DNA of 64,000 nt, from contig NZ_JANFNG010000003.1 in the NCBI RefSeq assembly GCF_024436035.1, positions 124,001-188,000 on the forward strand. Reading direction: 5' to 3'. Below the pieces are notes generated by a model. That model saw nothing but the letters and a program-made list of their open reading frames with translations, was not told the DNA's origin and made no database searches. Origin of the DNA: Streptomyces humicola (GTDB lineage: Bacteria > Actinomycetota > Actinomycetes > Streptomycetales > Streptomycetaceae). The first letter of the stretch is position 1. The number at the start of each line of letters is the position of its first letter. This document shows positions 1-64,000 of this stretch, piece by piece. A program made the position numbers and the translations under genes.

Positions 1-60
1 CTCTTTCGGTCGGGATGGCACAGCAACTGCCCAGTCGCTCACGGTGAGCCGGGTGGTCAC
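1..60 (-). CDS. possible start of a truncated downstream CDS
   Basis: Reading the minus strand, a GTG at 60-58 overlaps the TGA of the preceding gene by four bases (GTGA), and the frame stays open to the window edge (VTTRLTVSDWAV...). The overlap is the usual sign of translational coupling in this genome. Only 20 codons are visible, so no family can be named, and a second in-frame GTG at 42 is an alternative start. The call rests on the overlap alone. Confidence 0.35.
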   Translation of the reverse strand, partial: MTTRLTVSDWAVAVPSRPKE

Positions 61-1175
61 CCGGCCATTGTCGCGCGTGCTGCCGACTGTGAAGCACTGC
101 ACCCGCAACCACACTCGGGATGCGCCGCGATCCGCGTGTGCCTCAGGCCGAGTCCGGACAAGGAGAACTCCAGGCGCGCCCCCACGCTGGGCGGAGTGCC
201 GCCGTCGAGGAAGGCGAGCGCATGCGTGCCCGCCAGCCCCGCGACCAGTGTCGCCAGGGCCACGTCGCAGGCAGGCACCGCCGGCGGACGGCCGGAGCGC
301 AGCTGGGCGAGGATCCTCGGCCACGCAGGATCGGCGTCGGCGCGGCCCAGCTCAAGACACCCGGCGCACGGCGAGCGGCCCGGCACCACCAGCGGCCCGA
401 CGAATCCGACACCCTCGACAACGCCCGCGTACAGGTGGGGGATCCCGGCCATGACCAGCGGCTCCGCCTCCGCGGGGTCGGGTGCGTACGCCGCCAGACC
501 GTCGCGCGGCGCCAGCACCATCAACCCCAGAGCGGGTTCGGAACCCGCTGGGCGCCCGGAGCGGGACGAGGCAGGCCGCGGGTCGGGCGCGGCGCGCCGG
601 ACCGCGGCGCGCGCCGCCGACTCCCTGCGCTCTCCCACCTGTATCGCAGGGATGCCGCACGGCGCCGCGTCCCACGGCTCTGCTTTTCCGCCGTCCTGCA
701 CATCGACGCGGGCGAGACCGGCGGCCGAGAGCACCGCGGCGAGCGACGCCCCCACCCGCCCGGCGCCGCGCACCCTGACGCGGAGGGCACGCCGAGCCGC
801 CATCCGCGCGGCGGCAGCACCCGGCTCGCGGTGGACCAGCGAAAGCGACGCCAGATCCGGCCGCAGCCGTTCGAGCGCACCCGTCCCGCTCCCCATGACG
901 TCGCTGAGCCCTCCCGTGCTGTCCGCGTCGTCGAGCACGCCGCCGCGTGCGAGCTCGTCCAGGAGCCGCTCGGCGCGATCCGGCGCGAGGCCGAGCGCCG
1001 CGGCCTCCTGGTAGAGCAGGCCGAGGCCGCGTGTCCCGTCGAGCAGACGGAGGAAGCGCGATGCCGGGCCGTCCAGCGACTCCAGCACCACTGCCTGCTC
1101 CGGGCCGACCCCGAACTGCAGGCTCGTGCGCTCCCGCCAGCTGCGCCGCAGTGCGGGCTTGAGCATCGGATGCAT
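57..1175 (-). CDS. ThiF/E1-like cyclodehydratase-type protein (TOMM leader-binding type)
   Basis: About 372 residues. The N-terminal third resembles the leader-binding part of TOMM cyclodehydratase partner proteins, and the middle is a degenerate E1/ThiF-like fold (GAGRVGASLAAVLSAAGLARV). A C-terminal cysteine set, C270-x2-C273 and C355-x-C357-x-C359, looks like the structural zinc site of E1 enzymes. The ATG at 1175 is chosen because AGGGGGA lies seven bases upstream; a longer in-frame start at 1253 would add 26 unlikely residues. The gene is divergent from the metallopeptidase at 1366. No YcaO partner or precursor peptide is visible in the window, so the substrate is unknown. Confidence 0.75.
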   Translation of the reverse strand: MHPMLKPALRRSWRERTSLQFGVGPEQAVVLESLDGPASRFLRLLDGTRGLGLLYQEAAALGLAPDRAERLLDELARGGVLDDADSTGGLSDVMGSGTGALERLRPDLASLSLVHREPGAAAARMAARRALRVRVRGAGRVGASLAAVLSAAGLARVDVQDGGKAEPWDAAPCGIPAIQVGERRESAARAAVRRAAPDPRPASSRSGRPAGSEPALGLMVLAPRDGLAAYAPDPAEAEPLVMAGIPHLYAGVVEGVGFVGPLVVPGRSPCAGCLELGRADADPAWPRILAQLRSGRPPAVPACDVALATLVAGLAGTHALAFLDGGTPPSVGARLEFSLSGLGLRHTRIAAHPECGCGCSASQSAARATMAG

Positions 1176-1365
1176 GACACGTCCCCCTTGTCCCGTTATC
1201 CCGTTTTCTCGTTGTCCTGTGCCGGGTTTCCTCCGGTCGGCTCCAGAATGCACGCTCCTCCCGGGCCCTGCCGGAAGTTATCCACAGGCTGTGGGCATTA
1301 GTCATTTCATAGGCGTCAGCCCGGGACGCGCGACTTATCCGCACCCCAGCCGGTAACGTCGGGGC

Positions 1366-1965
1366 GTGTCCGCCGAGCCCGTATCCCCCGCATCCCGCAG
1401 TCATCCCCTCGGCTCCCGGGCGACCGCAGTGGAGGTACGGCGCAGCGCGCGCCGCCGCAGAACGGTTTCCGCGTACCGCGAGGGAAATCGCACCATCGTG
1501 CTGATCCCCGCCCGGATGTCGGCAGCCGAGGAGCAGCGCTGGGTCGCCGTGATGCTCGACAAGCTCGCCGCCCAGGAGAGCAAACGGATGCTCGGCGACG
1601 ACGAGCTCGCCGAACGCGCGGCATGGCTGTCCGAGCAATATCTCGACGGACGCGCCAGGCCCGACACCGTACGGTGGGTCACCAACCAGAACACCCGCTG
1701 GGGCTCGTGCACCCCTGCCGAGGGCAGCATCAGGCTCTCCCACCGCCTGCAGGGCATGCCCGAGTACGTCGTCGACTACGTGCTGCTGCACGAGCTCGCG
1801 CACCTGCTCGTCCCCGGCCACGGGCCGCGCTTCTGGGCGCTGTTGGAGGCGTATCCACGCACCGAACGGGCGCGCGGCTATCTCGAAGGGGTGGTCGCGG
1901 CGGCCCGTCTGCCCTGTCTGCCGACGGCCCGCGACGGACGCGGCGGGCAGCGCGAGGAGCGTTAG
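1366..1965 (+). CDS. YgjP-type zinc metallopeptidase (M48/DUF45)
   Basis: 199 residues with GTG start. The zinc motif HELAH is at 142-146, followed by H152 in PGHGPRF, the layout of the YgjP/WLM-like metallopeptidases; the upstream RWGSC segment (about 111-115) is also typical. No signal peptide or membrane segment, so a cytoplasmic hydrolase of unknown substrate. It faces the E1-like gene across 190 bases and overlaps the end of the convergent Nudix gene by four bases. Confidence 0.85.
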   Translation: MSAEPVSPASRSHPLGSRATAVEVRRSARRRRTVSAYREGNRTIVLIPARMSAAEEQRWVAVMLDKLAAQESKRMLGDDELAERAAWLSEQYLDGRARPDTVRWVTNQNTRWGSCTPAEGSIRLSHRLQGMPEYVVDYVLLHELAHLLVPGHGPRFWALLEAYPRTERARGYLEGVVAAARLPCLPTARDGRGGQREER

Positions 1966-2504
1966 ACCAGCGCGCGGGTGCGGTCGAGGAGCCGTACCAC
2001 CGACTCGTCGGCCACCGACGCGACCTCTGCGTACGCGTACCAGCGCAGGTCGAGCGACTCATCGCTGATCGCCGCCACGGCGCCGGGAGGTGCGATGGCC
2101 GCGTACTGCACATCCAAGTGCCAGGCGCACGGCGTGCGATGACGGTCCAGCCTCACCGGGCCGCCGTCGAGCAGCGTGAGGCCGGGGACCCCGGACTCCT
2201 CCGTCGCCTCGCGCAGCGCCGCGTCCGCCAAGGTGGCGTCGTCCGGCTCGCAATGGCCGCCCATCTGCAGCCACTTGCGCAGCTTGCGGTGGAGCGTGAG
2301 CAGTACGCGCCCGCGGTCCGCGTCGACGACGAGCGCGCTCGCCGTGATGTGCCCGTCGCGGCAGGACTTCCACATCCCGTCAGGGTGTGCGGCGAGGTGG
2401 CCGAGATACTCCAGCCGCAGCTGCTCCTGACCTGGAGCGTCGTGCGGCGCTTTCCAGTGGGTCAGGACGCGCGCCGAGTCCGCGTACAGGCTGTGCGGGC
2501 TCAC
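1962..2504 (-). CDS. Nudix hydrolase
   Basis: 180 residues. The Nudix box is seen around residues 89-111 (GGHCEPDD...REATEESGV), with the REATEE core carrying the catalytic glutamates. The GTG at 2504 overlaps the stop of the upstream metalloprotease-like gene (GTGA), so the pair is translationally coupled. The family cleaves nucleoside diphosphates linked to other groups; the substrate cannot be told here. Confidence 0.85.
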   Translation of the reverse strand: MSPHSLYADSARVLTHWKAPHDAPGQEQLRLEYLGHLAAHPDGMWKSCRDGHITASALVVDADRGRVLLTLHRKLRKWLQMGGHCEPDDATLADAALREATEESGVPGLTLLDGGPVRLDRHRTPCAWHLDVQYAAIAPPGAVAAISDESLDLRWYAYAEVASVADESVVRLLDRTRALV

Positions 2505-3964
2505 TTCTCGCCGTCGCCCTCGTTCCGTTCGCCGCCGTCCTTGCCGTCGTCCTTGCGTGCGGCCTCGCCCAGCAACTTGTCGAGCGCGTCGAAATCGATG
2601 CCTTCGTCCTCCGGCGTCGGCTCGCGGTGTACGAAACCGTCCGGATCGTCGAGATCGTGCGCCGTCGGCAGCATGTCCGGGTGCGCCCACAACCCGTCCC
2701 GCCCGTCGACGCCGCGGGCATCGGTGAGCGAGGCCCACAGTCGCGAGGCGTCCCGCAGCCGGCGAGGCCGCAGCTCGAGACCGATCAGCGTGGCGAAGGT
2801 CTGCTCGGCAGGACCGCCGGTCGCCCGGCGCCGCCGCAGCGTCTCGCGCAGTGCGCTCGCCGACGGCAGATGCGGTGCCGCCGCCGCGTGCACCACCGCG
2901 TCCACCCAGCCCTCGACCAGTGCGAGTGCCGTCTCCAGACGAGCCAGCGCCGCCTTCTGCTCGGGGGTGTCCTCCGGCTGGAACATCCCCTGCTGGAGCG
3001 CTTCCTGCAGCGCCTCCGGGTTCGACGGGTCGAGCTGCCCGACCGCGTCCTCCAGCTTCGCCGTGTCCACCTTGATCCCGCGCGCATATCCCTCGACCGC
3101 ACCGAACAGGTGCGCCCGCAGCCACGGCACATGCGCGAACAGCCGCTGGTGCGCCGCCTCACGCAGCGCAAGGTACAGCCGCACGTCCCCCCCGGGTACG
3201 CCGAGTCCCGCCCCGAACGCCGCAATGTTCGCCGGGAGTAGCGCGGCCTTGCCCGCCGGGCCGAGCGGCAGGCCGATGTCGGTCGAGCCGACCACCTCGC
3301 CCGCGAGCACCCCGAGCGCCTGCCCGATCTGCGTACCGAACATCGCGCCGCCCATGGAGCGCATCATGCCGAGCAGCGGGCCGGCCATGGCCTGCATCTC
3401 CTCGGGGAGCACTCCACTCATGGCGGTGCCGACCCGCTCGGCCACCGGGTCCACCAGCTCCTGCCAGGCCGGCAGCGTCGCCTCGACCCACTCCGCACGG
3501 CTCCAGGCGACCGCGGACCCTGCGCCCGAGGGCAGCGACGTCGCGTCGTCCAGCCACAGATCGGCGAGTCGCACCGCCTCCTCGACCGCCGCGCGCTCGC
3601 TCGCCCCGACGCTCGCGTCCTTGGAGCCGTCCGGCGCGCCCTGGGCGACGGTCTGGCGGGCGATGTCCTTTGCCATGTCCCAGTTCACCGGGCCGCCCTC
3701 GTAGGAGAGCATCTGGCCCAGCTGCTGGAAGGCCGCGCCGAGATCGTTCGGGTTCAGCGAACCGAACATCGCGGCGAGCGGGTTGTCGCCGCCCTGGCCC
3801 GACCCGCCGCCGAAGCCCCCTGCGCCGAAACCGAAGGGGTTGCCGGGCACGCCAGAACCCCCCGCACCACTGGATCCACCGCCGGGCAGACCCTTCTTCT
3901 TGCCCTCGTCCCCGTCCTCGGGCTCCTCAGGAGGGACGCCGAATCCAAATGGGGTGTCACTCAC
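2501..3964 (-). CDS. zinc-dependent metalloprotease-like protein (DUF2342/F420-associated hydrolase type)
   Basis: 487 residues with GTG start and GAGGAAG just upstream. The first 80 residues are glycine/charge-rich and probably disordered; the rest matches the DUF2342 hydrolase fold (GTQIGQALGVLAGEVVGSTDIG). The helix where zinc-binding family members carry a histidine motif reads VEGWVDAVVHAAA here, so the canonical HExxH arrangement is not seen. Function is unknown; in Streptomyces this gene normally sits between the Nudix and SDR genes, as it does here. Confidence 0.75.
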   Translation of the reverse strand: MSDTPFGFGVPPEEPEDGDEGKKKGLPGGGSSGAGGSGVPGNPFGFGAGGFGGGSGQGGDNPLAAMFGSLNPNDLGAAFQQLGQMLSYEGGPVNWDMAKDIARQTVAQGAPDGSKDASVGASERAAVEEAVRLADLWLDDATSLPSGAGSAVAWSRAEWVEATLPAWQELVDPVAERVGTAMSGVLPEEMQAMAGPLLGMMRSMGGAMFGTQIGQALGVLAGEVVGSTDIGLPLGPAGKAALLPANIAAFGAGLGVPGGDVRLYLALREAAHQRLFAHVPWLRAHLFGAVEGYARGIKVDTAKLEDAVGQLDPSNPEALQEALQQGMFQPEDTPEQKAALARLETALALVEGWVDAVVHAAAAPHLPSASALRETLRRRRATGGPAEQTFATLIGLELRPRRLRDASRLWASLTDARGVDGRDGLWAHPDMLPTAHDLDDPDGFVHREPTPEDEGIDFDALDKLLGEAARKDDGKDGGERNEGDGEK

Positions 3965-4174
3965 GGGCTTCCTCGGCTCTATGTGTCAGTGGATTCTGTC
4001 TGTGCGTACGGAGTTGCGCTCCGACCGTTGCGTGCGTCAGCTGCGTTCGTCACCACTCGATACGGCTCGTTACGCGCAGGGGCCTGTACCACCAGCCTAG
4101 ACACGTCTCGGGCAGGATGGGACCTGCGCATCCTGTACATACCTCGTACCAGCAACAACAGTGGGAGACACCCG

Positions 4175-5287
4175 GTGAGTTCCCCATCGCCGCACGTTCG
4201 CTCTGGGCGGAGCGCCGCAGCCTCGCGGCGGCCGGTCGTCGCGGTCACGGGTGCCGCGTCCGGCGTCGGGCTGCTGCTGACACGGCGCCTCGCCGAATCC
4301 GACGAGGTCAAGAAGGTCGTCGCGATCGACGAGCGGCGCGGTGACGTCCCGGGTGTGCAGTGGCGTGTCCTGGACGTGCGGGATCCGGCGATCGCGGACC
4401 GGCTGCGCGCCGAGGGCCACCCCGTCGACGTCGTCGTGCATCTCGCCCTCGACCTGGACCTCGAATCCGACCCCAAGGCACGCACCGCCTTCAACGTGCG
4501 GGGTACGCAGACCGTGCTCACTGCGGCCGCCGCTGCCGGGGTGCACCGCGTGGTGCTCGTCACCTCGGCGATGGTCTACGGGGCGCTCGAAGACAACGAT
4601 GTACCGCTCGCCGAGGACGCCCCGCTGCGCGCCACCGCGGAGGCCACCTGCGTCGGCGACCTGCTGGAGATCGAACGCCTGGGCCGCCGCGCGCCGCGCG
4701 CCCACCCCGGCCTCAACGTCAGCGTCGTGCGGCCCGCGGTGCTCGTCGGCGGCACCGACACCGCGCTCACCCGCTACTTCGAGTCGCCGCGCCTGCTCGT
4801 GGTGGCCGGCAGCCGCCCGTGCTGGCAGTTCTGTCACGTCGAGGATCTCGTCTCGGCGCTGGAGTACGCGGCGCTCGGCAAGGCTGAGGGCGAGATGGCG
4901 GTCGGCTGCGACGGCTGGCTGGAGCAGGAGGAGGTCGAGGAGCTCTCCGGGATCCGGCGCATGGAGCTGCCGCAGTCGGTGGCGCTCGGCGCGGCCGCCC
5001 GGCTGCACCGGCTGGGCCTGACCCCGTCCCCGGCCGGTGACCTCGCGTACACGATGCACCCCTGGGTGGTGAGCGGAAGCCGGCTTCACGAAGCGGGCTG
5101 GCGGCCGAAGTGGACGAACGAGGAGGTGCTCGCGGAGCTGCTGGAGGAGGTCGAGGGCCGGCATACCGTCGGAGGCCGCCGCCTCGGCCGCAAGGACGCG
5201 GCAACCCTCGGCGCGGCCGGTGCCACCGTGGCGCTGGTGGGCACGGCGGCCCTGGTCAGGCGGGCGCGCAAGCGGCGCGGCGGCTGA
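4175..5287 (+). CDS. SDR-family NAD-dependent epimerase/dehydratase-like protein
   Basis: 370 residues from the GTG at 4175, which has GGGAGA seven bases upstream. An N-terminal Rossmann motif (VTGAASGVGLLL, about residues 19-30) and the HLALDLD and VTSAMVYGA segments mark an extended SDR/NAD-epimerase fold. The last 30 residues form a hydrophobic segment followed by RRARKRR, so the protein is probably tail-anchored to the membrane. Substrate unknown. Confidence 0.82.
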   Translation: MSSPSPHVRSGRSAAASRRPVVAVTGAASGVGLLLTRRLAESDEVKKVVAIDERRGDVPGVQWRVLDVRDPAIADRLRAEGHPVDVVVHLALDLDLESDPKARTAFNVRGTQTVLTAAAAAGVHRVVLVTSAMVYGALEDNDVPLAEDAPLRATAEATCVGDLLEIERLGRRAPRAHPGLNVSVVRPAVLVGGTDTALTRYFESPRLLVVAGSRPCWQFCHVEDLVSALEYAALGKAEGEMAVGCDGWLEQEEVEELSGIRRMELPQSVALGAAARLHRLGLTPSPAGDLAYTMHPWVVSGSRLHEAGWRPKWTNEEVLAELLEEVEGRHTVGGRRLGRKDAATLGAAGATVALVGTAALVRRARKRRGG

Positions 5288-5355
5288 GCGGGGCGAGGCG
5301 CCCTGTCGTGTGCGGGACGGAAGCCCCTTTCCGTAGGGAGGGGCGGTGGGGCACC

Positions 5356-5811
5356 ATGGCGTCCATGGCACGCATGTACGACGGTCAGGACCCCATCCGG
5401 CTCCTCGCCATTCGCGACACTCCACTCTCTGTGGACGAGGTGTTCGGCGCGGTCGGTGACGACGCGGCCGGTGGCACGGCGCTCTTCGTGGGCACCGTAC
5501 GCGACCACGACCGCGATGGGGACTCCGAGGTGACGGGTCTGTCCTACTCCGCGCACCCCACCGCCGATGCGGAGCTGCGCCGGGTGGCGGAGAAGGTCGC
5601 CGCGGATTTCCCCGTACGGGCGATGGCTGCCGTGCACCGCGTGGGTGACCTCGACGTGGGCGATCTGGCGGTCGTCGTGGCCGTCTCGTGCCCGCACCGG
5701 GGTGAGGCGTTCGCCGCCTGCCGCCGCCTGATCGACGACCTCAAGCGAGAGGTGCCGATCTGGAAGCACCAGACCTTCGCCGACGGCACCGAGGAATGGG
5801 TGGGCGCGTAG
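5356..5811 (+). CDS. moaE: molybdopterin synthase catalytic subunit MoaE
   Basis: 151 residues. The family signature REVPIWKHQ, carrying the catalytic lysine, is near the C-terminus, and GTVRDHD lies near residue 40. MoaE inserts sulfur from thiocarboxylated MoaD into cyclic pyranopterin monophosphate to make molybdopterin. GGTGGGG precedes the ATG at 5356; in-frame ATGs at 5365 and 5374 are alternatives. No other moa gene is nearby, as is usual at this locus. Confidence 0.9.
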   Translation: MASMARMYDGQDPIRLLAIRDTPLSVDEVFGAVGDDAAGGTALFVGTVRDHDRDGDSEVTGLSYSAHPTADAELRRVAEKVAADFPVRAMAAVHRVGDLDVGDLAVVVAVSCPHRGEAFAACRRLIDDLKREVPIWKHQTFADGTEEWVGA

Positions 5812-5964
5812 CGGCCCACTGGCGCCTCACCTTGATGACTCTTTTCCGGTGTTTTCCCTGCGCACGGGTTGCGTAACTCGCGACCCGGCCTGAGCGTTGG
5901 AATGTCGAGCGGTTAATCTGCTCATAGGTCCTTCATCGGTGAGTGCGTTGGTCGGGAGGCCGGT

Positions 5965-6144
5965 ATGGCGGCGCTCGTTTGGTTGCTGATTCCGGTCATC
6001 GGTGCGATTGCCGCCAGCCTGTGGGCCGGCTGGGCGAGCCGTACCCGTCGGGCACAGGACGACACCGATTCGCTCGCGGGCTACGAGCGGTTCCGCGAGG
6101 CCATGACGAGGACGCACACGCACTCCGGCTCCGACGTGGTGTAA
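5965..6144 (+). CDS. small single-pass membrane protein (59 aa)
   Basis: ATG preceded by GGGAGG, ending at TAA 6142-6144. The product starts with one hydrophobic helix (LVWLLIPVIGAIAASLWAGW), then RTRR and a polar tail of about 30 residues, so N-out/C-in by the positive-inside rule. It lies between moaE and the PDZ protease on the same strand. Codon use matches its neighbours. No function is known to me. Confidence 0.75.
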   Translation: MAALVWLLIPVIGAIAASLWAGWASRTRRAQDDTDSLAGYERFREAMTRTHTHSGSDVV

Positions 6145-6229
6145 CGATCCTCCGACGCACGATCCTCCGCCCGGCCCCGATGCGCGGCCCGACGGCGCAT
6201 CGTGCGGGCTCGTCCCGTACTGTCGTGCC

Positions 6230-7303
6230 ATGCCACGCCGTACCGCGACCATGCTCACCTCTACGCTGCTGCTCATAGCGCTGCTGTGCATCGGGGTGCT
6301 GATGCCTGTGCCGTACGCCGAAATGTCGCCGGGGCCCACCGTCAATACGCTCAGCGAGAACGTCGGCCAGCCGGTGCTCCAGATCTCCGGGCACAAGACG
6401 TATCCGACGACCGGCAATCTCAACATGACGACGGTCCGGGTGACGGGTTCCGACTATTCGATGAACCTGCTCGAAGCGATCAGCGGGTGGCTGTCCAACG
6501 ACGACGAAGTCGTCCCGAAGGAGACCCTCTACCCCACCGGCCAGACCGCACAGCAGGTCGACCAACAGAATGCCGAGGAATTCACCCAGTCCCAGGACAG
6601 CGCCAAGGCGGCGGCGCTGAAGGAGCTCGGGTACCACGTGGGCTCGGATGTCGTGGTCGGGAGCGTGGTCAAGGGTGCCCCGGCGGAGGGCAGGCTCCAC
6701 GCGGGAGACGTGATCAAGGCCGTGGACGGCACGGCGGTCGTCCAGCCCACGGACGTGGCCAAGCTCGTCACCAAGCACAAGCCCGGCCAGGACGTGGTTT
6801 TCACCGTCGTCCCGGCGAACGACGCCACCAACCCCGGTGCGCCCGCCCGCCAGGTCACCATCAGGACCGAGAAGGCACAGGACGGCACGGGCCGGGCCAT
6901 CGTCGGCATCCAGGCCGAGAGCAGCCACCAGTTCCCGTTCACCGTCAATGTCCAGCTCGCCGACGTCGGCGGGCCGAGCGCGGGCCTGATGTTCTCGCTG
7001 GGCATCATCGACAAGCTGACGCCGACCGACCTGACGGGCGGAAAGTTCATCGCGGGGACCGGGACGATAGACGACAACGGCAATGTCGGCCCGATCGGCG
7101 GCATCGCGTTGAAGATCATCGCCGCACGGGACGCCGGCGCCCAGTACTTCCTCACGCCGCAGGACAACTGCGGCGCGGCGTCGAAGAACACCCCGTCCGG
7201 GCTGCGGCTGGTGAAGGTCTCCACCCTCAAGGGGGCGCTCGACGCCCTCGCCGACATCCGTCAGGGGAAGACGGCCGACCTGCCGAGTTGCACGGCAGGC
7301 TGA
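6230..7303 (+). CDS. YlbL-family PDZ/Lon-like membrane-anchored protease
   Basis: 357 residues. One N-terminal membrane helix (about 9-26), a PDZ domain (about 135-200), and a C-terminal Lon-type S16 domain. The catalytic serine is S250 in GGPSAGLMFSL and the lysine is K295 in GGIALKI, the Ser-Lys dyad of Lon. The active domain therefore faces outside the membrane. Substrate unknown in actinomycetes. The start is the ATG at 6230; upstream Shine-Dalgarno pairing is weak. Confidence 0.88.
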   Translation: MPRRTATMLTSTLLLIALLCIGVLMPVPYAEMSPGPTVNTLSENVGQPVLQISGHKTYPTTGNLNMTTVRVTGSDYSMNLLEAISGWLSNDDEVVPKETLYPTGQTAQQVDQQNAEEFTQSQDSAKAAALKELGYHVGSDVVVGSVVKGAPAEGRLHAGDVIKAVDGTAVVQPTDVAKLVTKHKPGQDVVFTVVPANDATNPGAPARQVTIRTEKAQDGTGRAIVGIQAESSHQFPFTVNVQLADVGGPSAGLMFSLGIIDKLTPTDLTGGKFIAGTGTIDDNGNVGPIGGIALKIIAARDAGAQYFLTPQDNCGAASKNTPSGLRLVKVSTLKGALDALADIRQGKTADLPSCTAG

Positions 7304-7339
7304 CCGTACGGGCGCGCGGGCGTAGGCGGCTGCCGGGCC

Positions 7340-7924
7340 CTACTCCTCGAAGGTCGCGGAGAGCGCCTCGGCGAGCCCTGGCACCAGCGAGGATCCCGTC
7401 AGTACCTCGGTCGGTGAGTCCTTCCCACGCAGCCTGATCGCGGACTCCCGGCTGCCGTCGCGCAGGACGCCCACGGTCATCCGTACCTCCTGCCGGTCCG
7501 GGTGCTCGGCGACCCACTTGGCCAGCGAGGCCTCGTCGGCCTCGTCGAGCGCGGCAGGCATCGACTCCTCGGCCGACGGCGGCAGCATCAGCCGCTCGAC
7601 GGTGAGCGCGCAGCCCACCACGACGTCGGGCCAGGCGATGGTGGCGAGGAATTCGTCGAGCGGGGCGTCCGCCGGGATCTCGTCCTGCTCGACGGGGGTC
7701 AGCGAGCCGGCCGTCCCACCGCCGTCTCCGTCCCCGTCCTCGCCGATGCCGAGCTGTCGGCTCAGCTCCGGCTCCTCGGCGCGCAGCCGCGCCGTGTCGA
7801 CCAGGGCGAAGAGCCGTGCGGGCTGGTCCCAGCCGAGGGTGGAGGCGTAGTCGTCGATCTCGAGTACGGCGCGGGTGAGCGGGTTGGCGGCGAGGGGGGT
7901 GCCCTCGCTGGAAATGTTGGACAT
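7340..7924 (-). CDS. PPA1309-family protein
   Basis: 194 residues, soluble and acidic. The start MSNISSEG is picked because AGGA lies eight bases upstream; an ATG three codons earlier overlaps that site. The segments NPLTRAVLEIDDYAS and WPDVVVGCALTVERLMLP are characteristic of this actinobacterial family of unknown function. It is convergent with the Lon-like protease gene and divergent from the UPF0182 gene. Confidence 0.82.
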   Translation of the reverse strand: MSNISSEGTPLAANPLTRAVLEIDDYASTLGWDQPARLFALVDTARLRAEEPELSRQLGIGEDGDGDGGGTAGSLTPVEQDEIPADAPLDEFLATIAWPDVVVGCALTVERLMLPPSAEESMPAALDEADEASLAKWVAEHPDRQEVRMTVGVLRDGSRESAIRLRGKDSPTEVLTGSSLVPGLAEALSATFEE

Positions 7925-8055
7925 GGGCAACATCCTGCACGTTCCGAGCCCCCGGGCGGGAACCGTGCCATCCCTGAGTAAGTTGCATGGATGGGTGTCC
8001 GGGCCGGACACCCTTCGGGTACCAGGTGGCAGAGCGCGGATTTCGAGGGGCGATC

Positions 8056-10944
8056 TTGGCTTTCCAGATGCCGGAGCGCGGCGCGGGCCCATCGCGTCCG
8101 CGGACCGGAGCGGTACGACCGTCGCGGCATGCCCGGACGCTGTTCCTGACGCTCGCGGTGCTGGTGATGGCGGCCATGGCGTTCGTGATGTTCTCCGGCT
8201 TCTGGACCGACTGGCTGTGGTACCGGTCGGTCCACTACTCCTCCGTTTTCTCCATCACCGTCACTGCCCGGCTCGGCCTGTTCTTCGTCTTCGGCCTGGT
8301 GATGGCCGTCACCGTCGGCCTCAACATCCATCTCGCGCACCGGCTGCGTCCGCAGCTCGGCGCGATGTCCGTCGAGCAGCAGAGCCTCGACCGCTACCGG
8401 CTCGGCATCGCGCCCTACCGCGGATGGGTGCTGCTGACGGTGAGTCTGCTGGTGGGGCTGGTCACCGGTGCGTCGGCCTCCGGCGAGTGGAGCACGTGGC
8501 TGAGCTACGTCAACGCCGTCCCGTTCGGCACCAAGGACCCGCAGTTCCACAAGGACGTCTCCTTCTACGTCTTCGACCTGCCGTGGTACCGGTTCCTGCT
8601 CGGATTCGGCTTCGCCGCCGTGGTGCTGAGCCTGATCGCCGCCGCGGTCGTGCACTACCTGTACGGGGGGCTGCGGATCAGCGCTCCGGGCACACGGGCG
8701 ACGGCGGCCGCGACCGGCCATCTGTCGGTGCTGCTCGGCATCTTCGTGTCGCTCAAGGCGGTTGCGTACTGGCTCGACCGTTACGGGCTCGCGGTGAAGT
8801 CGAGCAGCTTCAAGGCGGCCACGGGATGGACCGGCCTGCGCTATGTGGACGCCAACGCCTATCTGCCGGCGAAGACGATCCTGTTCTGCATCGCGATCAT
8901 CTGCGCGCTGCTGTTCTTCGCGACGCTGTGGCGGCGCACCTGGAGCCTTCCGGTGATCGGCTTCGGGCTGATGGTGCTCTCCGCGATCCTCATCGGCGGG
9001 CTGTACCCCTTGATCGTTCAGAAATTCCAGGTGCAGCCGGACGAGGCGGCCAAGGAGGGCCCGTACATCCAGCGGAACATCAACGCCACACGCGCCGCAT
9101 ACGGGATCGACGGCACGAAGGCCACCGACTACCCCGGCACCAGCGGTTCGACACCCAACAGCACGCTGCGCGCGGATGCCAACACCACGGCGAGCATCCG
9201 GCTGCTCGACCCGAACGTCGTCTCGCCCACCTTCCAACAGCTGCAGCAGATGCGCAGCTACTACTCGTTCAACTCACCGCTCGCCGTGGACCGCTATCCG
9301 GCGGGCGGCGGGCAGCAGGGGACGCAGAACACGCAGGACACCGTGGTCGGCCTGCGCGAACTGAACATCAAGGGGATTCCGGACAGCAACTGGATCAACG
9401 ACCACTTCAAGTACACCCACGGATACGGACTGGTCGCGGCGAACGGCACAGCGGTCACCGACACCGGAGCGCCCTCCTTCACCGAGTCCAACCTTCCACC
9501 GCAGGGGCAGCTCGGCTCGTACCAGCCGCGGATCTACTACGGCGAGCAGACCACGCAGTGGTCGATCGTCGGCGGTCCGACCAAGGAGATCGACTACTCG
9601 ACCGACAACGGGGAGAAGAGCTACACCTACACCGGCAGAAGCGGGGTGAGCCTGGCCAACCCCGTCACGCGGGCCGCATACGCGGTGCAGATGGACGAGC
9701 CGCAGCTGATGTACTCGCAGGCGATCGGCAAGGGGTCGAGACTCCTGTACAACCGCACCCCGAAGGAGCGGGTCGAGTCGGTCGCGCCGTGGCTGACGAT
9801 CGACGGCGACCCGTACCCGGCGGTGGTGAACGGGCGCATTGTGTGGATCGTCGACGGCTATACCACCACCGACAGCTATCCGTACTCCTCGCGCACGACG
9901 CTCGGGGACACGACGGCCGATTCGCTGACCGGAGGCGGCCGTTCCGTGCTCGCTCAGCAGGACGAGGTCAACTACATCCGCAACTCGGTCAAGGCGACAG
10001 TGGACGCCTACGACGGCACGGTGAAGCTGTACCAGTGGGACACCGGCGACCCGGTGCTGAAGACGTGGATGAAGGCGTATCCGGGCACGGTCCTGCCGCG
10101 CAGCGCGATCAGCCCCCAGCTGATGCAGCATCTGCGCTATCCGCAGGACCTGTTCAAGGTGCAGCGCCAGATGCTGACCCGCTACCACGTCACCGACGCC
10201 TCGACGTTCTACAGCGGCAGCGAGGTCTGGCAGGTGCCGGACGACCCGTCGAAGCGGGACGGCGCCGCGGTTCCGCCGTACTACCAGAGCCTGAAGATGC
10301 CGGGCCAGAGCGCGCAGGCGTTCTCGCTCACCACCACGTTCACACCCAGCGGGCGGGACAACCTGGGCGCGTACATGGCCGTGGACGCCGATGCGACGAG
10401 CCCGGACTACGGCACCATCAGGCTCCTGCAACTGCCCACCTCCAGCACGGTCTCCGGGCCGAAGCAGGTGCAGAGCAAGTTCAACTCCGATCCCGCAGTG
10501 GCCAACCAGGTCAACATCTGGCAGAAGGGCGACTCCGAGGTCGAGTACGGCAACCTGCTGACCGTGCCGCTCGACGGCGGACTGCTGTACGTCGAGCCGG
10601 TGTACGTACGCGGCGCCGGTACCAACTATCCGCTGCTGAAGAAGGTGTTGGTGACGTACGGTGACAGCACGGCGTTCGACGACACCCTCTCGCAGGCGCT
10701 CGACGACGTGTTCGCGGCGCCCACGTCGGAACCGACGGGTCGGCAGCAGCCGCCGCCCGGCACAGGCGGGTCGCAATCCGCGGATCCGACCGTCAAACAG
10801 GCGCTCGCCGATGCTCAGGCGGCCTTCGATGCCGGGCAGCAGGCGCTGAAGAGGGGTGACTGGGCGGCCTACGGCACGGCCCAGGCAGAACTGCAGGCGG
10901 CGCTCAAGCGAGCAGAGGACGCGTCAACTGGACGCCGCTCCTGA
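8056..10944 (+). CDS. UPF0182 family large membrane protein
   Basis: About 962 residues. Seven or so hydrophobic segments fill the first 340 residues ([11 protein letters not shown] after the first helix is a family hallmark), followed by a large extracytoplasmic region of about 550 residues and a Pro/Gly/Gln-rich then Ala-rich coiled tail (about 880-960). The TTG at 8056 has CGAGGGG five bases upstream; an ATG at 8068 (MPERGAG) is the alternative. Function unknown. Confidence 0.85.
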
Positions 10945-11080
10945 TCGCTTGTGCGGGGGGACTGTGGCCATTGTGGTTTGAGGTGTCGGCGTGTCGGGAA
11001 GTCGGGAAGTCGACAAAACGCTGAAGTGACCTCAAGGGCTGCGGTATACCTGGTGTACGCCGGTTGCAGGTGGTGCGACG

Positions 11081-12904
11081 ATGGATCCCATGGGGGATGG
11101 TGCAAAACTGCTGGAGCCACGCGGCCCGGCCAGGGACGGGGAAGCGACCCGCCCCGACGTCGTGGTGCACGCTCAAGTTCACGCTGAGGTCGAGACCGGG
11201 ACCGAGGCCGACGTTGCACTTGATGACGACGTCCTGTCTGCGCGGGAGGAGGCCGAGCTGGAGGCGCGCTACCGCCGCGCCGCCGAACTCGGCGACCCCA
11301 ACGCCCAGAGCATGATCGGCACGTCACTGTTGCGCCGGGGTGATCTCGACGGGGCCGAGCCCTATCTGCGCAGCGCCACCGCAGCCGGTGACCGCGCCGC
11401 CGCCAACAACCTCGGGCTGCTGCTCCACCAGCGCGGTTACGGCGACGAGGCCGCCGCCTGGTGGCGGATCGCCGCCGTCGCCGGCAGCACATCGGCCGCG
11501 CACGCGCTCGGCCGCCACTACCGCGACCGCGGTGACGAGCCCGGCGCCGAGTACTGGCTGCGGCAGGCCGCCGAATCCGGCCACGTCCTCGGCGCGTACG
11601 CTCTCGCCGACTTGCTCGACCACCGGCGCGACGTGGGCGCCGAGCGGTGGTACCGGGCGGCCGCGGAGCACGGCCACCGCGAGGCGACTTACCGCGTCGC
11701 CCGCATCTGCGCCGACCGCGGCGAGGAGGCGGAGGCCGAGCAGTGGTTCCGGCAGGCCGCGGCCCGCGGCCACCGGCGCGCCGCCCTGCGCCTCGGCGCT
11801 CTGCTCGAAGCGCGCGGCGACGTGACGGAGGCCGGACGCTGGTATCTGACCGCGGCGCGCGACGGCGACCCGAAGGCCGCCTGTGCCCTCGGGTTCCTGC
11901 TGCGCGACGCGGGCGACATCGACGGTGCCGCCGAGTGGTGGCGCCGTGCCGCCCTGGACGGCGACGGCCAGGCCGCGAACGCACTCGGCGCGCTGCACGC
12001 ACAGGAGGGCGAGACACAGACCGCCGAGCGCTGGTACCGGGTCGCGCTCGACGCAGGCGACGACAACGGCGCATACAACCTCGGCCTGCTCTGCGCCGAG
12101 CGCGGGAGCACCGCGCAGGCCGAGCAGTGGTACCGGCGCGCCGCCTACGCCGGCCACCGCGAGGCCGCCAACGCGCTTGCCGTGCTGCTCCTGCAGCGCG
12201 GCGACGCGGCGGGCGCGGAACCGTGGTTCTCCAAGGCGGCCGAGGCCGGCAGCGTGGACGCCGCCTTCAACCTCGGCATCCTGTGCGCGGGCCGCGAGGG
12301 CGCCGAGAACGCGGCGGCCGCCCGCCGCTGGTACGAGCGCGCCGCCGCCGCGGGTCACACCGAGGCCGCGCTGCAGGTCGCCATAGCGCTGCAGCGGGAG
12401 GGCGATGCGGCCGGCGCCGAGCCGCATCTGCGGCGTGCCGCCGAGGCCGGCAGCGCGGAGGCCGCCTTCCGGTTGGGCTCCCTGCTCGACCAGGAGTCGC
12501 CGGAGAGCGAGAAGTGGTACGAGCGCGCCGCCAACCGGGGGCACCGCCGCTCCCAGGTCCGGCTCGGCATGTGCGCGGCCCGTCGCGGTGACACGGAGGA
12601 CGCCGCGCGCTGGTACCGGCGCGCCGCCGAGGCCGGCAGCCGCAACGGGGCCTTCAACCTCGGCCTGCTCCTCGCCCGGGAGGGCAGCGAGCCGGAGGCC
12701 GCGCTGTGGTGGAAGCGCGCCGCCGAGGCCGGTCACGGCCGTGCCGCGCTGCGCCTCGCGCTGCTCGCCGCCCGCCACGGTGAGCTGGGGGAGGCCGAGC
12801 GCTGGTGCGGCCGTGCGGTCGAACTGGGCCCCGCGGAGGTCGCCGAGCGCGCCGCCCGGCTCGCTGACGCGCTGCGTCAGGAGCTGAGCGCGTTCAGTGC
12901 ATAG
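11081..12904 (+). CDS. Sel1/TPR repeat protein
   Basis: 607 residues, nearly all of it about fifteen Sel1-like repeats of about 35-36 residues with the pattern A-ExWYRRAAExGHxxAAxxLGxLLxxRGD. The first 65 residues are a charged, repeat-free leader. The repeats should form an alpha-solenoid for protein binding. No signal peptide. The ATG has AGGTGG seven bases upstream. The tRNA gene follows 60 bases downstream. Confidence 0.85.
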   Translation: MDPMGDGAKLLEPRGPARDGEATRPDVVVHAQVHAEVETGTEADVALDDDVLSAREEAELEARYRRAAELGDPNAQSMIGTSLLRRGDLDGAEPYLRSATAAGDRAAANNLGLLLHQRGYGDEAAAWWRIAAVAGSTSAAHALGRHYRDRGDEPGAEYWLRQAAESGHVLGAYALADLLDHRRDVGAERWYRAAAEHGHREATYRVARICADRGEEAEAEQWFRQAAARGHRRAALRLGALLEARGDVTEAGRWYLTAARDGDPKAACALGFLLRDAGDIDGAAEWWRRAALDGDGQAANALGALHAQEGETQTAERWYRVALDAGDDNGAYNLGLLCAERGSTAQAEQWYRRAAYAGHREAANALAVLLLQRGDAAGAEPWFSKAAEAGSVDAAFNLGILCAGREGAENAAAARRWYERAAAAGHTEAALQVAIALQREGDAAGAEPHLRRAAEAGSAEAAFRLGSLLDQESPESEKWYERAANRGHRRSQVRLGMCAARRGDTEDAARWYRRAAEAGSRNGAFNLGLLLAREGSEPEAALWWKRAAEAGHGRAALRLALLAARHGELGEAERWCGRAVELGPAEVAERAARLADALRQELSAFSA

Positions 12905-12964
12905 GCGCGCGGGCACGTGATTTGCCCGCCTCGGTGGCACCTGGTTACACTGGGCACACAACGA

Positions 12965-13038
12965 CGCGGGGTGGAGCAGCTCGGTAGCTCGCTGGGCTCA
13001 TAACCCAGAGGTCGCAGGTTCAAATCCTGTCCCCGCTA
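12965..13038 (+). tRNA. initiator tRNA-fMet (CAT)
   Basis: 74 bases with a full cloverleaf; anticodon CAT at 12999-13001. Two marks identify it as the initiator: the first acceptor pair is unpaired (C1 opposite T72) and the anticodon stem ends in three G-C pairs (GGG/CCC). The 3' CCA is not encoded. Confidence 0.97.
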
Positions 13039-13043
13039 CTGAC

Positions 13044-13080
13044 ACGGAGGCCCGGAACCAGTACGGTTCCGGGCCTCCGT
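13044..13080. terminator. terminator behind tRNA-fMet
   Basis: A perfect 16-bp inverted repeat (left arm 13044-13059, loop AGTAC, right arm 13065-13080) immediately after the tRNA. It also lies 37 bases past the end of the convergent protease gene and can serve both. Confidence 0.85.
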
Positions 13081-13116
13081 CTTCTGTTGTGCGTCTGTGC
13101 GTCGTGGCGCGTCGCT

Positions 13117-13977
13117 TCAGCCCGCGTCCTGGCCACCGTCGTCGTCCACCGCCTGCTGGTACAGCGCCATGGTGTCGTTGGTGAAGTACGGGCTGTAGGA
13201 GATCGCGTCGGCGTGCGCGTCGTCGTCCGACGGTCCGCCGCCGTTGTACCCGCCGACGACCCCGATCAGCGCGCCCGTCCGGGCGCCCGGCTTGAGCAGC
13301 ACCCACGGGCCGCCCGAGACACCGGCGTAGTAGCCGCCGCAGCGCATCTCCCGGTACTGGTCGTGGGCGCCGGACTGGTAGGTGTTCATGGTGCAGGTGA
13401 TCTGCTGGTCACCGGGGTTGCTGCTGTCCGGGTAGCCGGTGGTCGTCACCCCGCGGAGGTCGAACGGCTCGTTGACGGTGAGGGTGTTCCCGCCGACCGC
13501 GTCCTCGATCTCGGGACCGCCGGGCCGCGAGACCCGCAGGAACGCGTAGTCGTACCGTTCGTCACCCTGCGTGTATCGCGGGTCGACCCAGATCCTGTCG
13601 ACGTTCCAGGTGCCGTGCTGGTCCGCGCCGCCGGTGGTGCCCGGCGCGACGCTCACTCCGGTGTTGTAGGTGCCGCCGCTGTACACGCAGTGAGCAGCGG
13701 TGATGACGATGTCCGCACCGGGGCTGTGCACCACGCTGCCGCTGCAGAACGGGGAGCCGTCGCTGCCCAGCAACCGCACCACGCTGGGGTACGCCTGAGC
13801 GGCGCTCAGATAGGTGCCCTTCTTGTTCCAGTCGGTGGGCGGCCCCGCGTCCTCGGAGATGTGGTGCTTGGGCTCGGCGAGGGCGAGCACGTCGGGTGCG
13901 TACTGGATGAGACCGGCCACCGCGAGGGCTCCCACCGCGCACAGCATGGCGGCTCTCGTACGACTGCGACGGCGCAC
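13117..13977 (-). CDS. secreted trypsin-like serine protease
   Basis: 286 residues. An N-terminal RRR..R signal peptide or anchor (hydrophobic about 10-33), then a chymotrypsin-fold domain with H96 (TAAHC), D143 (YDYAF) and S221 (GVSGGPW), so the triad is complete. C78/C97 and C195/C213 could form disulfides. The GTG at 13977 has GGGAGG six bases upstream. Probably an extracellular or wall-associated peptidase; target unknown. Confidence 0.87.
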   Translation of the reverse strand: MRRRSRTRAAMLCAVGALAVAGLIQYAPDVLALAEPKHHISEDAGPPTDWNKKGTYLSAAQAYPSVVRLLGSDGSPFCSGSVVHSPGADIVITAAHCVYSGGTYNTGVSVAPGTTGGADQHGTWNVDRIWVDPRYTQGDERYDYAFLRVSRPGGPEIEDAVGGNTLTVNEPFDLRGVTTTGYPDSSNPGDQQITCTMNTYQSGAHDQYREMRCGGYYAGVSGGPWVLLKPGARTGALIGVVGGYNGGGPSDDDAHADAISYSPYFTNDTMALYQQAVDDDGGQDAG

Positions 13978-14167
13978 CCAGGCCCTCCCGTCTGCTGCGT
14001 ATGTGGCGTCGGCTCGGCTTGAGCAAGGATAAGTGCAGTGTCTGAGAACAGGCTTATAACGATTACGCGGATCTTCAATGGTGTGTCGCTCCACGCTTCG
14101 GTAGAGGAGCGGTATGGCCTGGGCAAAGCCCAGCGAACTCCCTTGGAGCCGGGACCCGCGCTGAGTG

Positions 14168-15835
14168 ATGCTTGCCTGTGAGCAGCGTGTGGGCGGCAAG
14201 AGGCGGACGGGCGAACGGGCGGAGGCGGCATTGCTGCGCAGAGGGCAGGCCCGATCGGTTCTGCGCCGCCGGAGTACTTCCCCCGAGACTGAGGCGCAGG
14301 ACACCGGCCGCTGGGAGCGCTTGTGCCGGGAGGCCTCCACCGGACGCCGCGCCGCCGCCGATGTGCTCCTCGACGAGGTGTGGGCGGTAGACGCCGGCGG
14401 CACGGCCCAGGAGCGCAGGCGCGTCCTGGAGCAGTTGCTCGCGGCCCCGCCGCACCTGTGGCTGCACCTCGACCGTTTCGCTCGCCGCGGCTCATACGGC
14501 TCCGGCTCGTCCGGTCTCTCCCGGCGCCGCGGTCTGCCCGCCGACGCCGACCCGCTCCACCTCGTGCTCGCCTCGTTCGACGCGGACGGCCGGGTCCGCC
14601 AGGCCGCCGTGGAACGCCTCGCCCGTCGCAGCGGCCGGTTCGTCGCCATGGCGCTCACCCTGCGCACCGACGACTGGGTGGAGCAGGTGCGGGAGCCGGC
14701 GGTGGCGGCACTGCTCGACCATGTCGCCCCCGACGAGGCGGCTGTCGCGATCAGACTGCTCTCGCGTCTCGACCGGCGTCGTCGCGCGGGCGGGGTGCTC
14801 GACGCGTACCGCGCCGCGCTCTGCCGGCCCGAGCGCCGCCGCACGGTGCGCCGCCTTGCCGCGGAGCCCGATCCCCATGTGCGGCGCTTCGGCGTCGAAC
14901 TCGCCCTGGATCTGGGGGAGTACGTACGCGGCGACCTCGCCCGTACCGCGCTCCACGACCGTGACCAGGTGTGCCGCGCGCTCTGCGCCGAGCGGCTGCT
15001 CGAACTCGACCCCGACCAGGCGGGACGGCTGATGGGGGCGCGGTCCGCGGCGGTGCGGGAGCTGGCGGTCGCCGCGCTGCCCGACGACGTACCGGCCACC
15101 CGGCTCGTCGCGCCGCTCGCCGACCGCTCCCGTATGGTGCGTGCCCAGGCGCGCTGGAAGCTGTACAAGCGGGGCGAACCGCCGGTCGACGTCTACCGCA
15201 AGCAGCTGCGGCGCTGCGGCCGTTCCACGCAGCCGCGTCTGGTGGCCGGGCTCACCGCCGGGCTCGGCGAGTGCGGGGAGGCCTGCGATGTGCCGATGCT
15301 GGAGGTGCTGGCCCGGGACGAGAGCTGGGCCCCGGTGGTGCGCAGGGCCGCCGTGCGGGCGCTGGGGCGGCTCGGGAGCCCCGAACAGCTGGCCGCCGCG
15401 CTGGGCCCGATCAGCGCCGACCCCGCGCCGAGCCTCGCCCGCGAGGCGCTCGACGCGCTTGCGGCGGCGGGTGCGGCCGCACCCCAGCCGGTCCGCAGCG
15501 CGCTGGCGCGCCCGGAGCCGCCGGTGTGGAGAGCGGCGCTGCGGGCGGCGCGCGCCACCGCTCCGTGGGATCGTCTGGAGCTGTCCCTGAACGCGGCCGC
15601 CGATCCGCGGCCCGAGCTGGCCGCCCGCGGGCGGACGGATGTCCGCACCTGGCTGCGGACGCAGGTCTACGAGCTTCCTGATGCGGATCAACTCCAGCGC
15701 ATCCGCGGCCTGCTCGACCGGGCCGGTCTGCCGGCCGCCGACCGCGACGGTCTGGCGTTCATCCTCTCCCGGCTCAGGCCGGGTCAGGCCCGTGCGCAGC
15801 CCGTGCGCAGCCCGGGCACAGCCCCCGGTAGGTGA
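14168..15835 (+). CDS. HEAT-like repeat protein
   Basis: About 555 residues rich in Arg, Ala and Leu, with repeated helical pairs such as REPAVAALLDHVAPDEA and VRRAAVRALGRLGSPEQLAAALG that fit HEAT/PBS-lyase-like repeats. No catalytic motif, signal or membrane segment seen. The start is uncertain: GTG 14165 and ATG 14168 are adjacent and no strong Shine-Dalgarno sequence is present. Its 3' end overlaps the convergent Fur-type gene by 62 bases. Confidence 0.72.
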   Translation: MLACEQRVGGKRRTGERAEAALLRRGQARSVLRRRSTSPETEAQDTGRWERLCREASTGRRAAADVLLDEVWAVDAGGTAQERRRVLEQLLAAPPHLWLHLDRFARRGSYGSGSSGLSRRRGLPADADPLHLVLASFDADGRVRQAAVERLARRSGRFVAMALTLRTDDWVEQVREPAVAALLDHVAPDEAAVAIRLLSRLDRRRRAGGVLDAYRAALCRPERRRTVRRLAAEPDPHVRRFGVELALDLGEYVRGDLARTALHDRDQVCRALCAERLLELDPDQAGRLMGARSAAVRELAVAALPDDVPATRLVAPLADRSRMVRAQARWKLYKRGEPPVDVYRKQLRRCGRSTQPRLVAGLTAGLGECGEACDVPMLEVLARDESWAPVVRRAAVRALGRLGSPEQLAAALGPISADPAPSLAREALDALAAAGAAAPQPVRSALARPEPPVWRAALRAARATAPWDRLELSLNAAADPRPELAARGRTDVRTWLRTQVYELPDADQLQRIRGLLDRAGLPAADRDGLAFILSRLRPGQARAQPVRSPGTAPGR

Positions 15836-16211
15836 CCTCGACCTCGGAGACGGTGAATCCGAAGCGCTCGCCCGCCGGCAGGTCCGCCAGAGGATTGCCG
15901 CCGGGGTGGATGTCGCGGATGGCGCCGCAGCGCGAGCACACCAGGTGCTGGTGCGGGCGGTGGGCATTGGGGTCGTACCGCTTGGCGCGGCCGTCGGTGG
16001 ACACCTCGAGCACTTCGCCGAGCGAGACGAGCTCGCCGAGGGTGTTGTAGACGGTGGCGCGGGAGATCTCCGGGAGCCGTGCGGCGGCGCGCGCGTGCAC
16101 CTCGTCCGCGGTCAGGTGTACGTGATCACCGTCGAGCACCTCGGCGACGACCCGGCGCTGTGCGGTCAGCCGCCAGCCGCGTCCGCGAAGCCGTTCCAGC
16201 AGGTCACTCAT
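15774..16211 (-). CDS. catR: Fur-family repressor, CatR/FurA-like
   Basis: 145 residues: an N-terminal winged helix (RLTAQRRVVAEVL...ISRATVYNTLGEL) and a C-terminal metal-binding domain with H84, H87, H89 (HRPHQH) and two CxxC pairs, C92/C95 and C132/C135, the structural zinc site. The gene is divergent from catalase, the classic arrangement for the peroxide-sensing CatR that represses catA in Streptomyces. The symbol rests on this context. Confidence 0.85.
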   Translation of the reverse strand: MSDLLERLRGRGWRLTAQRRVVAEVLDGDHVHLTADEVHARAAARLPEISRATVYNTLGELVSLGEVLEVSTDGRAKRYDPNAHRPHQHLVCSRCGAIRDIHPGGNPLADLPAGERFGFTVSEVEVTYRGLCPGCARAAHGPDPA

Positions 16212-16246
16212 GGCTACAGCCTAACAGCGAGGAGTCCGGAATCTGA

Positions 16247-16298
16247 ATCCGTACGGATCTGAGCCTCTTCTTGACTTAGACTGTGTCTACTGTAGGAT
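16247..16298 (+). promoter_or_regulatory. catalase promoter with candidate CatR operators
   Basis: A vegetative-type promoter for catalase: TTGACT (16271-16276), 16-bp spacer, TAGGAT (16293-16298). The spacer contains the inverted repeat TAGAC-TGT-GTCTA (16277-16289). A second, perfect 12-bp palindrome ATCCGTACGGAT lies at 16247-16258, toward catR. Either could be a CatR/Fur operator. Promoter seen; operator role inferred. Confidence 0.6.
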
Positions 16299-16348
16299 CG
16301 GTTCCGGCGATAGCCCAGGGGCAGGAAAGTACGTCTGAGGAGGCGCAC

Positions 16349-17815
<1,467 letters not shown>

Positions 17816-17835
17816 CGGACGCTTGCCGTACCAAC

Positions 17836-17872
17836 CGAAGAGGCCGGACGCCATGGGGCTCCGGCCTCTTCG
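17836..17872. terminator. bidirectional terminator, catalase/CBS
   Basis: Perfect 13-bp inverted repeat (17836-17848 and 17860-17872) with an 11-base loop, in the 78-base gap between two convergent genes. Confidence 0.8.
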
Positions 17873-17893
17873 TCTGCCCCGGGTGAGCCCGGG

Positions 17894-18277
17894 TCACGCA
17901 GCCAGCGCCGGGGCCCAGCAGCGGATGATGTCGCGGACGGAGACCATGCCGACGAGCTCGTGGCCGTCGAGCACGATGAGGTGGCGGAAGCCGCCGCGGA
18001 CCATGGAGGCCGCCGCCTCTTCGAGCGTCCACTCGGGCGCGGCGAAGACGACGTCGGTGGTGGTGTGGGCGGCGGCGCGTTCGTGGTCCGGGTCCTGGCC
18101 CGCGCCGACCGAGTTGAGGATGTCGCGCTCGGTGAGGATGCCGAGGCCGTAGGTGTCGGGATCGAGGACGACCGCCGAGCCCACCTTGCGGGCGGACATC
18201 AGCCGGGCGGCCTGGCGGAGTGTGTGGTCGGGGCCGATGGTGAGGACGATGGTGCTCATCGCGTCCGATACGAGCAT
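17894..18277 (-). CDS. tandem CBS-domain protein
   Basis: 127 residues made of two CBS motifs (MSTIVLTIGPDHTLRQAARL... and TTDVVFAAPEWTLEEAAASM..., each ending in an ILTERDIL or MVSVRDII element). No other domain. Such stand-alone CBS pairs bind adenosyl compounds and act as sensors. The ATG at 18277 has AAGGGGAG four bases upstream. Confidence 0.88.
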   Translation of the reverse strand: MLVSDAMSTIVLTIGPDHTLRQAARLMSARKVGSAVVLDPDTYGLGILTERDILNSVGAGQDPDHERAAAHTTTDVVFAAPEWTLEEAAASMVRGGFRHLIVLDGHELVGMVSVRDIIRCWAPALAA

Positions 18278-18439
18278 TGGACTCCCCTTGGGTCGGCGGC
18301 TCACTGGGGATGAACTTGAGAAGGAATTCACAAGTTCACAAGCTCGGGGACTCTCATAGTCACACCGGTCGCACGGCCTGGCAAGGGTGCAGTGCGTGAC
18401 AGGCACGCGTCAGAGCCGGCCGGTCCGCTCCAGATCTGG

Positions 18440-19246
18440 CTAGACCTGGCTGAGGTAGCCCAGCAGCTCCTCGTGGAGCAGGCCGTTCGAGGCCGCCGCG
18501 TTCGTCCCGTACGGGCCCGGCCGGCCGTCGAGGTCGGTGTAGCGGCCGCCGGCCTCCCGCACGATCACCGACGGTGCGGCCATGTCCCACAGATTGAGCT
18601 CGGGCTCGGCGCACATGTCCACGGACCCCTCGGCGACCATCATGTACGGCCAGAAGTCGCCGTAGCCGCGGGTGCGCCAGCAGGCCCGGGTCAGGTCGAG
18701 GAACCCGTCCAGGCGGCCCAGCTCCTCCCAGCCGCTGAGCGAGGAGTACGCGAAGGAGGCGTCCGCGACGTCGTCCACCCTCGAGACGTGCAGCCGTGTC
18801 GCGGACGACAGGCTCCGTCCGGTGTACGCGCCGCCGCCCTTCGCCGCCCACCAGCGACGCCCGAGCGCGGGCGCCGAGACCAGGCCCACCACTCCGTCGT
18901 CGCCCTCGGGGCCGCCCTCGCCGCGCACCGCGAGCCCGATCAGCGTCGCCCACACCGGGACGCCGCGCACGTAGTTCTTGGTGCCGTCGATGGGATCGAC
19001 GATCCAGCGCCGCGCGCTCTGGCCCTCGCTGCCGAACTCCTCGCCGAGCACGGCGTCGCGCGGCCTGGCCCGCTGCAGCTGGCTGCGGATCAGCTCCTCG
19101 GCCGCCTTGTCGGCCTCGCTGACCGGCGTCATGTCCGGCTTGGTCTCGACCTTCAGGTCGAGCGCCTTGAAGCGTTCCATGGTGACGGCGTCGGCGGCAT
19201 CGGCCAGGATGTGGGCGAGGCGCAGATCGTCGTAGAAGTCGGCCAT
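18440..19246 (-). CDS. hisN: histidinol-phosphatase (inositol monophosphatase fold)
   Basis: 268 residues. Metal-binding motifs E69-E70, D84-P-I-D87-G-T (WIVDPIDGTKN) and a C-terminal LWDMAAPSVIVREAGG are those of the IMPase superfamily; the GVPVWATLIGLAV segment and length match actinobacterial HisN, which dephosphorylates L-histidinol phosphate. Other his genes are not in the window, and an inositol or fructose-bisphosphate phosphatase is the alternative. Confidence 0.85.
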   Translation of the reverse strand: MADFYDDLRLAHILADAADAVTMERFKALDLKVETKPDMTPVSEADKAAEELIRSQLQRARPRDAVLGEEFGSEGQSARRWIVDPIDGTKNYVRGVPVWATLIGLAVRGEGGPEGDDGVVGLVSAPALGRRWWAAKGGGAYTGRSLSSATRLHVSRVDDVADASFAYSSLSGWEELGRLDGFLDLTRACWRTRGYGDFWPYMMVAEGSVDMCAEPELNLWDMAAPSVIVREAGGRYTDLDGRPGPYGTNAAASNGLLHEELLGYLSQV

Positions 19247-19449
19247 GGTGCGAACAGTAGCGATCGTGCCCACGCCAGGGCTACGCGGCATGGCCGACGA
19301 CAGTAGTAAGGACACACGAAGGAGCGGAATGGCGGAGCGCGAGCGCATTCGGCGCGTCGCATCGCGTGCGTCGCTCCGGCGGTCTTGACAGCGTGTAGTC
19401 CCGCGTCAATTCTTTGCGCACGGCCGCATTGACGGCCTTGGAGGCAAAG

Positions 19450-20022
19450 ATGCCGACAGCGCGCGATTCCTTACTGAATGCGGCTTTGGGCGCCCTGGAG
19501 GAGCGTCCGTGGGACACGGTGCGGATGGTCGAGGTGGCGGCCGCCGCCGGTGTGTCACGGCAAACGCTCTACAACGAGTTCGGGGGAAAGGACGGACTCG
19601 CCCGCGCCCTGGTACGCCGTGCGGCTGACGACTATCTGGCGGGTGTCGAACACGTCCTTGCCGCGGCCGGGCGGCGCGGCGCCGACGCCGGCGAGTGCCT
19701 CGCGGCCGCCACCGCATGGACGTTGCACGCGGCCCGCCGCAGCGCGTTGCTGCGCGAGGCGCTCACCGGCTGCCGCGGCCGCAGGCTGCCGGCGGCGCCC
19801 GACCCCTCGCCCGGCGACCTGGTCGAGGCGCTGCGCGGCCGTGCCGTGGGCGCCGTCGAGCAGTGCGGCCCGAGGTGCGGCGCGGCCGACATCGGCCGGG
19901 CCTGCGACGCCGCCGCGAGGCTGACGCTCAGTTATGTCCTGGTGCCCGCACCGTCGGACGAGGACGCGTGCCTGGAGGTGTCGCGCCTGGTGCGCGGACT
20001 GCTCAACGGAGCGGCAGCTTGA
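19450..20022 (+). CDS. TetR/AcrR family transcriptional regulator
   Basis: 190 residues from ATG 19450, with GGAGG six bases upstream. The N-terminal helix-turn-helix (VRMVEVAAAAGVSRQTLYNEFGGKDGL) is clear; the C-terminal ligand domain is Ala/Arg rich with C122, C151 and C155 near its middle. The 3' end overlaps the convergent acetyltransferase by 20 bases. The target is unknown; TTGACA lies at about 19384 but no good -10 follows. Confidence 0.88.
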   Translation: MPTARDSLLNAALGALEERPWDTVRMVEVAAAAGVSRQTLYNEFGGKDGLARALVRRAADDYLAGVEHVLAAAGRRGADAGECLAAATAWTLHAARRSALLREALTGCRGRRLPAAPDPSPGDLVEALRGRAVGAVEQCGPRCGAADIGRACDAAARLTLSYVLVPAPSDEDACLEVSRLVRGLLNGAAA

Positions 20023-20458
20023 AGCCGATGTGGCTGGCCTGGAAGCCGAGCTTCTCGTAGAAGCGGTGCGCGTCGATGCGGGTGGCGTCCGACGTCAACT
20101 GGACCAGCGTGCACCCCTCGTCGCGGGACCGCTCCACGCACCATTCGATCAGCTGCGAGCCCAGCCCCGTGCCGCGCGCCTCGGCCGCCACCCGTACCCC
20201 TTCGATCTGGGCGCGCTTGGCCGCCCTGCGGGACAGTCCCGCGATGATCGTCAGTTGGGCCGTGCCGATCACCGCGCCGTCCCGTTCGGCGACGATGATC
20301 ATGTTCCGCGGGTCCTCGTCGGCCTCCTTGAAGGCGGCCCGGTACGGGGCCAGATCCTCCGGGGATTCGCGGACGGCCCCCAAGGAGTCGTCGGCGAGCA
20401 GTGCGACGATGCGTGCGACGTCGGCCTCGGTGGCACGCCGGAAGGTGATCTCGTCCAT
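20003..20458 (-). CDS. GNAT family N-acetyltransferase
   Basis: 151 residues with motif A (IEGVRVAAEARGTGLGSQLIEW, the RGTGLG loop binding acetyl-CoA) and motif B ending in HRFYEKLGF. A single-domain cytoplasmic GNAT; substrate unknown. Confidence 0.87.
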   Translation of the reverse strand: MDEITFRRATEADVARIVALLADDSLGAVRESPEDLAPYRAAFKEADEDPRNMIIVAERDGAVIGTAQLTIIAGLSRRAAKRAQIEGVRVAAEARGTGLGSQLIEWCVERSRDEGCTLVQLTSDATRIDAHRFYEKLGFQASHIGFKLPLR

Positions 20459-20502
20459 GGCCGCATCCCATCACCCGCGCGCCCCGGGGCGTGCGCCGGG
20501 GG

Positions 20503-20826
20503 TCAGTGAGAGCTGCCGGAGAGCTGCAGGCCGATCACCCCGACGACGACGAGGCTGATCGAGACGATCTTCAAGGTGCTGACCAGGTCACCCAGGAAGA
20601 TCATGCCGTAGGTCGCGGTGCCCGCCGCGCCGATGCCCGTCCACACCGCGTAGGCGGGGCCGACGTCGAGCTTCCTCAGCGCGAGCGTCAGCAGCCCGAA
20701 GCTGCCGAGCGCGAAGACGGCGAAGGCGAGCGTCGGCCACAGCCGGGTGAAGCCGTGGGAGATCTTGAGGCAGACGGCGAACCCGGTCTCCAGCAGCCCT
20801 GCGACCACGACGAGCAGCCATGCCAT
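20503..20826 (-). CDS. sugE: SMR-family exporter, SugE/Gdx-like
   Basis: 107 residues with four membrane helices. E13 in LLETGFAVCLKIS is the membrane glutamate essential in SMR transporters. GVIGLQLSGSS and WTGIGAAGTATYGM place it in the SugE/Gdx branch, known to export guanidinium in other bacteria. GGGAGG precedes the ATG. No guanidine riboswitch is visible upstream. Confidence 0.85.
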   Translation of the reverse strand: MAWLLVVVAGLLETGFAVCLKISHGFTRLWPTLAFAVFALGSFGLLTLALRKLDVGPAYAVWTGIGAAGTATYGMIFLGDLVSTLKIVSISLVVVGVIGLQLSGSSH

Positions 20827-20930
20827 CCCGTGCCTCCCGTTCAGCGCAGCTCCGGTCGATCATCCCGCGTCGATTGTCATACGGGGGTGCGTGTGCCACG
20901 TCGGGCGACGCGCCCGAACGGGCGTATTCC

Positions 20931-21935
20931 TCAGTCGCCTTCGCGGCGCTCCCGGGTGGCGAGCAGCCGGCGCAGCGAGTAGAGCCGCGCCGGGTCGGCG
21001 TTCCCCGCCTCCACCCATGCGTCCAGGACGCAGTCCGGCTCGTCGTGGCTGCAGGCGCGCGGGCACTCGGCCGTGCCCGGCTCCAGATCGGGGAAGGCAT
21101 GGATGACCCGTGCCGGGTTGACGTGATGGAGCCCGAACGATCGCACGCCAGGGGTGTCGATCACCCAGCCCTCGCCGTCGGGCAGCGGCAGCGCCAGTGC
21201 CGAGGTGGTGGTGTGACGGCCGCGGCCGGTGACCGCATTGACCATGCCCGTTGCCCGGGCGCGCTCCGGCACCAGCGCGTTGACCAGCGTCGTCTTGCCC
21301 ACCCCGCTGTGACCCACCAGCGCCGTGATCCGCCCCGCAAGACGCTCGCGCACCCGCTCCGCCGCCGCGCCGTCCAACTCGTCGTGGCGGGTGACCACGC
21401 ACTCCACGCCGAGCGGAATGTAGGAGGCCAACAGCGGCTCGGCCGACGCCAGATCGGCCTTGGTGAGCACGAGCAGCGGGGTGATGCCCGCGTCGTAGGC
21501 GGCCACCAGACAGCGGTCGATCAGCCGCGGGCGCGGCTCCGGGTCGGCGAGCGCGGTGACGATCGCCAGCTGGTCGGCGTTGGCGACGACCACGCGCTCG
21601 AACGGATCGTCGTCGTCGGCGGTGCGCCGCAGCACCGAGCTGCGCTCCTGCACCCGCACGATGCGCGCCAGGGTGTCCTTCGCGCCGGACAGGTCGCCGA
21701 CGATGTCGACCCGGTCGCCGACCGCGATTCCCTTGCGGCCCAGCTCGCGGGCCTTCATAGCGGTGACCTGGCGGTCGTCGACGAGGCAGGTGATCCGGCC
21801 GCGGTCGACGGTGAGCACGAACCCCTCGGCGGCATCCTCGTGCTTGGGGCGGATCCGGGTGCGTGGACGGCTGCCCCGTCGGCCGGGGCGTACCCTCACG
21901 TCCTCCTCGTCAGCGTCCTTGCCATAGCGCCGCAT
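20931..21935 (-). CDS. rsgA: ribosome small-subunit-dependent GTPase A
   Basis: 334 residues. The circularly permuted GTPase order is visible: G4 TKAD (158-161), then G1 GHSGVGKT (208-215), then G3 DTPG (260-263). An OB-fold precedes it and a zinc site C291-C295-H297-C302 follows. It helps mature the 30S subunit. The gene starts nine bases after aroA ends, so the two are probably co-transcribed. Confidence 0.95.
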   Translation of the reverse strand: MRRYGKDADEEDVRVRPGRRGSRPRTRIRPKHEDAAEGFVLTVDRGRITCLVDDRQVTAMKARELGRKGIAVGDRVDIVGDLSGAKDTLARIVRVQERSSVLRRTADDDDPFERVVVANADQLAIVTALADPEPRPRLIDRCLVAAYDAGITPLLVLTKADLASAEPLLASYIPLGVECVVTRHDELDGAAAERVRERLAGRITALVGHSGVGKTTLVNALVPERARATGMVNAVTGRGRHTTTSALALPLPDGEGWVIDTPGVRSFGLHHVNPARVIHAFPDLEPGTAECPRACSHDEPDCVLDAWVEAGNADPARLYSLRRLLATRERREGD

Positions 21936-21944
21936 GACGGTATG

Positions 21945-23297
21945 TCAGACTCCTCGCGCCGCGTAGGACGCCGGTGCATCGCTGCGGCCGGCGAGCATGC
22001 CGCTCCACAGCTCGGGAAACTCCGGCAGGGTCTTGCCGGTGGTGGCGATGTTCTCCACCTCGAGGCCGTCGACCGCGAGGCCCAGCACGGCGGCCGCGGT
22101 GGCGAGGCGGTGGTCCTCATAGGTGTGGAACACCCCGCCGTGCAGCGGCCGCGGACGGATCCTCAGCCCGTCCTCGGTCTCCGACACATCGCCGCCGAGC
22201 TCGTTGAACTCCTTGGCGAGCGCGGCCAGCCGGTCGGTCTCGTGGAGTCGCAGATGGGCGATGCCGCGCAGCACGGACTCGGAGTCGGCGAGCGCCGCGA
22301 CGGCGGCGATCACCGGGGTGAGCTCGCCCACGTCGTGCAGATCGACGTCGATGCCTTTGATGCGGCCGGTGCCCTTGAACGTCAGGCCCGCGTCGTCGAG
22401 TTCGCACTCGCCACCCATCAGGGTGAAGATCTCGCGCAGCGCGTCACCGGGCTGAGTGGTGCGCTCCGGCCAGTCGGGGACGGTGACCCGGCCGCCGGTG
22501 ACCAGTGCCGCCGCCAGGAACGGCGCAGCGTTCGACAGATCGGGCTCCACGGTCAGATCACGGCCGAGCAGCGCACTCGGCGCGACCCGCCACACATCGC
22601 GCTCGCCGCCGCCGTCGGGCGAGTCCACCTGGGCACCGGCCATGCGCAGCATGTCGATGGTCATCCGGATGTGCGGCAGCGACGGGAGCGTCCGGCCGAC
22701 GTGCCGCAGCTCGATGCCCTGGTTGAAACGCGGCGCGGAGAGCAGCAGCGCGCTGATGAACTGGGACGACGAGGAGGCGTCGACCTCGACCCGGCCGCCG
22801 GTCAGCGATCCCGCGCCCTGCACGGTGAGCGGCAGCGCGCCGCGCCCGTCGTCGTCGATGCGGGCGCCGAGCGCGCGCAGCGCATCGATCACGCCGTGCA
22901 GCGGGCGTTCGTACGAGCGGGGATCACCGTCGAAGTGGACCGGACCGTCGGCGAGCGCGGCGACCGGCGGCAGGAAGCGCATGACGGTGCCGGCGTTGCC
23001 GACGTCGACGTGGGCCGGGCCGTGCAGTCCGGCGGGGATGACCCGCCACGCCTCGCCGCCGGTGGCGTTCACCTGCTCCTCGATGCCGACGCCCATCGCG
23101 CGCAGCGCCTCGGCCATCAGCAGGGTGTCGCGGCTGCGCAGCGGGCGGCGCAGCCAGCCCGGTTCCGATGCCAGCGCGGCGAGCACGAGTCCACGGTTCG
23201 TGACCGATTTCGATCCGGGCACGGTGACGGTCGCGTCGACGGCGCCGGTCGCGGTCGGTGCGGGCCAGAGCGGGGTGTGCGCGGGGTTACCGGTCAT
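21945..23297 (-). CDS. aroA: 3-phosphoshikimate 1-carboxyvinyltransferase (EPSP synthase)
   Basis: About 450 residues. [18 protein letters not shown] near the N-terminus binds shikimate-3-phosphate; the [12 protein letters not shown] and [18 protein letters not shown] segments are the other family signatures. It joins PEP to shikimate-3-phosphate in aromatic amino-acid synthesis. The ATG at 23297 (MTGNPAHT) matches the family's usual start; a GTG at 23321 would add eight residues. Confidence 0.95.
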
Positions 23298-23426
23298 GGG
23301 AAGCAACTGTAGTGGCTCCACGGAGCGAAGAATCTTGATCGAATCGGTCGAAACCTGAGCGAAACAGGGGCTTGGTATGAGCCTACGCGCAGCAGAAACC
23401 GTTCAAATGCGCGATCGCGTGTGCTC

Positions 23427-24140
23427 TCACACGCCGAGCAGCCACCGGCCGCCGCCCAGCAGCGAGCACAGCGCCACCGTGTGGAAGAGCACGAGCCATA
23501 TCGCGGCCGGCAGGTGGGTCAGCCGCGCCAACTGGTCGGCGTCCGAGTCCCGAGCTCCTCCGTACCGGCGCTTGCGCTGCAGCTCGAAGACCGGCCGCAC
23601 CCCGCCCAACAGCAGGAACCACACCACCAGATAGCCGAACGCCGCCTGCACGGCCGCCGTCGTCAGCCACGAGACGAGGAAGAACGCCGCACCCGCGAGC
23701 ACCACGGTGAGCAGCCCGTACGCATTCCTGATCATCACCAGCATCGCGGCGAGCAGCGCCACCGCGCCCCAGAGCAGCAGCGTGATGTGCCCGGCCGCCA
23801 GCAGCCAGGCACCTGCGAGACCCAGCAGCGACGGTGCGGTGTAGCCCGCGGCGGCGGTGAACACCATCCCCAGCCCGTGCGGCTTGCCGCGCGAGACCGT
23901 GAGCCCGGAGGTGTCCGAATGAAGCCGGATGCCTTCGAGCCGCCGCCCGCTGAGCAGCGCCACGAGGCCGTGCCCGCCCTCGTGCGCGATGGTGACCGCG
24001 TTGCGCGTCACCTGCCAGATGCCGTGCGGGAGGACCGCCGCGAGCGCCGCCACGCAGGTGGCGGCGACCAGCCACCCCGACGGGTGCGGCTGGACCCCGA
24101 CAACCCGGTCCCACACACCGGTGATGCTGTTCGTGTTCAT
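23427..24140 (-). CDS. M50-like membrane metallopeptidase
   Basis: 237 residues, seven or so hydrophobic segments. HEGGH at 53-57, just after the first helix, is the zinc motif of M50B-type intramembrane proteases, followed by a cytoplasmic Arg/Lys patch (ELQRKRRYGG). The ATG at 24140 follows AGGGGTGAG. Divergent from the SRAP gene across 54 bases. Substrate unknown. Confidence 0.82.
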   Translation of the reverse strand: MNTNSITGVWDRVVGVQPHPSGWLVAATCVAALAAVLPHGIWQVTRNAVTIAHEGGHGLVALLSGRRLEGIRLHSDTSGLTVSRGKPHGLGMVFTAAAGYTAPSLLGLAGAWLLAAGHITLLLWGAVALLAAMLVMIRNAYGLLTVVLAGAAFFLVSWLTTAAVQAAFGYLVVWFLLLGGVRPVFELQRKRRYGGARDSDADQLARLTHLPAAIWLVLFHTVALCSLLGGGRWLLGV

Positions 24141-24194
24141 CTCACCCCTGCAACGAGCGACGTCCTCGGCCAGTGCCGTGGCAGTGTTGCACTC

Positions 24195-25082
24195 ATGTGC
24201 GGTCGATATGCAGCGAGCAGGAAACCGGAGGATCTCGTCGGCCTCTTCCACGTGTCCAAGTGGGAGCCCACGCAGACGCTGGCGCCCGACTGGAACGTGG
24301 CGCCGACTGCCGACGTCTATGCCGTCCTGGAGCGGCCCGACAAGGAGTCCGGCTCACCGGTGCCGGTGCGCCAGATGCGGGCGTTGCGCTGGGGTCTGGT
24401 GCCGTCGTGGGCGAAGTCGCCGGACGTCGGCGTGAAGATGATCAACGCCCGCGCGGAGAGCGTCCACGAGAAGCCGTCCTACCGGCGGCCGTTCGTCACC
24501 CGCCGCTGCCTGCTCCCTGCCGACGGCTACTACGAGTGGATGACCAGCAAGGACGAGCGGCAGCTCGAAGAGCAGGGCAAGAAGAAGCGTCCACGCAAGC
24601 AGCCGTACTTCGTCACCCCGGCCGACGGCTCGGTGATGGCCATGGCCGGCCTCTACGAGTTCTGGCGCGACCGCACGCTGCCCGACGACCACCCCAGGGC
24701 TTGGTGGGTGACCTGCGCCGTCATCACCACCGACGCCGAGACCACGCCGCTCGCCGGCGGCGCAGCGGAAGGCGCCGGCGAAGGCGTGGGCGCGGGGGAC
24801 GGCGCAGGCGAAGGCGTGGGCGCGGGGGACGGCGCAGGCCAGGGCCCGCGCTCCCTGTCCGAGATACACCCGCGCATGCCGCTCGTGCTGACGCCGGACC
24901 GCTGGGACGCCTGGCTCGACCCGTCCCGCACCGATATCGACGACCTGCGAGGACTGCTGGCACCGCCGCCGCCCGGTTTCATGCGGGCGTACCCGGTCTC
25001 GACGGCCGTGAGCAACGTCCGCAACAACGGCCCCGAACTCGTCGAACCGCTCCCCGTGCCTGAAGAGGAAACGTTGTTCTGA
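24195..25082 (+). CDS. SOS-response-associated peptidase (SRAP/YedK/HMCES family)
   Basis: 295 residues beginning MCGRYA; C2, exposed after loss of Met1, is the residue that cross-links to abasic sites in single-stranded DNA. WGLVPSW, INARAES, RRPF and DGYYEW are the family motifs. Between the ITTDAE and HPRMPLVL segments the protein carries an extra Gly/Ala/Glu-rich stretch of about 30 residues coded by a tandem DNA repeat. The stop overlaps the start of the next gene by one base. Confidence 0.92.
   Translation: MCGRYAASRKPEDLVGLFHVSKWEPTQTLAPDWNVAPTADVYAVLERPDKESGSPVPVRQMRALRWGLVPSWAKSPDVGVKMINARAESVHEKPSYRRPFVTRRCLLPADGYYEWMTSKDERQLEEQGKKKRPRKQPYFVTPADGSVMAMAGLYEFWRDRTLPDDHPRAWWVTCAVITTDAETTPLAGGAAEGAGEGVGAGDGAGEGVGAGDGAGQGPRSLSEIHPRMPLVLTPDRWDAWLDPSRTDIDDLRGLLAPPPPGFMRAYPVSTAVSNVRNNGPELVEPLPVPEEETLF
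24781..24840 (+). repeat. two 30-bp tandem repeats inside the SRAP gene
   Basis: Two copies of a 30-bp unit (24781-24810 and 24811-24840) that differ only at the last base, coding GEGVGAGDGA twice. The unit is a multiple of three, so copy-number change would keep the frame. Confidence 0.9.
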
Positions 25083-25750
25083 TGACCGCCGTGCTGACAC
25101 CGAGCGCCGAGACCGTGACGACGCCGGCCGGCGACGCCCGCATCACCTGGCACCTGCCGCCCCGCCGCTCCCCGAAGCCGCGCGCCGTGGTAGCCCTCGG
25201 CCACGGTGCCGGGGGCGGCATTGAGGCCCGGGACCTGCAGGCGCTCGCCGCCACCCTGCCGCCGCTCGGCTGGGGCGTCGCACTCGTCGAGCAGCCGTGG
25301 CGGGTGGCGGGCAAGAAGCTCGCACCCGCGCCGAAGGCCCTCGACGCGGCGTGGACGGCGCTGTGGCCCGCGCTCGTCGAGCGCGGCCTGCCGGTGATCG
25401 CGGGCGGGCGCAGCGCCGGCGCCCGGGTCGCCTGCCGCACCGCCCAGGGGCTCGGCGCCCATGCCGTGCTCGCGCTCTCCTTTCCCCTGCATCCTCCGGG
25501 CAAGCCGGAGAAGTCCCGCGCCGAGGAACTGGCGGCGGCCGGACTGCCGACGCTGGTCGTCCAGGGCGGGCGCGACCCCTTCGGACGGCCGGAGGAGTTC
25601 CCGCGGGGCACCCGCATCGCCGAGGTCCCGTACGGCGATCACGGCTTTGCCGTCCCGAAGTCCGCAGACCTCACGCAGGACGACGCACTCGCCGTGCTCA
25701 CCTCCGCCGTGGCGCAGTGGCTCGACGGCCTGCCCGGCCCGCCGCGCTGA
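25082..25750 (+). CDS. alpha/beta hydrolase (dienelactone-hydrolase-like, KANL3/Tex30 type)
   Basis: 222 residues. The nucleophile elbow is GGRSAGAR (about 119-126), the acid lies in VVQGGRDPF and the histidine in YGDHGF, so the triad is complete. LGHGAGGG forms the oxyanion region. No signal peptide. The ATG shares one base with the TGA of the SRAP gene, so the two are translationally coupled. Confidence 0.87.
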   Translation: MTAVLTPSAETVTTPAGDARITWHLPPRRSPKPRAVVALGHGAGGGIEARDLQALAATLPPLGWGVALVEQPWRVAGKKLAPAPKALDAAWTALWPALVERGLPVIAGGRSAGARVACRTAQGLGAHAVLALSFPLHPPGKPEKSRAEELAAAGLPTLVVQGGRDPFGRPEEFPRGTRIAEVPYGDHGFAVPKSADLTQDDALAVLTSAVAQWLDGLPGPPR

Positions 25751-25775
25751 CCTGCGGACCCGCGCGACCGGCCCG

Positions 25776-25801
25776 GGAATGAGCGCCGGCCTCGCCGCGT
25801 T
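25776..25801 (+). promoter_or_regulatory. sigma-R-dependent promoter of sigR
   Basis: GGAAT (25776-25780), an 18-base spacer, and GTT (25799-25801) match the known sigma-R consensus exactly. It lies 88 bases upstream of the long-isoform ATG, which fits the autoregulated sigRp2 promoter known in S. coelicolor. Confidence 0.8.
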
Positions 25802-25888
25802 ATGAAGGCACCTCCCGCCGGAGGCAGGGGGAGCGCACCTCCCCCCCGGAGGCAGGCACGGACGCAAGACGTGAGGAAGGCAGCCCGC

Positions 25889-26056
25889 ATGGTTTCAGTC
25901 GTGTGCCCCGCTCGTGCGGAGGCCCCGTATCTGTCGTGGCCCGAGTGGTCATCGGCGGGCGGCGGGTCCGCAGGCCAGTCCGGCGGCCCGCTCGCGTCCG
26001 GGATATTCTCCGAATCGGGTGATGCCGCTCCCGGTCTCGCCCCGGTGTCGGAGGAG
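25889..26056 (+). other. sigR: N-terminal extension giving the long isoform sigma-R prime
   Basis: The sigR frame stays open upstream to an ATG at 25889 preceded by AGGAAGG seven bases earlier. It adds 56 residues to sigma-R. In S. coelicolor a 55-residue extension, made from the sigma-R-dependent transcript, gives an unstable isoform cleared by Clp protease. Length, Shine-Dalgarno site and promoter position all agree here. Confidence 0.72.
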
Positions 26057-26730
<674 letters not shown>

Positions 26731-26734
<4 letters not shown>

Positions 26735-27045
26735 GCTGCGGCGAACCGCATGAGACGGACTGCTCCGAGGTACTTGACCACCTCTACGAGTACCTCGACC
26801 GCGAGATGTCCGATGTAGAACGCCACAAGTTCGAGGAACACTTTGGCGAGTGCAGCCCGTGCCTGGAGAAGTACGGGTTGGAGCAAGCGGTGAAGAAGCT
26901 GGTCAAGCGGTGCTGCGGGCACGACGACGTTCCCGGCGACCTGCGGGCCAAGGTGCTCACCCGAATCGAGCTGATCCGATCGGGCCAGATTCCGCCGGTC
27001 TCCGAGCGGTCGGCGGGCGACGCCGGCCCTGCGGCAGCCACCTGA
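26731..27045 (+). CDS. rsrA: redox-sensing anti-sigma factor RsrA
   Basis: 104 residues. The ZAS zinc ligands are in their known places: C11, H37, C41, C44 (HFGECSPC), plus C3 and the C61-C62 pair. Thiol oxidation forms a disulfide, expels zinc and frees SigR. ATG overlaps the sigR stop (ATGA), giving one-to-one coupling. Confidence 0.95.
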
Positions 27046-27090
27046 CGCGATCACGCTGCGGCTCTGCAGCCTCATGCTCATGCATTCACG

Positions 27091-27141
27091 GGTGCGGTCC
27101 GGACCTTCCCCACGAACCCGCAGGGGAGGACGGACCGCGCC
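27091..27141 (+). terminator. terminator-like hairpin after sigR-rsrA
   Basis: Arms 27091-27101 and 27131-27141 pair at 10 of 11 positions, with a second inner pairing of CCTTCCCC with GGGGAGG. No T-run follows, as is usual in this GC-rich group. Confidence 0.55.
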
Positions 27142-27272
27142 CGTTGTGCTGAACTCGGTGGTAGGAGGCGAGCGCACCGACGGACATGGTTGGATGCGTC
27201 GACAGGGACCGGGTACCGGGACCACTGACAGGGACAGGGTGTGACGGCCCCGTCCGCTGGCAAGGAAGAGTG

Positions 27273-27362
27273 GTGAGCGAAGGAAAACCGGGCGGCCCGT
27301 TGAATCCGGAGGAAGAGGCGGCCGATATGTGGCAGGTTGTCGTCCGACCGAGCAATGGTTGA
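27273..27362 (+). CDS. possible 29-residue small protein or leader peptide
   Basis: GTG with AAGGAAGAG just upstream, coding VSEGKPGGPLNPEEEAADMW and nine more residues, ending in TGA at 27360-27362. It overlaps the ATG of the next gene by eight bases, and that gene has no good Shine-Dalgarno site of its own, so it probably depends on translation of this ORF. Whether the peptide has its own role is unknown. Confidence 0.5.
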   Translation: MSEGKPGGPLNPEEEAADMWQVVVRPSNG

Positions 27363-28365
27363 CCGGCAGGCAGGGATCGTGAGGATCTTCGGCAGAGTGC
27401 GGCACAGGCCCTCCGCCACGTGGCGGCAGGCGACCGACCGTGCCTTCACACTGATCGACGACGGGCGCTACGAGGACGCGGGCGCCCTGCTCACCCGCGC
27501 CGCCGACCTCGAGCCCTGGCTCCCCGAGTCCTGGTACAACCTCGCGCTGCTGCACAAGTTCCGGCACGACTGGGAGCAGGCCCGCACCGCAGGGCTGCGC
27601 GCCGTCGCCCTGCTCGATCGCGACGCCGGCGCCCCGGACTGGTGGAACATCGGCATCGCCGCGACGGCGCTGCAGGACTGGCCGCTGGCCCGCCGCGCCT
27701 GGCAGGCGTATGGGCTGCGGCTGCCCGCCGCCGAGTCCGCGGCCGCATCGGACACCCCCGTGCGGATGCCGCTGGGCAGTGCGACGGTGCGCCTCTCGCC
27801 CGAGGGCGAGGCCGAGGTGGTGTGGGGCCGTCGGCTCGACCCGGCCCGCATCGAGGTGCTGAGCATTCCGCTGCCGTCCTCCGGGCGCCGTTGGGGCGAG
27901 GTCGTGCTGCACGACGGCGTACCGCACGGTGAGCGCGTCGCCGCCGACGGCGGCGCCTACCCCGTCTTCGACGAGATCGAGCTGTGGGCGCCCTCCCCGG
28001 TCCCCACCTGGCTCGTCCTGCTCGAAGCCGCCACCGAGGCCGACCGCGACGCGCTGGAGCGGCTCGCCGCGGACGCCGGGTTCGCGGCGGAGGACTGGTC
28101 GTCCTCGGTGCGGCTGCTGTGCCGCTCGTGCTCGGAGAGCCGGATGCCGACCGACGACGGCTCCAACGCCTCCCGCGACCCCCACGACCACGGTGAGCCC
28201 GGTCACCCCGGGCATCTCAGCCACCGCAGCGCGGGCGCACTGTGGGTGCCCGAGCGCGAGTGCGGGATAGCGGCGCCGGCGGCGCTCGTACGCGGCCTGC
28301 TCGACGGCTGGGTCGCCGACAGCCCGGACACGCGCGACTGGCGCGATCTCGAAGAGGTCTGCTGA
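27355..28365 (+). CDS. TPR-containing protein
   Basis: 336 residues from ATG 27355. About 100 N-terminal residues form TPR-like helices ([32 protein letters not shown] split over two repeats). The rest is a mixed domain with a small CRSC pair near residue 255 and a His/Pro-rich stretch. Soluble; function unknown. Gene follows rsrA and precedes def on the same strand. Confidence 0.78.
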
Positions 28366-28447
28366 GCCGTCCGGGCGACCTGCGTACCCTTGTGGACCAG
28401 GCCCCTTTGGATCGGACGAGCGGACCAGGAAGGCGTACGAGCAACCC

Positions 28448-29086
28448 ATGACCGAGCACGAGCAGATCGACGAGGCACCGGAGCAGTCGTCGGAGTTCAT
28501 CGACGATGTGACGGACGCCGAGGCGCGTGAGGCGGCCCACCGCGAGCGCGGTACGGCCCGCCCGATCACCGTCGTCGGCAACCCGGTGCTGCACCGCCCG
28601 TGCCAGGTGGTGACGGAGTTCGACGACAAGCTGGCCCAGCTCATCGACGACATGTTCGCCAGCCAGCGCGCCGCCGAGGGCGTCGGCCTCGCCGCCAACC
28701 AGATCGGCGTCGACCTGCGCGTCTTCGTCTACGACTGCCCGGACGACGACGGTGTGCGCCACGTCGGCCACGTCGTCAACCCCGTCCTCGACGAACTCCC
28801 CGTCGAAAGCCGGGTGCTGGACGACTCCGACGAGGGCTGCCTCTCCGTCCCCGGTGCCTACGCGCCGCTGCCGCGCCCCGACTACGCGATCGTCCGAGGC
28901 CAGGACATGCACGGCAATCCGATCGCCGTCCATGGCACGGGCTATTTCGCCCGCTGCCTCCAGCATGAGACGGACCACCTGTACGGCTACCTCTACATCG
29001 ACCGGCTCTCCAAGCGGGAGCGCAAGGACGCCCTGCGTCAGATGGCCGAGCTCACCCCGAAGTACGAGACGGTGCCGAACGACTGA
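28448..29086 (+). CDS. def: peptide deformylase
   Basis: 212 residues. All three motifs are present: [10 protein letters not shown] (78-87), EGCLSVPG with C131, and QHETDHLYG with H173 and H177, the metal ligands. It removes the formyl group from new proteins. An acidic N-terminal extension of about 38 residues precedes the usual start, as in other streptomycete deformylases. Confidence 0.95.
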
Positions 29087-29101
29087 GTATCGGCGGTCGG
29101 C

Positions 29102-29749
29102 TCAGGGCCGCGCTCTCGGGTCGGGGCGGTCGATGTTCCAGTGGCGGACCACCTGGCAGATCCAGCCGTCCTCGTCGTCGTGACGCGGTATCAGGGACAG
29201 CCGACTGACGGTGCGCTGCCCGCCCTCGTAATCCCCGTACATCAGGTCGACGTTGATGCGTGCCCTGTTCTTCACCGGGTCGAGCAGGGCGGCGAAGTCG
29301 GGATCCTGCCGGTCGCGGATCGCTGCGTGCCAGAAACTGGTGTCGCCAGGAGCCACGTAAAGATCGCGCAGTTGGGGCCGGAACGATTCCGGGGCGGGAT
29401 GCGCCTGGTCGGCGTAGGTGGGGTGGTCGGCGAGGCGCCAGCCGTGGATCACGGCGAGGCCGGGGCCGATGTTGCGGATCGAGGCCGCGATGTAGAGGTG
29501 ATCGTCCTCGATGCGCACGTATCCGGCGCTGCCCGCGAGATGCGTGCAGTGGCCGTCGGACCAGATCAGCTTCTGCTTCGGGGCCTCGATGCGGGAGGCG
29601 ATCAGCAGCGGACGCAACGATGCCTGGACGGCGCGCTCGGCGGACAGGGCGGCGCGGTCGGCGGAGCGGATGGAGGCGAACGACGCCCCGGCCAGCACCA
29701 ACGTGCCTGCGGCCGTGGCCAGGGAGGAGATGGTTGCCCAGTCAGCCAT
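29102..29749 (-). CDS. membrane-anchored protein of unknown function
   Basis: 215 residues. One N-terminal hydrophobic helix (ISSLATAAGTLVLAGASFAS), a short coiled segment (SADRAALSAERAVQASLRP), then a beta-rich domain with IRNIGPGLAVIHGW, typical of small uncharacterised actinobacterial membrane proteins. The ATG at 29749 is chosen because the hydrophobic helix starts right after it. It lies downstream of nrdB on the same strand but 127 bases away. Confidence 0.72.
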   Translation of the reverse strand: MADWATISSLATAAGTLVLAGASFASIRSADRAALSAERAVQASLRPLLIASRIEAPKQKLIWSDGHCTHLAGSAGYVRIEDDHLYIAASIRNIGPGLAVIHGWRLADHPTYADQAHPAPESFRPQLRDLYVAPGDTSFWHAAIRDRQDPDFAALLDPVKNRARINVDLMYGDYEGGQRTVSRLSLIPRHDDEDGWICQVVRHWNIDRPDPRARP

Positions 29750-29876
29750 GGGCGGTCCGTGACCCCGTCGAAGCGGATCGTGATCGTATGTGCTGCATGG
29801 GTGCACTGTACGGGCCACCCGAGCGCGGCCACGAGGGTGGGACCGGCACGCCCGGTCCCACCCTCGTGGACCGGGC

Positions 29877-30884
29877 TCAGAAGTCGTCGTCGAAGGAGAC
29901 CGACCCCTCGACCGCGATCTGGTAAGCGGAGGCGCGGCGCTCGAAGAAGTTGGTCAGCTCCTGCACGCCCTGCAGCTCCATGAACGAGAACGGGTTCTGC
30001 GAGCCGTAGCGTGGGGGCAGCCCGAGGCGCGCCAGGCGCTGGTCGGCGACGCACTCCAGGTATGCGCGCATCGAGTGGGTGTTCATGCCGGGCAGCCCGT
30101 CGCCGCACAGATCGCGGGCGAACAGCAGCTCCGCCTCGACGGCTTCCTCGAGCATCGCGGCGACCTGCTTGCCCATCTCCTCGTCGAAGAGATCCGGTTC
30201 CTCCTCGCGCACGGTGTCCACGACGTGGAAGGCGAAGTCCATGTGCATGGATTCGTCGCGGAAGACCCAGTTGGTCCCGGTGGCCAGGCCGTGCAACAGC
30301 CCGCGGGAGCGGAACCAGTAGACGTAGGCGAACGCGCCGTAGAAGAACAGGCCCTCGATGCAGGCGGCGAAACAGATCAGATTGAGCAGGAACCGGCGCC
30401 GGTCCCCCCTGGTGCGAAGGCGGTCGATCTCCTCGACAGAATCCATCCACCGGAAGCAGAACCGTGCCTTTTCACTGATGGACGGGATGTTCTCCACCGC
30501 GGCGAAGGCCGCCGCCCGGTCGTCGTGGTCGGGCAGGTACGTGTCGAGCAGTGTCAGATAGAACTGGACGTGCACCGCCTCCTCGAAGAGCTGCCGGGAG
30601 AGGTAGAGGCGGGCCTCAGGGGAGTTGATGTGCTTGTAGAGGGTGAGCACGAGGTTGTTGGCGACGATGGAGTCGCCGGTGGCGAAGAAGGCGACGAGTC
30701 TGCCGATCAGGTGCTGCTCGCCCGGGGAGAGCTTGGCGAGGTCGGCCACGTCGGAGTGGAGGTCGACCTCCTCAACCGTCCAGGTGTTCTTGATCGCGTT
30801 GCGGTAGTGCTCGTAGAAGGCCGGGTAACGCATCGGACGCAGCGTCAGTTCGAAACCCGGGTCGAGAAGGTTCTGGGTGGTCAT
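29877..30884 (-). CDS. nrdB: class I ribonucleotide reductase, beta subunit
   Basis: 335 residues. The di-iron ligands are in EEAVHVQFY, EGLFFYGAF and FRDESMHMDF; E-x2-H spacing is intact. It houses the tyrosyl radical used by NrdA. The ATG at 30884 shares one base with the TAA of nrdA, and GAGG lies about ten bases upstream within the nrdA end. Confidence 0.94.
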   Translation of the reverse strand: MTTQNLLDPGFELTLRPMRYPAFYEHYRNAIKNTWTVEEVDLHSDVADLAKLSPGEQHLIGRLVAFFATGDSIVANNLVLTLYKHINSPEARLYLSRQLFEEAVHVQFYLTLLDTYLPDHDDRAAAFAAVENIPSISEKARFCFRWMDSVEEIDRLRTRGDRRRFLLNLICFAACIEGLFFYGAFAYVYWFRSRGLLHGLATGTNWVFRDESMHMDFAFHVVDTVREEEPDLFDEEMGKQVAAMLEEAVEAELLFARDLCGDGLPGMNTHSMRAYLECVADQRLARLGLPPRYGSQNPFSFMELQGVQELTNFFERRASAYQIAVEGSVSFDDDF

Positions 30885-33241
30885 TACTGGCATGCCTCGC
30901 AGGACTCGGGGTCGGTCAGGGAGCAGGTGATCGCCTCGTCGGTCATGGCCGCCGGCCGGCCGGACGCGGCGCGGGCGATCCTCGTCGCCGGGCGGGACCG
31001 CAGGTAGTACGTGGTCTTCAGCCCCTTCTTCCAGGCGTATGCGTACATCGAGCTGAGCTTTCCGATGGTCGGCGATGCCATGAAGAGGTTCAGCGACTGG
31101 CTCTGGTCGAGATACGCGGTACGGGAGGCCGCCATGTCGATCAGGGCCCGCTGGGGGAGTTCCCAGGCCGTGCGGTAGAGCGTGCGGAGCTCCTCCGGGA
31201 GCCAGGTCAGTTCCTGCACCGAGCCGCCCGACTCGCGCAGCGCCTCGCGGGTGGTCGCGTCCCAGGCGCCGAGCCGCTTGAGGTCGTCGACCAGATAGGA
31301 GTTGACCTGCAGGAACTCGCCGCTGAGCGTTTCGCGTTTGAAGAGATTGGAGACCTGCGGCTCGATGCACTCGTAGACCCCGGCGATCGAGGCGATCGTC
31401 GCCGTTGGTGCGATGGCCAGCAGCAGCGCATTGCGCATTCCGGTGGCGCCGATGCGCTCGCGCAGCGCGGCCCACCGCTGCGGCCAGTGCGGGGTGACGT
31501 CGAAGTGGTCGGGGTGGAGCACGCCGCGAGCAGTGCGCGTCCCGGACCAGGCCGGGTGGGGGCCGTGACGTTCTGCCAGGTCGCAGGAGACCTCGTAGGC
31601 GGCGAGCATGATGCGCTCTGCGATCTGCGTGGACAGGCGGTGGGCTGCGGGGGAGTCGAAGGGCAGACGGAGCCGGAAGAAGACGTCCTGCAGGCCCATC
31701 ATGCCCAGGCCCACCGGGCGCCAGCGGGCGTTGGAGGCTGCGGCCTGTTCGGTCGGGTAGAAGTTGATGTCGACGACACGGTCGAGGAAGGTGACGGCGG
31801 TGCGGACGGTCGCGTCGAGCCGTTCCCAGTCCATCCGGCCGTCCGGGCCGAGGTGGGCGGCGAGATTGACCGAGCCGAGGTTGCAGACCGCGGTCTCGCC
31901 GTCGTCGGTCACCTCCAGGATCTCGGTGCACAAGTTGGACGAGTGCACGACCCGGCCGGGCTCGGCGGTCTGGTTGGCCGTACGGTTGGCCGCGTCCTTG
32001 AACGTCATCCAGCCGTTCCCGGTCTGGGCGAGGGTGCGCATCATGCCTGCATAGATCTGACGCGCCGGCACCTGCCGTACGAAACGCCCCTCGGCCTCGG
32101 CTCTGCGATAGGCGGCGTCGAACTCCTCGCCCCACAGATCGGGGAGCTCGGGAACGTCGGACGGGGAGAAGAGCGACCACAGGGCGTCGGCCTCGACGCG
32201 GCGCATGAACTCGTCCGGAATCCAGTGGGCGATGTTGAGGTTGTGGGTGCGGCGGGCGTCCTCGCCGGTGTTGTCGCGCAGTTCCAGGAACTCCTCGATG
32301 TCCGCGTGCCAGGTCTCCAGATAGACGCAGGCCGCCCCCTTGCGCCGGCCGCCCTGGTTGACGGCGGCGACCGAGGCGTCCAGCGTGCGCAGGAACGGCA
32401 CGACGCCGTTGGAGTGCCCGTTGGTGCCGCGGATCAGCGAACCGCGGGCGCGCACGCGGGTGTACGGGATGCCGATGCCGCCCGCGTGCTTGGAGAGACG
32501 GGCGATCTGGTGGTAGCGCTCGTAGACCGAGTCGAGCTGGTCGAGGGGCGAGTCGAGCAGGTAGCAGGACGACATCTGGGGATGGCGCGTGCCGGAGTTG
32601 AAGAGCGTGGGGGAGCTGGGCAGGTAGTCGAGGCGGCTGATCAGGTCGTAGAGCGCGGCGACATCGTCGAGCGCACGCGGTGAGTCGTCCTCGGCGAGGC
32701 CGCAGGCGACGCGCAGCATGAAGTGCTGTGGGGTCTCGATCACTTGACGCGACGTCGGATTGCGCAGCAGGTAGCGGGTGTGGAGCGTGCGCAGGCCGAA
32801 GTAGCCGATGCGGTCGTCCGCTCCGGCGTCGATCAGCGCGTCGAGACGGGCGGCATGCGCGCGGACGAACTTCGTTGTGGTGTCGGAGATGAGGCCCTCG
32901 CGGTGACCGACGCCGATGGAATCGGAGAACGCGATGACGCCCTCGCGGGCCGCCTCGTCGCCGATGGTGCGGGCGAGCAGCCGGGCCGCGAGGCGGCTGT
33001 ACTGCGGGTCGTCGGGGATCAGCCCGGCGGCCGCCTCCGTCGCCAGCTCGCGCAACTCGGCCTCGTCGGACCCCGCGTGCCGGCCGCGCAGCGCGGAGGC
33101 CGCGACCCGCCCCGGGTCGGTTTCGGGAAGGTCGGCGGTCAGCTCCGTCAGGGTGCGCAGCAGCGCGGTGCCCGGTGCGTCGGTGGGCGCTTCGTCGGTG
33201 GGCGGTGCTGCCGAGGCGGGTTCTGCGGGCGCGATGGTCAC
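30884..33241 (-). CDS. nrdA: class Ia ribonucleotide reductase, alpha subunit
   Basis: 785 residues from the GTG at 33241, with GGGAGAG about seven bases upstream. An N-terminal ATP-cone-like region is followed by the catalytic barrel (HSSNLCTEILEV with the radical-site loop, PTATIASIAGVYECIEP) and a C-terminal C-x2-C (ESCEACQ) for re-reduction. It reduces ribonucleoside diphosphates. The frame stays open upstream through the riboswitch but that part has no start support. Regulated by the B12 element. Confidence 0.94.
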   Translation of the reverse strand: MTIAPAEPASAAPPTDEAPTDAPGTALLRTLTELTADLPETDPGRVAASALRGRHAGSDEAELRELATEAAAGLIPDDPQYSRLAARLLARTIGDEAAREGVIAFSDSIGVGHREGLISDTTTKFVRAHAARLDALIDAGADDRIGYFGLRTLHTRYLLRNPTSRQVIETPQHFMLRVACGLAEDDSPRALDDVAALYDLISRLDYLPSSPTLFNSGTRHPQMSSCYLLDSPLDQLDSVYERYHQIARLSKHAGGIGIPYTRVRARGSLIRGTNGHSNGVVPFLRTLDASVAAVNQGGRRKGAACVYLETWHADIEEFLELRDNTGEDARRTHNLNIAHWIPDEFMRRVEADALWSLFSPSDVPELPDLWGEEFDAAYRRAEAEGRFVRQVPARQIYAGMMRTLAQTGNGWMTFKDAANRTANQTAEPGRVVHSSNLCTEILEVTDDGETAVCNLGSVNLAAHLGPDGRMDWERLDATVRTAVTFLDRVVDINFYPTEQAAASNARWRPVGLGMMGLQDVFFRLRLPFDSPAAHRLSTQIAERIMLAAYEVSCDLAERHGPHPAWSGTRTARGVLHPDHFDVTPHWPQRWAALRERIGATGMRNALLLAIAPTATIASIAGVYECIEPQVSNLFKRETLSGEFLQVNSYLVDDLKRLGAWDATTREALRESGGSVQELTWLPEELRTLYRTAWELPQRALIDMAASRTAYLDQSQSLNLFMASPTIGKLSSMYAYAWKKGLKTTYYLRSRPATRIARAASGRPAAMTDEAITCSLTDPESCEACQ

Positions 33242-33369
33242 GGCGGTCTCTCCCTCGTTGACGGCCTCGCCGCGAGGGATGAGCGGGCGCATGCGGGCAT
33301 GCCGCATCGCGTCCGCAGACCCAACCCGCGAGGCCCGGACGTGAGCAGCCCTCCGGGCGTTCCGGCGGG

Positions 33370-33500
33370 CGCGCCGTCGGCAGGTGCTCGGGCTCACGGG
33401 CAGCGCGCAGGCATGCCCGTACACCGTTGCGGGGCAGCCCCGGATTCGCACCGGGTTCCCCTGCGGCGACAGCGGAGTTGAGCATACATCTAGTGGTGAC
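33370..33500 (-). promoter_or_regulatory. cobalamin (B12) riboswitch upstream of nrdAB
   Basis: Read on the minus strand, the element holds GGGGAACCCGGTGCGAATCC, then GGGGCTGCCCCGCAACGGTG, and further on the B12 box in the form GAGCCCGAGCACCTGCCGAC. These are the conserved core segments of the AdoCbl riboswitch. It ends about 130 bases before nrdA. In Streptomyces such an element turns off class Ia reductase when B12 is available to the class II enzyme. Exact ends are estimates. Confidence 0.9.
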
Positions 33501-33547
33501 CTTCGGAAGATGCCCCAGATGTTGTGTCGCCTTCGGGTGTGGACGTA

Positions 33548-34048
33548 CTACAGTGCCACCGTGAACGCCAGCAGGGATACGCCCGGTACGGGCTCCCAGT
33601 CCCGCTCCGGCAGGCGTATGAAACCGAGCCGCTCGTACAGCCGGTGCGCAGTGTGCATCGTCTGCTGGCTGCAGATCACGACGTGTTCCAGGCCCAGCGA
33701 ACGCGCCCGGTCCAGACAGGCGCGCACCAGCGCTTCGGCCGCACCGCGGCGGCGCGCGGCGCGGGCGACGGCGAGCATGCGGAACTCGCCCTCGCCGGGC
33801 TGTGCCAGCTCCGCGTACGGCGTGCCGTGCGCGGCGAACGCCACCGCCCCCACCACCCGGTCGCTCGCCGCGTCGGCGGCGACCAGCACCTCCGCGTGCT
33901 CGGCCCGGTGACGCGCATCGCGGAGTGTCTTCAGATACGGGTCCTTCTCCCCGTAGGTGAGCAACCTGTCGCCCAGATAGGCCTCGGCCGTGATCTCGCC
34001 GACGGTGTCGAGCTCATCGGGCCGTACGCCCCGCACGATGATGTCCAT
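33548..34048 (-). CDS. GNAT family N-acetyltransferase
   Basis: 166 residues. Acetyl-CoA loop in RMLAVARAARRRGAAEALV and the closing motif HRLYERLGFIRLP. The ATG at 34048 (MDIIVRGVRPDEL) is preferred because the fold starts there; ATG 34078 would add ten residues. Substrate unknown. Confidence 0.85.
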   Translation of the reverse strand: MDIIVRGVRPDELDTVGEITAEAYLGDRLLTYGEKDPYLKTLRDARHRAEHAEVLVAADAASDRVVGAVAFAAHGTPYAELAQPGEGEFRMLAVARAARRRGAAEALVRACLDRARSLGLEHVVICSQQTMHTAHRLYERLGFIRLPERDWEPVPGVSLLAFTVAL

Positions 34049-34102
34049 GTACCGAAGTCTGCACGAGGCCACTGACATCGCGGCCCGCTCTCAGGCCCCG
34101 GC

Positions 34103-34976
34103 TCACAAATGCCCGAGCAGCGCGTGCAGCGCGGGATTGTCGTTGTTGCGGCGCCATGCGAGGGACAGTCGCACCGGCTCGGGGTCGGGCAGCTCCACCG
34201 GCTTGAACGTCAGCCCCGCGTAGCGCAGTTGCGCTGCGGCCGCCGGTACCAGGGCGACGCCCCACCCCCCGCCCACCAGTGCCAGGATGCTGTGCACCTG
34301 GCTTAGGTACTGCGAGTACACCGGGGAGGTGTCCGCCTCGCAGAAGATGCTGATCAGCAGCTCGTGGAAGTAGCGCGCCTCCATCGGTGGCTACATGATG
34401 AACGGTTGCGCATCGAAGTCGGGGATCCGCAGCGGCCCTTCCCTCCCGCTCAACGGATGGCCGACCGGCACCGCGGCGAGCAGCGGCTCGCGCAGCGCCG
34501 TGCGGGAGTCCAGCTCGGCGCTGGTGACCGGCGGCCGGACCAGGCCGAGATCGAGGCCGCCCTCGGCCAGGGCCTGGAGCTGGTCCATGGTTACCATCTC
34601 CCGCAACGCCACGTCCACGTTGGGCATGGCCGTGCGCGTGGTCTCCAGCAGCGTGCCGAGCATGGCGTACGCACTCGCCGCGGTGAAGCCGATCGTGATG
34701 GTGCCTGCTTCTCCCGATGACAGCTGGCGTACCGACACGGCGGCGTGCTCGGCCCGGCGCAGCAGCCGGCGTGCCTCGACGAGGAAGGCGCGCCCGGCCG
34801 GGGTGAGGCGCACTGTGCGGTTGCTGCGGTCGAAGAGCTGGACGCGCAGTTCGCTTTCGAGCAACTGGATCTGGCGGCTCAGCGGGGGCTGGGTCATGCG
34901 CAGCCGCTCGGCGGCCCGGCCGAAGTGCAGCTCCTCGGCCACCACCACGAAGTTCGCCAGCTGGTAGCGTGAACAC
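34103..34976 (-). pseudogene. LysR-family regulator gene broken by a nonsense codon and a probable 2-base deletion
   Basis: The helix-turn-helix (RAAERLRMTQPPLSRQIQLL) and effector domain are clear, but an in-frame TAG at 34393-34391 splits the domain after QPFIM; the same frame goes on with MEARYFHELL to 34103. The likely original GTG start at 34976, with GAGGA upstream, reads FTLPAG and lies in another frame; insertion of two bases would restore a family-like FTLYQLANF. The gene is divergent from the dehydratase at 35062 and probably once controlled it. Confidence 0.8.
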
Positions 34977-35001
34977 GCCAGTGTCCTCGATGCGTTCAAG
35001 G

Positions 35002-35015
35002 TATCGATAGATCTA
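35002..35015. promoter_or_regulatory. candidate LysR operator
   Basis: Two overlapping palindromes, TATCGATA (35002-35009) and TAGATCTA (35008-35015), in an AT-rich patch of the 85-base gap between the old LysR start and the dehydratase gene. The position suits a LysR site; binding is inferred. Confidence 0.35.
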
Positions 35016-35061
35016 AAATTGGTGTTGGACTTGGATCGATCGGTCATCCTAGCGTCGTCAT

Positions 35062-36264
35062 GTGACGACGACAGCCGCAGGTACAGCTGCAGGTGCAGCC
35101 GCTTCGATTCAAGCCGCCTTCCAGCCGGGCGAGGCGACCCTGGACCGCATCTCCTGGGTCAGGCTCTCTGCCGTCCGCCTCCCGTTGGCGACGCCGGTCA
35201 GTGATGCGAAGGTCCTCACCGGACGGCAGCGGCCGATGACGGAGATCGCGTTCCTGTTCGCCGAGATCGCCACCGAGGAGGGCCATCACGGCATCGGCTT
35301 CAGCTACTCCAAACGCGCCGGCGGCCCCGGCCAGTACGCCCACGCGAAGGAGATCACCCCCGTACTGATCGGCGAGGATCCCAGCGACATCGCCAAGATC
35401 TGGACCAAGCTCGTCTGGGCCGGGGCCTCCGTCGGCCGCAGCGGGCTGGCGACCCAGGCCATTGCCGCCGTCGACGTGGCCCTGTGGGACCTGAAGGCCA
35501 AGCGGGCCGGCCTGCCGCTCGCCAAGCTGCTGGGCAGCCATCGCGACTCCGTACGCTGCTACAACACTTCCGGCGGATTCCTGCACACGCCGATCGAGCA
35601 GGTCCTGGAGAACGCCACCGCATCGCTCGGCCGCGGCATCAGCGGCATCAAGATCAAGGTCGGCCAGCCCGACACCGCCGAGGACCTGTGCCGGCTCGCC
35701 GCCGTGCGCGAACACCTCGGTGACGGCGTTCCGCTCATGGTCGATGCCAACCAGCAGTGGGACCGGCCCACGGCCCAGCGCATGGGCCGTGCGATGGAGT
35801 CGTTCAACCTGGTCTGGATCGAGGAGCCCCTCGACGCCTACGACGTCGAGGGCCACGCCGCCCTCGCGTCGTCGCTCGACACCCCGGTCGCGACGGGGGA
35901 GATGCTGGCAAGCGTCGCCGAGCACTGGGAGCTCATCCGGGGCCGCGCCGCGGATGTCATCCAGCCCGACGCCCCGCGCATCGGCGGCATCACCCCGTTC
36001 CTCAGACTCGCCGCGCTCGCCGACCACCACCACCTGCAGCTGGCGCCGCACTTCGCGATGGAGATCCATCTCCACCTCGCGGCCGCCTACCCGCACGAGC
36101 CGTGGGTCGAGCACTTCGAGTGGCTCGAACCGCTCTTCAACGAGCGGCTCGACATCCGTGACGGGCGGATGCACGTGCCGGGGCGCCCGGGACTCGGATT
36201 CACCCTCAGCGACCAGGCGCGGGCCTGGACCACGGAGGAGTGCGAGTTCGGCAAGCGCCCCTGA
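35062..36264 (+). CDS. mandelate racemase/enolase-family sugar-acid dehydratase (talarate/galactarate dehydratase-like)
   Basis: 400 residues. The enolase-superfamily pattern is present: KIKVG with the catalytic lysine (about 194-198), metal ligands in VDANQQWD, IEEP and ATGE, and a C-terminal histidine in APHFAME. The pattern best fits L-talarate/galactarate dehydratase, making 5-keto-4-deoxy-D-glucarate. No Shine-Dalgarno site precedes the GTG, so a leaderless transcript is possible. The adjacent LysR gene is broken. Confidence 0.82.
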   Translation: MTTTAAGTAAGAAASIQAAFQPGEATLDRISWVRLSAVRLPLATPVSDAKVLTGRQRPMTEIAFLFAEIATEEGHHGIGFSYSKRAGGPGQYAHAKEITPVLIGEDPSDIAKIWTKLVWAGASVGRSGLATQAIAAVDVALWDLKAKRAGLPLAKLLGSHRDSVRCYNTSGGFLHTPIEQVLENATASLGRGISGIKIKVGQPDTAEDLCRLAAVREHLGDGVPLMVDANQQWDRPTAQRMGRAMESFNLVWIEEPLDAYDVEGHAALASSLDTPVATGEMLASVAEHWELIRGRAADVIQPDAPRIGGITPFLRLAALADHHHLQLAPHFAMEIHLHLAAAYPHEPWVEHFEWLEPLFNERLDIRDGRMHVPGRPGLGFTLSDQARAWTTEECEFGKRP

Positions 36265-36302
36265 CACGTGCACACGCACGGCGTGCGGCGACGGCGTACG
36301 GC

Positions 36303-37931
36303 TCAGTGCGCCTCGGCGAGCGGGAGCTCCTCGACGCCTTCCTCGCCTGCTTCGGCGGTGTAGTCGGTGCGTGTGGTCTCGTCCGTGCCGGCCGGGGCCT
36401 TGGCGGCCTGCAGGACGAGGGTGAGGACGACGGCGACGGCGATGTTGAGGACGATGGCGGTCACGCCGATGTAGCCGAGTTTGCCGATGCCGGGGATGAG
36501 TTTGGAGCTGCCGCCGAAGTGGGCCTGGGTGGGGCTGGCGACGGTCCAGGCCGCCCAGGTGCCGTAGACCATGCCGACGGCCCAGCCGGCGAGCAGGGCC
36601 CACCGGTGGAACCAGCGGGTGTACAGGCCGGTGACGAGGGCGGGGAAGGTCTGCAGGATCCAGATGCCGCCGAGCAGCTGGAAGTTGATGGCGGCGGACT
36701 GGTCCATGGTCAGGACGAAGACCAGGGCACCGACCTTGACCACCAGGGAGGCGAGCTTGGAGACGCGGGTCTCCTGTTCGGGGGTGGCATCCGGGCGCAG
36801 GAAGTCCTTGTAGATGTTGCGGGTGAACAGGTTGGCGGCGGCGATCGACATGATGGCGGCCGGGACGAGGGCGCCGATGCCGATGGCGGCGAAGGCGACG
36901 CCGGCGAACCAGGAGGGGAAGAGGTTGTCGAAGAGCTGAGGGATGGCCAGCTGGGAGTTGTAGCCCTTGATGCCCTTGCCCACGCCGTCGGCGATGGCCA
37001 TGAACCCCAGCAGGGCCAGCAGGCCGAGCATGAGGGAGTACAGCGGCAGGATGATGGTGTTGCGCCGGACCACCGCGCGGCTGCGGCCGGACAGGGTCGC
37101 GGTGACCGAGTGCGGGTACATGAACAGCGCCATCGCCGAGCCCAGGGCCAGCGTGCCGTAGGCCCACTGGTTCTTGGCGCTGCTGACCAGCTCGCCGCGG
37201 GGTTTGCCGGTGGCCGGGCTGACCTTGGTCAGCGCCTGCTCGGAGATGTGGAAGATGTGGGCGAAACCGCCCAGGCGGATCGGGATGTAGATGATCGCCA
37301 CCGCGATGACGATGTAGATGAGCGTGTCCTTGACGAACGCGATCAGCGCCGGGGCGCGCAGCCCGGAGGAGTAGGTGTAGGCGGCCAGCACCGCGAAGGC
37401 GATCAGCAGCGGCAGGTCCTTGACGAAGGCGTTGGACGAGGCGCTGCCGCCGATGCCGATGACGTCCAGCACCGCCTGGATGCCCACCAGTTGCAGGGCC
37501 ACATACGGCATCGTGGCCAGGATCCCGGTCAGGGCCACGGCCAGCGACAGCCCCTTCGACCCGTACCGTCCGCGCACGAAGTCCGAGGTGGTGACATAGC
37601 CGTGCCGGTGCGCCACCGACCACAGCCGCGGCAGGAAGCAGAAGATCAGCGGATAGACCAGGATCGTGTACGGCACAGCGAAGAACCCCGAGGCCCCGGC
37701 CGCGTACACCGCCGCAGGAACCGCCACGAACGTGTACGCCGTGTACAGGTCACCACCGAGCAGGAACCAGCTGATCCACGTACCGAAACTGCGCCCGCCG
37801 AGCCCCCACTCGTCCAGGGTCTCGGCGTTGGCGGCCCGCCGCCACCGCGCCGCCAGGAACCCCAGCACACTGACCAGCACGAAGAAAACGACGAAGACGG
37901 CGAGCGCGACACCGTTGATCCCGTGCTTCAT
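36303..37931 (-). CDS. sodium:solute symporter, monocarboxylate permease MctP-like
   Basis: 542 residues with about 13 membrane helices. GGRSFGTWISWFLLGGDLYT near the N-terminus and GRYGSKGLSLAVALTGI are SSS-family segments. The close match to MctP/MctC-type permeases suggests pyruvate, lactate or acetate uptake. The ATG overlaps the end of the DUF3311 gene by four bases, the usual pairing for this permease type. Confidence 0.85.
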   Translation of the reverse strand: MKHGINGVALAVFVVFFVLVSVLGFLAARWRRAANAETLDEWGLGGRSFGTWISWFLLGGDLYTAYTFVAVPAAVYAAGASGFFAVPYTILVYPLIFCFLPRLWSVAHRHGYVTTSDFVRGRYGSKGLSLAVALTGILATMPYVALQLVGIQAVLDVIGIGGSASSNAFVKDLPLLIAFAVLAAYTYSSGLRAPALIAFVKDTLIYIVIAVAIIYIPIRLGGFAHIFHISEQALTKVSPATGKPRGELVSSAKNQWAYGTLALGSAMALFMYPHSVTATLSGRSRAVVRRNTIILPLYSLMLGLLALLGFMAIADGVGKGIKGYNSQLAIPQLFDNLFPSWFAGVAFAAIGIGALVPAAIMSIAAANLFTRNIYKDFLRPDATPEQETRVSKLASLVVKVGALVFVLTMDQSAAINFQLLGGIWILQTFPALVTGLYTRWFHRWALLAGWAVGMVYGTWAAWTVASPTQAHFGGSSKLIPGIGKLGYIGVTAIVLNIAVAVVLTLVLQAAKAPAGTDETTRTDYTAEAGEEGVEELPLAEAH

Positions 37932-38215
37932 GCCGCACCCCCCTGAGCCTCGTCCTGCCCGCGCCGCGCGCGTTCGTCACGACGGATCAGCACATACGCG
38001 ACCGCGGTGAGCGCACAGGTGATCAGCACCCAGGAGATCTGGTACCAGTAGAAGAACGGGATCCCGATGAACGTCGGCTTCAACCGCGCGTACGAATTCA
38101 CCCACAGCATTGACACCAACGGAAGGATGAGACACACGGCAGCACCCACACGGGCGCCGGTGACCACCGGTACCCGTCTGGCCTGCGATGGTTGTGGCTC
38201 CGACTGCACAGTCAT
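37928..38215 (-). CDS. DUF3311 small membrane protein, partner of the symporter
   Basis: 95 residues with two membrane helices (VGAAVCLILPLVSMLWV; FFYWYQISWVLITCALTAVAYV split by a short loop). IPFFYWYQ is the DUF3311 hallmark. GGGGAG lies nine bases before the ATG, and the stop overlaps the permease start (ATGA). Probably a subunit or assembly factor of the permease. Confidence 0.87.
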   Translation of the reverse strand: MTVQSEPQPSQARRVPVVTGARVGAAVCLILPLVSMLWVNSYARLKPTFIGIPFFYWYQISWVLITCALTAVAYVLIRRDERARRGQDEAQGGAA

Positions 38216-38341
38216 GGCGGCGGCTCCCCGATTTTCGCTTCTTTGACCGACTCTTGCCTGTGTAATGCGCAGGCAATGTAGGCCAGAATGGAGCACCCCG
38301 TCACTACCCGTCCGCATATCGGTACGGAAACGGATCGGCCA

Positions 38342-39382
<1,041 letters not shown>

Positions 39383-39474
39383 AGACCCACGAGCACAACG
39401 CGTCCGCGATGACCTAGCGGTGGCGGCGATTTCGGGCGATGGGGGGAGTTTCGGGCATCCCTGAGGAGGATGGC

Positions 39475-40770
39475 ATGAAGCGCAAGGGCAGAGCGGCGGC
39501 GGCCGTACTGGGGGCCGCGGTGCTGGCCGTGTCGGTCGCGGCGTGCGGGTCGAGCGGTGGCAGCAGCAACAACGCGAGCTCCGGGAACGACTTCAAGGGC
39601 AAGACGCTGACGGTCTGGTTCATGAGCGGATCCAACCCCCCTGGATGGACGAAGGACATCACCGCCGCGTTCGAGAAGGACCACCCCGGCGCCAAGCTCA
39701 ACGTCCAGGTGCAGCAGTGGACCGGCATCCAGCAGAAGCTGACCACCGCCCTGTCGGAGAGCAACCCGCCGGACGTCTTCGAGGTGGGCAACACCCAGAC
39801 GCCGTACTACGCATCCACCGGCGGCCTGATGGACCTGAGCAGCATCAAGTCCGACCTGGGCGGCAACGACTGGGTGCCGTCGCTGAACGGGTCCGCCGTC
39901 TACAACGGCAAGCAGTACGCGGCGCCGTGGTACTTCGCCGACCGCGTCGTCATCTACAACAAGCAGATCTGGCAGAAGGCCGGCATCACCGGCCCCCCGC
40001 AGACGATGAGCGAGTTCGAGTCCGACCTCGCCAAGATCCAATCGAGCGGCACCCAGGACGCTCTCTACCTGCCCGGTGAGAACTGGTACGCCTTCGACGG
40101 CTTCCTCCTCGACCAGGGCGCACAGATCGTCAAGCAGCAGGGCAGCGCGTACGTCGGCAACCTCGACACGCCGCAGGCCGCCGCCGCGATCAACCTCTAC
40201 AAGAAGCTCAACTCCTACGGCACCGCGCCCAAGGACACCGACGAGGCCACCCCGCAGCAGTACACGGTCTTCGCCAAGGGCAATGTCGGCTCCATGATCG
40301 GTCTCGGCTGGGAGGCCGCCTCGGCCGTCGCCGCCAACCCGAAGCTGAACGGCCAGATCGGCTATTTCGCGATCCCGGGCTCGACCGCGGGCACCCCGGC
40401 CAAGGTCTTCCTGGGTGGCTCGAACCTGGCCGTCGCCCAGAACAGCAAGAACCAGCAGCTGGCCCAGGACTTCCTCAAGCTCGCGATGTCGGACCAGTTC
40501 GAGGGCGAGCTCGCCAAGCAGAACGGCATCATCCCCAACAAGGCCTCCCTCAACTCGAACCTCGCGAGCAGCGCCTACGGCACCGTCGCGGCCGCCGCCG
40601 CGGCGAACGGCGGAACGACCCCGCTCATCCCGACCTGGGGCAACGTCGAGAACCCGCCGAACCCGATCAAGACGCTCTACATGGCTCCCGTGCTGCAGGG
40701 AACGGACCCCTCCTCCGCGGCCCAGAAAGCCGACGCACAGATCACCAAGCTCCTCAGCCAGCAGCAGTAG
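39475..40770 (+). CDS. dasA: chitobiose/GlcNAc ABC transporter, solute-binding lipoprotein DasA
   Basis: 431 residues. Lipoprotein signal peptide with lipobox VAAC (C24), then a Gly/Ser/Asn linker and a family 1 binding protein. GAGGAGG lies seven bases before the ATG. It captures N,N'-diacetylchitobiose for import through DasBC. Named from sequence and from its place beside dasR. Confidence 0.93.
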   Translation: MKRKGRAAAAVLGAAVLAVSVAACGSSGGSSNNASSGNDFKGKTLTVWFMSGSNPPGWTKDITAAFEKDHPGAKLNVQVQQWTGIQQKLTTALSESNPPDVFEVGNTQTPYYASTGGLMDLSSIKSDLGGNDWVPSLNGSAVYNGKQYAAPWYFADRVVIYNKQIWQKAGITGPPQTMSEFESDLAKIQSSGTQDALYLPGENWYAFDGFLLDQGAQIVKQQGSAYVGNLDTPQAAAAINLYKKLNSYGTAPKDTDEATPQQYTVFAKGNVGSMIGLGWEAASAVAANPKLNGQIGYFAIPGSTAGTPAKVFLGGSNLAVAQNSKNQQLAQDFLKLAMSDQFEGELAKQNGIIPNKASLNSNLASSAYGTVAAAAAANGGTTPLIPTWGNVENPPNPIKTLYMAPVLQGTDPSSAAQKADAQITKLLSQQQ

Positions 40771-40861
40771 CGACAGCGACGACGCCCGGCGCGGCCTGCA
40801 CCCGTCAGGGGAGCGTGCCGCGCGGGCGAGCTGACGCACGGTGAGAAAAGCCGAGGAAGGC

Positions 40862-41902
40862 ATGAGCATGGCCGCTCGACCGGATACGACGCAGACGACG
40901 CAGACGACGCAAGAGGCGTCGGGCGAGACACCTGCGCAGGCCCCGCCCTCACGCGTCACCGGCGGAGTACGTGTCACCTCAACCGAGGGCAGGCAACGAC
41001 GCGCTGGGAAAGGGCTCGTCGAGCGCAGCACCCCCTACCTGCTGATCCTGCCCACCCTGGCGGTCACTGCGGTACTGCTCGGTTACCCGCTGGTGCGCAA
41101 CCTGCTGATCTCGTTCCAGAAGCTGGATCCCTTCCAGCTGATCCAGCACACCACCCAGTGGAACGGCTTCAGCAACTACACATACCTGCTGACCAGCGGC
41201 GACTTCTGGCACACCACGCTCCGCTCGGTCGGCTTCACCGCCGCCAACGTCGTCCTGATCATGCTCGGCGGCACCCTCGTCGGCCTGCTGCTGAACCGTC
41301 TCGGCAAGCGCATGCGGCTGTTCCTCTCGGTCGGCCTGGTCTTCGCCTGGGCGATGCCGATCGTCGCTGGCACCACGGTGTACCAGTGGCTCTTCAACAC
41401 CCAGTACGGCGTCGTCAACTGGTTCCTCAGCGGCTTGGGCTGGCACTCGATGGCGCAGTACGACTGGTTCAGCGGCCAGATGTCGACGTTCGCCGTCATC
41501 ACCCTGATGATTGTGTGGCAGTCGATCCCCTTCGTCGCACTCAACCTGTACGCGGGGCTGACCACCATCGCCACCGAGCTCTTCGAGGCGGCTCGGATGG
41601 ACGGCGCCACGGCGTGGCGCACCTTCCAGTCCGTCACCTTCCCGATACTCAAACCGTTCTTCCTGAGCACGACCTTCCTGGAGATCATCTGGGTCTTCGG
41701 AGCCTTCACCCAGATCTACGCCCTCAACCAGGGCGGTCCCCAGGGACTGACCGAGACCCTTCCCGTCTACGCCTTCATCGAGGGCGCGGGCAACCAGCAC
41801 TACGGCATGGGGGCTGCCATCTCGGTGCTGACCATCCTGATGCTGCTGGTGATGATGTCGTACTACTTCCGGATCATCCTGAGGCAGGAGGACGACCTGT
41901 GA
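40862..41902 (+). CDS. dasB: chitobiose ABC transporter permease DasB
   Basis: 346 residues, six membrane helices. The EAA loop ELFEAARMDGATAWRTFQSV near residue 240 contacts the ATPase. The first 55 residues are polar with a TTQTTQTTQ run. GAGGAAGGC precedes the ATG. The stop overlaps dasC (GTGA). No ATPase gene is in the cluster; in Streptomyces the shared ATPase MsiK serves it. Confidence 0.92.
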   Translation: MSMAARPDTTQTTQTTQEASGETPAQAPPSRVTGGVRVTSTEGRQRRAGKGLVERSTPYLLILPTLAVTAVLLGYPLVRNLLISFQKLDPFQLIQHTTQWNGFSNYTYLLTSGDFWHTTLRSVGFTAANVVLIMLGGTLVGLLLNRLGKRMRLFLSVGLVFAWAMPIVAGTTVYQWLFNTQYGVVNWFLSGLGWHSMAQYDWFSGQMSTFAVITLMIVWQSIPFVALNLYAGLTTIATELFEAARMDGATAWRTFQSVTFPILKPFFLSTTFLEIIWVFGAFTQIYALNQGGPQGLTETLPVYAFIEGAGNQHYGMGAAISVLTILMLLVMMSYYFRIILRQEDDL

Positions 41903-42726
41903 GGCGCTCGCTCTTCGGACGCGTCTGGCCCAATGCCATCGCCGTCGTCCTCTTCCTGTTCTTCATCTTCCCCGTCTACTGGATGGTGGTCACGGCCTTC
42001 AAGCCGGACCTCGACATCATCAGCAAGACGCCTGTCTTCATCCCGTTCGATGCCACGCTCACGCACTTCGCCAAGGCGGTCGACGCGTCCGGCTTCTGGA
42101 CACTGGTCCGTAACAGCTTCACCGCGACACTCGGCGCGGTGGCACTGTCGCTGCTGATCGCGCTGCTCGCCTCGTTCGCCGTGGCCCGGATGCGGTTCAG
42201 AGGACGCAAAGCGTTCATCCTGCTGATCATGGTGGCGCAGATGGCGCCCTGGCAGGTGCTGCCGATCGCCATCTACCTGATCGTCCGCGACCGGAACATG
42301 CTCAACAGCGTCGTCCCGCTGATCCTCTTCTACATGATGATGGTCCTGCCGTTCACCATCTGGGTGCTCCGCGGCTTCGTCGCGGCCGTACCCAAGGAAC
42401 TGGAGGAATCCGCACTCGTCGACGGCTGCACCCGCCTGCAGGCCTTCGTCAGGATCGTCTTCCCGCTGCTCGCTCCCGGACTCATGGCCACCTCGCTGTT
42501 CGGCTTCATCACCGCCTGGAACGAGTTCCCGCTCGTGCTGATCCTCAACAAGGACAGCGGGCAGACGCTGCCGCTGTGGCTGACGCAGTTCCAGACCACC
42601 TTCGGCGACGACTGGGGAGCCACCATGGCCGCCTCCACGCTGTTCACGATTCCCGTGCTGATCGTCTTCCTCGTCCTGCAGCGCCGGGCCGTGGGCGGCC
42701 TGACGGCCGGGGCGGTGAAGGGATGA
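41899..42726 (+). CDS. dasC: chitobiose ABC transporter permease DasC
   Basis: 275 residues with six membrane helices; EAA loop ELEESALVDGCTRLQAFVRI. GTG start within the dasB stop and a four-base overlap with dasD at the end, so dasB-C-D form one coupled unit. Confidence 0.92.
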   Translation: MRRSLFGRVWPNAIAVVLFLFFIFPVYWMVVTAFKPDLDIISKTPVFIPFDATLTHFAKAVDASGFWTLVRNSFTATLGAVALSLLIALLASFAVARMRFRGRKAFILLIMVAQMAPWQVLPIAIYLIVRDRNMLNSVVPLILFYMMMVLPFTIWVLRGFVAAVPKELEESALVDGCTRLQAFVRIVFPLLAPGLMATSLFGFITAWNEFPLVLILNKDSGQTLPLWLTQFQTTFGDDWGATMAASTLFTIPVLIVFLVLQRRAVGGLTAGAVKG

Positions 42727-44309
42727 CCACGCTGATCACGGATACCCTCACCCGCGACGCGCTCGCCGTTCTCCAGCCGGGGTTCACCGGCACCACCGCG
42801 CCCGACTGGCTGCTGCGCAGGCTCGGCGAAGGGCTGGGCTCGGTCGCGCTCTTCTCCCGCAACATCGAGACTCCCGGACAACTCGCAGCGCTCACCACCC
42901 GGTTGCGCGCGGAGGCTCCCGAGGTGATCGTCGCCGCGGACGAGGAGGGGGGCGACGTCACCCGTCTGGAGGCGCGCAGCGGATCCTCCTTCCCCGGCAA
43001 CCATGCGCTCGGCGCCGTCGACGACACCGACCTCACCCGGGCCGTCGCCCGCGAGCTGGGACGACGCCTCGCCTCCTGCGGCGTCAACCTCAACTGGGCG
43101 CCGTCCGCCGACGTCAACTCCAACCCCGACAACCCGGTCATCGGCGTACGGTCGTTCGGCGACGACCCCGAGCTGGTCGCCCGTCACACCGCCGCGTACG
43201 TCGAGGGGCTGCAGCAGGCCGGGGTGGCCGCATGCACCAAGCACTTCCCCGGCCACGGCGACACCTCGGTCGACTCCCACCACGACCTGCCGCGCATCGA
43301 CGCCGACCTGACGACGCTTTACGCCCGTGAGCTGGTGCCGTTCCGGGCCGCGCTCGCCGCGGGCACCAAAGCCGTCATGAGCGCCCACATCCTGCTGCCC
43401 GCCGTGGACCGCTTGCTGCCCGCCACCCTCAGCCCCGCGGCCCTCACCGGCCTGCTGCGCTCTCCCGTGAGCGAGGGAGGGCTCGGCTACGACGGGGTGA
43501 TCGCCACCGACGCCGTCGAGATGCGCGCCATCTCCGCGACGTACGGCATCGAGCAGGGCACCGTGCTCGCGCTCGCGGCCGGAGCTGACGCCGTCTGCGT
43601 GGGCGGCGGCCTCGCCGACGAGGAGACCGTGCTGCGGCTGCGCGACGCGCTGGTGCGGGCGGTACGGGAGGGCGAGTTGCCGGAGGAACGGCTGGCGCAG
43701 GCCGCGGCACGGGTCAGGGCGCTCGGCGCATGGGCGCGCACAGCCGCACGGGAAGCCCAGGGTGCACGGGGGCCGGGCGCGCGGGAGGGGAGCGCGCCCG
43801 GCCCCGGGGACGGCAGGTTCGGGGACGGGCAGATCGGGCTGGTCGCCGCGCGGCGGGCGCTGCGTGTGACCCGCAACGCAGGCCCGTACGATCCGCCCAC
43901 CGGCCCGGTGTACGTCGCCGCCTTCACCCCCGTGGCCAACATCGCCGTCGGCGACACCACTCCCTGGGGGGTCGGCGCCGAGCTGGAGCGCCTCCTGCCC
44001 GGCACCGGCACGGCCACGTACCGCGAGTCCGACGCCCAGGAAAGGGGTCTGACCTCGTTGGTCGCAAATGTGCTCCGGTCAGCCGCGGACCGTAGGATCG
44101 TCATCGTGGTTCGCGACGTTCACCGTCACGGGTGGATGGCGGCTGCACTGCATGCCCTGCTCGCCGCACGACCCGATGCGGTCGTCGTCGAGATGGGCGT
44201 GCCGCAGGCGCCCCCGGCCGGAGCGCTGCACATCGCGACCCATGGCGCTGCCCGCGTCTGCGGGCGCGCAGCCGCGGAAGTCATCGCCGGCGACGGAGCC
44301 GGCCTGTGA
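42723..44309 (+). CDS. dasD: glycoside hydrolase family 3 beta-N-acetylhexosaminidase DasD
   Basis: 528 residues. KHFPGHGDTSVDSHHDLP is the GH3 NagZ-type motif with the His/Asp acid-base pair; the nucleophile is the Asp in VIATDAVEM. A Gly/Pro/Arg-rich linker (about 345-375) leads to a second domain. No signal peptide, so it cuts imported chitobiose to GlcNAc inside the cell. Confidence 0.9.
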   Translation: MTTLITDTLTRDALAVLQPGFTGTTAPDWLLRRLGEGLGSVALFSRNIETPGQLAALTTRLRAEAPEVIVAADEEGGDVTRLEARSGSSFPGNHALGAVDDTDLTRAVARELGRRLASCGVNLNWAPSADVNSNPDNPVIGVRSFGDDPELVARHTAAYVEGLQQAGVAACTKHFPGHGDTSVDSHHDLPRIDADLTTLYARELVPFRAALAAGTKAVMSAHILLPAVDRLLPATLSPAALTGLLRSPVSEGGLGYDGVIATDAVEMRAISATYGIEQGTVLALAAGADAVCVGGGLADEETVLRLRDALVRAVREGELPEERLAQAAARVRALGAWARTAAREAQGARGPGAREGSAPGPGDGRFGDGQIGLVAARRALRVTRNAGPYDPPTGPVYVAAFTPVANIAVGDTTPWGVGAELERLLPGTGTATYRESDAQERGLTSLVANVLRSAADRRIVIVVRDVHRHGWMAAALHALLAARPDAVVVEMGVPQAPPAGALHIATHGAARVCGRAAAEVIAGDGAGL

Positions 44310-44349
44310 GCCGCGGGTGAGAAGTCAACACAGCCTGGAGGCTCATCGC

Positions 44350-45462
44350 ATGTCCGCCACGAACCCGACCCCGCAGGCTCCTGCCCCCGGGACCGGTGCC
44401 GCTGTGCAGCCCGAAACCGCTGGACAGCCGGGACGGATCATGTCCGGCGAAATGGCCCAGCAGCCTGCAGTGCTGCGCCGCATCCTCGACGCGGGCGCGC
44501 CGAGGATCCGCGAGATCGCCGAGCGGATCGCGGCACGCAACCCGCGGTTCGTCCTGCTCACCGCGCGCGGCACGTCCGACAACGCCGCCCTGTACGCGAA
44601 GTACCTGATCGAGGTGCTGCTCGGCAAGCCGGCCGGTCTGACCTCGATGTCCACCACGACCGCGTACGGGGCCCGCCCGGACCTCACCGACGTGCTGGTG
44701 ATCACCGTCAGCCAGTCCGGCGGCTCGCCCGACCTCGTCGCCTCCACCGAGGCCGCCCGTGCCGCCGGTGCGATCACCCTCGCGGTGACCAACAACCCCG
44801 ACTCGCCGCTCGCCGAGGTCTCCGAGTTCCACATCGACGTACTCGCGGGACCGGAGAAGGCGCTGCCCGCCACCAAGACGTACACCGCAGAGCTGCTCGC
44901 GCTCTACCTCTTCGTCGAGGGACTGCGCGGCGGCGACGGCTCGGCGGCCAAGGGGCTGCCGGAGCTCGCCGACCAGATCCTCGCCCGCAAGGACGAGGTC
45001 AAGGCGCTCGCCGGCCGCTACCGCTTCGCCGAGCGGCTGGTCCTCACCTCCCGCGGCTACGGCTACCCGACCGCCAAGGAGGCGGCGCTGAAGCTGATGG
45101 AGACCAGCTACATCCCGGCGCTCTCCTTCTCCGGCGCGGATCTGCTGCACGGTCCGCTCGCGATGGTCGACAACGTCTCGCCGGTGATCGCCATCGTCAC
45201 CGACGGCAAGGGCGGCAAGGCGCTGCAGCCGGTGCTCGACCGGCTGCGCGGGCGCGGCGCCGATCTCGTCGTCATCGGCAACGAGCGTCAGGTGGAGGCG
45301 GCCTCCGCGGGGTTCGTCCTGCCGACGGAGGGGGTCGCGGAGGAGGTCCAGCCGATTCTGGAGATCATCCCGCTGCAGATGCTCGCCTACGAGATCACCA
45401 TCGCCCGTGGCCAGGACCCGGACGCGCCGCGTGCGCTGGCGAAGGTCACCGAGACGAGGTAG
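44350..45462 (+). CDS. nagB: SIS-domain glucosamine-6-phosphate deaminase/isomerase
   Basis: 370 residues with two SIS domains (LLTARGTSDNAALYAKYLIE; LTSRGYGYPTAKEAALKLME). No glutaminase domain, so it resembles the C-terminal half of GlmS, as do NagB-II/AgaS enzymes. It would turn glucosamine-6-phosphate into fructose-6-phosphate and ammonia, ending the das pathway. GGAGG lies eight bases upstream. Symbol from position in the das cluster. Confidence 0.85.
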   Translation: MSATNPTPQAPAPGTGAAVQPETAGQPGRIMSGEMAQQPAVLRRILDAGAPRIREIAERIAARNPRFVLLTARGTSDNAALYAKYLIEVLLGKPAGLTSMSTTTAYGARPDLTDVLVITVSQSGGSPDLVASTEAARAAGAITLAVTNNPDSPLAEVSEFHIDVLAGPEKALPATKTYTAELLALYLFVEGLRGGDGSAAKGLPELADQILARKDEVKALAGRYRFAERLVLTSRGYGYPTAKEAALKLMETSYIPALSFSGADLLHGPLAMVDNVSPVIAIVTDGKGGKALQPVLDRLRGRGADLVVIGNERQVEAASAGFVLPTEGVAEEVQPILEIIPLQMLAYEITIARGQDPDAPRALAKVTETR

Positions 45463-45812
45463 GTGAGGTAGGTGGTGAGCGGCTGACGCCGCGGGCCGCG
45501 GCGCCGGGAAGGGACCCTCAGCCCTTTCAGCGCCGCAGCCCGGAGCTGCCAGTCGGCTCCTGCACCGCGGAGTGTGCGGTTCCCCGCGGCCGGTTCGGCC
45601 GACTCGAAGAGGCCCGAGGCGCAGTCAGGGCAGAAGGCGCCGAGGGCCTCGTTCCGTCCTCCTGTGCGGGGAGGGCGGAAGCGATGCTGTTTCAATTGTG
45701 GACTAGACCACTCTTCGCTGTCCACAGGAGTCCACAAGCAGGAGTCCACAAGTAAAGAGTCCGCATGTGGCTGGATGCGAGCCTACCCCCGCGACGCAAG
45801 TAGGCTCACGGT
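45463..45812. other. 350-base gap with a dre-like palindrome and TCCACA repeats
   Basis: No convincing gene. 45609-45650 can form a hairpin from GAGGCCC/GGGCCTC and GGCGC/GCGCC, a possible terminator for nagB. TGTGGACTAGACCACT at 45697-45712 matches the DasR consensus at 12 of 16 bases. CAGGAGTCCACAAG is repeated in tandem at 45725-45738 and 45739-45752, preceded by CTGTCCACA. An ORF on the minus strand (45749-45387) runs into nagB antisense and is not called. Confidence 0.6.
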
Positions 45813-47279
45813 GTGCCCTCCATGAACGACCTCGTACGCCAGCACACTGCACTCGGGACCGAAGACCTCGAGTGGCTGCACCTGCTGGTCTCGGAGTGGC
45901 AGCTGCTCTCCGACCTCTCCTTCGCCGACCTCGTGCTGTGGGTTCCCACGCGCGACGGGACGCGCTACGTCTCCGTGGCGCAGATGCGGCCCAACACCGG
46001 GCCCACCTCCTATCAGGACGACATGGTCGGCCACCTGGTTCCGCGCGGCCGGCGCCCGATGCTCGATGCGGCGCTCGACGAGGGACGCATCGTGCGCGAG
46101 GGCGACCCCGAGTGGCGCGAGGAGGTGCCGGTACGGGTCGAGTCCATCCCCGTACGACGTGAGGGCCGCGTGCTCGGCGTGATCGCGCGCAACACCAACC
46201 TGCTCACGGTGCGCACACCGAGCCGGCTGGAGCTCACGTATCTGCAGAGCGCCTCCGACCTCGCGCAGATGATCGCCGCAGGATCGTTTCCCTTCCCTGC
46301 CGAACAGGTCGACATGGACGCCTCGCCGCGCGCCGGCGACGGTCTGATCAGGCTCGACGCAGAGGGCGTGGTGCAGTACGCGAGCCCCAACGCCCTCTCC
46401 GCCTACCACCGGCTCGGGCTCGCTGCCGATCTCGTCGGCCTCCACCTCGGCAAGATCACCGCGGAGCTCGCGCCCTCGCGCGGTCCCGTCGACGAGGCGC
46501 TGGAGAAGCTGGCCAGCGGCTGGGCACCCCGCGAGACGGAGGTCGAGGGCGGCGACGGCGTCATCCAGCTGCGCGCGATCCCCCTCAAGCCCAAGGGAAC
46601 GCGGATCGGTTCGCTGGTGCTGCTGCGCGACGTGACCGAACTGCGCCGCCGCGAACGGGAGTTGATCACCAAGGACGCCACCATCCGGGAGATCCACCAC
46701 CGGGTGAAGAACAACCTGCAGACGGTGGCGGCGCTGCTGCGGCTCCAGGCACGGCGGATGGACTCCGACAAGGCACGCGGTGCGCTGGAAGAGGCGGTAC
46801 GGCGGGTCGGCTCGATCGCGATCGTCCACGAGACGCTGTCGCAGAACCTCGACGAGCGGGTCGAGTTCGATGACATCGCCGACCGTGTGATCGCCATGGT
46901 CTCGGAGCTCTCGCCGGGCCGGGTGACGGCGTCCCGCACGGGCCGCTTCGGCATCCTCACCGCGGAGACGGCGACGCCGCTGTCGATGGTGCTCACCGAA
47001 CTGCTCCAGAACGCCCTGGAACACGGTTTCGGCCCGGCCCGGCGCGGCAGGGTCGAGGTGGGCGCCGTGCGCGGCTCCGACCGTCTGCTGATCACCATCG
47101 AGGACGACGGCCGCGGCCTCCCCGAGGGCTTCGACCCGCAACGTGCCGGGAACTTGGGCCTCCAGATCGTCCGCACGCTGGTGGTAGGGGAGTTGAGCGG
47201 CACGTTTGACATGACCCCCGCCCCCTCCGGCGGCACCCGCGTGACCTTGGACATCCCCCTCGCCGACCCCGAGCCCTAG
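45813..47279 (+). CDS. pdtaS: PdtaS-type sensor histidine kinase
   Basis: 488 residues, no membrane segment. N-terminal GAF-like domain (about 1-165), a PAS-like domain (about 175-275), then a HisKA_2 domain with the phosphoacceptor in REIHHRVKNNLQT (H295/H296) and an ATPase domain (TELLQNALEHGF; EDDGRGLPEGF). The partner is usually PdtaR, an RNA-binding antiterminator, not seen here. GTG 45813 is used; ATG 45822 is possible. Confidence 0.88.
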   Translation: MPSMNDLVRQHTALGTEDLEWLHLLVSEWQLLSDLSFADLVLWVPTRDGTRYVSVAQMRPNTGPTSYQDDMVGHLVPRGRRPMLDAALDEGRIVREGDPEWREEVPVRVESIPVRREGRVLGVIARNTNLLTVRTPSRLELTYLQSASDLAQMIAAGSFPFPAEQVDMDASPRAGDGLIRLDAEGVVQYASPNALSAYHRLGLAADLVGLHLGKITAELAPSRGPVDEALEKLASGWAPRETEVEGGDGVIQLRAIPLKPKGTRIGSLVLLRDVTELRRRERELITKDATIREIHHRVKNNLQTVAALLRLQARRMDSDKARGALEEAVRRVGSIAIVHETLSQNLDERVEFDDIADRVIAMVSELSPGRVTASRTGRFGILTAETATPLSMVLTELLQNALEHGFGPARRGRVEVGAVRGSDRLLITIEDDGRGLPEGFDPQRAGNLGLQIVRTLVVGELSGTFDMTPAPSGGTRVTLDIPLADPEP

Positions 47280-47728
47280 CGCTCGCCCTGCGCCGGGCAA
47301 GAAGAACGGGCCCCGGGCTCGACGACCGTGCCCGCAGAGGCTGGGGGCGAAGCCCTCAGCGACGGTGCGCTCCAGCGTGCGTTGCGACAGAGGCGAATTC
47401 CCGCCGGTGGTGGGCCCGGCGCGCGGGGGGCGAAGCCGCCGGGATGGTGGTTCCGGGGCGGGTGTCGTCGAGGGTTCGGGGGAGTAGGGCCCGCGTGGCG
47501 GTGCGTCGGGAGGGCGCCCTCGGGCGGGGTGGGTCCCGTGCATGTGTCACCGGGGGTTCGGGGCGAAGCTCCCGGGATGGTGGTCACGGAGCATGTGTCA
47601 TACGGGGGTTCGCGGGCCGAGTTCCCGGGGGGGTCTCAGAGCACGCGTCACCGCAGGAGGGCCCGGGGGGCGAAGCCCCCCGGAGCATGAGGTGTTGGGC
47701 ACGGGCCCTTCGGGCCCGGAAAGCATCG
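47280..47728. repeat. GC-rich non-coding stretch with four GGGGCGAAGC hairpin repeats
   Basis: No gene with normal codon use. GGGGCGAAGC-type palindromes occur near 47343, 47426, 47559 and 47668, several followed by CCGGGATGGTGGT and preceded by GGGTTCGGGG or CATGTGTCA motifs. Each can fold into a stable hairpin. Some may end pdtaS transcription. Open frames here are by-products of the high GC content. Confidence 0.6.
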
Positions 47729-47754
47729 AGCCCCGGTCGGAACCGACCGGGGCT
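47729..47754. terminator. terminator between pdtaS and wblE
   Basis: Perfect 12-bp inverted repeat (47729-47740, 47743-47754) with a two-base loop, plus a GGGCCC-TTC-GGGCCC hairpin at 47704-47717. Placed to stop wblE transcription and anything reading out of pdtaS. Confidence 0.8.
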
Positions 47755-47891
47755 GTTGCCTACTGCCTTGTGCTCTTGTGTCTCTGTGCTGCGCGATCAC
47801 GGCTCTGCGCGCTGCGGCTCGGGGACGGTCACTGCGTTCCGTACGTGTGTTGTACGGCCGCGCCGTGACGTTCGGGCACGAAGGGCGGGCG

Positions 47892-48149
47892 TCAGGCGCT
47901 GACGTTGCGCGCCCGGTTGCGGGCGGCGCGGCGCTTCATCGCGCGGCGCTCGTCCTCGCTGAGGCCACCCCAGACACCGGCGTCCTGACCGGACTCCAGC
48001 GCCCACTGCAGGCACTGCTCCATGACGGGGCAGCGACGGCAGACGGCCTTGGCTTCCTCGATCTGCAGCAGCGCAGGACCGGTGTTGCCGATCGGGAAGA
48101 AGAGCTCCGGGTCTTCCTCGCGGCAAATGGCGCGATGACGCCAGTCCAT
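47892..48149 (-). CDS. wblE: WhiB-family iron-sulfur regulator WblE (WhiB1-like)
   Basis: 85 residues. The [4Fe-4S] cysteines are C9, C37, C40 and C46 (CxxC in the middle), followed by GVWGG (58-62) and a basic tail KRRAARNRAR for DNA contact. WblE/WhiB1 is an essential-type member that partners with the main sigma factor. GGAG lies about eight bases before the ATG. Confidence 0.95.
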   Translation of the reverse strand: MDWRHRAICREEDPELFFPIGNTGPALLQIEEAKAVCRRCPVMEQCLQWALESGQDAGVWGGLSEDERRAMKRRAARNRARNVSA

Positions 48150-48475
48150 GTCTGCTCCAACTCCTGGTGTGTTGCTGTCACGTGCTTGTGAATGTGAACG
48201 CTTTCACGAATCCTCCCGAAACAACGGACCGACAGCCAGTCTCCTGGCGCGGACCGCGGAAGGAAGAGGAGGGTTCGGGCTTTCGAGGGGTTCCATGGGG
48301 TTCCGTGGAAGGCCCCTTCCGATCGCCAAGAAGAGACTCGCAAACCTCGGCGGCGGATACAACCCCTTCCTGGAAGTTTTTTTTGATTCCTCGGTGTCGC
48401 GTCGATCACAGCCGTACTTCCATGGGGTGCAGGTGAGGGTAAACGTTCGAGTGAAAGGACTTTGGGCCCTACCAC
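48150..48475. other. 326-base leader/promoter region of wblE
   Basis: No gene. GTGAACGCTTTCAC at 48194-48207 is an inverted repeat (GTGAA/TTCAC) about 45 bases before wblE, a possible operator. A run of eight T on the plus strand lies at about 48378-48385. The lipid-kinase gene ends at 48476, so wblE may also receive read-through from it. Confidence 0.5.
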
Positions 48476-49453
48476 TCACACAATCACACGCAGTGCACGG
48501 CGTACGCCTGTGAAGGTTGCGCTGACACGGAGCCCAAGGTGGTCACCGTCGACCTGAAACGGCAGTGGCGCCTGGGATTGCAAGGTGAACTCGGTGAGGT
48601 CGTGCAGGGACACCACGTGCTTGCCCTTGGGCCCGCGCTCCGCTGTGGAACGGAGCAGCTGCGACCCGTGACGGGCGGCCGGCAGCGGCGACAGCTTGGT
48701 GAGCGCGAGCACGTCGAGGGCCGTGTCGAAGGAGGCCTCGGGCGTGGCGTAGACGGGACGGTTCCCGAGGAACGTCCACGGAGAGGTATTGCACACTATG
48801 GCGAGCACGAGCTCGTCGATCGTCTCGACCGTACCGTCGGCGGGTTTGCTGAGCGTGATCGACCCATGGCGCCGGTTCCGCTCGCCCAGGAACTGCCGTG
48901 CGACCTGACGCATGTAGAGAGCGTGCGTCGAGCGCTTGCCGCGCTGCCGCTGCTGCTCCACCCGGCCGACCACGCCGGCGTCGAAACCGAACCCCGCACA
49001 GAAGGTGAACCAGCGCGACGGTACCCCCTCGTCCTCGGTGCCCGGGGTGCCGCTGACCCGGCCGAGGCCGACCGTGCGTTCGCTCCCCTCGTGCAACGCG
49101 TTGAGCAGCGCGCCGGTCGCCTCCACCGCGTCGTTGGGCAGGCCGAGTGCGCGGGCGAAGACGTTGGTGCTGCCGCCGGGGACTACCGCGAGACGGGGGA
49201 GTGCCTCGAGCGAAGGGCCGTTGTGCAGCAGGCCGTTGACCACCTCGTTGACGGTCCCGTCGCCGCCGAGGGCCACGACGAGGGCGATCTCGCCGCCCTC
49301 CGCGGCGCGGCGTGCGGCGTCCCGGGCGTGACCGCGGTACTCGGTGGTGACAACATCCAGCTTCAGGTCGCTTGCGAGCGCGTGGATGAGGACGTCCCGG
49401 GTCCGCGCACCGGTGGTGGTGGCCGTCGGGTTGACCACGAGAAGCGCGCGCAT
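48476..49453 (-). CDS. diacylglycerol kinase family lipid kinase
   Basis: 325 residues. GGDGTVNEVVNGL (about 63-75) is the nucleotide-binding glycine loop, and VVPGGSTNVFARALGLP is the second family motif. ATG 49453 begins MRALLVVNPTA, the family's usual first strand. It phosphorylates diacylglycerol or a related lipid at the membrane. Confidence 0.88.
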   Translation of the reverse strand: MRALLVVNPTATTTGARTRDVLIHALASDLKLDVVTTEYRGHARDAARRAAEGGEIALVVALGGDGTVNEVVNGLLHNGPSLEALPRLAVVPGGSTNVFARALGLPNDAVEATGALLNALHEGSERTVGLGRVSGTPGTEDEGVPSRWFTFCAGFGFDAGVVGRVEQQRQRGKRSTHALYMRQVARQFLGERNRRHGSITLSKPADGTVETIDELVLAIVCNTSPWTFLGNRPVYATPEASFDTALDVLALTKLSPLPAARHGSQLLRSTAERGPKGKHVVSLHDLTEFTLQSQAPLPFQVDGDHLGLRVSATFTGVRRALRVIV

Positions 49454-49539
49454 GAGTGGAAGACTACCTACCCACCGGTACCCGGGCCCTGCGAGGGCCG
49501 GGCCGCTCCACGGCGTGAGTGCCGGGCTACCCTGCTGAG

Positions 49540-49980
49540 GTGAGCTCCCAGCAGAAGACCGCGCCTGAAGCCGCGGACACCACCGCGCGGCGGCCGCGCA
49601 GGCTGACCGCCGCTGCCGCACTCGCCGCCCTGCAGGGCGTGGCGCTGGCGCTCGGCGGCGTGTACATGATGGCGATGCCGATCGTCGGGCATCCGGCGAG
49701 TGTCCAGGAGGCCGAGATGGGCGGCCTCACGGTTCTCGCGATGGCCGCGCTGCCGCTCGCCGCGGCGTACGGGCTGTGGCACGCCCGGCGTTGGAGCCGT
49801 GGGCCGGTGCTCATCATCGAACTCATCGCCCTGCCAGCGGCCTGGACCATGGCGCACTACGGTGCTGCGATGCTCGCCGCCGCCGTGGCGCTCGGCGTTG
49901 TCGCCATCGCCGAACTCGTGCTGCTCGTCCACCCGGCGGCGGCGGACGCGCTGGGCATCCGCCGGGCCGCCGAGGGCTGA
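49540..49980 (+). CDS. integral membrane protein, unknown
   Basis: 146 residues with four hydrophobic segments and a polar N-terminus of about 22 residues. The GTG at 49540 is chosen; another GTG at 49519 is in frame. Divergent from the lipid kinase and convergent with sigH. Family is common in Streptomyces at this place; function unknown. Confidence 0.75.
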   Translation: MSSQQKTAPEAADTTARRPRRLTAAAALAALQGVALALGGVYMMAMPIVGHPASVQEAEMGGLTVLAMAALPLAAAYGLWHARRWSRGPVLIIELIALPAAWTMAHYGAAMLAAAVALGVVAIAELVLLVHPAAADALGIRRAAEG

Positions 49981-50018
49981 CGGCCTGCCGGCGCGGCCTC
50001 GTCACGCCCCGCCGCTCG

Positions 50019-50996
50019 TCACTCCTCGACGAGGAGCCTGTCGCGGAGCTGGGCGAGAGTGCGGGCGAGCAGCCGCGAGACGTGCATCTGGGAGATCCCG
50101 ACCTCCTGGGCGATCTGCGACTGGGTCATGTTGCCGAAGAACCGCAGCAGCAGGATCTTCTTCTCGCGCGGCGGCAGCTGTTCGAGCAGCGGCTTGAGCG
50201 ACTCGCGGTACTCCACCCCCTCCAGCGCGTCGTCCTCGGCACCGAGGGTGTCGGCGACGGCCGGGGACTCGTCGTCGGTGTCGGGAACGTCGAGGGAGAG
50301 CGTGCTGTAGGCGTTCGCCGACTCCAGTCCTTCGAGCACCTCCTCCTCGGAGATCTTCAGATGCTCGGCCAGCTCGTGGACCGTGGGCGCACGGCCGTGC
50401 TCCTGGGAGAGCTCGCCGGTGGCCGTCGTCAGCGCGAGCCGCAGCTCCTGCAGCCTCCTGGGAACGCGGACCGCCCAGCCCTTGTCGCGGAAGTGCCGCT
50501 TGATCTCGCCCACCACCGTGGGGGTGGCATAGGTGGAGAACTCGACGCCCCGTTCGGGGTCGAAACGGTTCACCGACTTGATCAGCCCGATGGTCGCGAC
50601 CTGGGTGAGGTCGTCCAGCGGCTCGCCCCGGTTGCGGAAGCGTCGAGCCAGGTGCTCGACCAGCGGCAGGTGCATCTGCACCAGCTGGTTGCGCAGCTCA
50701 GCGCGCTCGGGGGAGCCCTCAGGGAGCTTGCTCAGCTCGATGAAGAGCGCTCGGGCGCCGGCCCGGTCGTGCGGGTCGTGCTGCTCGTGCTGGTCCATGG
50801 GATCGGCCTGCTCCGCGTGGTCCGTTCCGTCGGTGCGCGGCACGGGGTGGTGGCGCGCCTGATGCCTTCGGGCCGTGAACGCAGGCCGGTCGGGCTGGGA
50901 GGGCACGGCCACGCCGCGCCCGGCGGGACCGGTGTGCCTGCCGGTGTTGTCGACAGGCACACCGGGCGTCAGCTCCCGAGGAGATTCAGTACTCAC
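50019..50996 (-). CDS. sigH: stress-response sigma factor of the SigB/SigF group (SigH)
   Basis: 325 residues. Regions 2 (LDDLTQVATIGLIKSVNRFD), 3 and 4 (MTQSQIAQEVGISQMHVSRL) are complete. A His/Asp-rich, probably disordered N-terminus of about 80 residues precedes them; an internal ATG at residue 67 could give a shorter form, and multiple SigH forms are known in S. coelicolor. GGGGGAC lies six bases before the GTG. It sits 109 bases after its anti-sigma gene. Confidence 0.92.
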   Translation of the reverse strand: MSTESPRELTPGVPVDNTGRHTGPAGRGVAVPSQPDRPAFTARRHQARHHPVPRTDGTDHAEQADPMDQHEQHDPHDRAGARALFIELSKLPEGSPERAELRNQLVQMHLPLVEHLARRFRNRGEPLDDLTQVATIGLIKSVNRFDPERGVEFSTYATPTVVGEIKRHFRDKGWAVRVPRRLQELRLALTTATGELSQEHGRAPTVHELAEHLKISEEEVLEGLESANAYSTLSLDVPDTDDESPAVADTLGAEDDALEGVEYRESLKPLLEQLPPREKKILLLRFFGNMTQSQIAQEVGISQMHVSRLLARTLAQLRDRLLVEE

Positions 50997-51105
50997 GGCG
51001 GTCCCCCGATCCGTGCACGGTTGTACCGTTACCGGCCCGCTGTCGGGCCGGGACGCGCTGACCCCACCGGGGTCCGGAGCTGCGGGTTGCCGTCATGATC
51101 AGACC

Positions 51106-51519
51106 TCACGACTGTCCGGGTCCGGCGCCGCGCTTCTTGTGCAGGCTGATGCTGACCGTGTTGTCCTCGGCCACGGAGGAGTCCACCTCGCCGGCGAGTG
51201 CGGAGAGCACCGTCCAGGCGAAGGTGTCGCGCTCGGGCGCGCGGCCGTCGGTGGTCGGGGCTGACACGGTCACCCACAGAGCGTCTTCGACCAGCCGGAA
51301 GACGCACGACAGCACGCTTCCGGGGACGGCCTGCTGCAGCAGGATGGCGCAGGCCTCGTCCACGGCGATGCGCAAGTCTTCGATCTCGTCGAGGGTGAAG
51401 TCCAACCGGGCTGCGAGTCCGGCCGTCGCCGTACGCAGTACCGAGAGGTAGGCCCCCGCCGCGGGCAGCCGGACCTCCACGAAGTCCTTCGACCCGGGCT
51501 CGCCTGCGATCTGGGACAC
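51106..51519 (-). CDS. prsH: anti-sigma factor, RsbW-like kinase (PrsH/UshX)
   Basis: 137 residues with an HATPase_c_2 fold; LRIAVDEACAILLQQA holds the N-box region. It should bind and hold SigH. GTG at 51519 with GGAGG upstream, only two bases after the stop of the small upstream ORF. Confidence 0.87.
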   Translation of the reverse strand: MSQIAGEPGSKDFVEVRLPAAGAYLSVLRTATAGLAARLDFTLDEIEDLRIAVDEACAILLQQAVPGSVLSCVFRLVEDALWVTVSAPTTDGRAPERDTFAWTVLSALAGEVDSSVAEDNTVSISLHKKRGAGPGQS

Positions 51520-51521
51520 CC

Positions 51522-51743
51522 TCACCTCCAAGGTGGAACACGGTGATTGAGCTGGATTGTCTGCCCGGTCCACCGCGGGGTGGCGGCGGACCGGCACGTC
51601 ACACGGTCCGCATACTCCGGATGGCCGGAGTCGGCGCGGACCGTCAGCGACGGTATCGCGATCTGTGCCCCGGTGTCGCCCGGAACAAGCGCAGCCTTTC
51701 CCACGAGGGAACCGGAGCCCGGAACCCCGCTGTTGTCACTCAT
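51522..51743 (-). CDS. 73-residue protein upstream of the anti-sigma gene (UshY position)
   Basis: ATG 51743 with AGG seven bases upstream; ends two bases before the anti-sigma GTG, so the two are probably coupled. The product (MSDNSGVPGSGSLVGKAALV...) has no membrane segment or known domain, and a single cysteine near residue 52. Third-position GC is somewhat lower than in neighbours but coding-like. In S. coelicolor a small gene, ushY, holds this place. Confidence 0.6.
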   Translation of the reverse strand: MSDNSGVPGSGSLVGKAALVPGDTGAQIAIPSLTVRADSGHPEYADRVTCRSAATPRWTGQTIQLNHRVPPWR

Positions 51744-51784
51744 GGTAAGCCTATGAGTACACACAGTGGCAGGGGTTTGTGGTC

Positions 51785-52336
51785 TCAATTCGAAAGAGAT
51801 ATCGCGTCGTTGGCCTGACGCGGAACGGGCGGGGCGACGGAGACCGGTGAGGCGGGCGCGGCGGTTGCGGCCAGCGCCCGCAAGGGCTCTCCCGACAACC
51901 GGTACACCGTCCATTCGTCCATCGCCCTCGCCCCCAGCGAGGCGTAGAAGCCGATCGACGGCTCGTTCCAGTCGAGCACCGACCACTCGAACCGCTCGTA
52001 ACCGCGCTCCACGCAGATCCGCGCGAGCTCGGCGAGCAGCGCCTTGCCATGGCCGGTGCCGCGCGCCGCGGGGCGAACGTACAGATCCTCCAGGTAGACC
52101 CCGTGGGTGCCGGTCCATGTGGAGAAGTTGCGGAACCACAGCGCGAAGCCGACAGGCTCCTGCACGGAGTCGTCCTCCGCGATCAGCGCGAAGGCGGCGG
52201 GATGCGCACCGAACAGCGCCTCGCGCAGCTGTGCAGGGGTCGCCCGCGCGTCCCCGAGCGACCGCTCGCACTCCGCAAGTTCGCGGATCATGGCATGGAT
52301 CGCCGGGACGTCGGAAGCGGATGCGGCACGAATCAT
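51785..52336 (-). CDS. GNAT family N-acetyltransferase
   Basis: 183 residues. LEDLYVRPAARGTGHGKALL carries the acetyl-CoA loop, and FYASLGARAMDEWTVYRL the closing strand, close to spermidine/diamine acetyltransferase-like GNATs (EWSVLDWN). An Ala/Pro tail of 30 residues ends the protein. Upstream of the sigH operon on the same strand. Confidence 0.87.
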   Translation of the reverse strand: MIRAASASDVPAIHAMIRELAECERSLGDARATPAQLREALFGAHPAAFALIAEDDSVQEPVGFALWFRNFSTWTGTHGVYLEDLYVRPAARGTGHGKALLAELARICVERGYERFEWSVLDWNEPSIGFYASLGARAMDEWTVYRLSGEPLRALAATAAPASPVSVAPPVPRQANDAISLSN

Positions 52337-52394
52337 GCCCTCAAGGCTAACCGGAAGCTGTGACAACCAGCTGTGGCTTGTGTGGAACGTGGAA

Positions 52395-52655
52395 TCAGGT
52401 GAGCCGCTGATCGACGTAGCACCAGCGCCAGCTCTCACCGGGCTCGAAGGAACGCATCACCGGATGTCCGGTCTCCCGGAAGTGCTCGCCCGCATGCCGG
52501 TACGTCGAGGAGTCGCAGCAGCCCACATGCCCGCACCGCAGGCACAGCCGCAGCTGCACGGGGTGGGTGCCGGCCGCCACGCATTCGAGGCAGGTCTCGC
52601 TCAGCGCGGCCGGTTCGGGGCGCGGCAGCTCCGGAACATGTGCGCACTCCTTCAT
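52395..52655 (-). CDS. UBP-type zinc finger protein
   Basis: 86 residues. C4-H6, C22-C25, C38-C41 and later C46, H53, H58 and H64 make the UBP zinc-finger pattern (LRLCLRCGHVGCCDSS; HFRETGHPVMRSFEPG). In eukaryotes this domain binds ubiquitin ends; its bacterial role is unknown. Confidence 0.88.
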   Translation of the reverse strand: MKECAHVPELPRPEPAALSETCLECVAAGTHPVQLRLCLRCGHVGCCDSSTYRHAGEHFRETGHPVMRSFEPGESWRWCYVDQRLT

Positions 52656-52714
52656 GATTCCTAGGTTAGGCGGGTGCAGCAGGAGCGGCAGATACGGAGC
52701 GGGGACGGCGGAGC

Positions 52715-54361
52715 ATGACTGGTGCGGGCGCGACTGCGGGCGCGGGGGCGGTGGCGACGGGCGGGGCGGCGCTGCTGCTCCTGGTGGCCGGGAGCGCCGC
52801 GGTCGCGGGCGCGGCGCGCAGGACGGGGATCTCGGCGGCGTTGCTGCTGGTCACCGTGGGCCTTGCGGTCTCGTACATCCCGGGTGTCCCCGGCTACCGG
52901 CTCGACCCGCATCTCGTGCTGCCGTTCGTGCTGCCGCCGCTGCTGCACACCGAGGCGCTCGACAGCTCCTATCTCGGTCTGCGCGCCAATCTGCGGCCGG
53001 TCGCGCTGCTCTCCGTCGGCTATGTGCTCTTTGCGACCGCGCTGATCGGCACGGCAGCGTACCTGCTGATCCCTGGGCTGCCGCTGGCCGCTGCCCTGGT
53101 GCTCGGTGCCGTCGTCGCGCCGTCCGACGCGGTGGCGGCGACCGCGATCGCGCGGCGGGTGGGGCTCCCGGCCCGGATGGTGACGATTCTGCAGGGCGAG
53201 TCGCTGCTCAACGACGCCACCGCCATCACCGCCTACCGCGTCGCGCTCGCGGCGGCGGTCGGCACGTCCATCGGCTGGCTGCACGGGATCGGCGACTTCC
53301 TGCGTGCGGCGGTGGGCGGCGTCGGCGTGGGCCTGGTGCTGATGGTGCCGCTGCACTGGCTGCGTATCCGGCTCACCCGGCTGCGCGAGCCGCTGCTGCA
53401 GAACACCCTCTCGCTGCTGATCCCGTTCGTCGCCTACGCCGCGGCGGAACGGGCCGGTGCGTCCGGGGTGCTCGCCGTGGTGGTCGTCGGGCTCTACCTG
53501 GGGCACCACTCCTTCCAGGTGGACTTCGCCACCCGGCTGCAGGAGGCCGCGGTGTGGAAGATGGTCGCGTTCATCCTGGAGTCGGCGGTCTTCGCGCTCA
53601 TCGGCCTGCAACTGCGTGTCGTCGTCAAGGGGCTCGGCCACCACAGCCTGCCCCAGGCGGCCGGGTACGCGCTCGTGCTGCTCACCGTGCTGATCCTGTC
53701 GCGGTTCGTGTGGACCTTCCCCGCCACCTATCTGCCCCGCCGCCTGTTCCGGCGGGTTCGGGAGGCGGATCCGGCGCCGACGTGGACGACGCCGTTTGTC
53801 ATCTCATGGGCCGGGATGCGCGGGGTGGTCTCGCTCGCCGTCGCCTTCTCGATCCCGCTGACGACGCAGAGCGGCGGGCAGTTCCCCTCCCGCGATCTGC
53901 TGCTCTTCCTCGCCTTCAGCTGTGTGATCGGGACGCTGGTGCTGCAGGGCTTCACCCTTCCCGCAGTCGTACGGCGTCTCGACCTGCCGCAGCGGGACCT
54001 CCGCCGGGAGACGCTCATCGAGGCACAGGCCCAGAGCGAGGCGTCGCAGGCCGCCGAGGAGCGGCTCGAACGGAGGCTGACGGAGCCGGGCAACGCACTG
54101 CCGTCGCCGCTGGCGGACCGGCTGCGCACCGTGCTGGAGCGACGGCGCAACGCGGTGTGGGAGCGGCTCGGCGGGGTCAGCGAGGTGACGGGTGAGTCGG
54201 CCGACGCCACCTACCGGCGGCTTGCGCAGGAGATGATCGGCGCCGAGCGCGAGGTGTTCGTACGGCTGCGGGACGAGCGGCGGATCGACGACGAGATGCT
54301 GCGGACCCTGCTGCGCCGCCTCGACCTGGAGGAGGCCGCCGCCGAGCGCCCGGAACCGTAA
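52715..54361 (+). CDS. Na+/H+ antiporter, CPA1 family
   Basis: 548 residues with about 12 membrane helices. VVAPSDAVAATAIARRVG and GESLLNDATAITAYR are the ion-binding helices of NhaP-type antiporters. A charged cytoplasmic tail of about 120 residues, largely coiled-coil, follows. ATG 52715 sits just after GGCGGAG. Confidence 0.9.
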   Translation: MTGAGATAGAGAVATGGAALLLLVAGSAAVAGAARRTGISAALLLVTVGLAVSYIPGVPGYRLDPHLVLPFVLPPLLHTEALDSSYLGLRANLRPVALLSVGYVLFATALIGTAAYLLIPGLPLAAALVLGAVVAPSDAVAATAIARRVGLPARMVTILQGESLLNDATAITAYRVALAAAVGTSIGWLHGIGDFLRAAVGGVGVGLVLMVPLHWLRIRLTRLREPLLQNTLSLLIPFVAYAAAERAGASGVLAVVVVGLYLGHHSFQVDFATRLQEAAVWKMVAFILESAVFALIGLQLRVVVKGLGHHSLPQAAGYALVLLTVLILSRFVWTFPATYLPRRLFRRVREADPAPTWTTPFVISWAGMRGVVSLAVAFSIPLTTQSGGQFPSRDLLLFLAFSCVIGTLVLQGFTLPAVVRRLDLPQRDLRRETLIEAQAQSEASQAAEERLERRLTEPGNALPSPLADRLRTVLERRRNAVWERLGGVSEVTGESADATYRRLAQEMIGAEREVFVRLRDERRIDDEMLRTLLRRLDLEEAAAERPEP

Positions 54362-54381
54362 CGGGACGGGCGCTCCGCGGT

Positions 54382-55302
54382 TCACCCCGTGATGACGGCA
54401 GCGACGCGCGTACCGGGCGGAAAGGCGTTCTCCCGGGCGAGTTCGAAGATCCCGTACAGCATTTTCGCGACATATGTGGGGTCGGGCAGCAGGCCGTGCC
54501 GTCCGGCGAAGTCGGCGGCGAATTCGGTGAGTTCGGGGCTGGTGCGGGCGTAACCGCCGAAGTGGAAACGGTCGTCGAGCGACCAGGTGCCGCGAGGTCT
54601 GCCGAACGCCTGTTTCTGGAGCCTTTCGATGTCGTCCGCCAGAAAAGCACCGCCTTTGAGAACGGGGAATCCGATCACCCGTTGCGTTCCCGCGTCGAGT
54701 CCCGCGTCGAGTCCTGCCGCGAGCCCGGCGAGTGTGCCGCCGGTGCCGCAGGCGACGGTGACGACGTCGGCGTGTCCGCGCAGCTCGCGCCCGAGATCGG
54801 CGCACCCGAGGGCGGCGAGTGCGTTGCTGCCGCCCTCGGGGAGGAGGTGGAACCGCCCGAAGCGGTCGGCCAGCTCCGCGGCCACCGCGGGATCATCGAT
54901 GGCTCGGTAGCGGCGGAAGGTCGCGCGGTCGGTGAAGTGCAGCCGCATGCCGTCGCCGGCCGCGCAGGCGAGCGAGGAGTTGAGCGGCCGGTCCGCCAGC
55001 TCGTCCCCCCGTACGACGCCGATGGTCGCGAAGCCGAAGAGCCGGCCCGCGGCGGCGGTGGCCCGCAGGTGGTTGGAGTAGGCGCCGCCGAAGGTCAGCA
55101 ATGTGTCATGTCCGCATTCACGCGCGGCGAGCAGATTGCGATGCAGTTTGCGCCATTTGTTGCCGACGAGTTCGGGGTGTATCAGATCGTCGCGCTTGAG
55201 CAGCAGTCGTATCCCGCGGCGGTCCAGCCGCTCATCCTCGGCCTCCTCGATCGGCGAGGGCAGCACTGGAAGCGGTGAGACGGAGGGCGGCGGTGTGATC
55301 AC
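54382..55302 (-). CDS. PLP-dependent ACC deaminase/D-cysteine desulfhydrase family enzyme
   Basis: 306 residues, tryptophan-synthase-beta fold. The PLP lysine is in VGNKWRKLH (about residue 48-52), phosphate loop TVACGTGGTLAGL. D-cysteine desulfhydrase or ACC deaminase is likely; the two cannot be told apart here. A small LDAGLDAG duplication lies near residue 200. GTG start without clear Shine-Dalgarno site. Confidence 0.83.
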   Translation of the reverse strand: MITPPPSVSPLPVLPSPIEEAEDERLDRRGIRLLLKRDDLIHPELVGNKWRKLHRNLLAARECGHDTLLTFGGAYSNHLRATAAAGRLFGFATIGVVRGDELADRPLNSSLACAAGDGMRLHFTDRATFRRYRAIDDPAVAAELADRFGRFHLLPEGGSNALAALGCADLGRELRGHADVVTVACGTGGTLAGLAAGLDAGLDAGTQRVIGFPVLKGGAFLADDIERLQKQAFGRPRGTWSLDDRFHFGGYARTSPELTEFAADFAGRHGLLPDPTYVAKMLYGIFELARENAFPPGTRVAAVITG

Positions 55303-55422
55303 GTGCCAATTCTAGTGACGGCTTGATAACGAATTCCGGGTGCGGATCCCCCGTGGCCAACGTTGTCTTTCGCGCAAAACGCGCCAGGAATCAACCGTTC
55401 ACAACATGCCTGCAACAAATCG

Positions 55423-55451
55423 TTGACGCGCTCTCTGGATGCCCATAACGT
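55423..55451 (+). promoter_or_regulatory. amt promoter
   Basis: TTGACG (55423-55428), 17-base spacer, TAACGT (55446-55451), a vegetative-type promoter 74 bases before the amt start. I could not find a convincing GlnR box here. Confidence 0.65.
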
Positions 55452-55525
55452 TCCTCCATTCGAAAAGATAATTCCACGATGCGGAAAATGATCAAACTGG
55501 CCGGGAAGATCCACTGGGAAGGTTC

Positions 55526-56860
55526 ATGAAAATCGATCTTGCGCACATAGACAGCGGCGCCACAGCGTGGGTTCTCATCAGCGCCGCACTGGTGCTGTTC
55601 ATGACGCCGGGCGTCGCCTTCTTCTACGGCGGCATGGTGCGTGCCAAGCACGTCCTGGCCGTGATCATGCAGAACTTCATCACGATCGGCCTGGTCAGCG
55701 TGGTCTGGGTGGTCGTCGGATACTCGCTCGCCTTCGGCAAGGGCAACGGGCTCATCGGCGACCTGCACTTCGCGGGTCTTGCGCATATGGACGAGGCGGT
55801 TCCCGGCCTCGGAACGGCGCTCGTCATCCCGCCGTTGGTCTTCGCGATCTACCAGATGATGTTCGCGGTGATCACCCCTGCACTGATCACCGGGGCGACC
55901 GCCGACCGCTGGAAGTTCAGCTCGTTCGTGCCGTTCGTCGTGGCGTGGTCCGTCCTCGTCTACGGCCCGGTCGCGCACTGGCTCTTCTCGCCCGAGGGCT
56001 GGCTGGCCAAGCTCGGTGCCGTCGACTTCGCCGGCGGAATCGTGGTCCACGCCAGCGCCGGGACCGCCGCTCTCGCCCTGTGCCTCTTCCTGGGACGGCG
56101 GCGCGGCTGGCCGCAGAAGGAGCTCAAGAGCCACAACATGCCGCTGATGCTCATCGGGGCGGCCATGCTCTGGTTCGGCTGGTTCGGCTTCAACGCCGGT
56201 TCCGCTCTCGGCGCCAACGGGCTCGCCGCCACTGCGTTCATCAACACCAACACCGCGGGCGCCGTGGCAATGCTCACCTGGGTCGCCGTCGAGCGCATCC
56301 GGCACGGCAAGGCCACCACGCTCGGCGCCGCGGCCGGTGCGGTCGCCGGCCTCGCCGCGATCACCCCGTGCGCCGGTTACGTCAGCCCGCTCGCCTCGCT
56401 GGCCATCGGTGTGGCGTCGGGCGCACTGTGCTGCTTCGCGGTGGAGTGGAAGAACCGGTTCGGCTACGACGACTCGCTCGACGTCGTGGGCGTGCACCTC
56501 GTCGGCGGTGTGCTCGGAGCGCTCTGCGTCGGCCTCTTCGCCACCACGTCGGTCAACCCGTCAGTCTCCAACGGCCTGTTCTACGGCGGCGGTTTCTCGC
56601 TCCTCGGCAAGCAGGCGCTGGCCACCGTCGTGGTCATGGCCTGGTCGTTCGCCGTGACGGCTGCGCTCGCCCTGGTCCTGAAGAAGGTGACCGGCAACCG
56701 CGTCAGCGAGGACGACGAGGAACTCGGCCTGGACCTGGCGCTGCACGGCGAGACGGCGTACGTCCTCACCGAGCAGGAGGAGCCGGCGGTGCAGGTCGCC
56801 TCGGCCTCGGCCCCGGACACCGACCCCGACGCCGACGGAGAGCTCGTCCTGACCGGCTGA
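55526..56860 (+). CDS. amt: ammonium transporter (Amt/Mep)
   Basis: 444 residues, eleven membrane helices. FFYGGMVRAKHVL, AGGIVVHASAGTAAL (twin-His pore), LIGAAMLWFGWFGFNAGS and DDSLDVVGVHLVGG are family signatures. An acidic tail of about 60 residues follows. Unlike amtB in the amtB-glnK-glnD operon, no PII gene is next to it. GGGAAGG precedes the ATG. Confidence 0.92.
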   Translation: MKIDLAHIDSGATAWVLISAALVLFMTPGVAFFYGGMVRAKHVLAVIMQNFITIGLVSVVWVVVGYSLAFGKGNGLIGDLHFAGLAHMDEAVPGLGTALVIPPLVFAIYQMMFAVITPALITGATADRWKFSSFVPFVVAWSVLVYGPVAHWLFSPEGWLAKLGAVDFAGGIVVHASAGTAALALCLFLGRRRGWPQKELKSHNMPLMLIGAAMLWFGWFGFNAGSALGANGLAATAFINTNTAGAVAMLTWVAVERIRHGKATTLGAAAGAVAGLAAITPCAGYVSPLASLAIGVASGALCCFAVEWKNRFGYDDSLDVVGVHLVGGVLGALCVGLFATTSVNPSVSNGLFYGGGFSLLGKQALATVVVMAWSFAVTAALALVLKKVTGNRVSEDDEELGLDLALHGETAYVLTEQEEPAVQVASASAPDTDPDADGELVLTG

Positions 56861-56997
56861 CGGGCTGACTCCCGGGCGCCGTACCCGGTCCGACGGGATC
56901 TCTTGGCCGTCGTCCCGCCGGGCCGGGTACGGATTTCACGCTCGGTGTCGCCACCGCAGCGGGCACCGATTGACGTTTCGTTTCCGTACACCCTGCT

Positions 56998-57343
56998 GCT
57001 TCTCATCCAGCTCTTCGGCGAGTTCTCCCGGCTGCTGGAGTTCGGCGGCCGCTACGTCTGCATCACGGGCTGCTACAACGACGTGACGGGTGGGCGCTCC
57101 AAGGCCGTCAGCCGCATCGACGAGCACTACACCTGCAACGTCCACCCTCGCAGCCGCTACTTCGAGGCCATGGCGGCAGGCGGGCTGGCCCCGATCGGCG
57201 TGGTCGACCTGACGGCGCAGACGATCCCGTACTGGGAGCTGCGGGCGAAGTCCTCGGTGGCCACCGGGATCGAGGAGCCGTTCCCCACCGCCTACAAGGA
57301 AGGCAGCTTCCACTACCTGCTCATCGCGGCCGACCGCATCTGA
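56998..57343 (+). pseudogene. remnant of a geranyl diphosphate 2-C-methyltransferase gene (2-methylisoborneol pathway)
   Basis: Only the last 110 or so residues of the roughly 290-residue family are left. FGEFSRLLEFGGRYVCITGC, HYTCNVHPRSRYFEAMA and TIPYWELRAKSSVATGIEE follow the C-terminus of GPP methyltransferase, ending in LLIAADRI. The S-adenosylmethionine-binding half is missing; the upstream frame (56903 on) is unrelated. No 2-MIB cyclase gene lies beside it. Confidence 0.75.
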
Positions 57344-57457
57344 CGTGTCCTTTGCGGGACGGAACGGGCCTATGGCAGGCCAGGGAGGCGATTCCCCCAC
57401 CGGGTCAGGTCGGCGGGGGGATCGCACATATTTGAGGGTTGGTGCCCACCCACCGGG

Positions 57458-58468
57458 TCAGATGTGCGCCGGCGCCCGAAGGGGACTGGGCGGTCCGTCA
57501 CCGGCCTGCGTGGCGGCGCCCAGTGACTCGATCGGGTTGCAGTACGGCAGGCCGGTGAGCGGTTGATCGGTACAGAACCTGACGATCACGTCGGCGAACT
57601 CCGCCATCCGTTCCACAGGTGCCAGATGGTCGGCCTCTTTGATGGTGGTGAAGGACGAAGCGGGCAGCGAAGCGGCGACCTCGCGGCCCATGGCGGGCGG
57701 GCAGAGCGTGTCGCATTCGCCGGTGAACACCAGCGACGGCACGGCGGGCACCGGCTCGTCCCGATACCACTCGTGGCTCAGCAGCCGCGCGTTGTGCTCC
57801 ACGGACATCCTGATCTCTTCGTCCGACTGCCTCATGAACTGTGCGTAGAGCAGCCGGGAGACGACCTCGTGCTTACGCACCAGACCAGTGCCGGCCGGGG
57901 ACATGAACCGCTGGACCAGTTCGGTGGCGATCTGTGCGCGGTCGCCGCGCTCCAACATCCGCGTCCAGCGCGGTACGGCATCGACGTAATCATCGGGAAT
58001 GACCTTGGTCATGCCGACCAGCCCCAGCCGTGCCAGATAGCTCGGGTAGTGCTGAGCGAAGCGCAGGGCGATGGCCCCACCGAAGCAGGTGCCGATGAGG
58101 TTCACCTTCGGCATGCCCAGCTCTGTCAGCATGTGCCGGACGTTTGCGGCGAGGAAGTCCAGGCCGTAGCGGGCGGGCAGGAAGTCCGCGGCCCCGTACC
58201 CGGGGAGGTCGACCGTGACCATCGTGCACTGTGGGGTCAGCCACTTCTCGTGTCGCAGCCACGCGAAACGGTTCTGTGAGGAACCGCCCAGCAGCACCAA
58301 CGGAACGGTCTGCGGGCGGTCCTGATGAAGAATGCGGCAGTGGTATGCGAAGCCTTCGAACGCGAGCGTCCGCTCCTCCATCGGCACATGCATCGGCACA
58401 TGTTCCGGTGACCGTGGGCCGGACGCTGACGAGGGTGTGTCCTGTGCGGTGTCGATGTCAGAGCGCAT
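57458..58468 (-). CDS. alpha/beta hydrolase with a cysteine nucleophile
   Basis: 336 residues. The nucleophile elbow reads LIGTCFGGAIAL, so C128 stands where serine is usual; the acid residue is in TGECDTLCPP and the histidine in EADHLAPVE. The oxyanion region is LLGGSSQNRFAWLRH. No signal peptide. GGAG lies six bases before the ATG. Substrate unknown; the adjacent methyltransferase remnant gives no clear link. Confidence 0.83.
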   Translation of the reverse strand: MRSDIDTAQDTPSSASGPRSPEHVPMHVPMEERTLAFEGFAYHCRILHQDRPQTVPLVLLGGSSQNRFAWLRHEKWLTPQCTMVTVDLPGYGAADFLPARYGLDFLAANVRHMLTELGMPKVNLIGTCFGGAIALRFAQHYPSYLARLGLVGMTKVIPDDYVDAVPRWTRMLERGDRAQIATELVQRFMSPAGTGLVRKHEVVSRLLYAQFMRQSDEEIRMSVEHNARLLSHEWYRDEPVPAVPSLVFTGECDTLCPPAMGREVAASLPASSFTTIKEADHLAPVERMAEFADVIVRFCTDQPLTGLPYCNPIESLGAATQAGDGPPSPLRAPAHI

Positions 58469-58513
58469 ATGGACTCCGGGGGAAAGGGAGCGTTGACCGA
58501 ATTCCCATGATTG

Positions 58514-58552
58514 CTCATTAGGTCATATGTGATCGTAATTAGCCTTAATGAG
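58514..58552. promoter_or_regulatory. AT-rich inverted repeat upstream of the hydrolase
   Basis: CTCATTAGG (58514-58522) and CCTTAATGAG (58543-58552) pair except for one extra base, around an AT-rich spacer. It lies 45 bases before the hydrolase start, in the 318-base gap to the secreted-protein cluster. A promoter/operator role is inferred. Confidence 0.4.
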
Positions 58553-58725
58553 TGTGTCGGCGGCAGCGGCGTCGCCTGAAGTTGAGTCGCTCGGTTGGGT
58601 GATGCGTGGCGCGCGACGCATGACGCGGGCGATGGAGGGCGGCGCGGCGAGTGCTGTCGCGGATCTGTGGGGGGCTCCGCTGTGGCCCGACACGGGCCGT
58701 GGAGCGATGCGAAACCCACTCTGAT

Positions 58726-58743
58726 GGCTACTGTTAGTGTGCG
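58726..58743 (+). promoter_or_regulatory. family 2 promoter element, copy 1
   Basis: GGCTACTGTTAGTGTGCG, identical over 18 bases to the element at 62824-62841 (minus strand). GCGATGCGAA stands 13 bases further upstream here and 10 bases upstream at the other copy, so a -35/-10 layout is likely. Confidence 0.6.
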
Positions 58744-58786
58744 CATACTGGCAATGCGTAATCAGACCACGAAGGGCACGGGTTCC

Positions 58787-59203
58787 ATGCGTAAGTTTCA
58801 GCAGGTCGCGGTCGTCGCCGCAGCAGCAGTGGGCGGCCTCTCCACGATCGGAGCCGGCGTCAGCTTCTCCGACGCTCCTCACGTCGGGTACAACGGTGCT
58901 GCCTCGGAGCAGGGCCGGACGGCCATGCAGCCGCACATGGCCGCACCGCAGGCGCAGCTGCCCCCTCCGCAGCAGGGCCCGCTGCTGGCTCCTCAGCTGT
59001 CCCCGCAGTTCGCCCCGGATCTGCAGCCGCAAGTCTCCCCGCAGCTCGCTCCCCCGCGGGAGCAGGACAACCTCTTCCACCCGTACCAGGAGTGCAGTCC
59101 GCAGGCGGTGCTCGAGGCCAACGTCCCGGTCGGCCTGCTCGCCACCCCGGAGACCAACGGCGAAGCCTGCAGTCAGTCGGTCAGCCCCTTCATCCATCAC
59201 TGA
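58787..59203 (+). CDS. secreted Pro/Gln-rich protein, family 2 (MRKFQQ)
   Basis: 138 residues. The signal peptide (MRKFQQVAVVAAAAVGG...) should be cut near SFSDA. The mature part is a Pro/Gln-rich repeat (PQLSPQFAPDLQPQVSPQLAP) followed by a C-terminal part with two cysteines (ECSPQ...EACSQ) around a VPVGLLATPE core. No enzyme motif. Paralogue of the gene at 62201-62764, which lacks the Cys part. First gene of the secreted-protein cluster. Confidence 0.8.
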   Translation: MRKFQQVAVVAAAAVGGLSTIGAGVSFSDAPHVGYNGAASEQGRTAMQPHMAAPQAQLPPPQQGPLLAPQLSPQFAPDLQPQVSPQLAPPREQDNLFHPYQECSPQAVLEANVPVGLLATPETNGEACSQSVSPFIHH

Positions 59204-59247
59204 AGCCATCGGGAGTCGCCGGGAGTCGCCACGCGCGACGCCCACTG

Positions 59248-59281
59248 CGGGCCCTTCGAGTCTCGATCCCCGAAGGGCCCG
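59248..59281 (+). terminator. terminator of the first cluster gene
   Basis: Perfect 11-bp stem CGGGCCCTTCG/CGAAGGGCCCG with a 12-base loop, 45 bases after the stop. The same GGGCCCTTCG core recurs in the terminator at 62097-62142. Confidence 0.8.
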
Positions 59282-59426
59282 TTCATGTGCAGTACAGCCG
59301 AACGGGTTGGTTTCGCCGCCGAGCGTCCGTCGGTTTCCGGCGCGTCGATGCCCCGGGCTGGCCAGGGTGCGGGGCAGGCCCCGGGTCGGGTGATCGCTTG
59401 TAGTGATCTCGCACGGAGGCTCGCCG

Positions 59427-59516
59427 CTGAGCGGCGCGGCGTTTTTCATACTAACGTCCGTTACCGTACGAAGTCGGTCTGTAACAGACCGCATCCGCTC
59501 GACCAACGGAGAAGAC
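59427..59516 (+). promoter_or_regulatory. family 1 leader element, copy A
   Basis: Conserved block: CTGAGCGG..., TTTTTCATACTAAC, CCGTACGAAGTCGG, the inverted repeat CGGTCT (59475-59480)-GTAAC-AGACCG (59486-59491), and ACCAACGGAGAAGA as ribosome site. The repeat ends 25 bases before the ATG, exactly as in copies B and C. Confidence 0.75.
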
Positions 59517-59795
59517 ATGCGCAAGCTTCACAAGGCCGTCGTGGTGGCCACCGTGCTCGGCAGCGTCGCCTTCATCGGTGCCGGCACCGCTTCCGCCGAC
59601 GGCTGGGGGCGTGGCGGCCGCCTCGGCGTCTCGCAGGGCGTCTGGTGTAAATCGCACGACCTGAACCTCGACGTCCTCGGCGAGGTGGGGATCCTGAACG
59701 GCCTGGCGGGCAACCTGATCAATGGCGAGGGCAACCCCGGTGGCCAGGGCACTCACATGGGCTCGTCCATGGGCTGCAGCAACAGCGCCTTCTGA
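59517..59795 (+). CDS. small secreted two-Cys protein, family 1 copy A
   Basis: 92 residues. Signal peptide MRKLHKAVVVATVLGSVAF cut after TASA, leaving a mature protein of about 65 residues: a Gly/Arg start, then CKSHDLNLDVLGEVGILNGL, GNLINGEGNPGGQ and SMGCSN. Two cysteines about 43 residues apart probably form one disulfide. The VGxLNGLxGN core recalls chaplins but the overall text differs. GGAG lies before the ATG. Confidence 0.82.
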   Translation: MRKLHKAVVVATVLGSVAFIGAGTASADGWGRGGRLGVSQGVWCKSHDLNLDVLGEVGILNGLAGNLINGEGNPGGQGTHMGSSMGCSNSAF

Positions 59796-59824
59796 ACGTC
59801 GGGCAGTCAGGTGAGTGATTGAGC

Positions 59825-59868
59825 ATGGGTCCCGGTGTCCGAGCCACGGGCCGGGCGCCGGGGCCCAT
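59825..59868 (+). terminator. terminator of copy A
   Basis: Arms ATGGGTCCCGG (59825-59835) and CCGGGGCCCAT (59858-59868) pair with one G-T pair. The text ATGGGTCCCGGTGTCCGAGCC recurs in the terminator at 63202-63249. Confidence 0.75.
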
Positions 59869-59908
59869 TTCTGACCTTCTTCTGAGCCCGGGCGCGGGTC
59901 GTGTGCAG

Positions 59909-59948
59909 CGTCCGGGCCTTATCACAAACGTCCGGGCCTTATCACAAA
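59909..59948 (+). repeat. 20-bp tandem repeat before the third cluster gene
   Basis: Two identical copies of CGTCCGGGCCTTATCACAAA (59909-59928, 59929-59948), ending 12 bases before the next start codon. The second copy joins the Shine-Dalgarno AAAGGAA. Confidence 0.92.
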
Positions 59949-59960
59949 GGAACGCATCAC

Positions 59961-60344
59961 ATGTTCAGTCGGAACAAGATCGCAGCCGTCCTGGGGCTTC
60001 TGGGCGGCCTCTCCATGACCTGCGTCGGCGTCGCCCAGGCGCACGGCAAAGGGCCGTCGAACGGCTGCAAGCGCGACGGCCAGGGCAACGTCACCTGCGT
60101 CCGGAAGAGCCAGACCATCTACACCACCAAGGACGGCAAGCACATCGTGGTGAAGGTGAAGCAGACGCAGAATTGCTCGACGGCCTCCCGGCACCGCCTG
60201 CTGTGGCCCGGAATCAACATCGGCGGCACTGCGACCTCGACTACGGAGATCGGGCCGAAGATGAGCTGCTCCAACAACCTGCCGCGGAACAACAATGCGT
60301 CGCTGCCCGACGGCCTCACGCTGCCCAGCTTCCTTCTGCCCTGA
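59961..60344 (+). CDS. secreted small cysteine-containing protein
   Basis: 127 residues. Signal peptide MFSRNKIAAVLGLLGGLS... cut near AQA. The mature part has four cysteines (NGCKRD, VTCVRK, QNCSTA, MSCSNN) and a basic stretch with TKDGKHIVVKVKQTQ. Not a member of families 1 or 2; similar secreted proteins occur in Streptomyces without known function. AAAGGAA lies nine bases upstream. Confidence 0.78.
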   Translation: MFSRNKIAAVLGLLGGLSMTCVGVAQAHGKGPSNGCKRDGQGNVTCVRKSQTIYTTKDGKHIVVKVKQTQNCSTASRHRLLWPGINIGGTATSTTEIGPKMSCSNNLPRNNNASLPDGLTLPSFLLP

Positions 60345-60643
60345 ATCCCACACCGTGGTGGCCGCACCGGGTTGAGGCGACTCGGCCTTGATCTGCAGCC
60401 GGAATCGTGAGTGCCCGGCCGACGTGGTCGTCGGCCACACGACCCACGCGCTCAGCTGCGCGCCGACTTCCGCGATCCCCGCATCCGGATCCATTCTCGC
60501 GGCGCGTACCCGGTACACGTGACCGAGCACCGAGGCCCTCCATGTCCGCGCGTACGGCGCGGACTTCCGCATGCCTGCCCTCATCCGCGGCCGGACGCGC
60601 CACGCGAACCGTCCCGGCCCGGGCTCCGGCGAACGTCGAAGAG
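60345..60643. other. gap without a recognisable gene
   Basis: Open frames on both strands are Arg/Pro/Ala-rich, lack Shine-Dalgarno sites and match nothing I know. I see no repeat or hairpin in this part. Confidence 0.5.
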
Positions 60644-60679
60644 CGGGTCCCGGCGCCGCGGCTCGGACACCGGGACCCG
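60644..60679 (-). terminator. terminator of copy B
   Basis: Perfect 10-bp stem CGGGTCCCGG/CCGGGACCCG, starting eight bases after the stop of the minus-strand gene. GCTCGGACACCGGGACCC is shared with the terminator at 63202-63249. Confidence 0.75.
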
Positions 60680-60686
60680 TTCTCCA

Positions 60687-61229
60687 CTACTTACTGAGAG
60701 CCTGGTTGTTGCAGCCTGCGGTCGAGCCCAGGTGAGTGGCCTGCCCGCCAGGGTGACCCTCGCCGTTGAGCGCGTTGCCCAGCAGGCCGTTGGCGATTCC
60801 GACCTCACCGAGGATGTCCAGGTTCAGGTCGTGCGACCTGCACTGGGTGACCTGCTTGACGTCGACGTCGCGACGGCCCTCTTCCCTGCCCCCGTGGCGC
60901 CAGCCGTCGTCGTCCCCCCGACCCCAGTCGTCGTCCTGCCGGCCGTAGGACGGCTGAGCGTAGCCCTGCTGACCGGAGGCCTGCGGACCGTAGGACGGCT
61001 GACCGGAGGCCTGCGGACCGTACATGGGCTGACCATACACGGGCTGAGCGTATGCGGGCTGGGCGTAGGCAGGTTGAGCGTAGACGGGCTGGACGTAGGC
61101 AGGTTGAGCGTAGACCGGCTGGCCGCCATAGGCCGGCGCCCAGCCGTCGGCCGAAGCGGTGCCGGCACCGATGAGGCTGACGCTGCCGATCACGGCGGTC
61201 ATCACGACGGCCTTGTGAAGCTTGCGCAT
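60687..61229 (-). CDS. secreted Tyr-rich repeat protein with two-Cys domain, family 1 copy B
   Basis: 180 residues in three parts: a family 1 signal peptide (MRKLHKAVVMTAVIGSVS... to TASA), about 70 residues of QPVYAQPAY-type repeats plus GPQASGQ repeats and an Asp/Arg/Gly linker, then the two-Cys domain CRSHDLNLDILGEVGIANGL...GNALNGEG...TAGCNN. It joins the features of copies A/C (Cys domain) and E (Tyr repeats) in one chain. Confidence 0.82.
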   Translation of the reverse strand: MRKLHKAVVMTAVIGSVSLIGAGTASADGWAPAYGGQPVYAQPAYVQPVYAQPAYAQPAYAQPVYGQPMYGPQASGQPSYGPQASGQQGYAQPSYGRQDDDWGRGDDDGWRHGGREEGRRDVDVKQVTQCRSHDLNLDILGEVGIANGLLGNALNGEGHPGGQATHLGSTAGCNNQALSK

Positions 61230-61318
61230 TTCTTCTCCGTTGGTTGAGCGAATACGGTCTGTAGTAGACCGACTTCGTACGGTAACGAAAGTTAGTATGA
61301 AAAGCACCGCACCGCTCA
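61230..61318 (-). promoter_or_regulatory. family 1 leader element, copy B
   Basis: Same block as copy A. The inverted repeat is at 61255-61260 and 61266-61271 with loop GTAGT on the plus strand; it stands 25 bases from the start codon. TTTTCATACTAAC and CTGAGCGGTGCGGTG lie upstream. Confidence 0.75.
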
Positions 61319-61450
61319 GCGGCGCGCCCTGCCGCAGGGCAAACTGCGAACGGGTTACCCGGCCGGAGAATGCCCGTATCCCGGTCGGTCTGGGGCATTG
61401 ACGCGAGGTGCTGGACCGCGAAATCAACCCGTTCGGCTGTCGTGCAGATG
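61319..61450. other. intergenic repeat unit, copy B-C
   Basis: No gene. GAATGCCC, GGTCxGG, GGGCAT and ACCCGTTCGGCTGT segments recur in the same order at 62005-62100 and, inverted, at 59285-59400. This shows the spacers were duplicated along with the genes. Confidence 0.6.
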
Positions 61451-61487
61451 CATGGGCCCCTCGGGGGGCCATCCCGAAGGACCCATG
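61451..61487 (-). terminator. terminator of copy C
   Basis: CATGGGCCCCTCGGG (61451-61465) pairs with CCCGAAGGACCCATG (61473-61487) at 13 of 15 positions, 90 bases after the stop. A second GGxCCCGG-type hairpin at about 61504-61544 is closer and related to the other cluster terminators. Confidence 0.65.
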
Positions 61488-61577
61488 GAAGAGGCCGAAG
61501 AATGGGCCCCGGCGCCGGGCCTTGCGGCTCGGACATCGGGACCCACTTCTCGTTGTCTATTTCGACTATGTGTGGCC

Positions 61578-61868
61578 CTACTTGCCGAAGGCGCTGTTGT
61601 TGCAGCCCATGGACGAGCCCAACGAGCTTGCCTGTGCACCCGGGTTGCCCTCGCCGTTGAGCGCGTTGCCCGCCAGGCCGTTCAGGAGCCCGACCTCGCC
61701 GAGGACGTCAAGGTTAAGGTCGTGCGACTTGCACTGGGCGCTCTGCGAGACGCCGAGCTCGCCGAACCCCCCGCCGCCCCAGCCGTCGGCGGAAGCGGTG
61801 CCGGCACCGAGGAAGCCGACGCTGCCGATCACGGCGGTCATCACGACGGCCTTGTGAAGCTTGCGCAT
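61578..61868 (-). CDS. small secreted two-Cys protein, family 1 copy C
   Basis: 96 residues; closest to copy A. Signal peptide to TASA, short GWGGGGFGELGVSQS start, then CKSHDLNLDVLGEVGLLNGL, GNALNGEGNPGAQ and SMGCNN. Conserved core residues are nearly identical to A and B. Confidence 0.83.
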   Translation of the reverse strand: MRKLHKAVVMTAVIGSVGFLGAGTASADGWGGGGFGELGVSQSAQCKSHDLNLDVLGEVGLLNGLAGNALNGEGNPGAQASSLGSSMGCNNSAFGK

Positions 61869-61957
61869 TTCTTCTCCGTTGGTTGAGCGGATGCGGTCTG
61901 TAATAGACCGACTTCATACAGTTATAGAAGCTAGTATGAAAAGTGCCGCACCGCTCA
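61869..61957 (-). promoter_or_regulatory. family 1 leader element, copy C
   Basis: Inverted repeat at 61894-61899 and 61905-61910 with loop GTAAT on the plus strand, 25 bases from the start. TTTTCATACTAGC and CTGAGCGGTGCGGCAC upstream as in copies A and B. Confidence 0.75.
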
Positions 61958-62096
61958 GAGGCGCGCTCCGGTGAAGAACCACTGCGGGCAATGAGGTGGT
62001 CGGGGGAATGCCCCGCATCCTGGTCAGGGCCGGGCATCGACGCGCTGGAACAGTCCAAGACCCTTCGTGGAGAACAACCCGTTCGGCTGTAGTGCA

Positions 62097-62142
62097 CATG
62101 CATGGGCCCTTCGGGGGTTGATTCCCGAAGGGCCCATGCATG
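62097..62142 (-). terminator. long perfect-stem terminator of the family 2 gene
   Basis: 19-bp perfect inverted repeat (62097-62115, 62124-62142) with loop GGTTGATT, 58 bases after the stop. Confidence 0.85.
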
Positions 62143-62200
62143 AGCGTCTCCTGAGGTGGCGTCGGACTCGAGGCTCCGGCGTGCCCGGCTGCCGGTCGGC

Positions 62201-62764
62201 CTATGGGGCGACCTGCGGTGACAGCTGCGGGGAGAACTGGCCGCCCAGATTCGGGGCCACCTGCGGGACGAACTGGGGGGCCACCTGCGGTACCAGTTCC
62301 GGGAGCCACCGCGGAGCGGCCACCTGCGGGGCCACCTGGGGCGCCACCTGCGGGACAACCTGCGGGACGACCTGGGGAACAACCTGCGACGGCGGTGCCG
62401 TTTCCGTCTGATACCCCACCGCCTGGGGCTGGGGCGCCATTTGCGGCTGAGGGGCCATCTGCGGCTGGTATCCCACCGGCTGCGGCTGAGGGGCCATCTG
62501 CGGTGGTGGTGCCATCTGTGGCTGAGGGGCCATCATCTGTGGCTGAGGGGCCATCATCTGCGGTTGGGGCGCCATCTGCGGCTGGTACCCCATCCCCTGT
62601 GGCTGATACCCCATCGGCTGTGGCTGAGGGGCCATCTGCTCCGGAGCGTAGCCGTTGTATGCGACGGGGGGAGGAGCGTCGGCGAAGGCGACGCCGGCAC
62701 CGATGGTGGACAGACCGCCTACCGCTGCTGCGGCGACGGCTGCGACCTGCTGAAGCTTGCGCAT
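62201..62764 (-). CDS. secreted Pro/Gln/Met-rich repeat protein, family 2 (MRKLQQ)
   Basis: 187 residues. Signal peptide MRKLQQVAAVAAAAVGG... cut near AFADA. The rest is low-complexity: YQPQGM, MAPQPQMM and many PQVAP units, ending in SPQLSPQVAP. Unlike its paralogue at 58787 it has no C-terminal Cys part and no cysteine. It should be disordered or polyproline-rich outside the cell. Confidence 0.8.
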   Translation of the reverse strand: MRKLQQVAAVAAAAVGGLSTIGAGVAFADAPPPVAYNGYAPEQMAPQPQPMGYQPQGMGYQPQMAPQPQMMAPQPQMMAPQPQMAPPPQMAPQPQPVGYQPQMAPQPQMAPQPQAVGYQTETAPPSQVVPQVVPQVVPQVAPQVAPQVAAPRWLPELVPQVAPQFVPQVAPNLGGQFSPQLSPQVAP

Positions 62765-62823
62765 GGAACCCCTGGTCCTTCACTCACATGTATGCGGAGG
62801 TGTGATTACTTATTGCGAGCTTA

Positions 62824-62841
62824 CGCACACTAACAGTAGCC
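62824..62841 (-). promoter_or_regulatory. family 2 promoter element, copy 2
   Basis: Exact 18-base match, on the minus strand, to the element at 58726-58743, with GCGATGCGAA again upstream. It starts 59 bases before the gene. Confidence 0.6.
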
Positions 62842-63201
62842 GAAGGCGCGATTCGCATCGCCGTGCGCCCCGTGTTGGGCTACAGCGGAAGCCTCCCGCG
62901 GGCCCGCGTCAGCACTCGCTGCGCTGTCCTCCAACGCCGCGCAAAGCCGAACGGCGGACCCCATCGCCTCTCCTCTGGTCTTTCCAACAGCACGTTTGCC
63001 GACGTGGCCTGTCAGTGGCCGCCGAGGGCCGCCCCTGACGCCGGGGGGAGCGCCTTTCCGCCGGTGGCGGTCCACGGACTGATCGCCATCCCCTCCCCCA
63101 ACCCAACGACCCACCTCCGGACCGGTCACGGGAGCCGTTGCACGGCACCCGTTTCGGTGGAGACGGTCCGCCCCGCGTCCGGTCCTGAAAGAGGGTCGAA
63201 G
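62842..63201. other. 360-base gap without a recognisable gene
   Basis: Open frames exist on both strands but lack ribosome sites and recognisable products. I see no repeat shared with the rest of the cluster. Confidence 0.5.
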
Positions 63202-63249
63202 AATGGGTCCCGGTGTCCGAGCCGCAAGGCTCGGACACCGGGACCCATT
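63202..63249. terminator. 22-bp perfect-stem terminator
   Basis: Arms 63202-63223 and 63228-63249 pair without mismatch around a GCAA tetraloop. Carries the GGGTCCCGGTGTCCGAGCC text found, in decayed form, behind copies A, B and C. It follows the minus-strand copy E gene by 80 bases. Confidence 0.9.
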
Positions 63250-63329
63250 TCTCGATCACCTGTTTCGACTGCCGGAGGCGGGTCGCTCTCGCCGTTGTCT
63301 GCCGCCGCCCGGCGCGCCGTGACCGTCGG

Positions 63330-63650
63330 TCAGCGGTACATCGGCGGGCCGTAGACGGGCTGGCCGTAGCCGTACATCGGCGGGCCGTAGGCGGGCTGGC
63401 TGTAGCTGTAGACCGGCTGGCTGTAGCTGTAGGCGGGCTGGCTGTAGCTGTAGACCGGCTGGCTGTAGCTGTAGGCGGGCTGGCTGTAGCTGTAGACCGG
63501 CTGGCTGTAGCCGTACACGGGCTGGCTGTAGCCGTACACGGGCTGGCCATAGACCGGCGCCCAGCCGTCGGCGGAAGCGGTGCCGGCACCGATGAAGCCG
63601 ACACTGCCGAGCGTCGCGGCCACGACGACGGCCTTTTGAAGCTTGCGCAT
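63330..63650 (-). CDS. secreted Tyr-rich repeat protein, family 1 copy E
   Basis: 106 residues. Family 1 signal peptide (MRKLQKAVVVAATLGSVGF to TASA, then DGWAPVYG), followed by about nine QPVYGYS/QPVYSYS/QPAYSYS repeats and a PPMYGYG ending. No cysteine and no two-Cys domain. Tyrosine makes up about a quarter of the mature chain. Confidence 0.82.
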   Translation of the reverse strand: MRKLQKAVVVAATLGSVGFIGAGTASADGWAPVYGQPVYGYSQPVYGYSQPVYSYSQPAYSYSQPVYSYSQPAYSYSQPVYSYSQPAYGPPMYGYGQPVYGPPMYR

Positions 63651-63717
63651 TTCTTCTCCCATTGATTGAGTGCGAAGCGGTCTGCAATAGACCGACTTCG
63701 TACGGTTATGGAAGTTA
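63651..63717 (-). promoter_or_regulatory. family 1 leader element, copy E (diverged)
   Basis: Inverted repeat at 63678-63683 and 63689-63694 with loop GCAAT on the plus strand, 27 bases from the start. CCGTACGAAGTCGG is kept; the TTTTCATACT part is lost. Confidence 0.68.
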
Positions 63718-63957
63718 GCCCCAGCGTGTCGCCGAGCGGTACAGGGCGTTCGGATGCTCCATGGCGAACCACCCGTACGGCCCCATCGCACAACCACCGG
63801 GTGGTTCGAGGGGGTCAACTCCCTTGAAGGGCGAAGTGGTCGGGCCTCGCAACCGTACGATCGGGTGATCGCTTGGCGTGGGGGTCGGAGCCTGTCCGCT
63901 CCGGGTGGAAGGGTGCAAGCAGCACCCCAAATGTCACGAAGTGAAGCAGGAGTCGCC
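63718..63957. other. 240-base gap before the last CDS
   Basis: No gene. Contains weak remains of the intergenic repeat (AACCACCCGTACGGCCCCAT near 63766) and the start region of the next gene. Confidence 0.5.
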
Positions 63958-64000
63958 ATGCGCCGTGCACTCGCCACCCTTGTGGGAGCCCTCGCTTTCG
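63958..64000 (+). CDS. start of a secreted protein, cut by the window end
   Basis: ATG with AGGAG six bases upstream, coding MRRALATLVGALAF, the start of a signal peptide. Only 14 codons are visible. Confidence 0.6.
   Translation, partial: MRRALATLVGALAF

Follow-up and report, generated by a model that had tools for sequence, protein, structure and literature searches.

Gene content of the locus

In the window (the whole 64,000-nt stretch analyzed), a cluster at positions 58787–63650 encodes seven small exported proteins, as read from the ORF list with translations (Table 1). Sec-type leaders were judged by eye, and the gene caller and leader filter were crude scripts. One leader is common to B, D, E and G (family 1), and a second to A and F. 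The two-Cys domain of A differs from the family-1 domain and is absent in F. These data bear out the initial annotation, which described six exported proteins in two families plus one further secreted protein, with family-1 members mixing and matching modules: behind the same leader stand the domain alone, Tyr repeats followed by the domain, or Tyr repeats alone. Its claim that the cluster lacks enzymes, regulators and transporters also held, as none was seen between the ORFs in the list. Nor were immunity, modification or peptide-export genes seen there beside the seven proteins. An eighth gene, of family 1, lies just beyond the window edge (G000:C33:188777-189058), and two further paralogues are found in the same genome, on contigs C28 and C76.

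Table 1. Genes and sequence features of the cluster (window positions)
Feature	Position	Strand	Description
Family-2 upstream element, gene A	58726..58743	+	GGCTACTGTTAGTGTGCG; read from sequence
Gene A	58787..59203	+	Family 2; leader, Pro/Gln-rich linker, C-terminal two-Cys domain (YQECSPQ...C); C-terminal domain family aligned
Family-1 upstream element, gene B	59466..59492	+	With hairpin
Gene B	59517..59795	+	Family 1; leader and two-Cys (SHDLN) domain
Gene C	59961..60344	+	Family 3; secreted four-Cys protein; homologues in relatives' clusters
Gene D	60687..61229	-	Family 1; leader, Tyr/Gln-Pro repeats, charged linker, two-Cys domain
Family-1 upstream element, gene D	61254..61280	-	With hairpin
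Gene E	61578..61868	-	Family 1; leader and two-Cys domain; search query
Family-1 upstream element, gene E	61893..61919	-	With hairpin
Inverted repeat between E and F	62094..62145	.	Putatively terminator-like
Gene F	62201..62764	-	Family-2 leader with long Pro/Gln/Met repeats; lacks a Cys domain
Family-2 upstream element, gene F	62824..62841	-	GGCTACTGTTAGTGTGCG; read from sequence
Inverted repeat, 75 bp beyond the stop of G	63196..63255	.	Putatively terminator-like
Gene G	63330..63650	-	Family-1 leader; the remainder (20 Tyr) consists of Tyr-rich repeats alone
Family-1 upstream element, gene G	63677..63703	-	With hairpin

A conserved two-Cys core

The family-1 core spans 44 residues (CxSHDxNxDxLGxVGxxNGxxGNxLNGEGxxGxQxxxxGSxxGC). 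Leader, core and upstream element occur together in B, D and E; G has the leader and the element without the core. An alignment of 45 members drawn from many species shows invariant residues; of these, C, N and partly H were demanded at selection, whereas L56, G57, G72, G74 and G84 were not. Because of this alignment, and because the paralogues share upstream DNA, chance resemblance is unlikely. The C, H, D, N and D of the first half are conserved; C, HD, N and the final C were imposed by the selection pattern, but the second D, present in 151 of 157 sequences, was not. The Gly/Asn-rich second half is equally conserved, and the core is almost uniform between species. The two cysteines co-vary: of 162 cores, 160 have both, one has neither, and one has a single Cys (an apparent frameshift). 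In the C76 paralogue, both Cys and the His are replaced and the remaining core is kept.

No Pfam or NCBIfam model reached its cut-off for the cluster proteins, and family 1 is an unmodelled streptomycete family. A search of known structures gave no sequence match at E ≤ 1. AlphaFold confidence was low for A1 (mean pLDDT 52.4, pTM 0.22), which is compatible with disorder or with assembly and establishes neither. For the gene C family (A6), whose model was also poor, values were 61.2 and 0.35, with central strands only. Comparisons gave no support for common descent of the family-2 C-terminal domain with either the family-1 core or the chaplins.

Absence of purifying selection had been named in the initial annotation as evidence that would count against it. 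Median NG86 dN/dS was 0.67 (mature part 0.76, leader 0.51; 7941 of 8876 pairs below 1, the pairs being non-independent and mixing orthologues with paralogues), a high value that decides neither way and is unreliable because third positions are 95% GC. Differences at the three codon positions were 0.218, 0.147 and 0.233, which on their own are weak evidence. Invariant core residues vary only synonymously, however, which argues for constraint.

Upstream elements

Family-1 genes have a common upstream element, the end of which forms a covarying hairpin. In the same genome, the pattern occurs at six sites with at most one mismatch, all of them before family-1 genes, with no hits in the control. 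In the hairpin alignment, 97.1% of cells were paired and both sides were changed in 23 cells, versus 6.7 in shuffles. Of 108 non-redundant upstreams that passed a GATC/GGTC-type filter, 60 were used; look-alikes of other subfamilies and upstreams lacking the element were left out by eye, and D, G and the sister-species gene were added. This alignment is thus biased towards the stem, having been filtered and picked by eye. When this selection is not applied, 114 of 162 upstreams contain a perfect stem of at least 5 bp, versus 19% in shuffles. Comparison with known RNA families gave three matches, all far under the gathering scores. A stretch resembling the family-2 element also precedes the family-2 genes of relatives.

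Chaplin expression is developmental and depends on BldN and MtrA. The string TCGTTGG, which we take to be a short form of a BldN-like chaplin motif, served as a weak check: it occurs in 1 of 162 family-1 upstreams, in 3 of 22 chaplin ORFs (once apparently within coding sequence) and in 1% of random windows. The family-1 element was not seen before the chaplins looked at, save for the chimera described below. Near the presumed -10 lies an inverted repeat, TTCGTA/TACGAA, with the second arm in 51 of 162 upstreams, 22 of which match at 6 or 7 of 7 positions with a spacing of 14–15. We treat this repeat as no more than suggestive and did not use it in the interpretation.

The cluster in relatives

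The cluster is conserved in part of the Streptomycetaceae, where it is mostly all-secreted. We hand-picked 48 multi-gene loci among 79 loci, taken from the best 80 of 159 relatives. In 44 of the 48, family 1 comes after family 2C, both on one strand, and the main block holds a median of 8 secreted genes (range 3–12). Of the 199 Streptomyces genomes sampled, 27 (about one in seven) had strong family-1 matches. Since most of them lack it, aerial growth in the genus does not depend on family 1. Several carriers have 4–14 matches per genome at E ≤ 1e-3.

Strong Tyr repeats occur in just 3 of 49 fetched loci, the window included, and a tyrosinase-type gene in 8 of 49 (Pfam having been run on one representative); only L039 has both. 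Tyrosinase cross-linking of the repeats therefore lacks support as a general rule. The SCP1 spore-associated proteins SapC/D/E were considered and set aside, a tblastn search of plasmids having matched only three Streptomyces megaplasmids, in a collection that may lack SCP1.

Relationship to chaplins

Chaplins assemble themselves, in amyloid-like fashion, at the air–water interface. Like them, the cluster proteins are small, exported Streptomyces proteins with multiple paralogues per genome and a Gly/Asn/Val-rich two-Cys domain, including a local VGxLNxxxGN motif. In family 1, however, the two Cys stand at either end of the 44-residue core, whereas the cysteines are ∼17–18 residues apart in the chaplin domains seen. 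Family 1 also differs in its invariant SHD..N motif, absent from chaplins, and in its upstream element. Neither the two chaplin domains nor the C-terminal sorting signal with membrane anchor of long chaplins is present in the seven proteins (by inspection, for the latter). None of the seven matched the chaplin model (ChpA-C domain), and for all 27 core sequences Pfam returned no family at E ≤ 1, PF03777 included. Alignment of the core with a chaplin profile by hhalign gave a probability of 9.4% over 14 columns (P = 0.0034). These results do not identify the core as a chaplin, and we rejected it as a chaplin homologue. Of the likeness between VGxLNGLxGN and chaplin text noted in the initial annotation, the local 14-column motif stands, and homology could not be demonstrated.

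The connection lies elsewhere. At the syntenic locus of a sister species, with flanks matching at 85–91%, a chimeric gene carries the mature part of a chaplin behind the upstream region and signal peptide of family 1. Its upstream region and leader (258 bp, full length) are 76.8–77.6% identical to three paralogues of the window, and its mature part matches a chaplin of the S. humicola genome at 87% over 158 bp. Family 1 and chaplins share, besides this natural swap of mature parts, a genome neighborhood in some species. In the genome under study, a chaplin lies 1.3 kb from the C28 paralogue. Within the fetched loci, a chaplin was present in 11 of the 48 with multiple genes and in none of the 31 others. 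Nine genomes were picked for contiguity out of the 27 strong carriers. In three of them a chaplin lies no more than 5 kb from a family-1 locus (and no more than 2 kb from a multi-gene cluster), with a circular-shift P of 0.00045 that ignores relatedness and overstates independence because the positive cases are few lineages. The other six genomes, and all 28 single-gene loci, had no chaplin nearby.

Other surface systems of Streptomyces

The rodlins RdlA and RdlB are small secreted proteins that help build the surface layer, with a patchy range and ready loss; in the excerpts of the sources used here they have 131–133 residues and are not described as part of a large mixed cluster (PMC5314377, PMC4255298). 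By description, the cluster proteins resemble them in being small, secreted and patchy, and differ in their large mixed gene cluster. The NCBIfam scan of the cluster proteins returned no rodlin name (NCBIfam may hold no rodlin model), and none of the small secreted ORFs near chaplins of the same genome could be named as a rodlin. SapB-like morphogenetic peptides are likewise secreted, surface-active Streptomyces products (PMC5650626, PMC4255298). SapB is described there as a processed oligopeptide with a neighboring processing gene (PMC4255298), whereas no processing gene was seen in the cluster. Secreted, Gln-rich transglutaminase substrates are incorporated in aerial hyphae, as stated in an excerpt of PMC4255298; F is also secreted and Pro/Gln-rich, and a link between them is speculation. 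The initial annotation knew of no published system of this make-up, and a keyword search of the open-access literature, incomplete in coverage, did not contradict it.

Interpretation

We propose, with a probability of about 0.58, that these genes encode exported structural cell-envelope proteins that work like chaplins, are not chaplins and are under their own regulation. The proteins are probably part of the outer coat, because the sister species places a known coat protein, the chaplin, behind the same control-and-export segment. Support comes from the chimera at the syntenic locus, the chaplin near the C28 paralogue and the chaplins beside the clusters of some relatives, and also from the conserved secreted clusters, the upstream pattern with its hairpin and the co-varying cysteines. 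Counting against it are the profile comparison, the genomes and single-gene loci with no chaplin nearby, the low AlphaFold confidence, the high dN/dS and the absence of family 1 from most sampled Streptomyces; the conserved C-H-D-N-D run might also point to metal binding. A structural or coating role, as originally suggested, is thus the best-supported reading, for reasons other than the motif likeness first offered.

It seems unlikely that the set instead serves the vegetative mycelium as a matrix or in adhesion, for surface attachment or hyphal aggregation, rather than forming an aerial-hypha or spore coat. Matrix proteins often have Tyr-rich and Pro/Gln-rich repeats, and the cluster has both; the distinct upstream element and a patchy species range, as for an ecological trait, would also fit. 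The chimera and the closeness of chaplins argue otherwise. The two readings overlap, since some chaplins also serve attachment, as an excerpt of PMC4255298 states.

We find it improbable that the products are bacteriocin-like peptides, several versions of which kill competitors. They are small, exported, Cys-paired and Gly/Asn-rich, with many paralogues per genome, yet competitor-directed peptides usually diversify and this core is almost uniform. The repeat-only members F and G and the chimera fit poorly, and genes of immunity, modification or peptide-export type are found neither in the cluster nor among the extra genes inserted in those of relatives. Similarly improbable is a metal- or ligand-binding core (Cys-x-x-His-Asp-x-Asn-x-Asp) that scavenges or senses outside the cell. 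Its conserved residues, partly demanded by the selection pattern, are suggestive, as is the position of the cluster a few genes from one that looks like a nickel superoxide dismutase gene (L094). Against this, the C76 paralogue dispenses with both Cys and His, the second half of the core is no less conserved, and the cluster has no transporter or receptor gene.

For coat proteins working like chaplins, self-assembly, coat location, timing and the role of the repeats are what we infer. Each protein would be exported by the Sec route via a common leader. Outside the cell, a coat would form by assembly of the core, which a single disulphide probably closes. The repeat proteins D, F and G, rich in Tyr or in Pro/Gln, would provide filler that is flexible or can be cross-linked, and A and C, which are Cys-paired as well, would act as partners. 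The common upstream element ending in the 5' hairpin would switch on family-1 genes together, independently of the usual chaplin genes.

A broader reading, which we hold tentatively and at somewhat less than even odds, is that Streptomycetaceae have a second, independently regulated exoskeletal system, parallel to chaplins and rodlins. Here one promoter–hairpin–leader cassette would serve again and again for mature parts that can replace one another (the two-Cys core, the Tyr repeats and even the domain of a chaplin), in a conserved cluster with as many as about nine to twelve genes for secreted proteins. Surface composition would then evolve by swaps of mature halves behind a fixed control-and-export unit.

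Streptomyces surface biology is built on chaplins, rodlins and SapB. If the coat reading is true, the set would add a layer so far missing from the envelope of hyphae or spores in about one-seventh of sampled Streptomyces species, and would explain how species differ in the texture, wettability and adhesion of their surfaces. The short, near-invariant core is a candidate self-assembling material. The natural chimera offers a handle: it reveals a control region under which a chaplin can sit, and makes it testable whether chaplins and family-1 proteins substitute for each other.

A conserved cluster of small secreted proteins

The cluster is a real, conserved set of unmodelled families. In the ORF listing of the window, seven small ORFs occupy 58787–63650, all with Sec-type leaders (see table). 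The leader MRKL[HQ]KAVV...GAGTASADGW is nearly identical in B, D, E and G (family 1), and the modules behind it are mixed as the initial annotation had claimed: core alone (B, E), repeats plus core (D) or repeats alone (G). None of the seven proteins reached the curated cut-off of a Pfam or NCBIfam model, and the matches were weak. The strongest were low-complexity matches of D, to Extensin_1 on the Pfam side (E 0.0097; 16 bits versus a cut-off of 105) and to PRK07764 on the NCBIfam side (E 0.0011; 17 versus 1670). At E ≤ 1, none of 27 core sequences matched Pfam, nor did the core profile match any PDB sequence. AlphaFold predicted no fold of E with confidence and, in C, only a strand region with poor support.

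Genes of the cluster (window positions; the window is G000:C33:124001-188000 in a genome of 7.07 Mb) and further family-1 genes of the same genome
Gene	Position	Strand	Composition
A	58787-59203	+	Second leader, common to A and F; different two-Cys domain at C-terminal end
B	59517-59795	+	Family-1 leader, two-Cys core, no other module
C	59961-60344	+	Four-Cys protein
D	60687-61229	-	Family-1 leader, Tyr/Gln-Pro repeats, charged linker, two-Cys core
E	61578-61868	-	Family-1 leader, two-Cys core, no other module
F	62201-62764	-	Leader as in A; Pro/Gln/Met repeats
G	63330-63650	-	Family-1 leader, then Tyr-rich repeats alone
Eighth family-1 gene	C33:188777-189058		Beyond window end
C28 paralogue	L096:6089-6787		Tyr repeats, long His/Arg/Tyr-rich stretch, two-Cys core
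C76 paralogue	L095:5541-5822		Core without either Cys or its His; Gly/Asn-rich part retained

Related clusters were compared in a hand-picked sample of 48 multi-gene loci. A family-2C gene is followed on the same strand by a family-1 gene in 44 of the 48, and by two in 36; the arrangement 1- 2n- 2c+ 1+ was seen in 32. Secreted genes in the main block number 3–12, with a median of 8. With the window included and a slightly stricter leader filter, families 1, 2C and 3 occur together in 43 of 49 loci. A few loci have large, non-secreted called ORFs within the block (L014, 362 aa; L019, 470 aa; L029, 352 aa), so the all-secreted content is a rule with exceptions.

Flanks vary among loci. By Pfam on representatives, ketosynthase genes flank 14 loci, WS/DGAT-type genes 14 and an ABC ATPase 11; a second acyltransferase-like gene, its type assigned by reading, flanks 22. 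WS/DGAT-type acyltransferase and ketosynthase genes adjoin the cluster at L041:41-4139 and its equivalents in 14 loci, joined by an acyl-carrier protein in five loci or more; a lipid product tied to the coat is conceivable. A tyrosinase-type gene lies close to the cluster in 8 loci (including L039:11456-12424). Beyond the window's own cluster, at L094:3421-4357, are genes that we take to resemble those for nickel superoxide dismutase and for the peptidase that processes it.

Constraint on the core and range of family 1

The pattern used to choose 157 distinct cores itself fixed C, HD, N and the last C. Beyond these, five residues of the cores (one L and four G) are invariant, and E and Q have one variant each. 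Codons of the conserved residues do vary synonymously. The dN/dS by NG86 was not low (median 0.67); dS is compressed, third positions being 95% G+C. Both cysteines are present in 160 of 162 cores; one core (C76) has neither, and the single core missing one looks like an assembly frameshift. As the cysteines are kept or lost as a pair, a disulphide between them would fit. The C76 paralogue, whose upstream element is also degraded, is perhaps decaying or altered in role.

A one-genome-per-species scan found 159 relatives; the best 80, giving 79 loci, are all titled Streptomyces except one Streptacidiphilus and one Actinacidiphila. A 45-member profile matched 49 of 199 Streptomyces genomes at E ≤ 0.001, 27 of them below 1e-30. 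Five of 61 relatives matched, two of them strongly (the own genome and one Streptomyces); the same two were the only strong ones among five matches in 296 genomes across the phylum. In weak matches the likeness lies mainly in the leader, and what follows it is the mature part of a different secreted protein, in several cases with two Cys and in some within a tandem array. Such arrays of small two-Cys proteins with a similar leader and no family-1 core occur in Streptomyces at L111, L123, L128 and L131 (G085:C6:229278-230992) and at L121, L127, L129, L132 and L134 (G234:C14). They possibly belong to a broader class of surface proteins with a common leader.

An upstream element of the family-1 genes

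Allowing up to one mismatch, the pattern GTAHGAAGTCGNNCTNNNNCAGANCGC has six sites in the own genome, each upstream of a family-1 gene; at three mismatches there are seven more matches, and none came from the reversed control. The element ends in a short stem. In an alignment of 63 selected upstreams, pairing holds in 97.1% of cells, and both sides have changed at 3 of 6 pairs, in 23 cells versus 6.7 in shuffles. This signal was lost when pairing partners were slid. Among 162 unselected upstreams, 114 can form a perfect stem 5 bp long or longer, versus 19% in shuffles. The stem could serve as a hairpin in the 5' part of the mRNA, or else as a symmetric operator.

Relationship to chaplins

The initial annotation had likened VGxLNGLxGN in the core to chaplins. 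The core aligned with the chaplin domain over 14 columns (LGEVGilnGl.GN against vnvVGxLNPAfGN, at a probability of 9.4% and P 0.0034): the motif is shared, and homology is not demonstrated.

Stronger chaplin evidence is a chimera in a sister species (G001), where the profile has just one match at E ≤ 0.01, a gene that joins a family-1 leader to the mature part of a chaplin. Its flanks are those of the window cluster, at 85–91% identity on both sides. The upstream region plus leader match three window paralogues over all 258 bp (76.8–77.6%), and the mature part matches a chaplin on contig C13 of the own genome (87% over 158 bp), whose leader differs. Thus, within one genus, the same control-and-export unit at one locus carries a family-1 core or a chaplin domain depending on the species. 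Because the window shares an alpha/beta hydrolase flank with the clusters of five relatives, the cluster is probably the ancestral state and the chimera a later derivative. The sister genome, the only other one of the same genus searched, is an assembly of 410 contigs with 96% completeness; the absence of other family-1 genes from it is therefore likely, though unproven. In the interval that separates the chimera from the next shared gene (L142:6185-8078), the minus strand carries a 225-residue Gly-rich, secreted-looking ORF, and nickel superoxide dismutase-like genes, as we presume them to be, adjoin the chimera too.

Chaplins also lie near family-1 genes. In the own genome, one is 1.3 kb from the C28 paralogue. 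Long, two-domain chaplins occur in 11 of the 48 multi-gene loci versus 0 of 31 other fetched loci, the 11 not being independent since most are of one syntenic type. In nine contiguous carrier genomes, a chaplin lies within 5 kb of 3 of 9 multi-gene loci (at 0.5, 0.7 and 1.8 kb) versus 0 of 28 single-gene loci; the other six genomes have none within 5 kb of the cluster. Circular shifts, which ignore kinship, gave a mean of 0.15 genomes (P 0.00045 for three or more).

One source lists chaplins, rodlins and SapB-like peptides as exoskeletal proteins and has transglutaminase cross-linking Sti-like proteins (PMC4255298); others treat rodlins and amyloid (PMC5314377), MtrA and chaplin expression (PMC5650626), and chaplins and rodlin in S. 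natalensis (PMC4530454). A keyword search of mainly open-access literature found no description of this family, and so does not contradict the earlier statement that no published system of this exact make-up is known.

The structural or coating role proposed at the outset survives as the best reading by way of the chimera and chaplin proximity, and not through motif-based homology. How the proteins act past export and co-regulation we infer: with a probability of roughly 0.58, they are structural envelope (coat) proteins that would work as chaplins do, yet whose domains do not place them among the chaplins.
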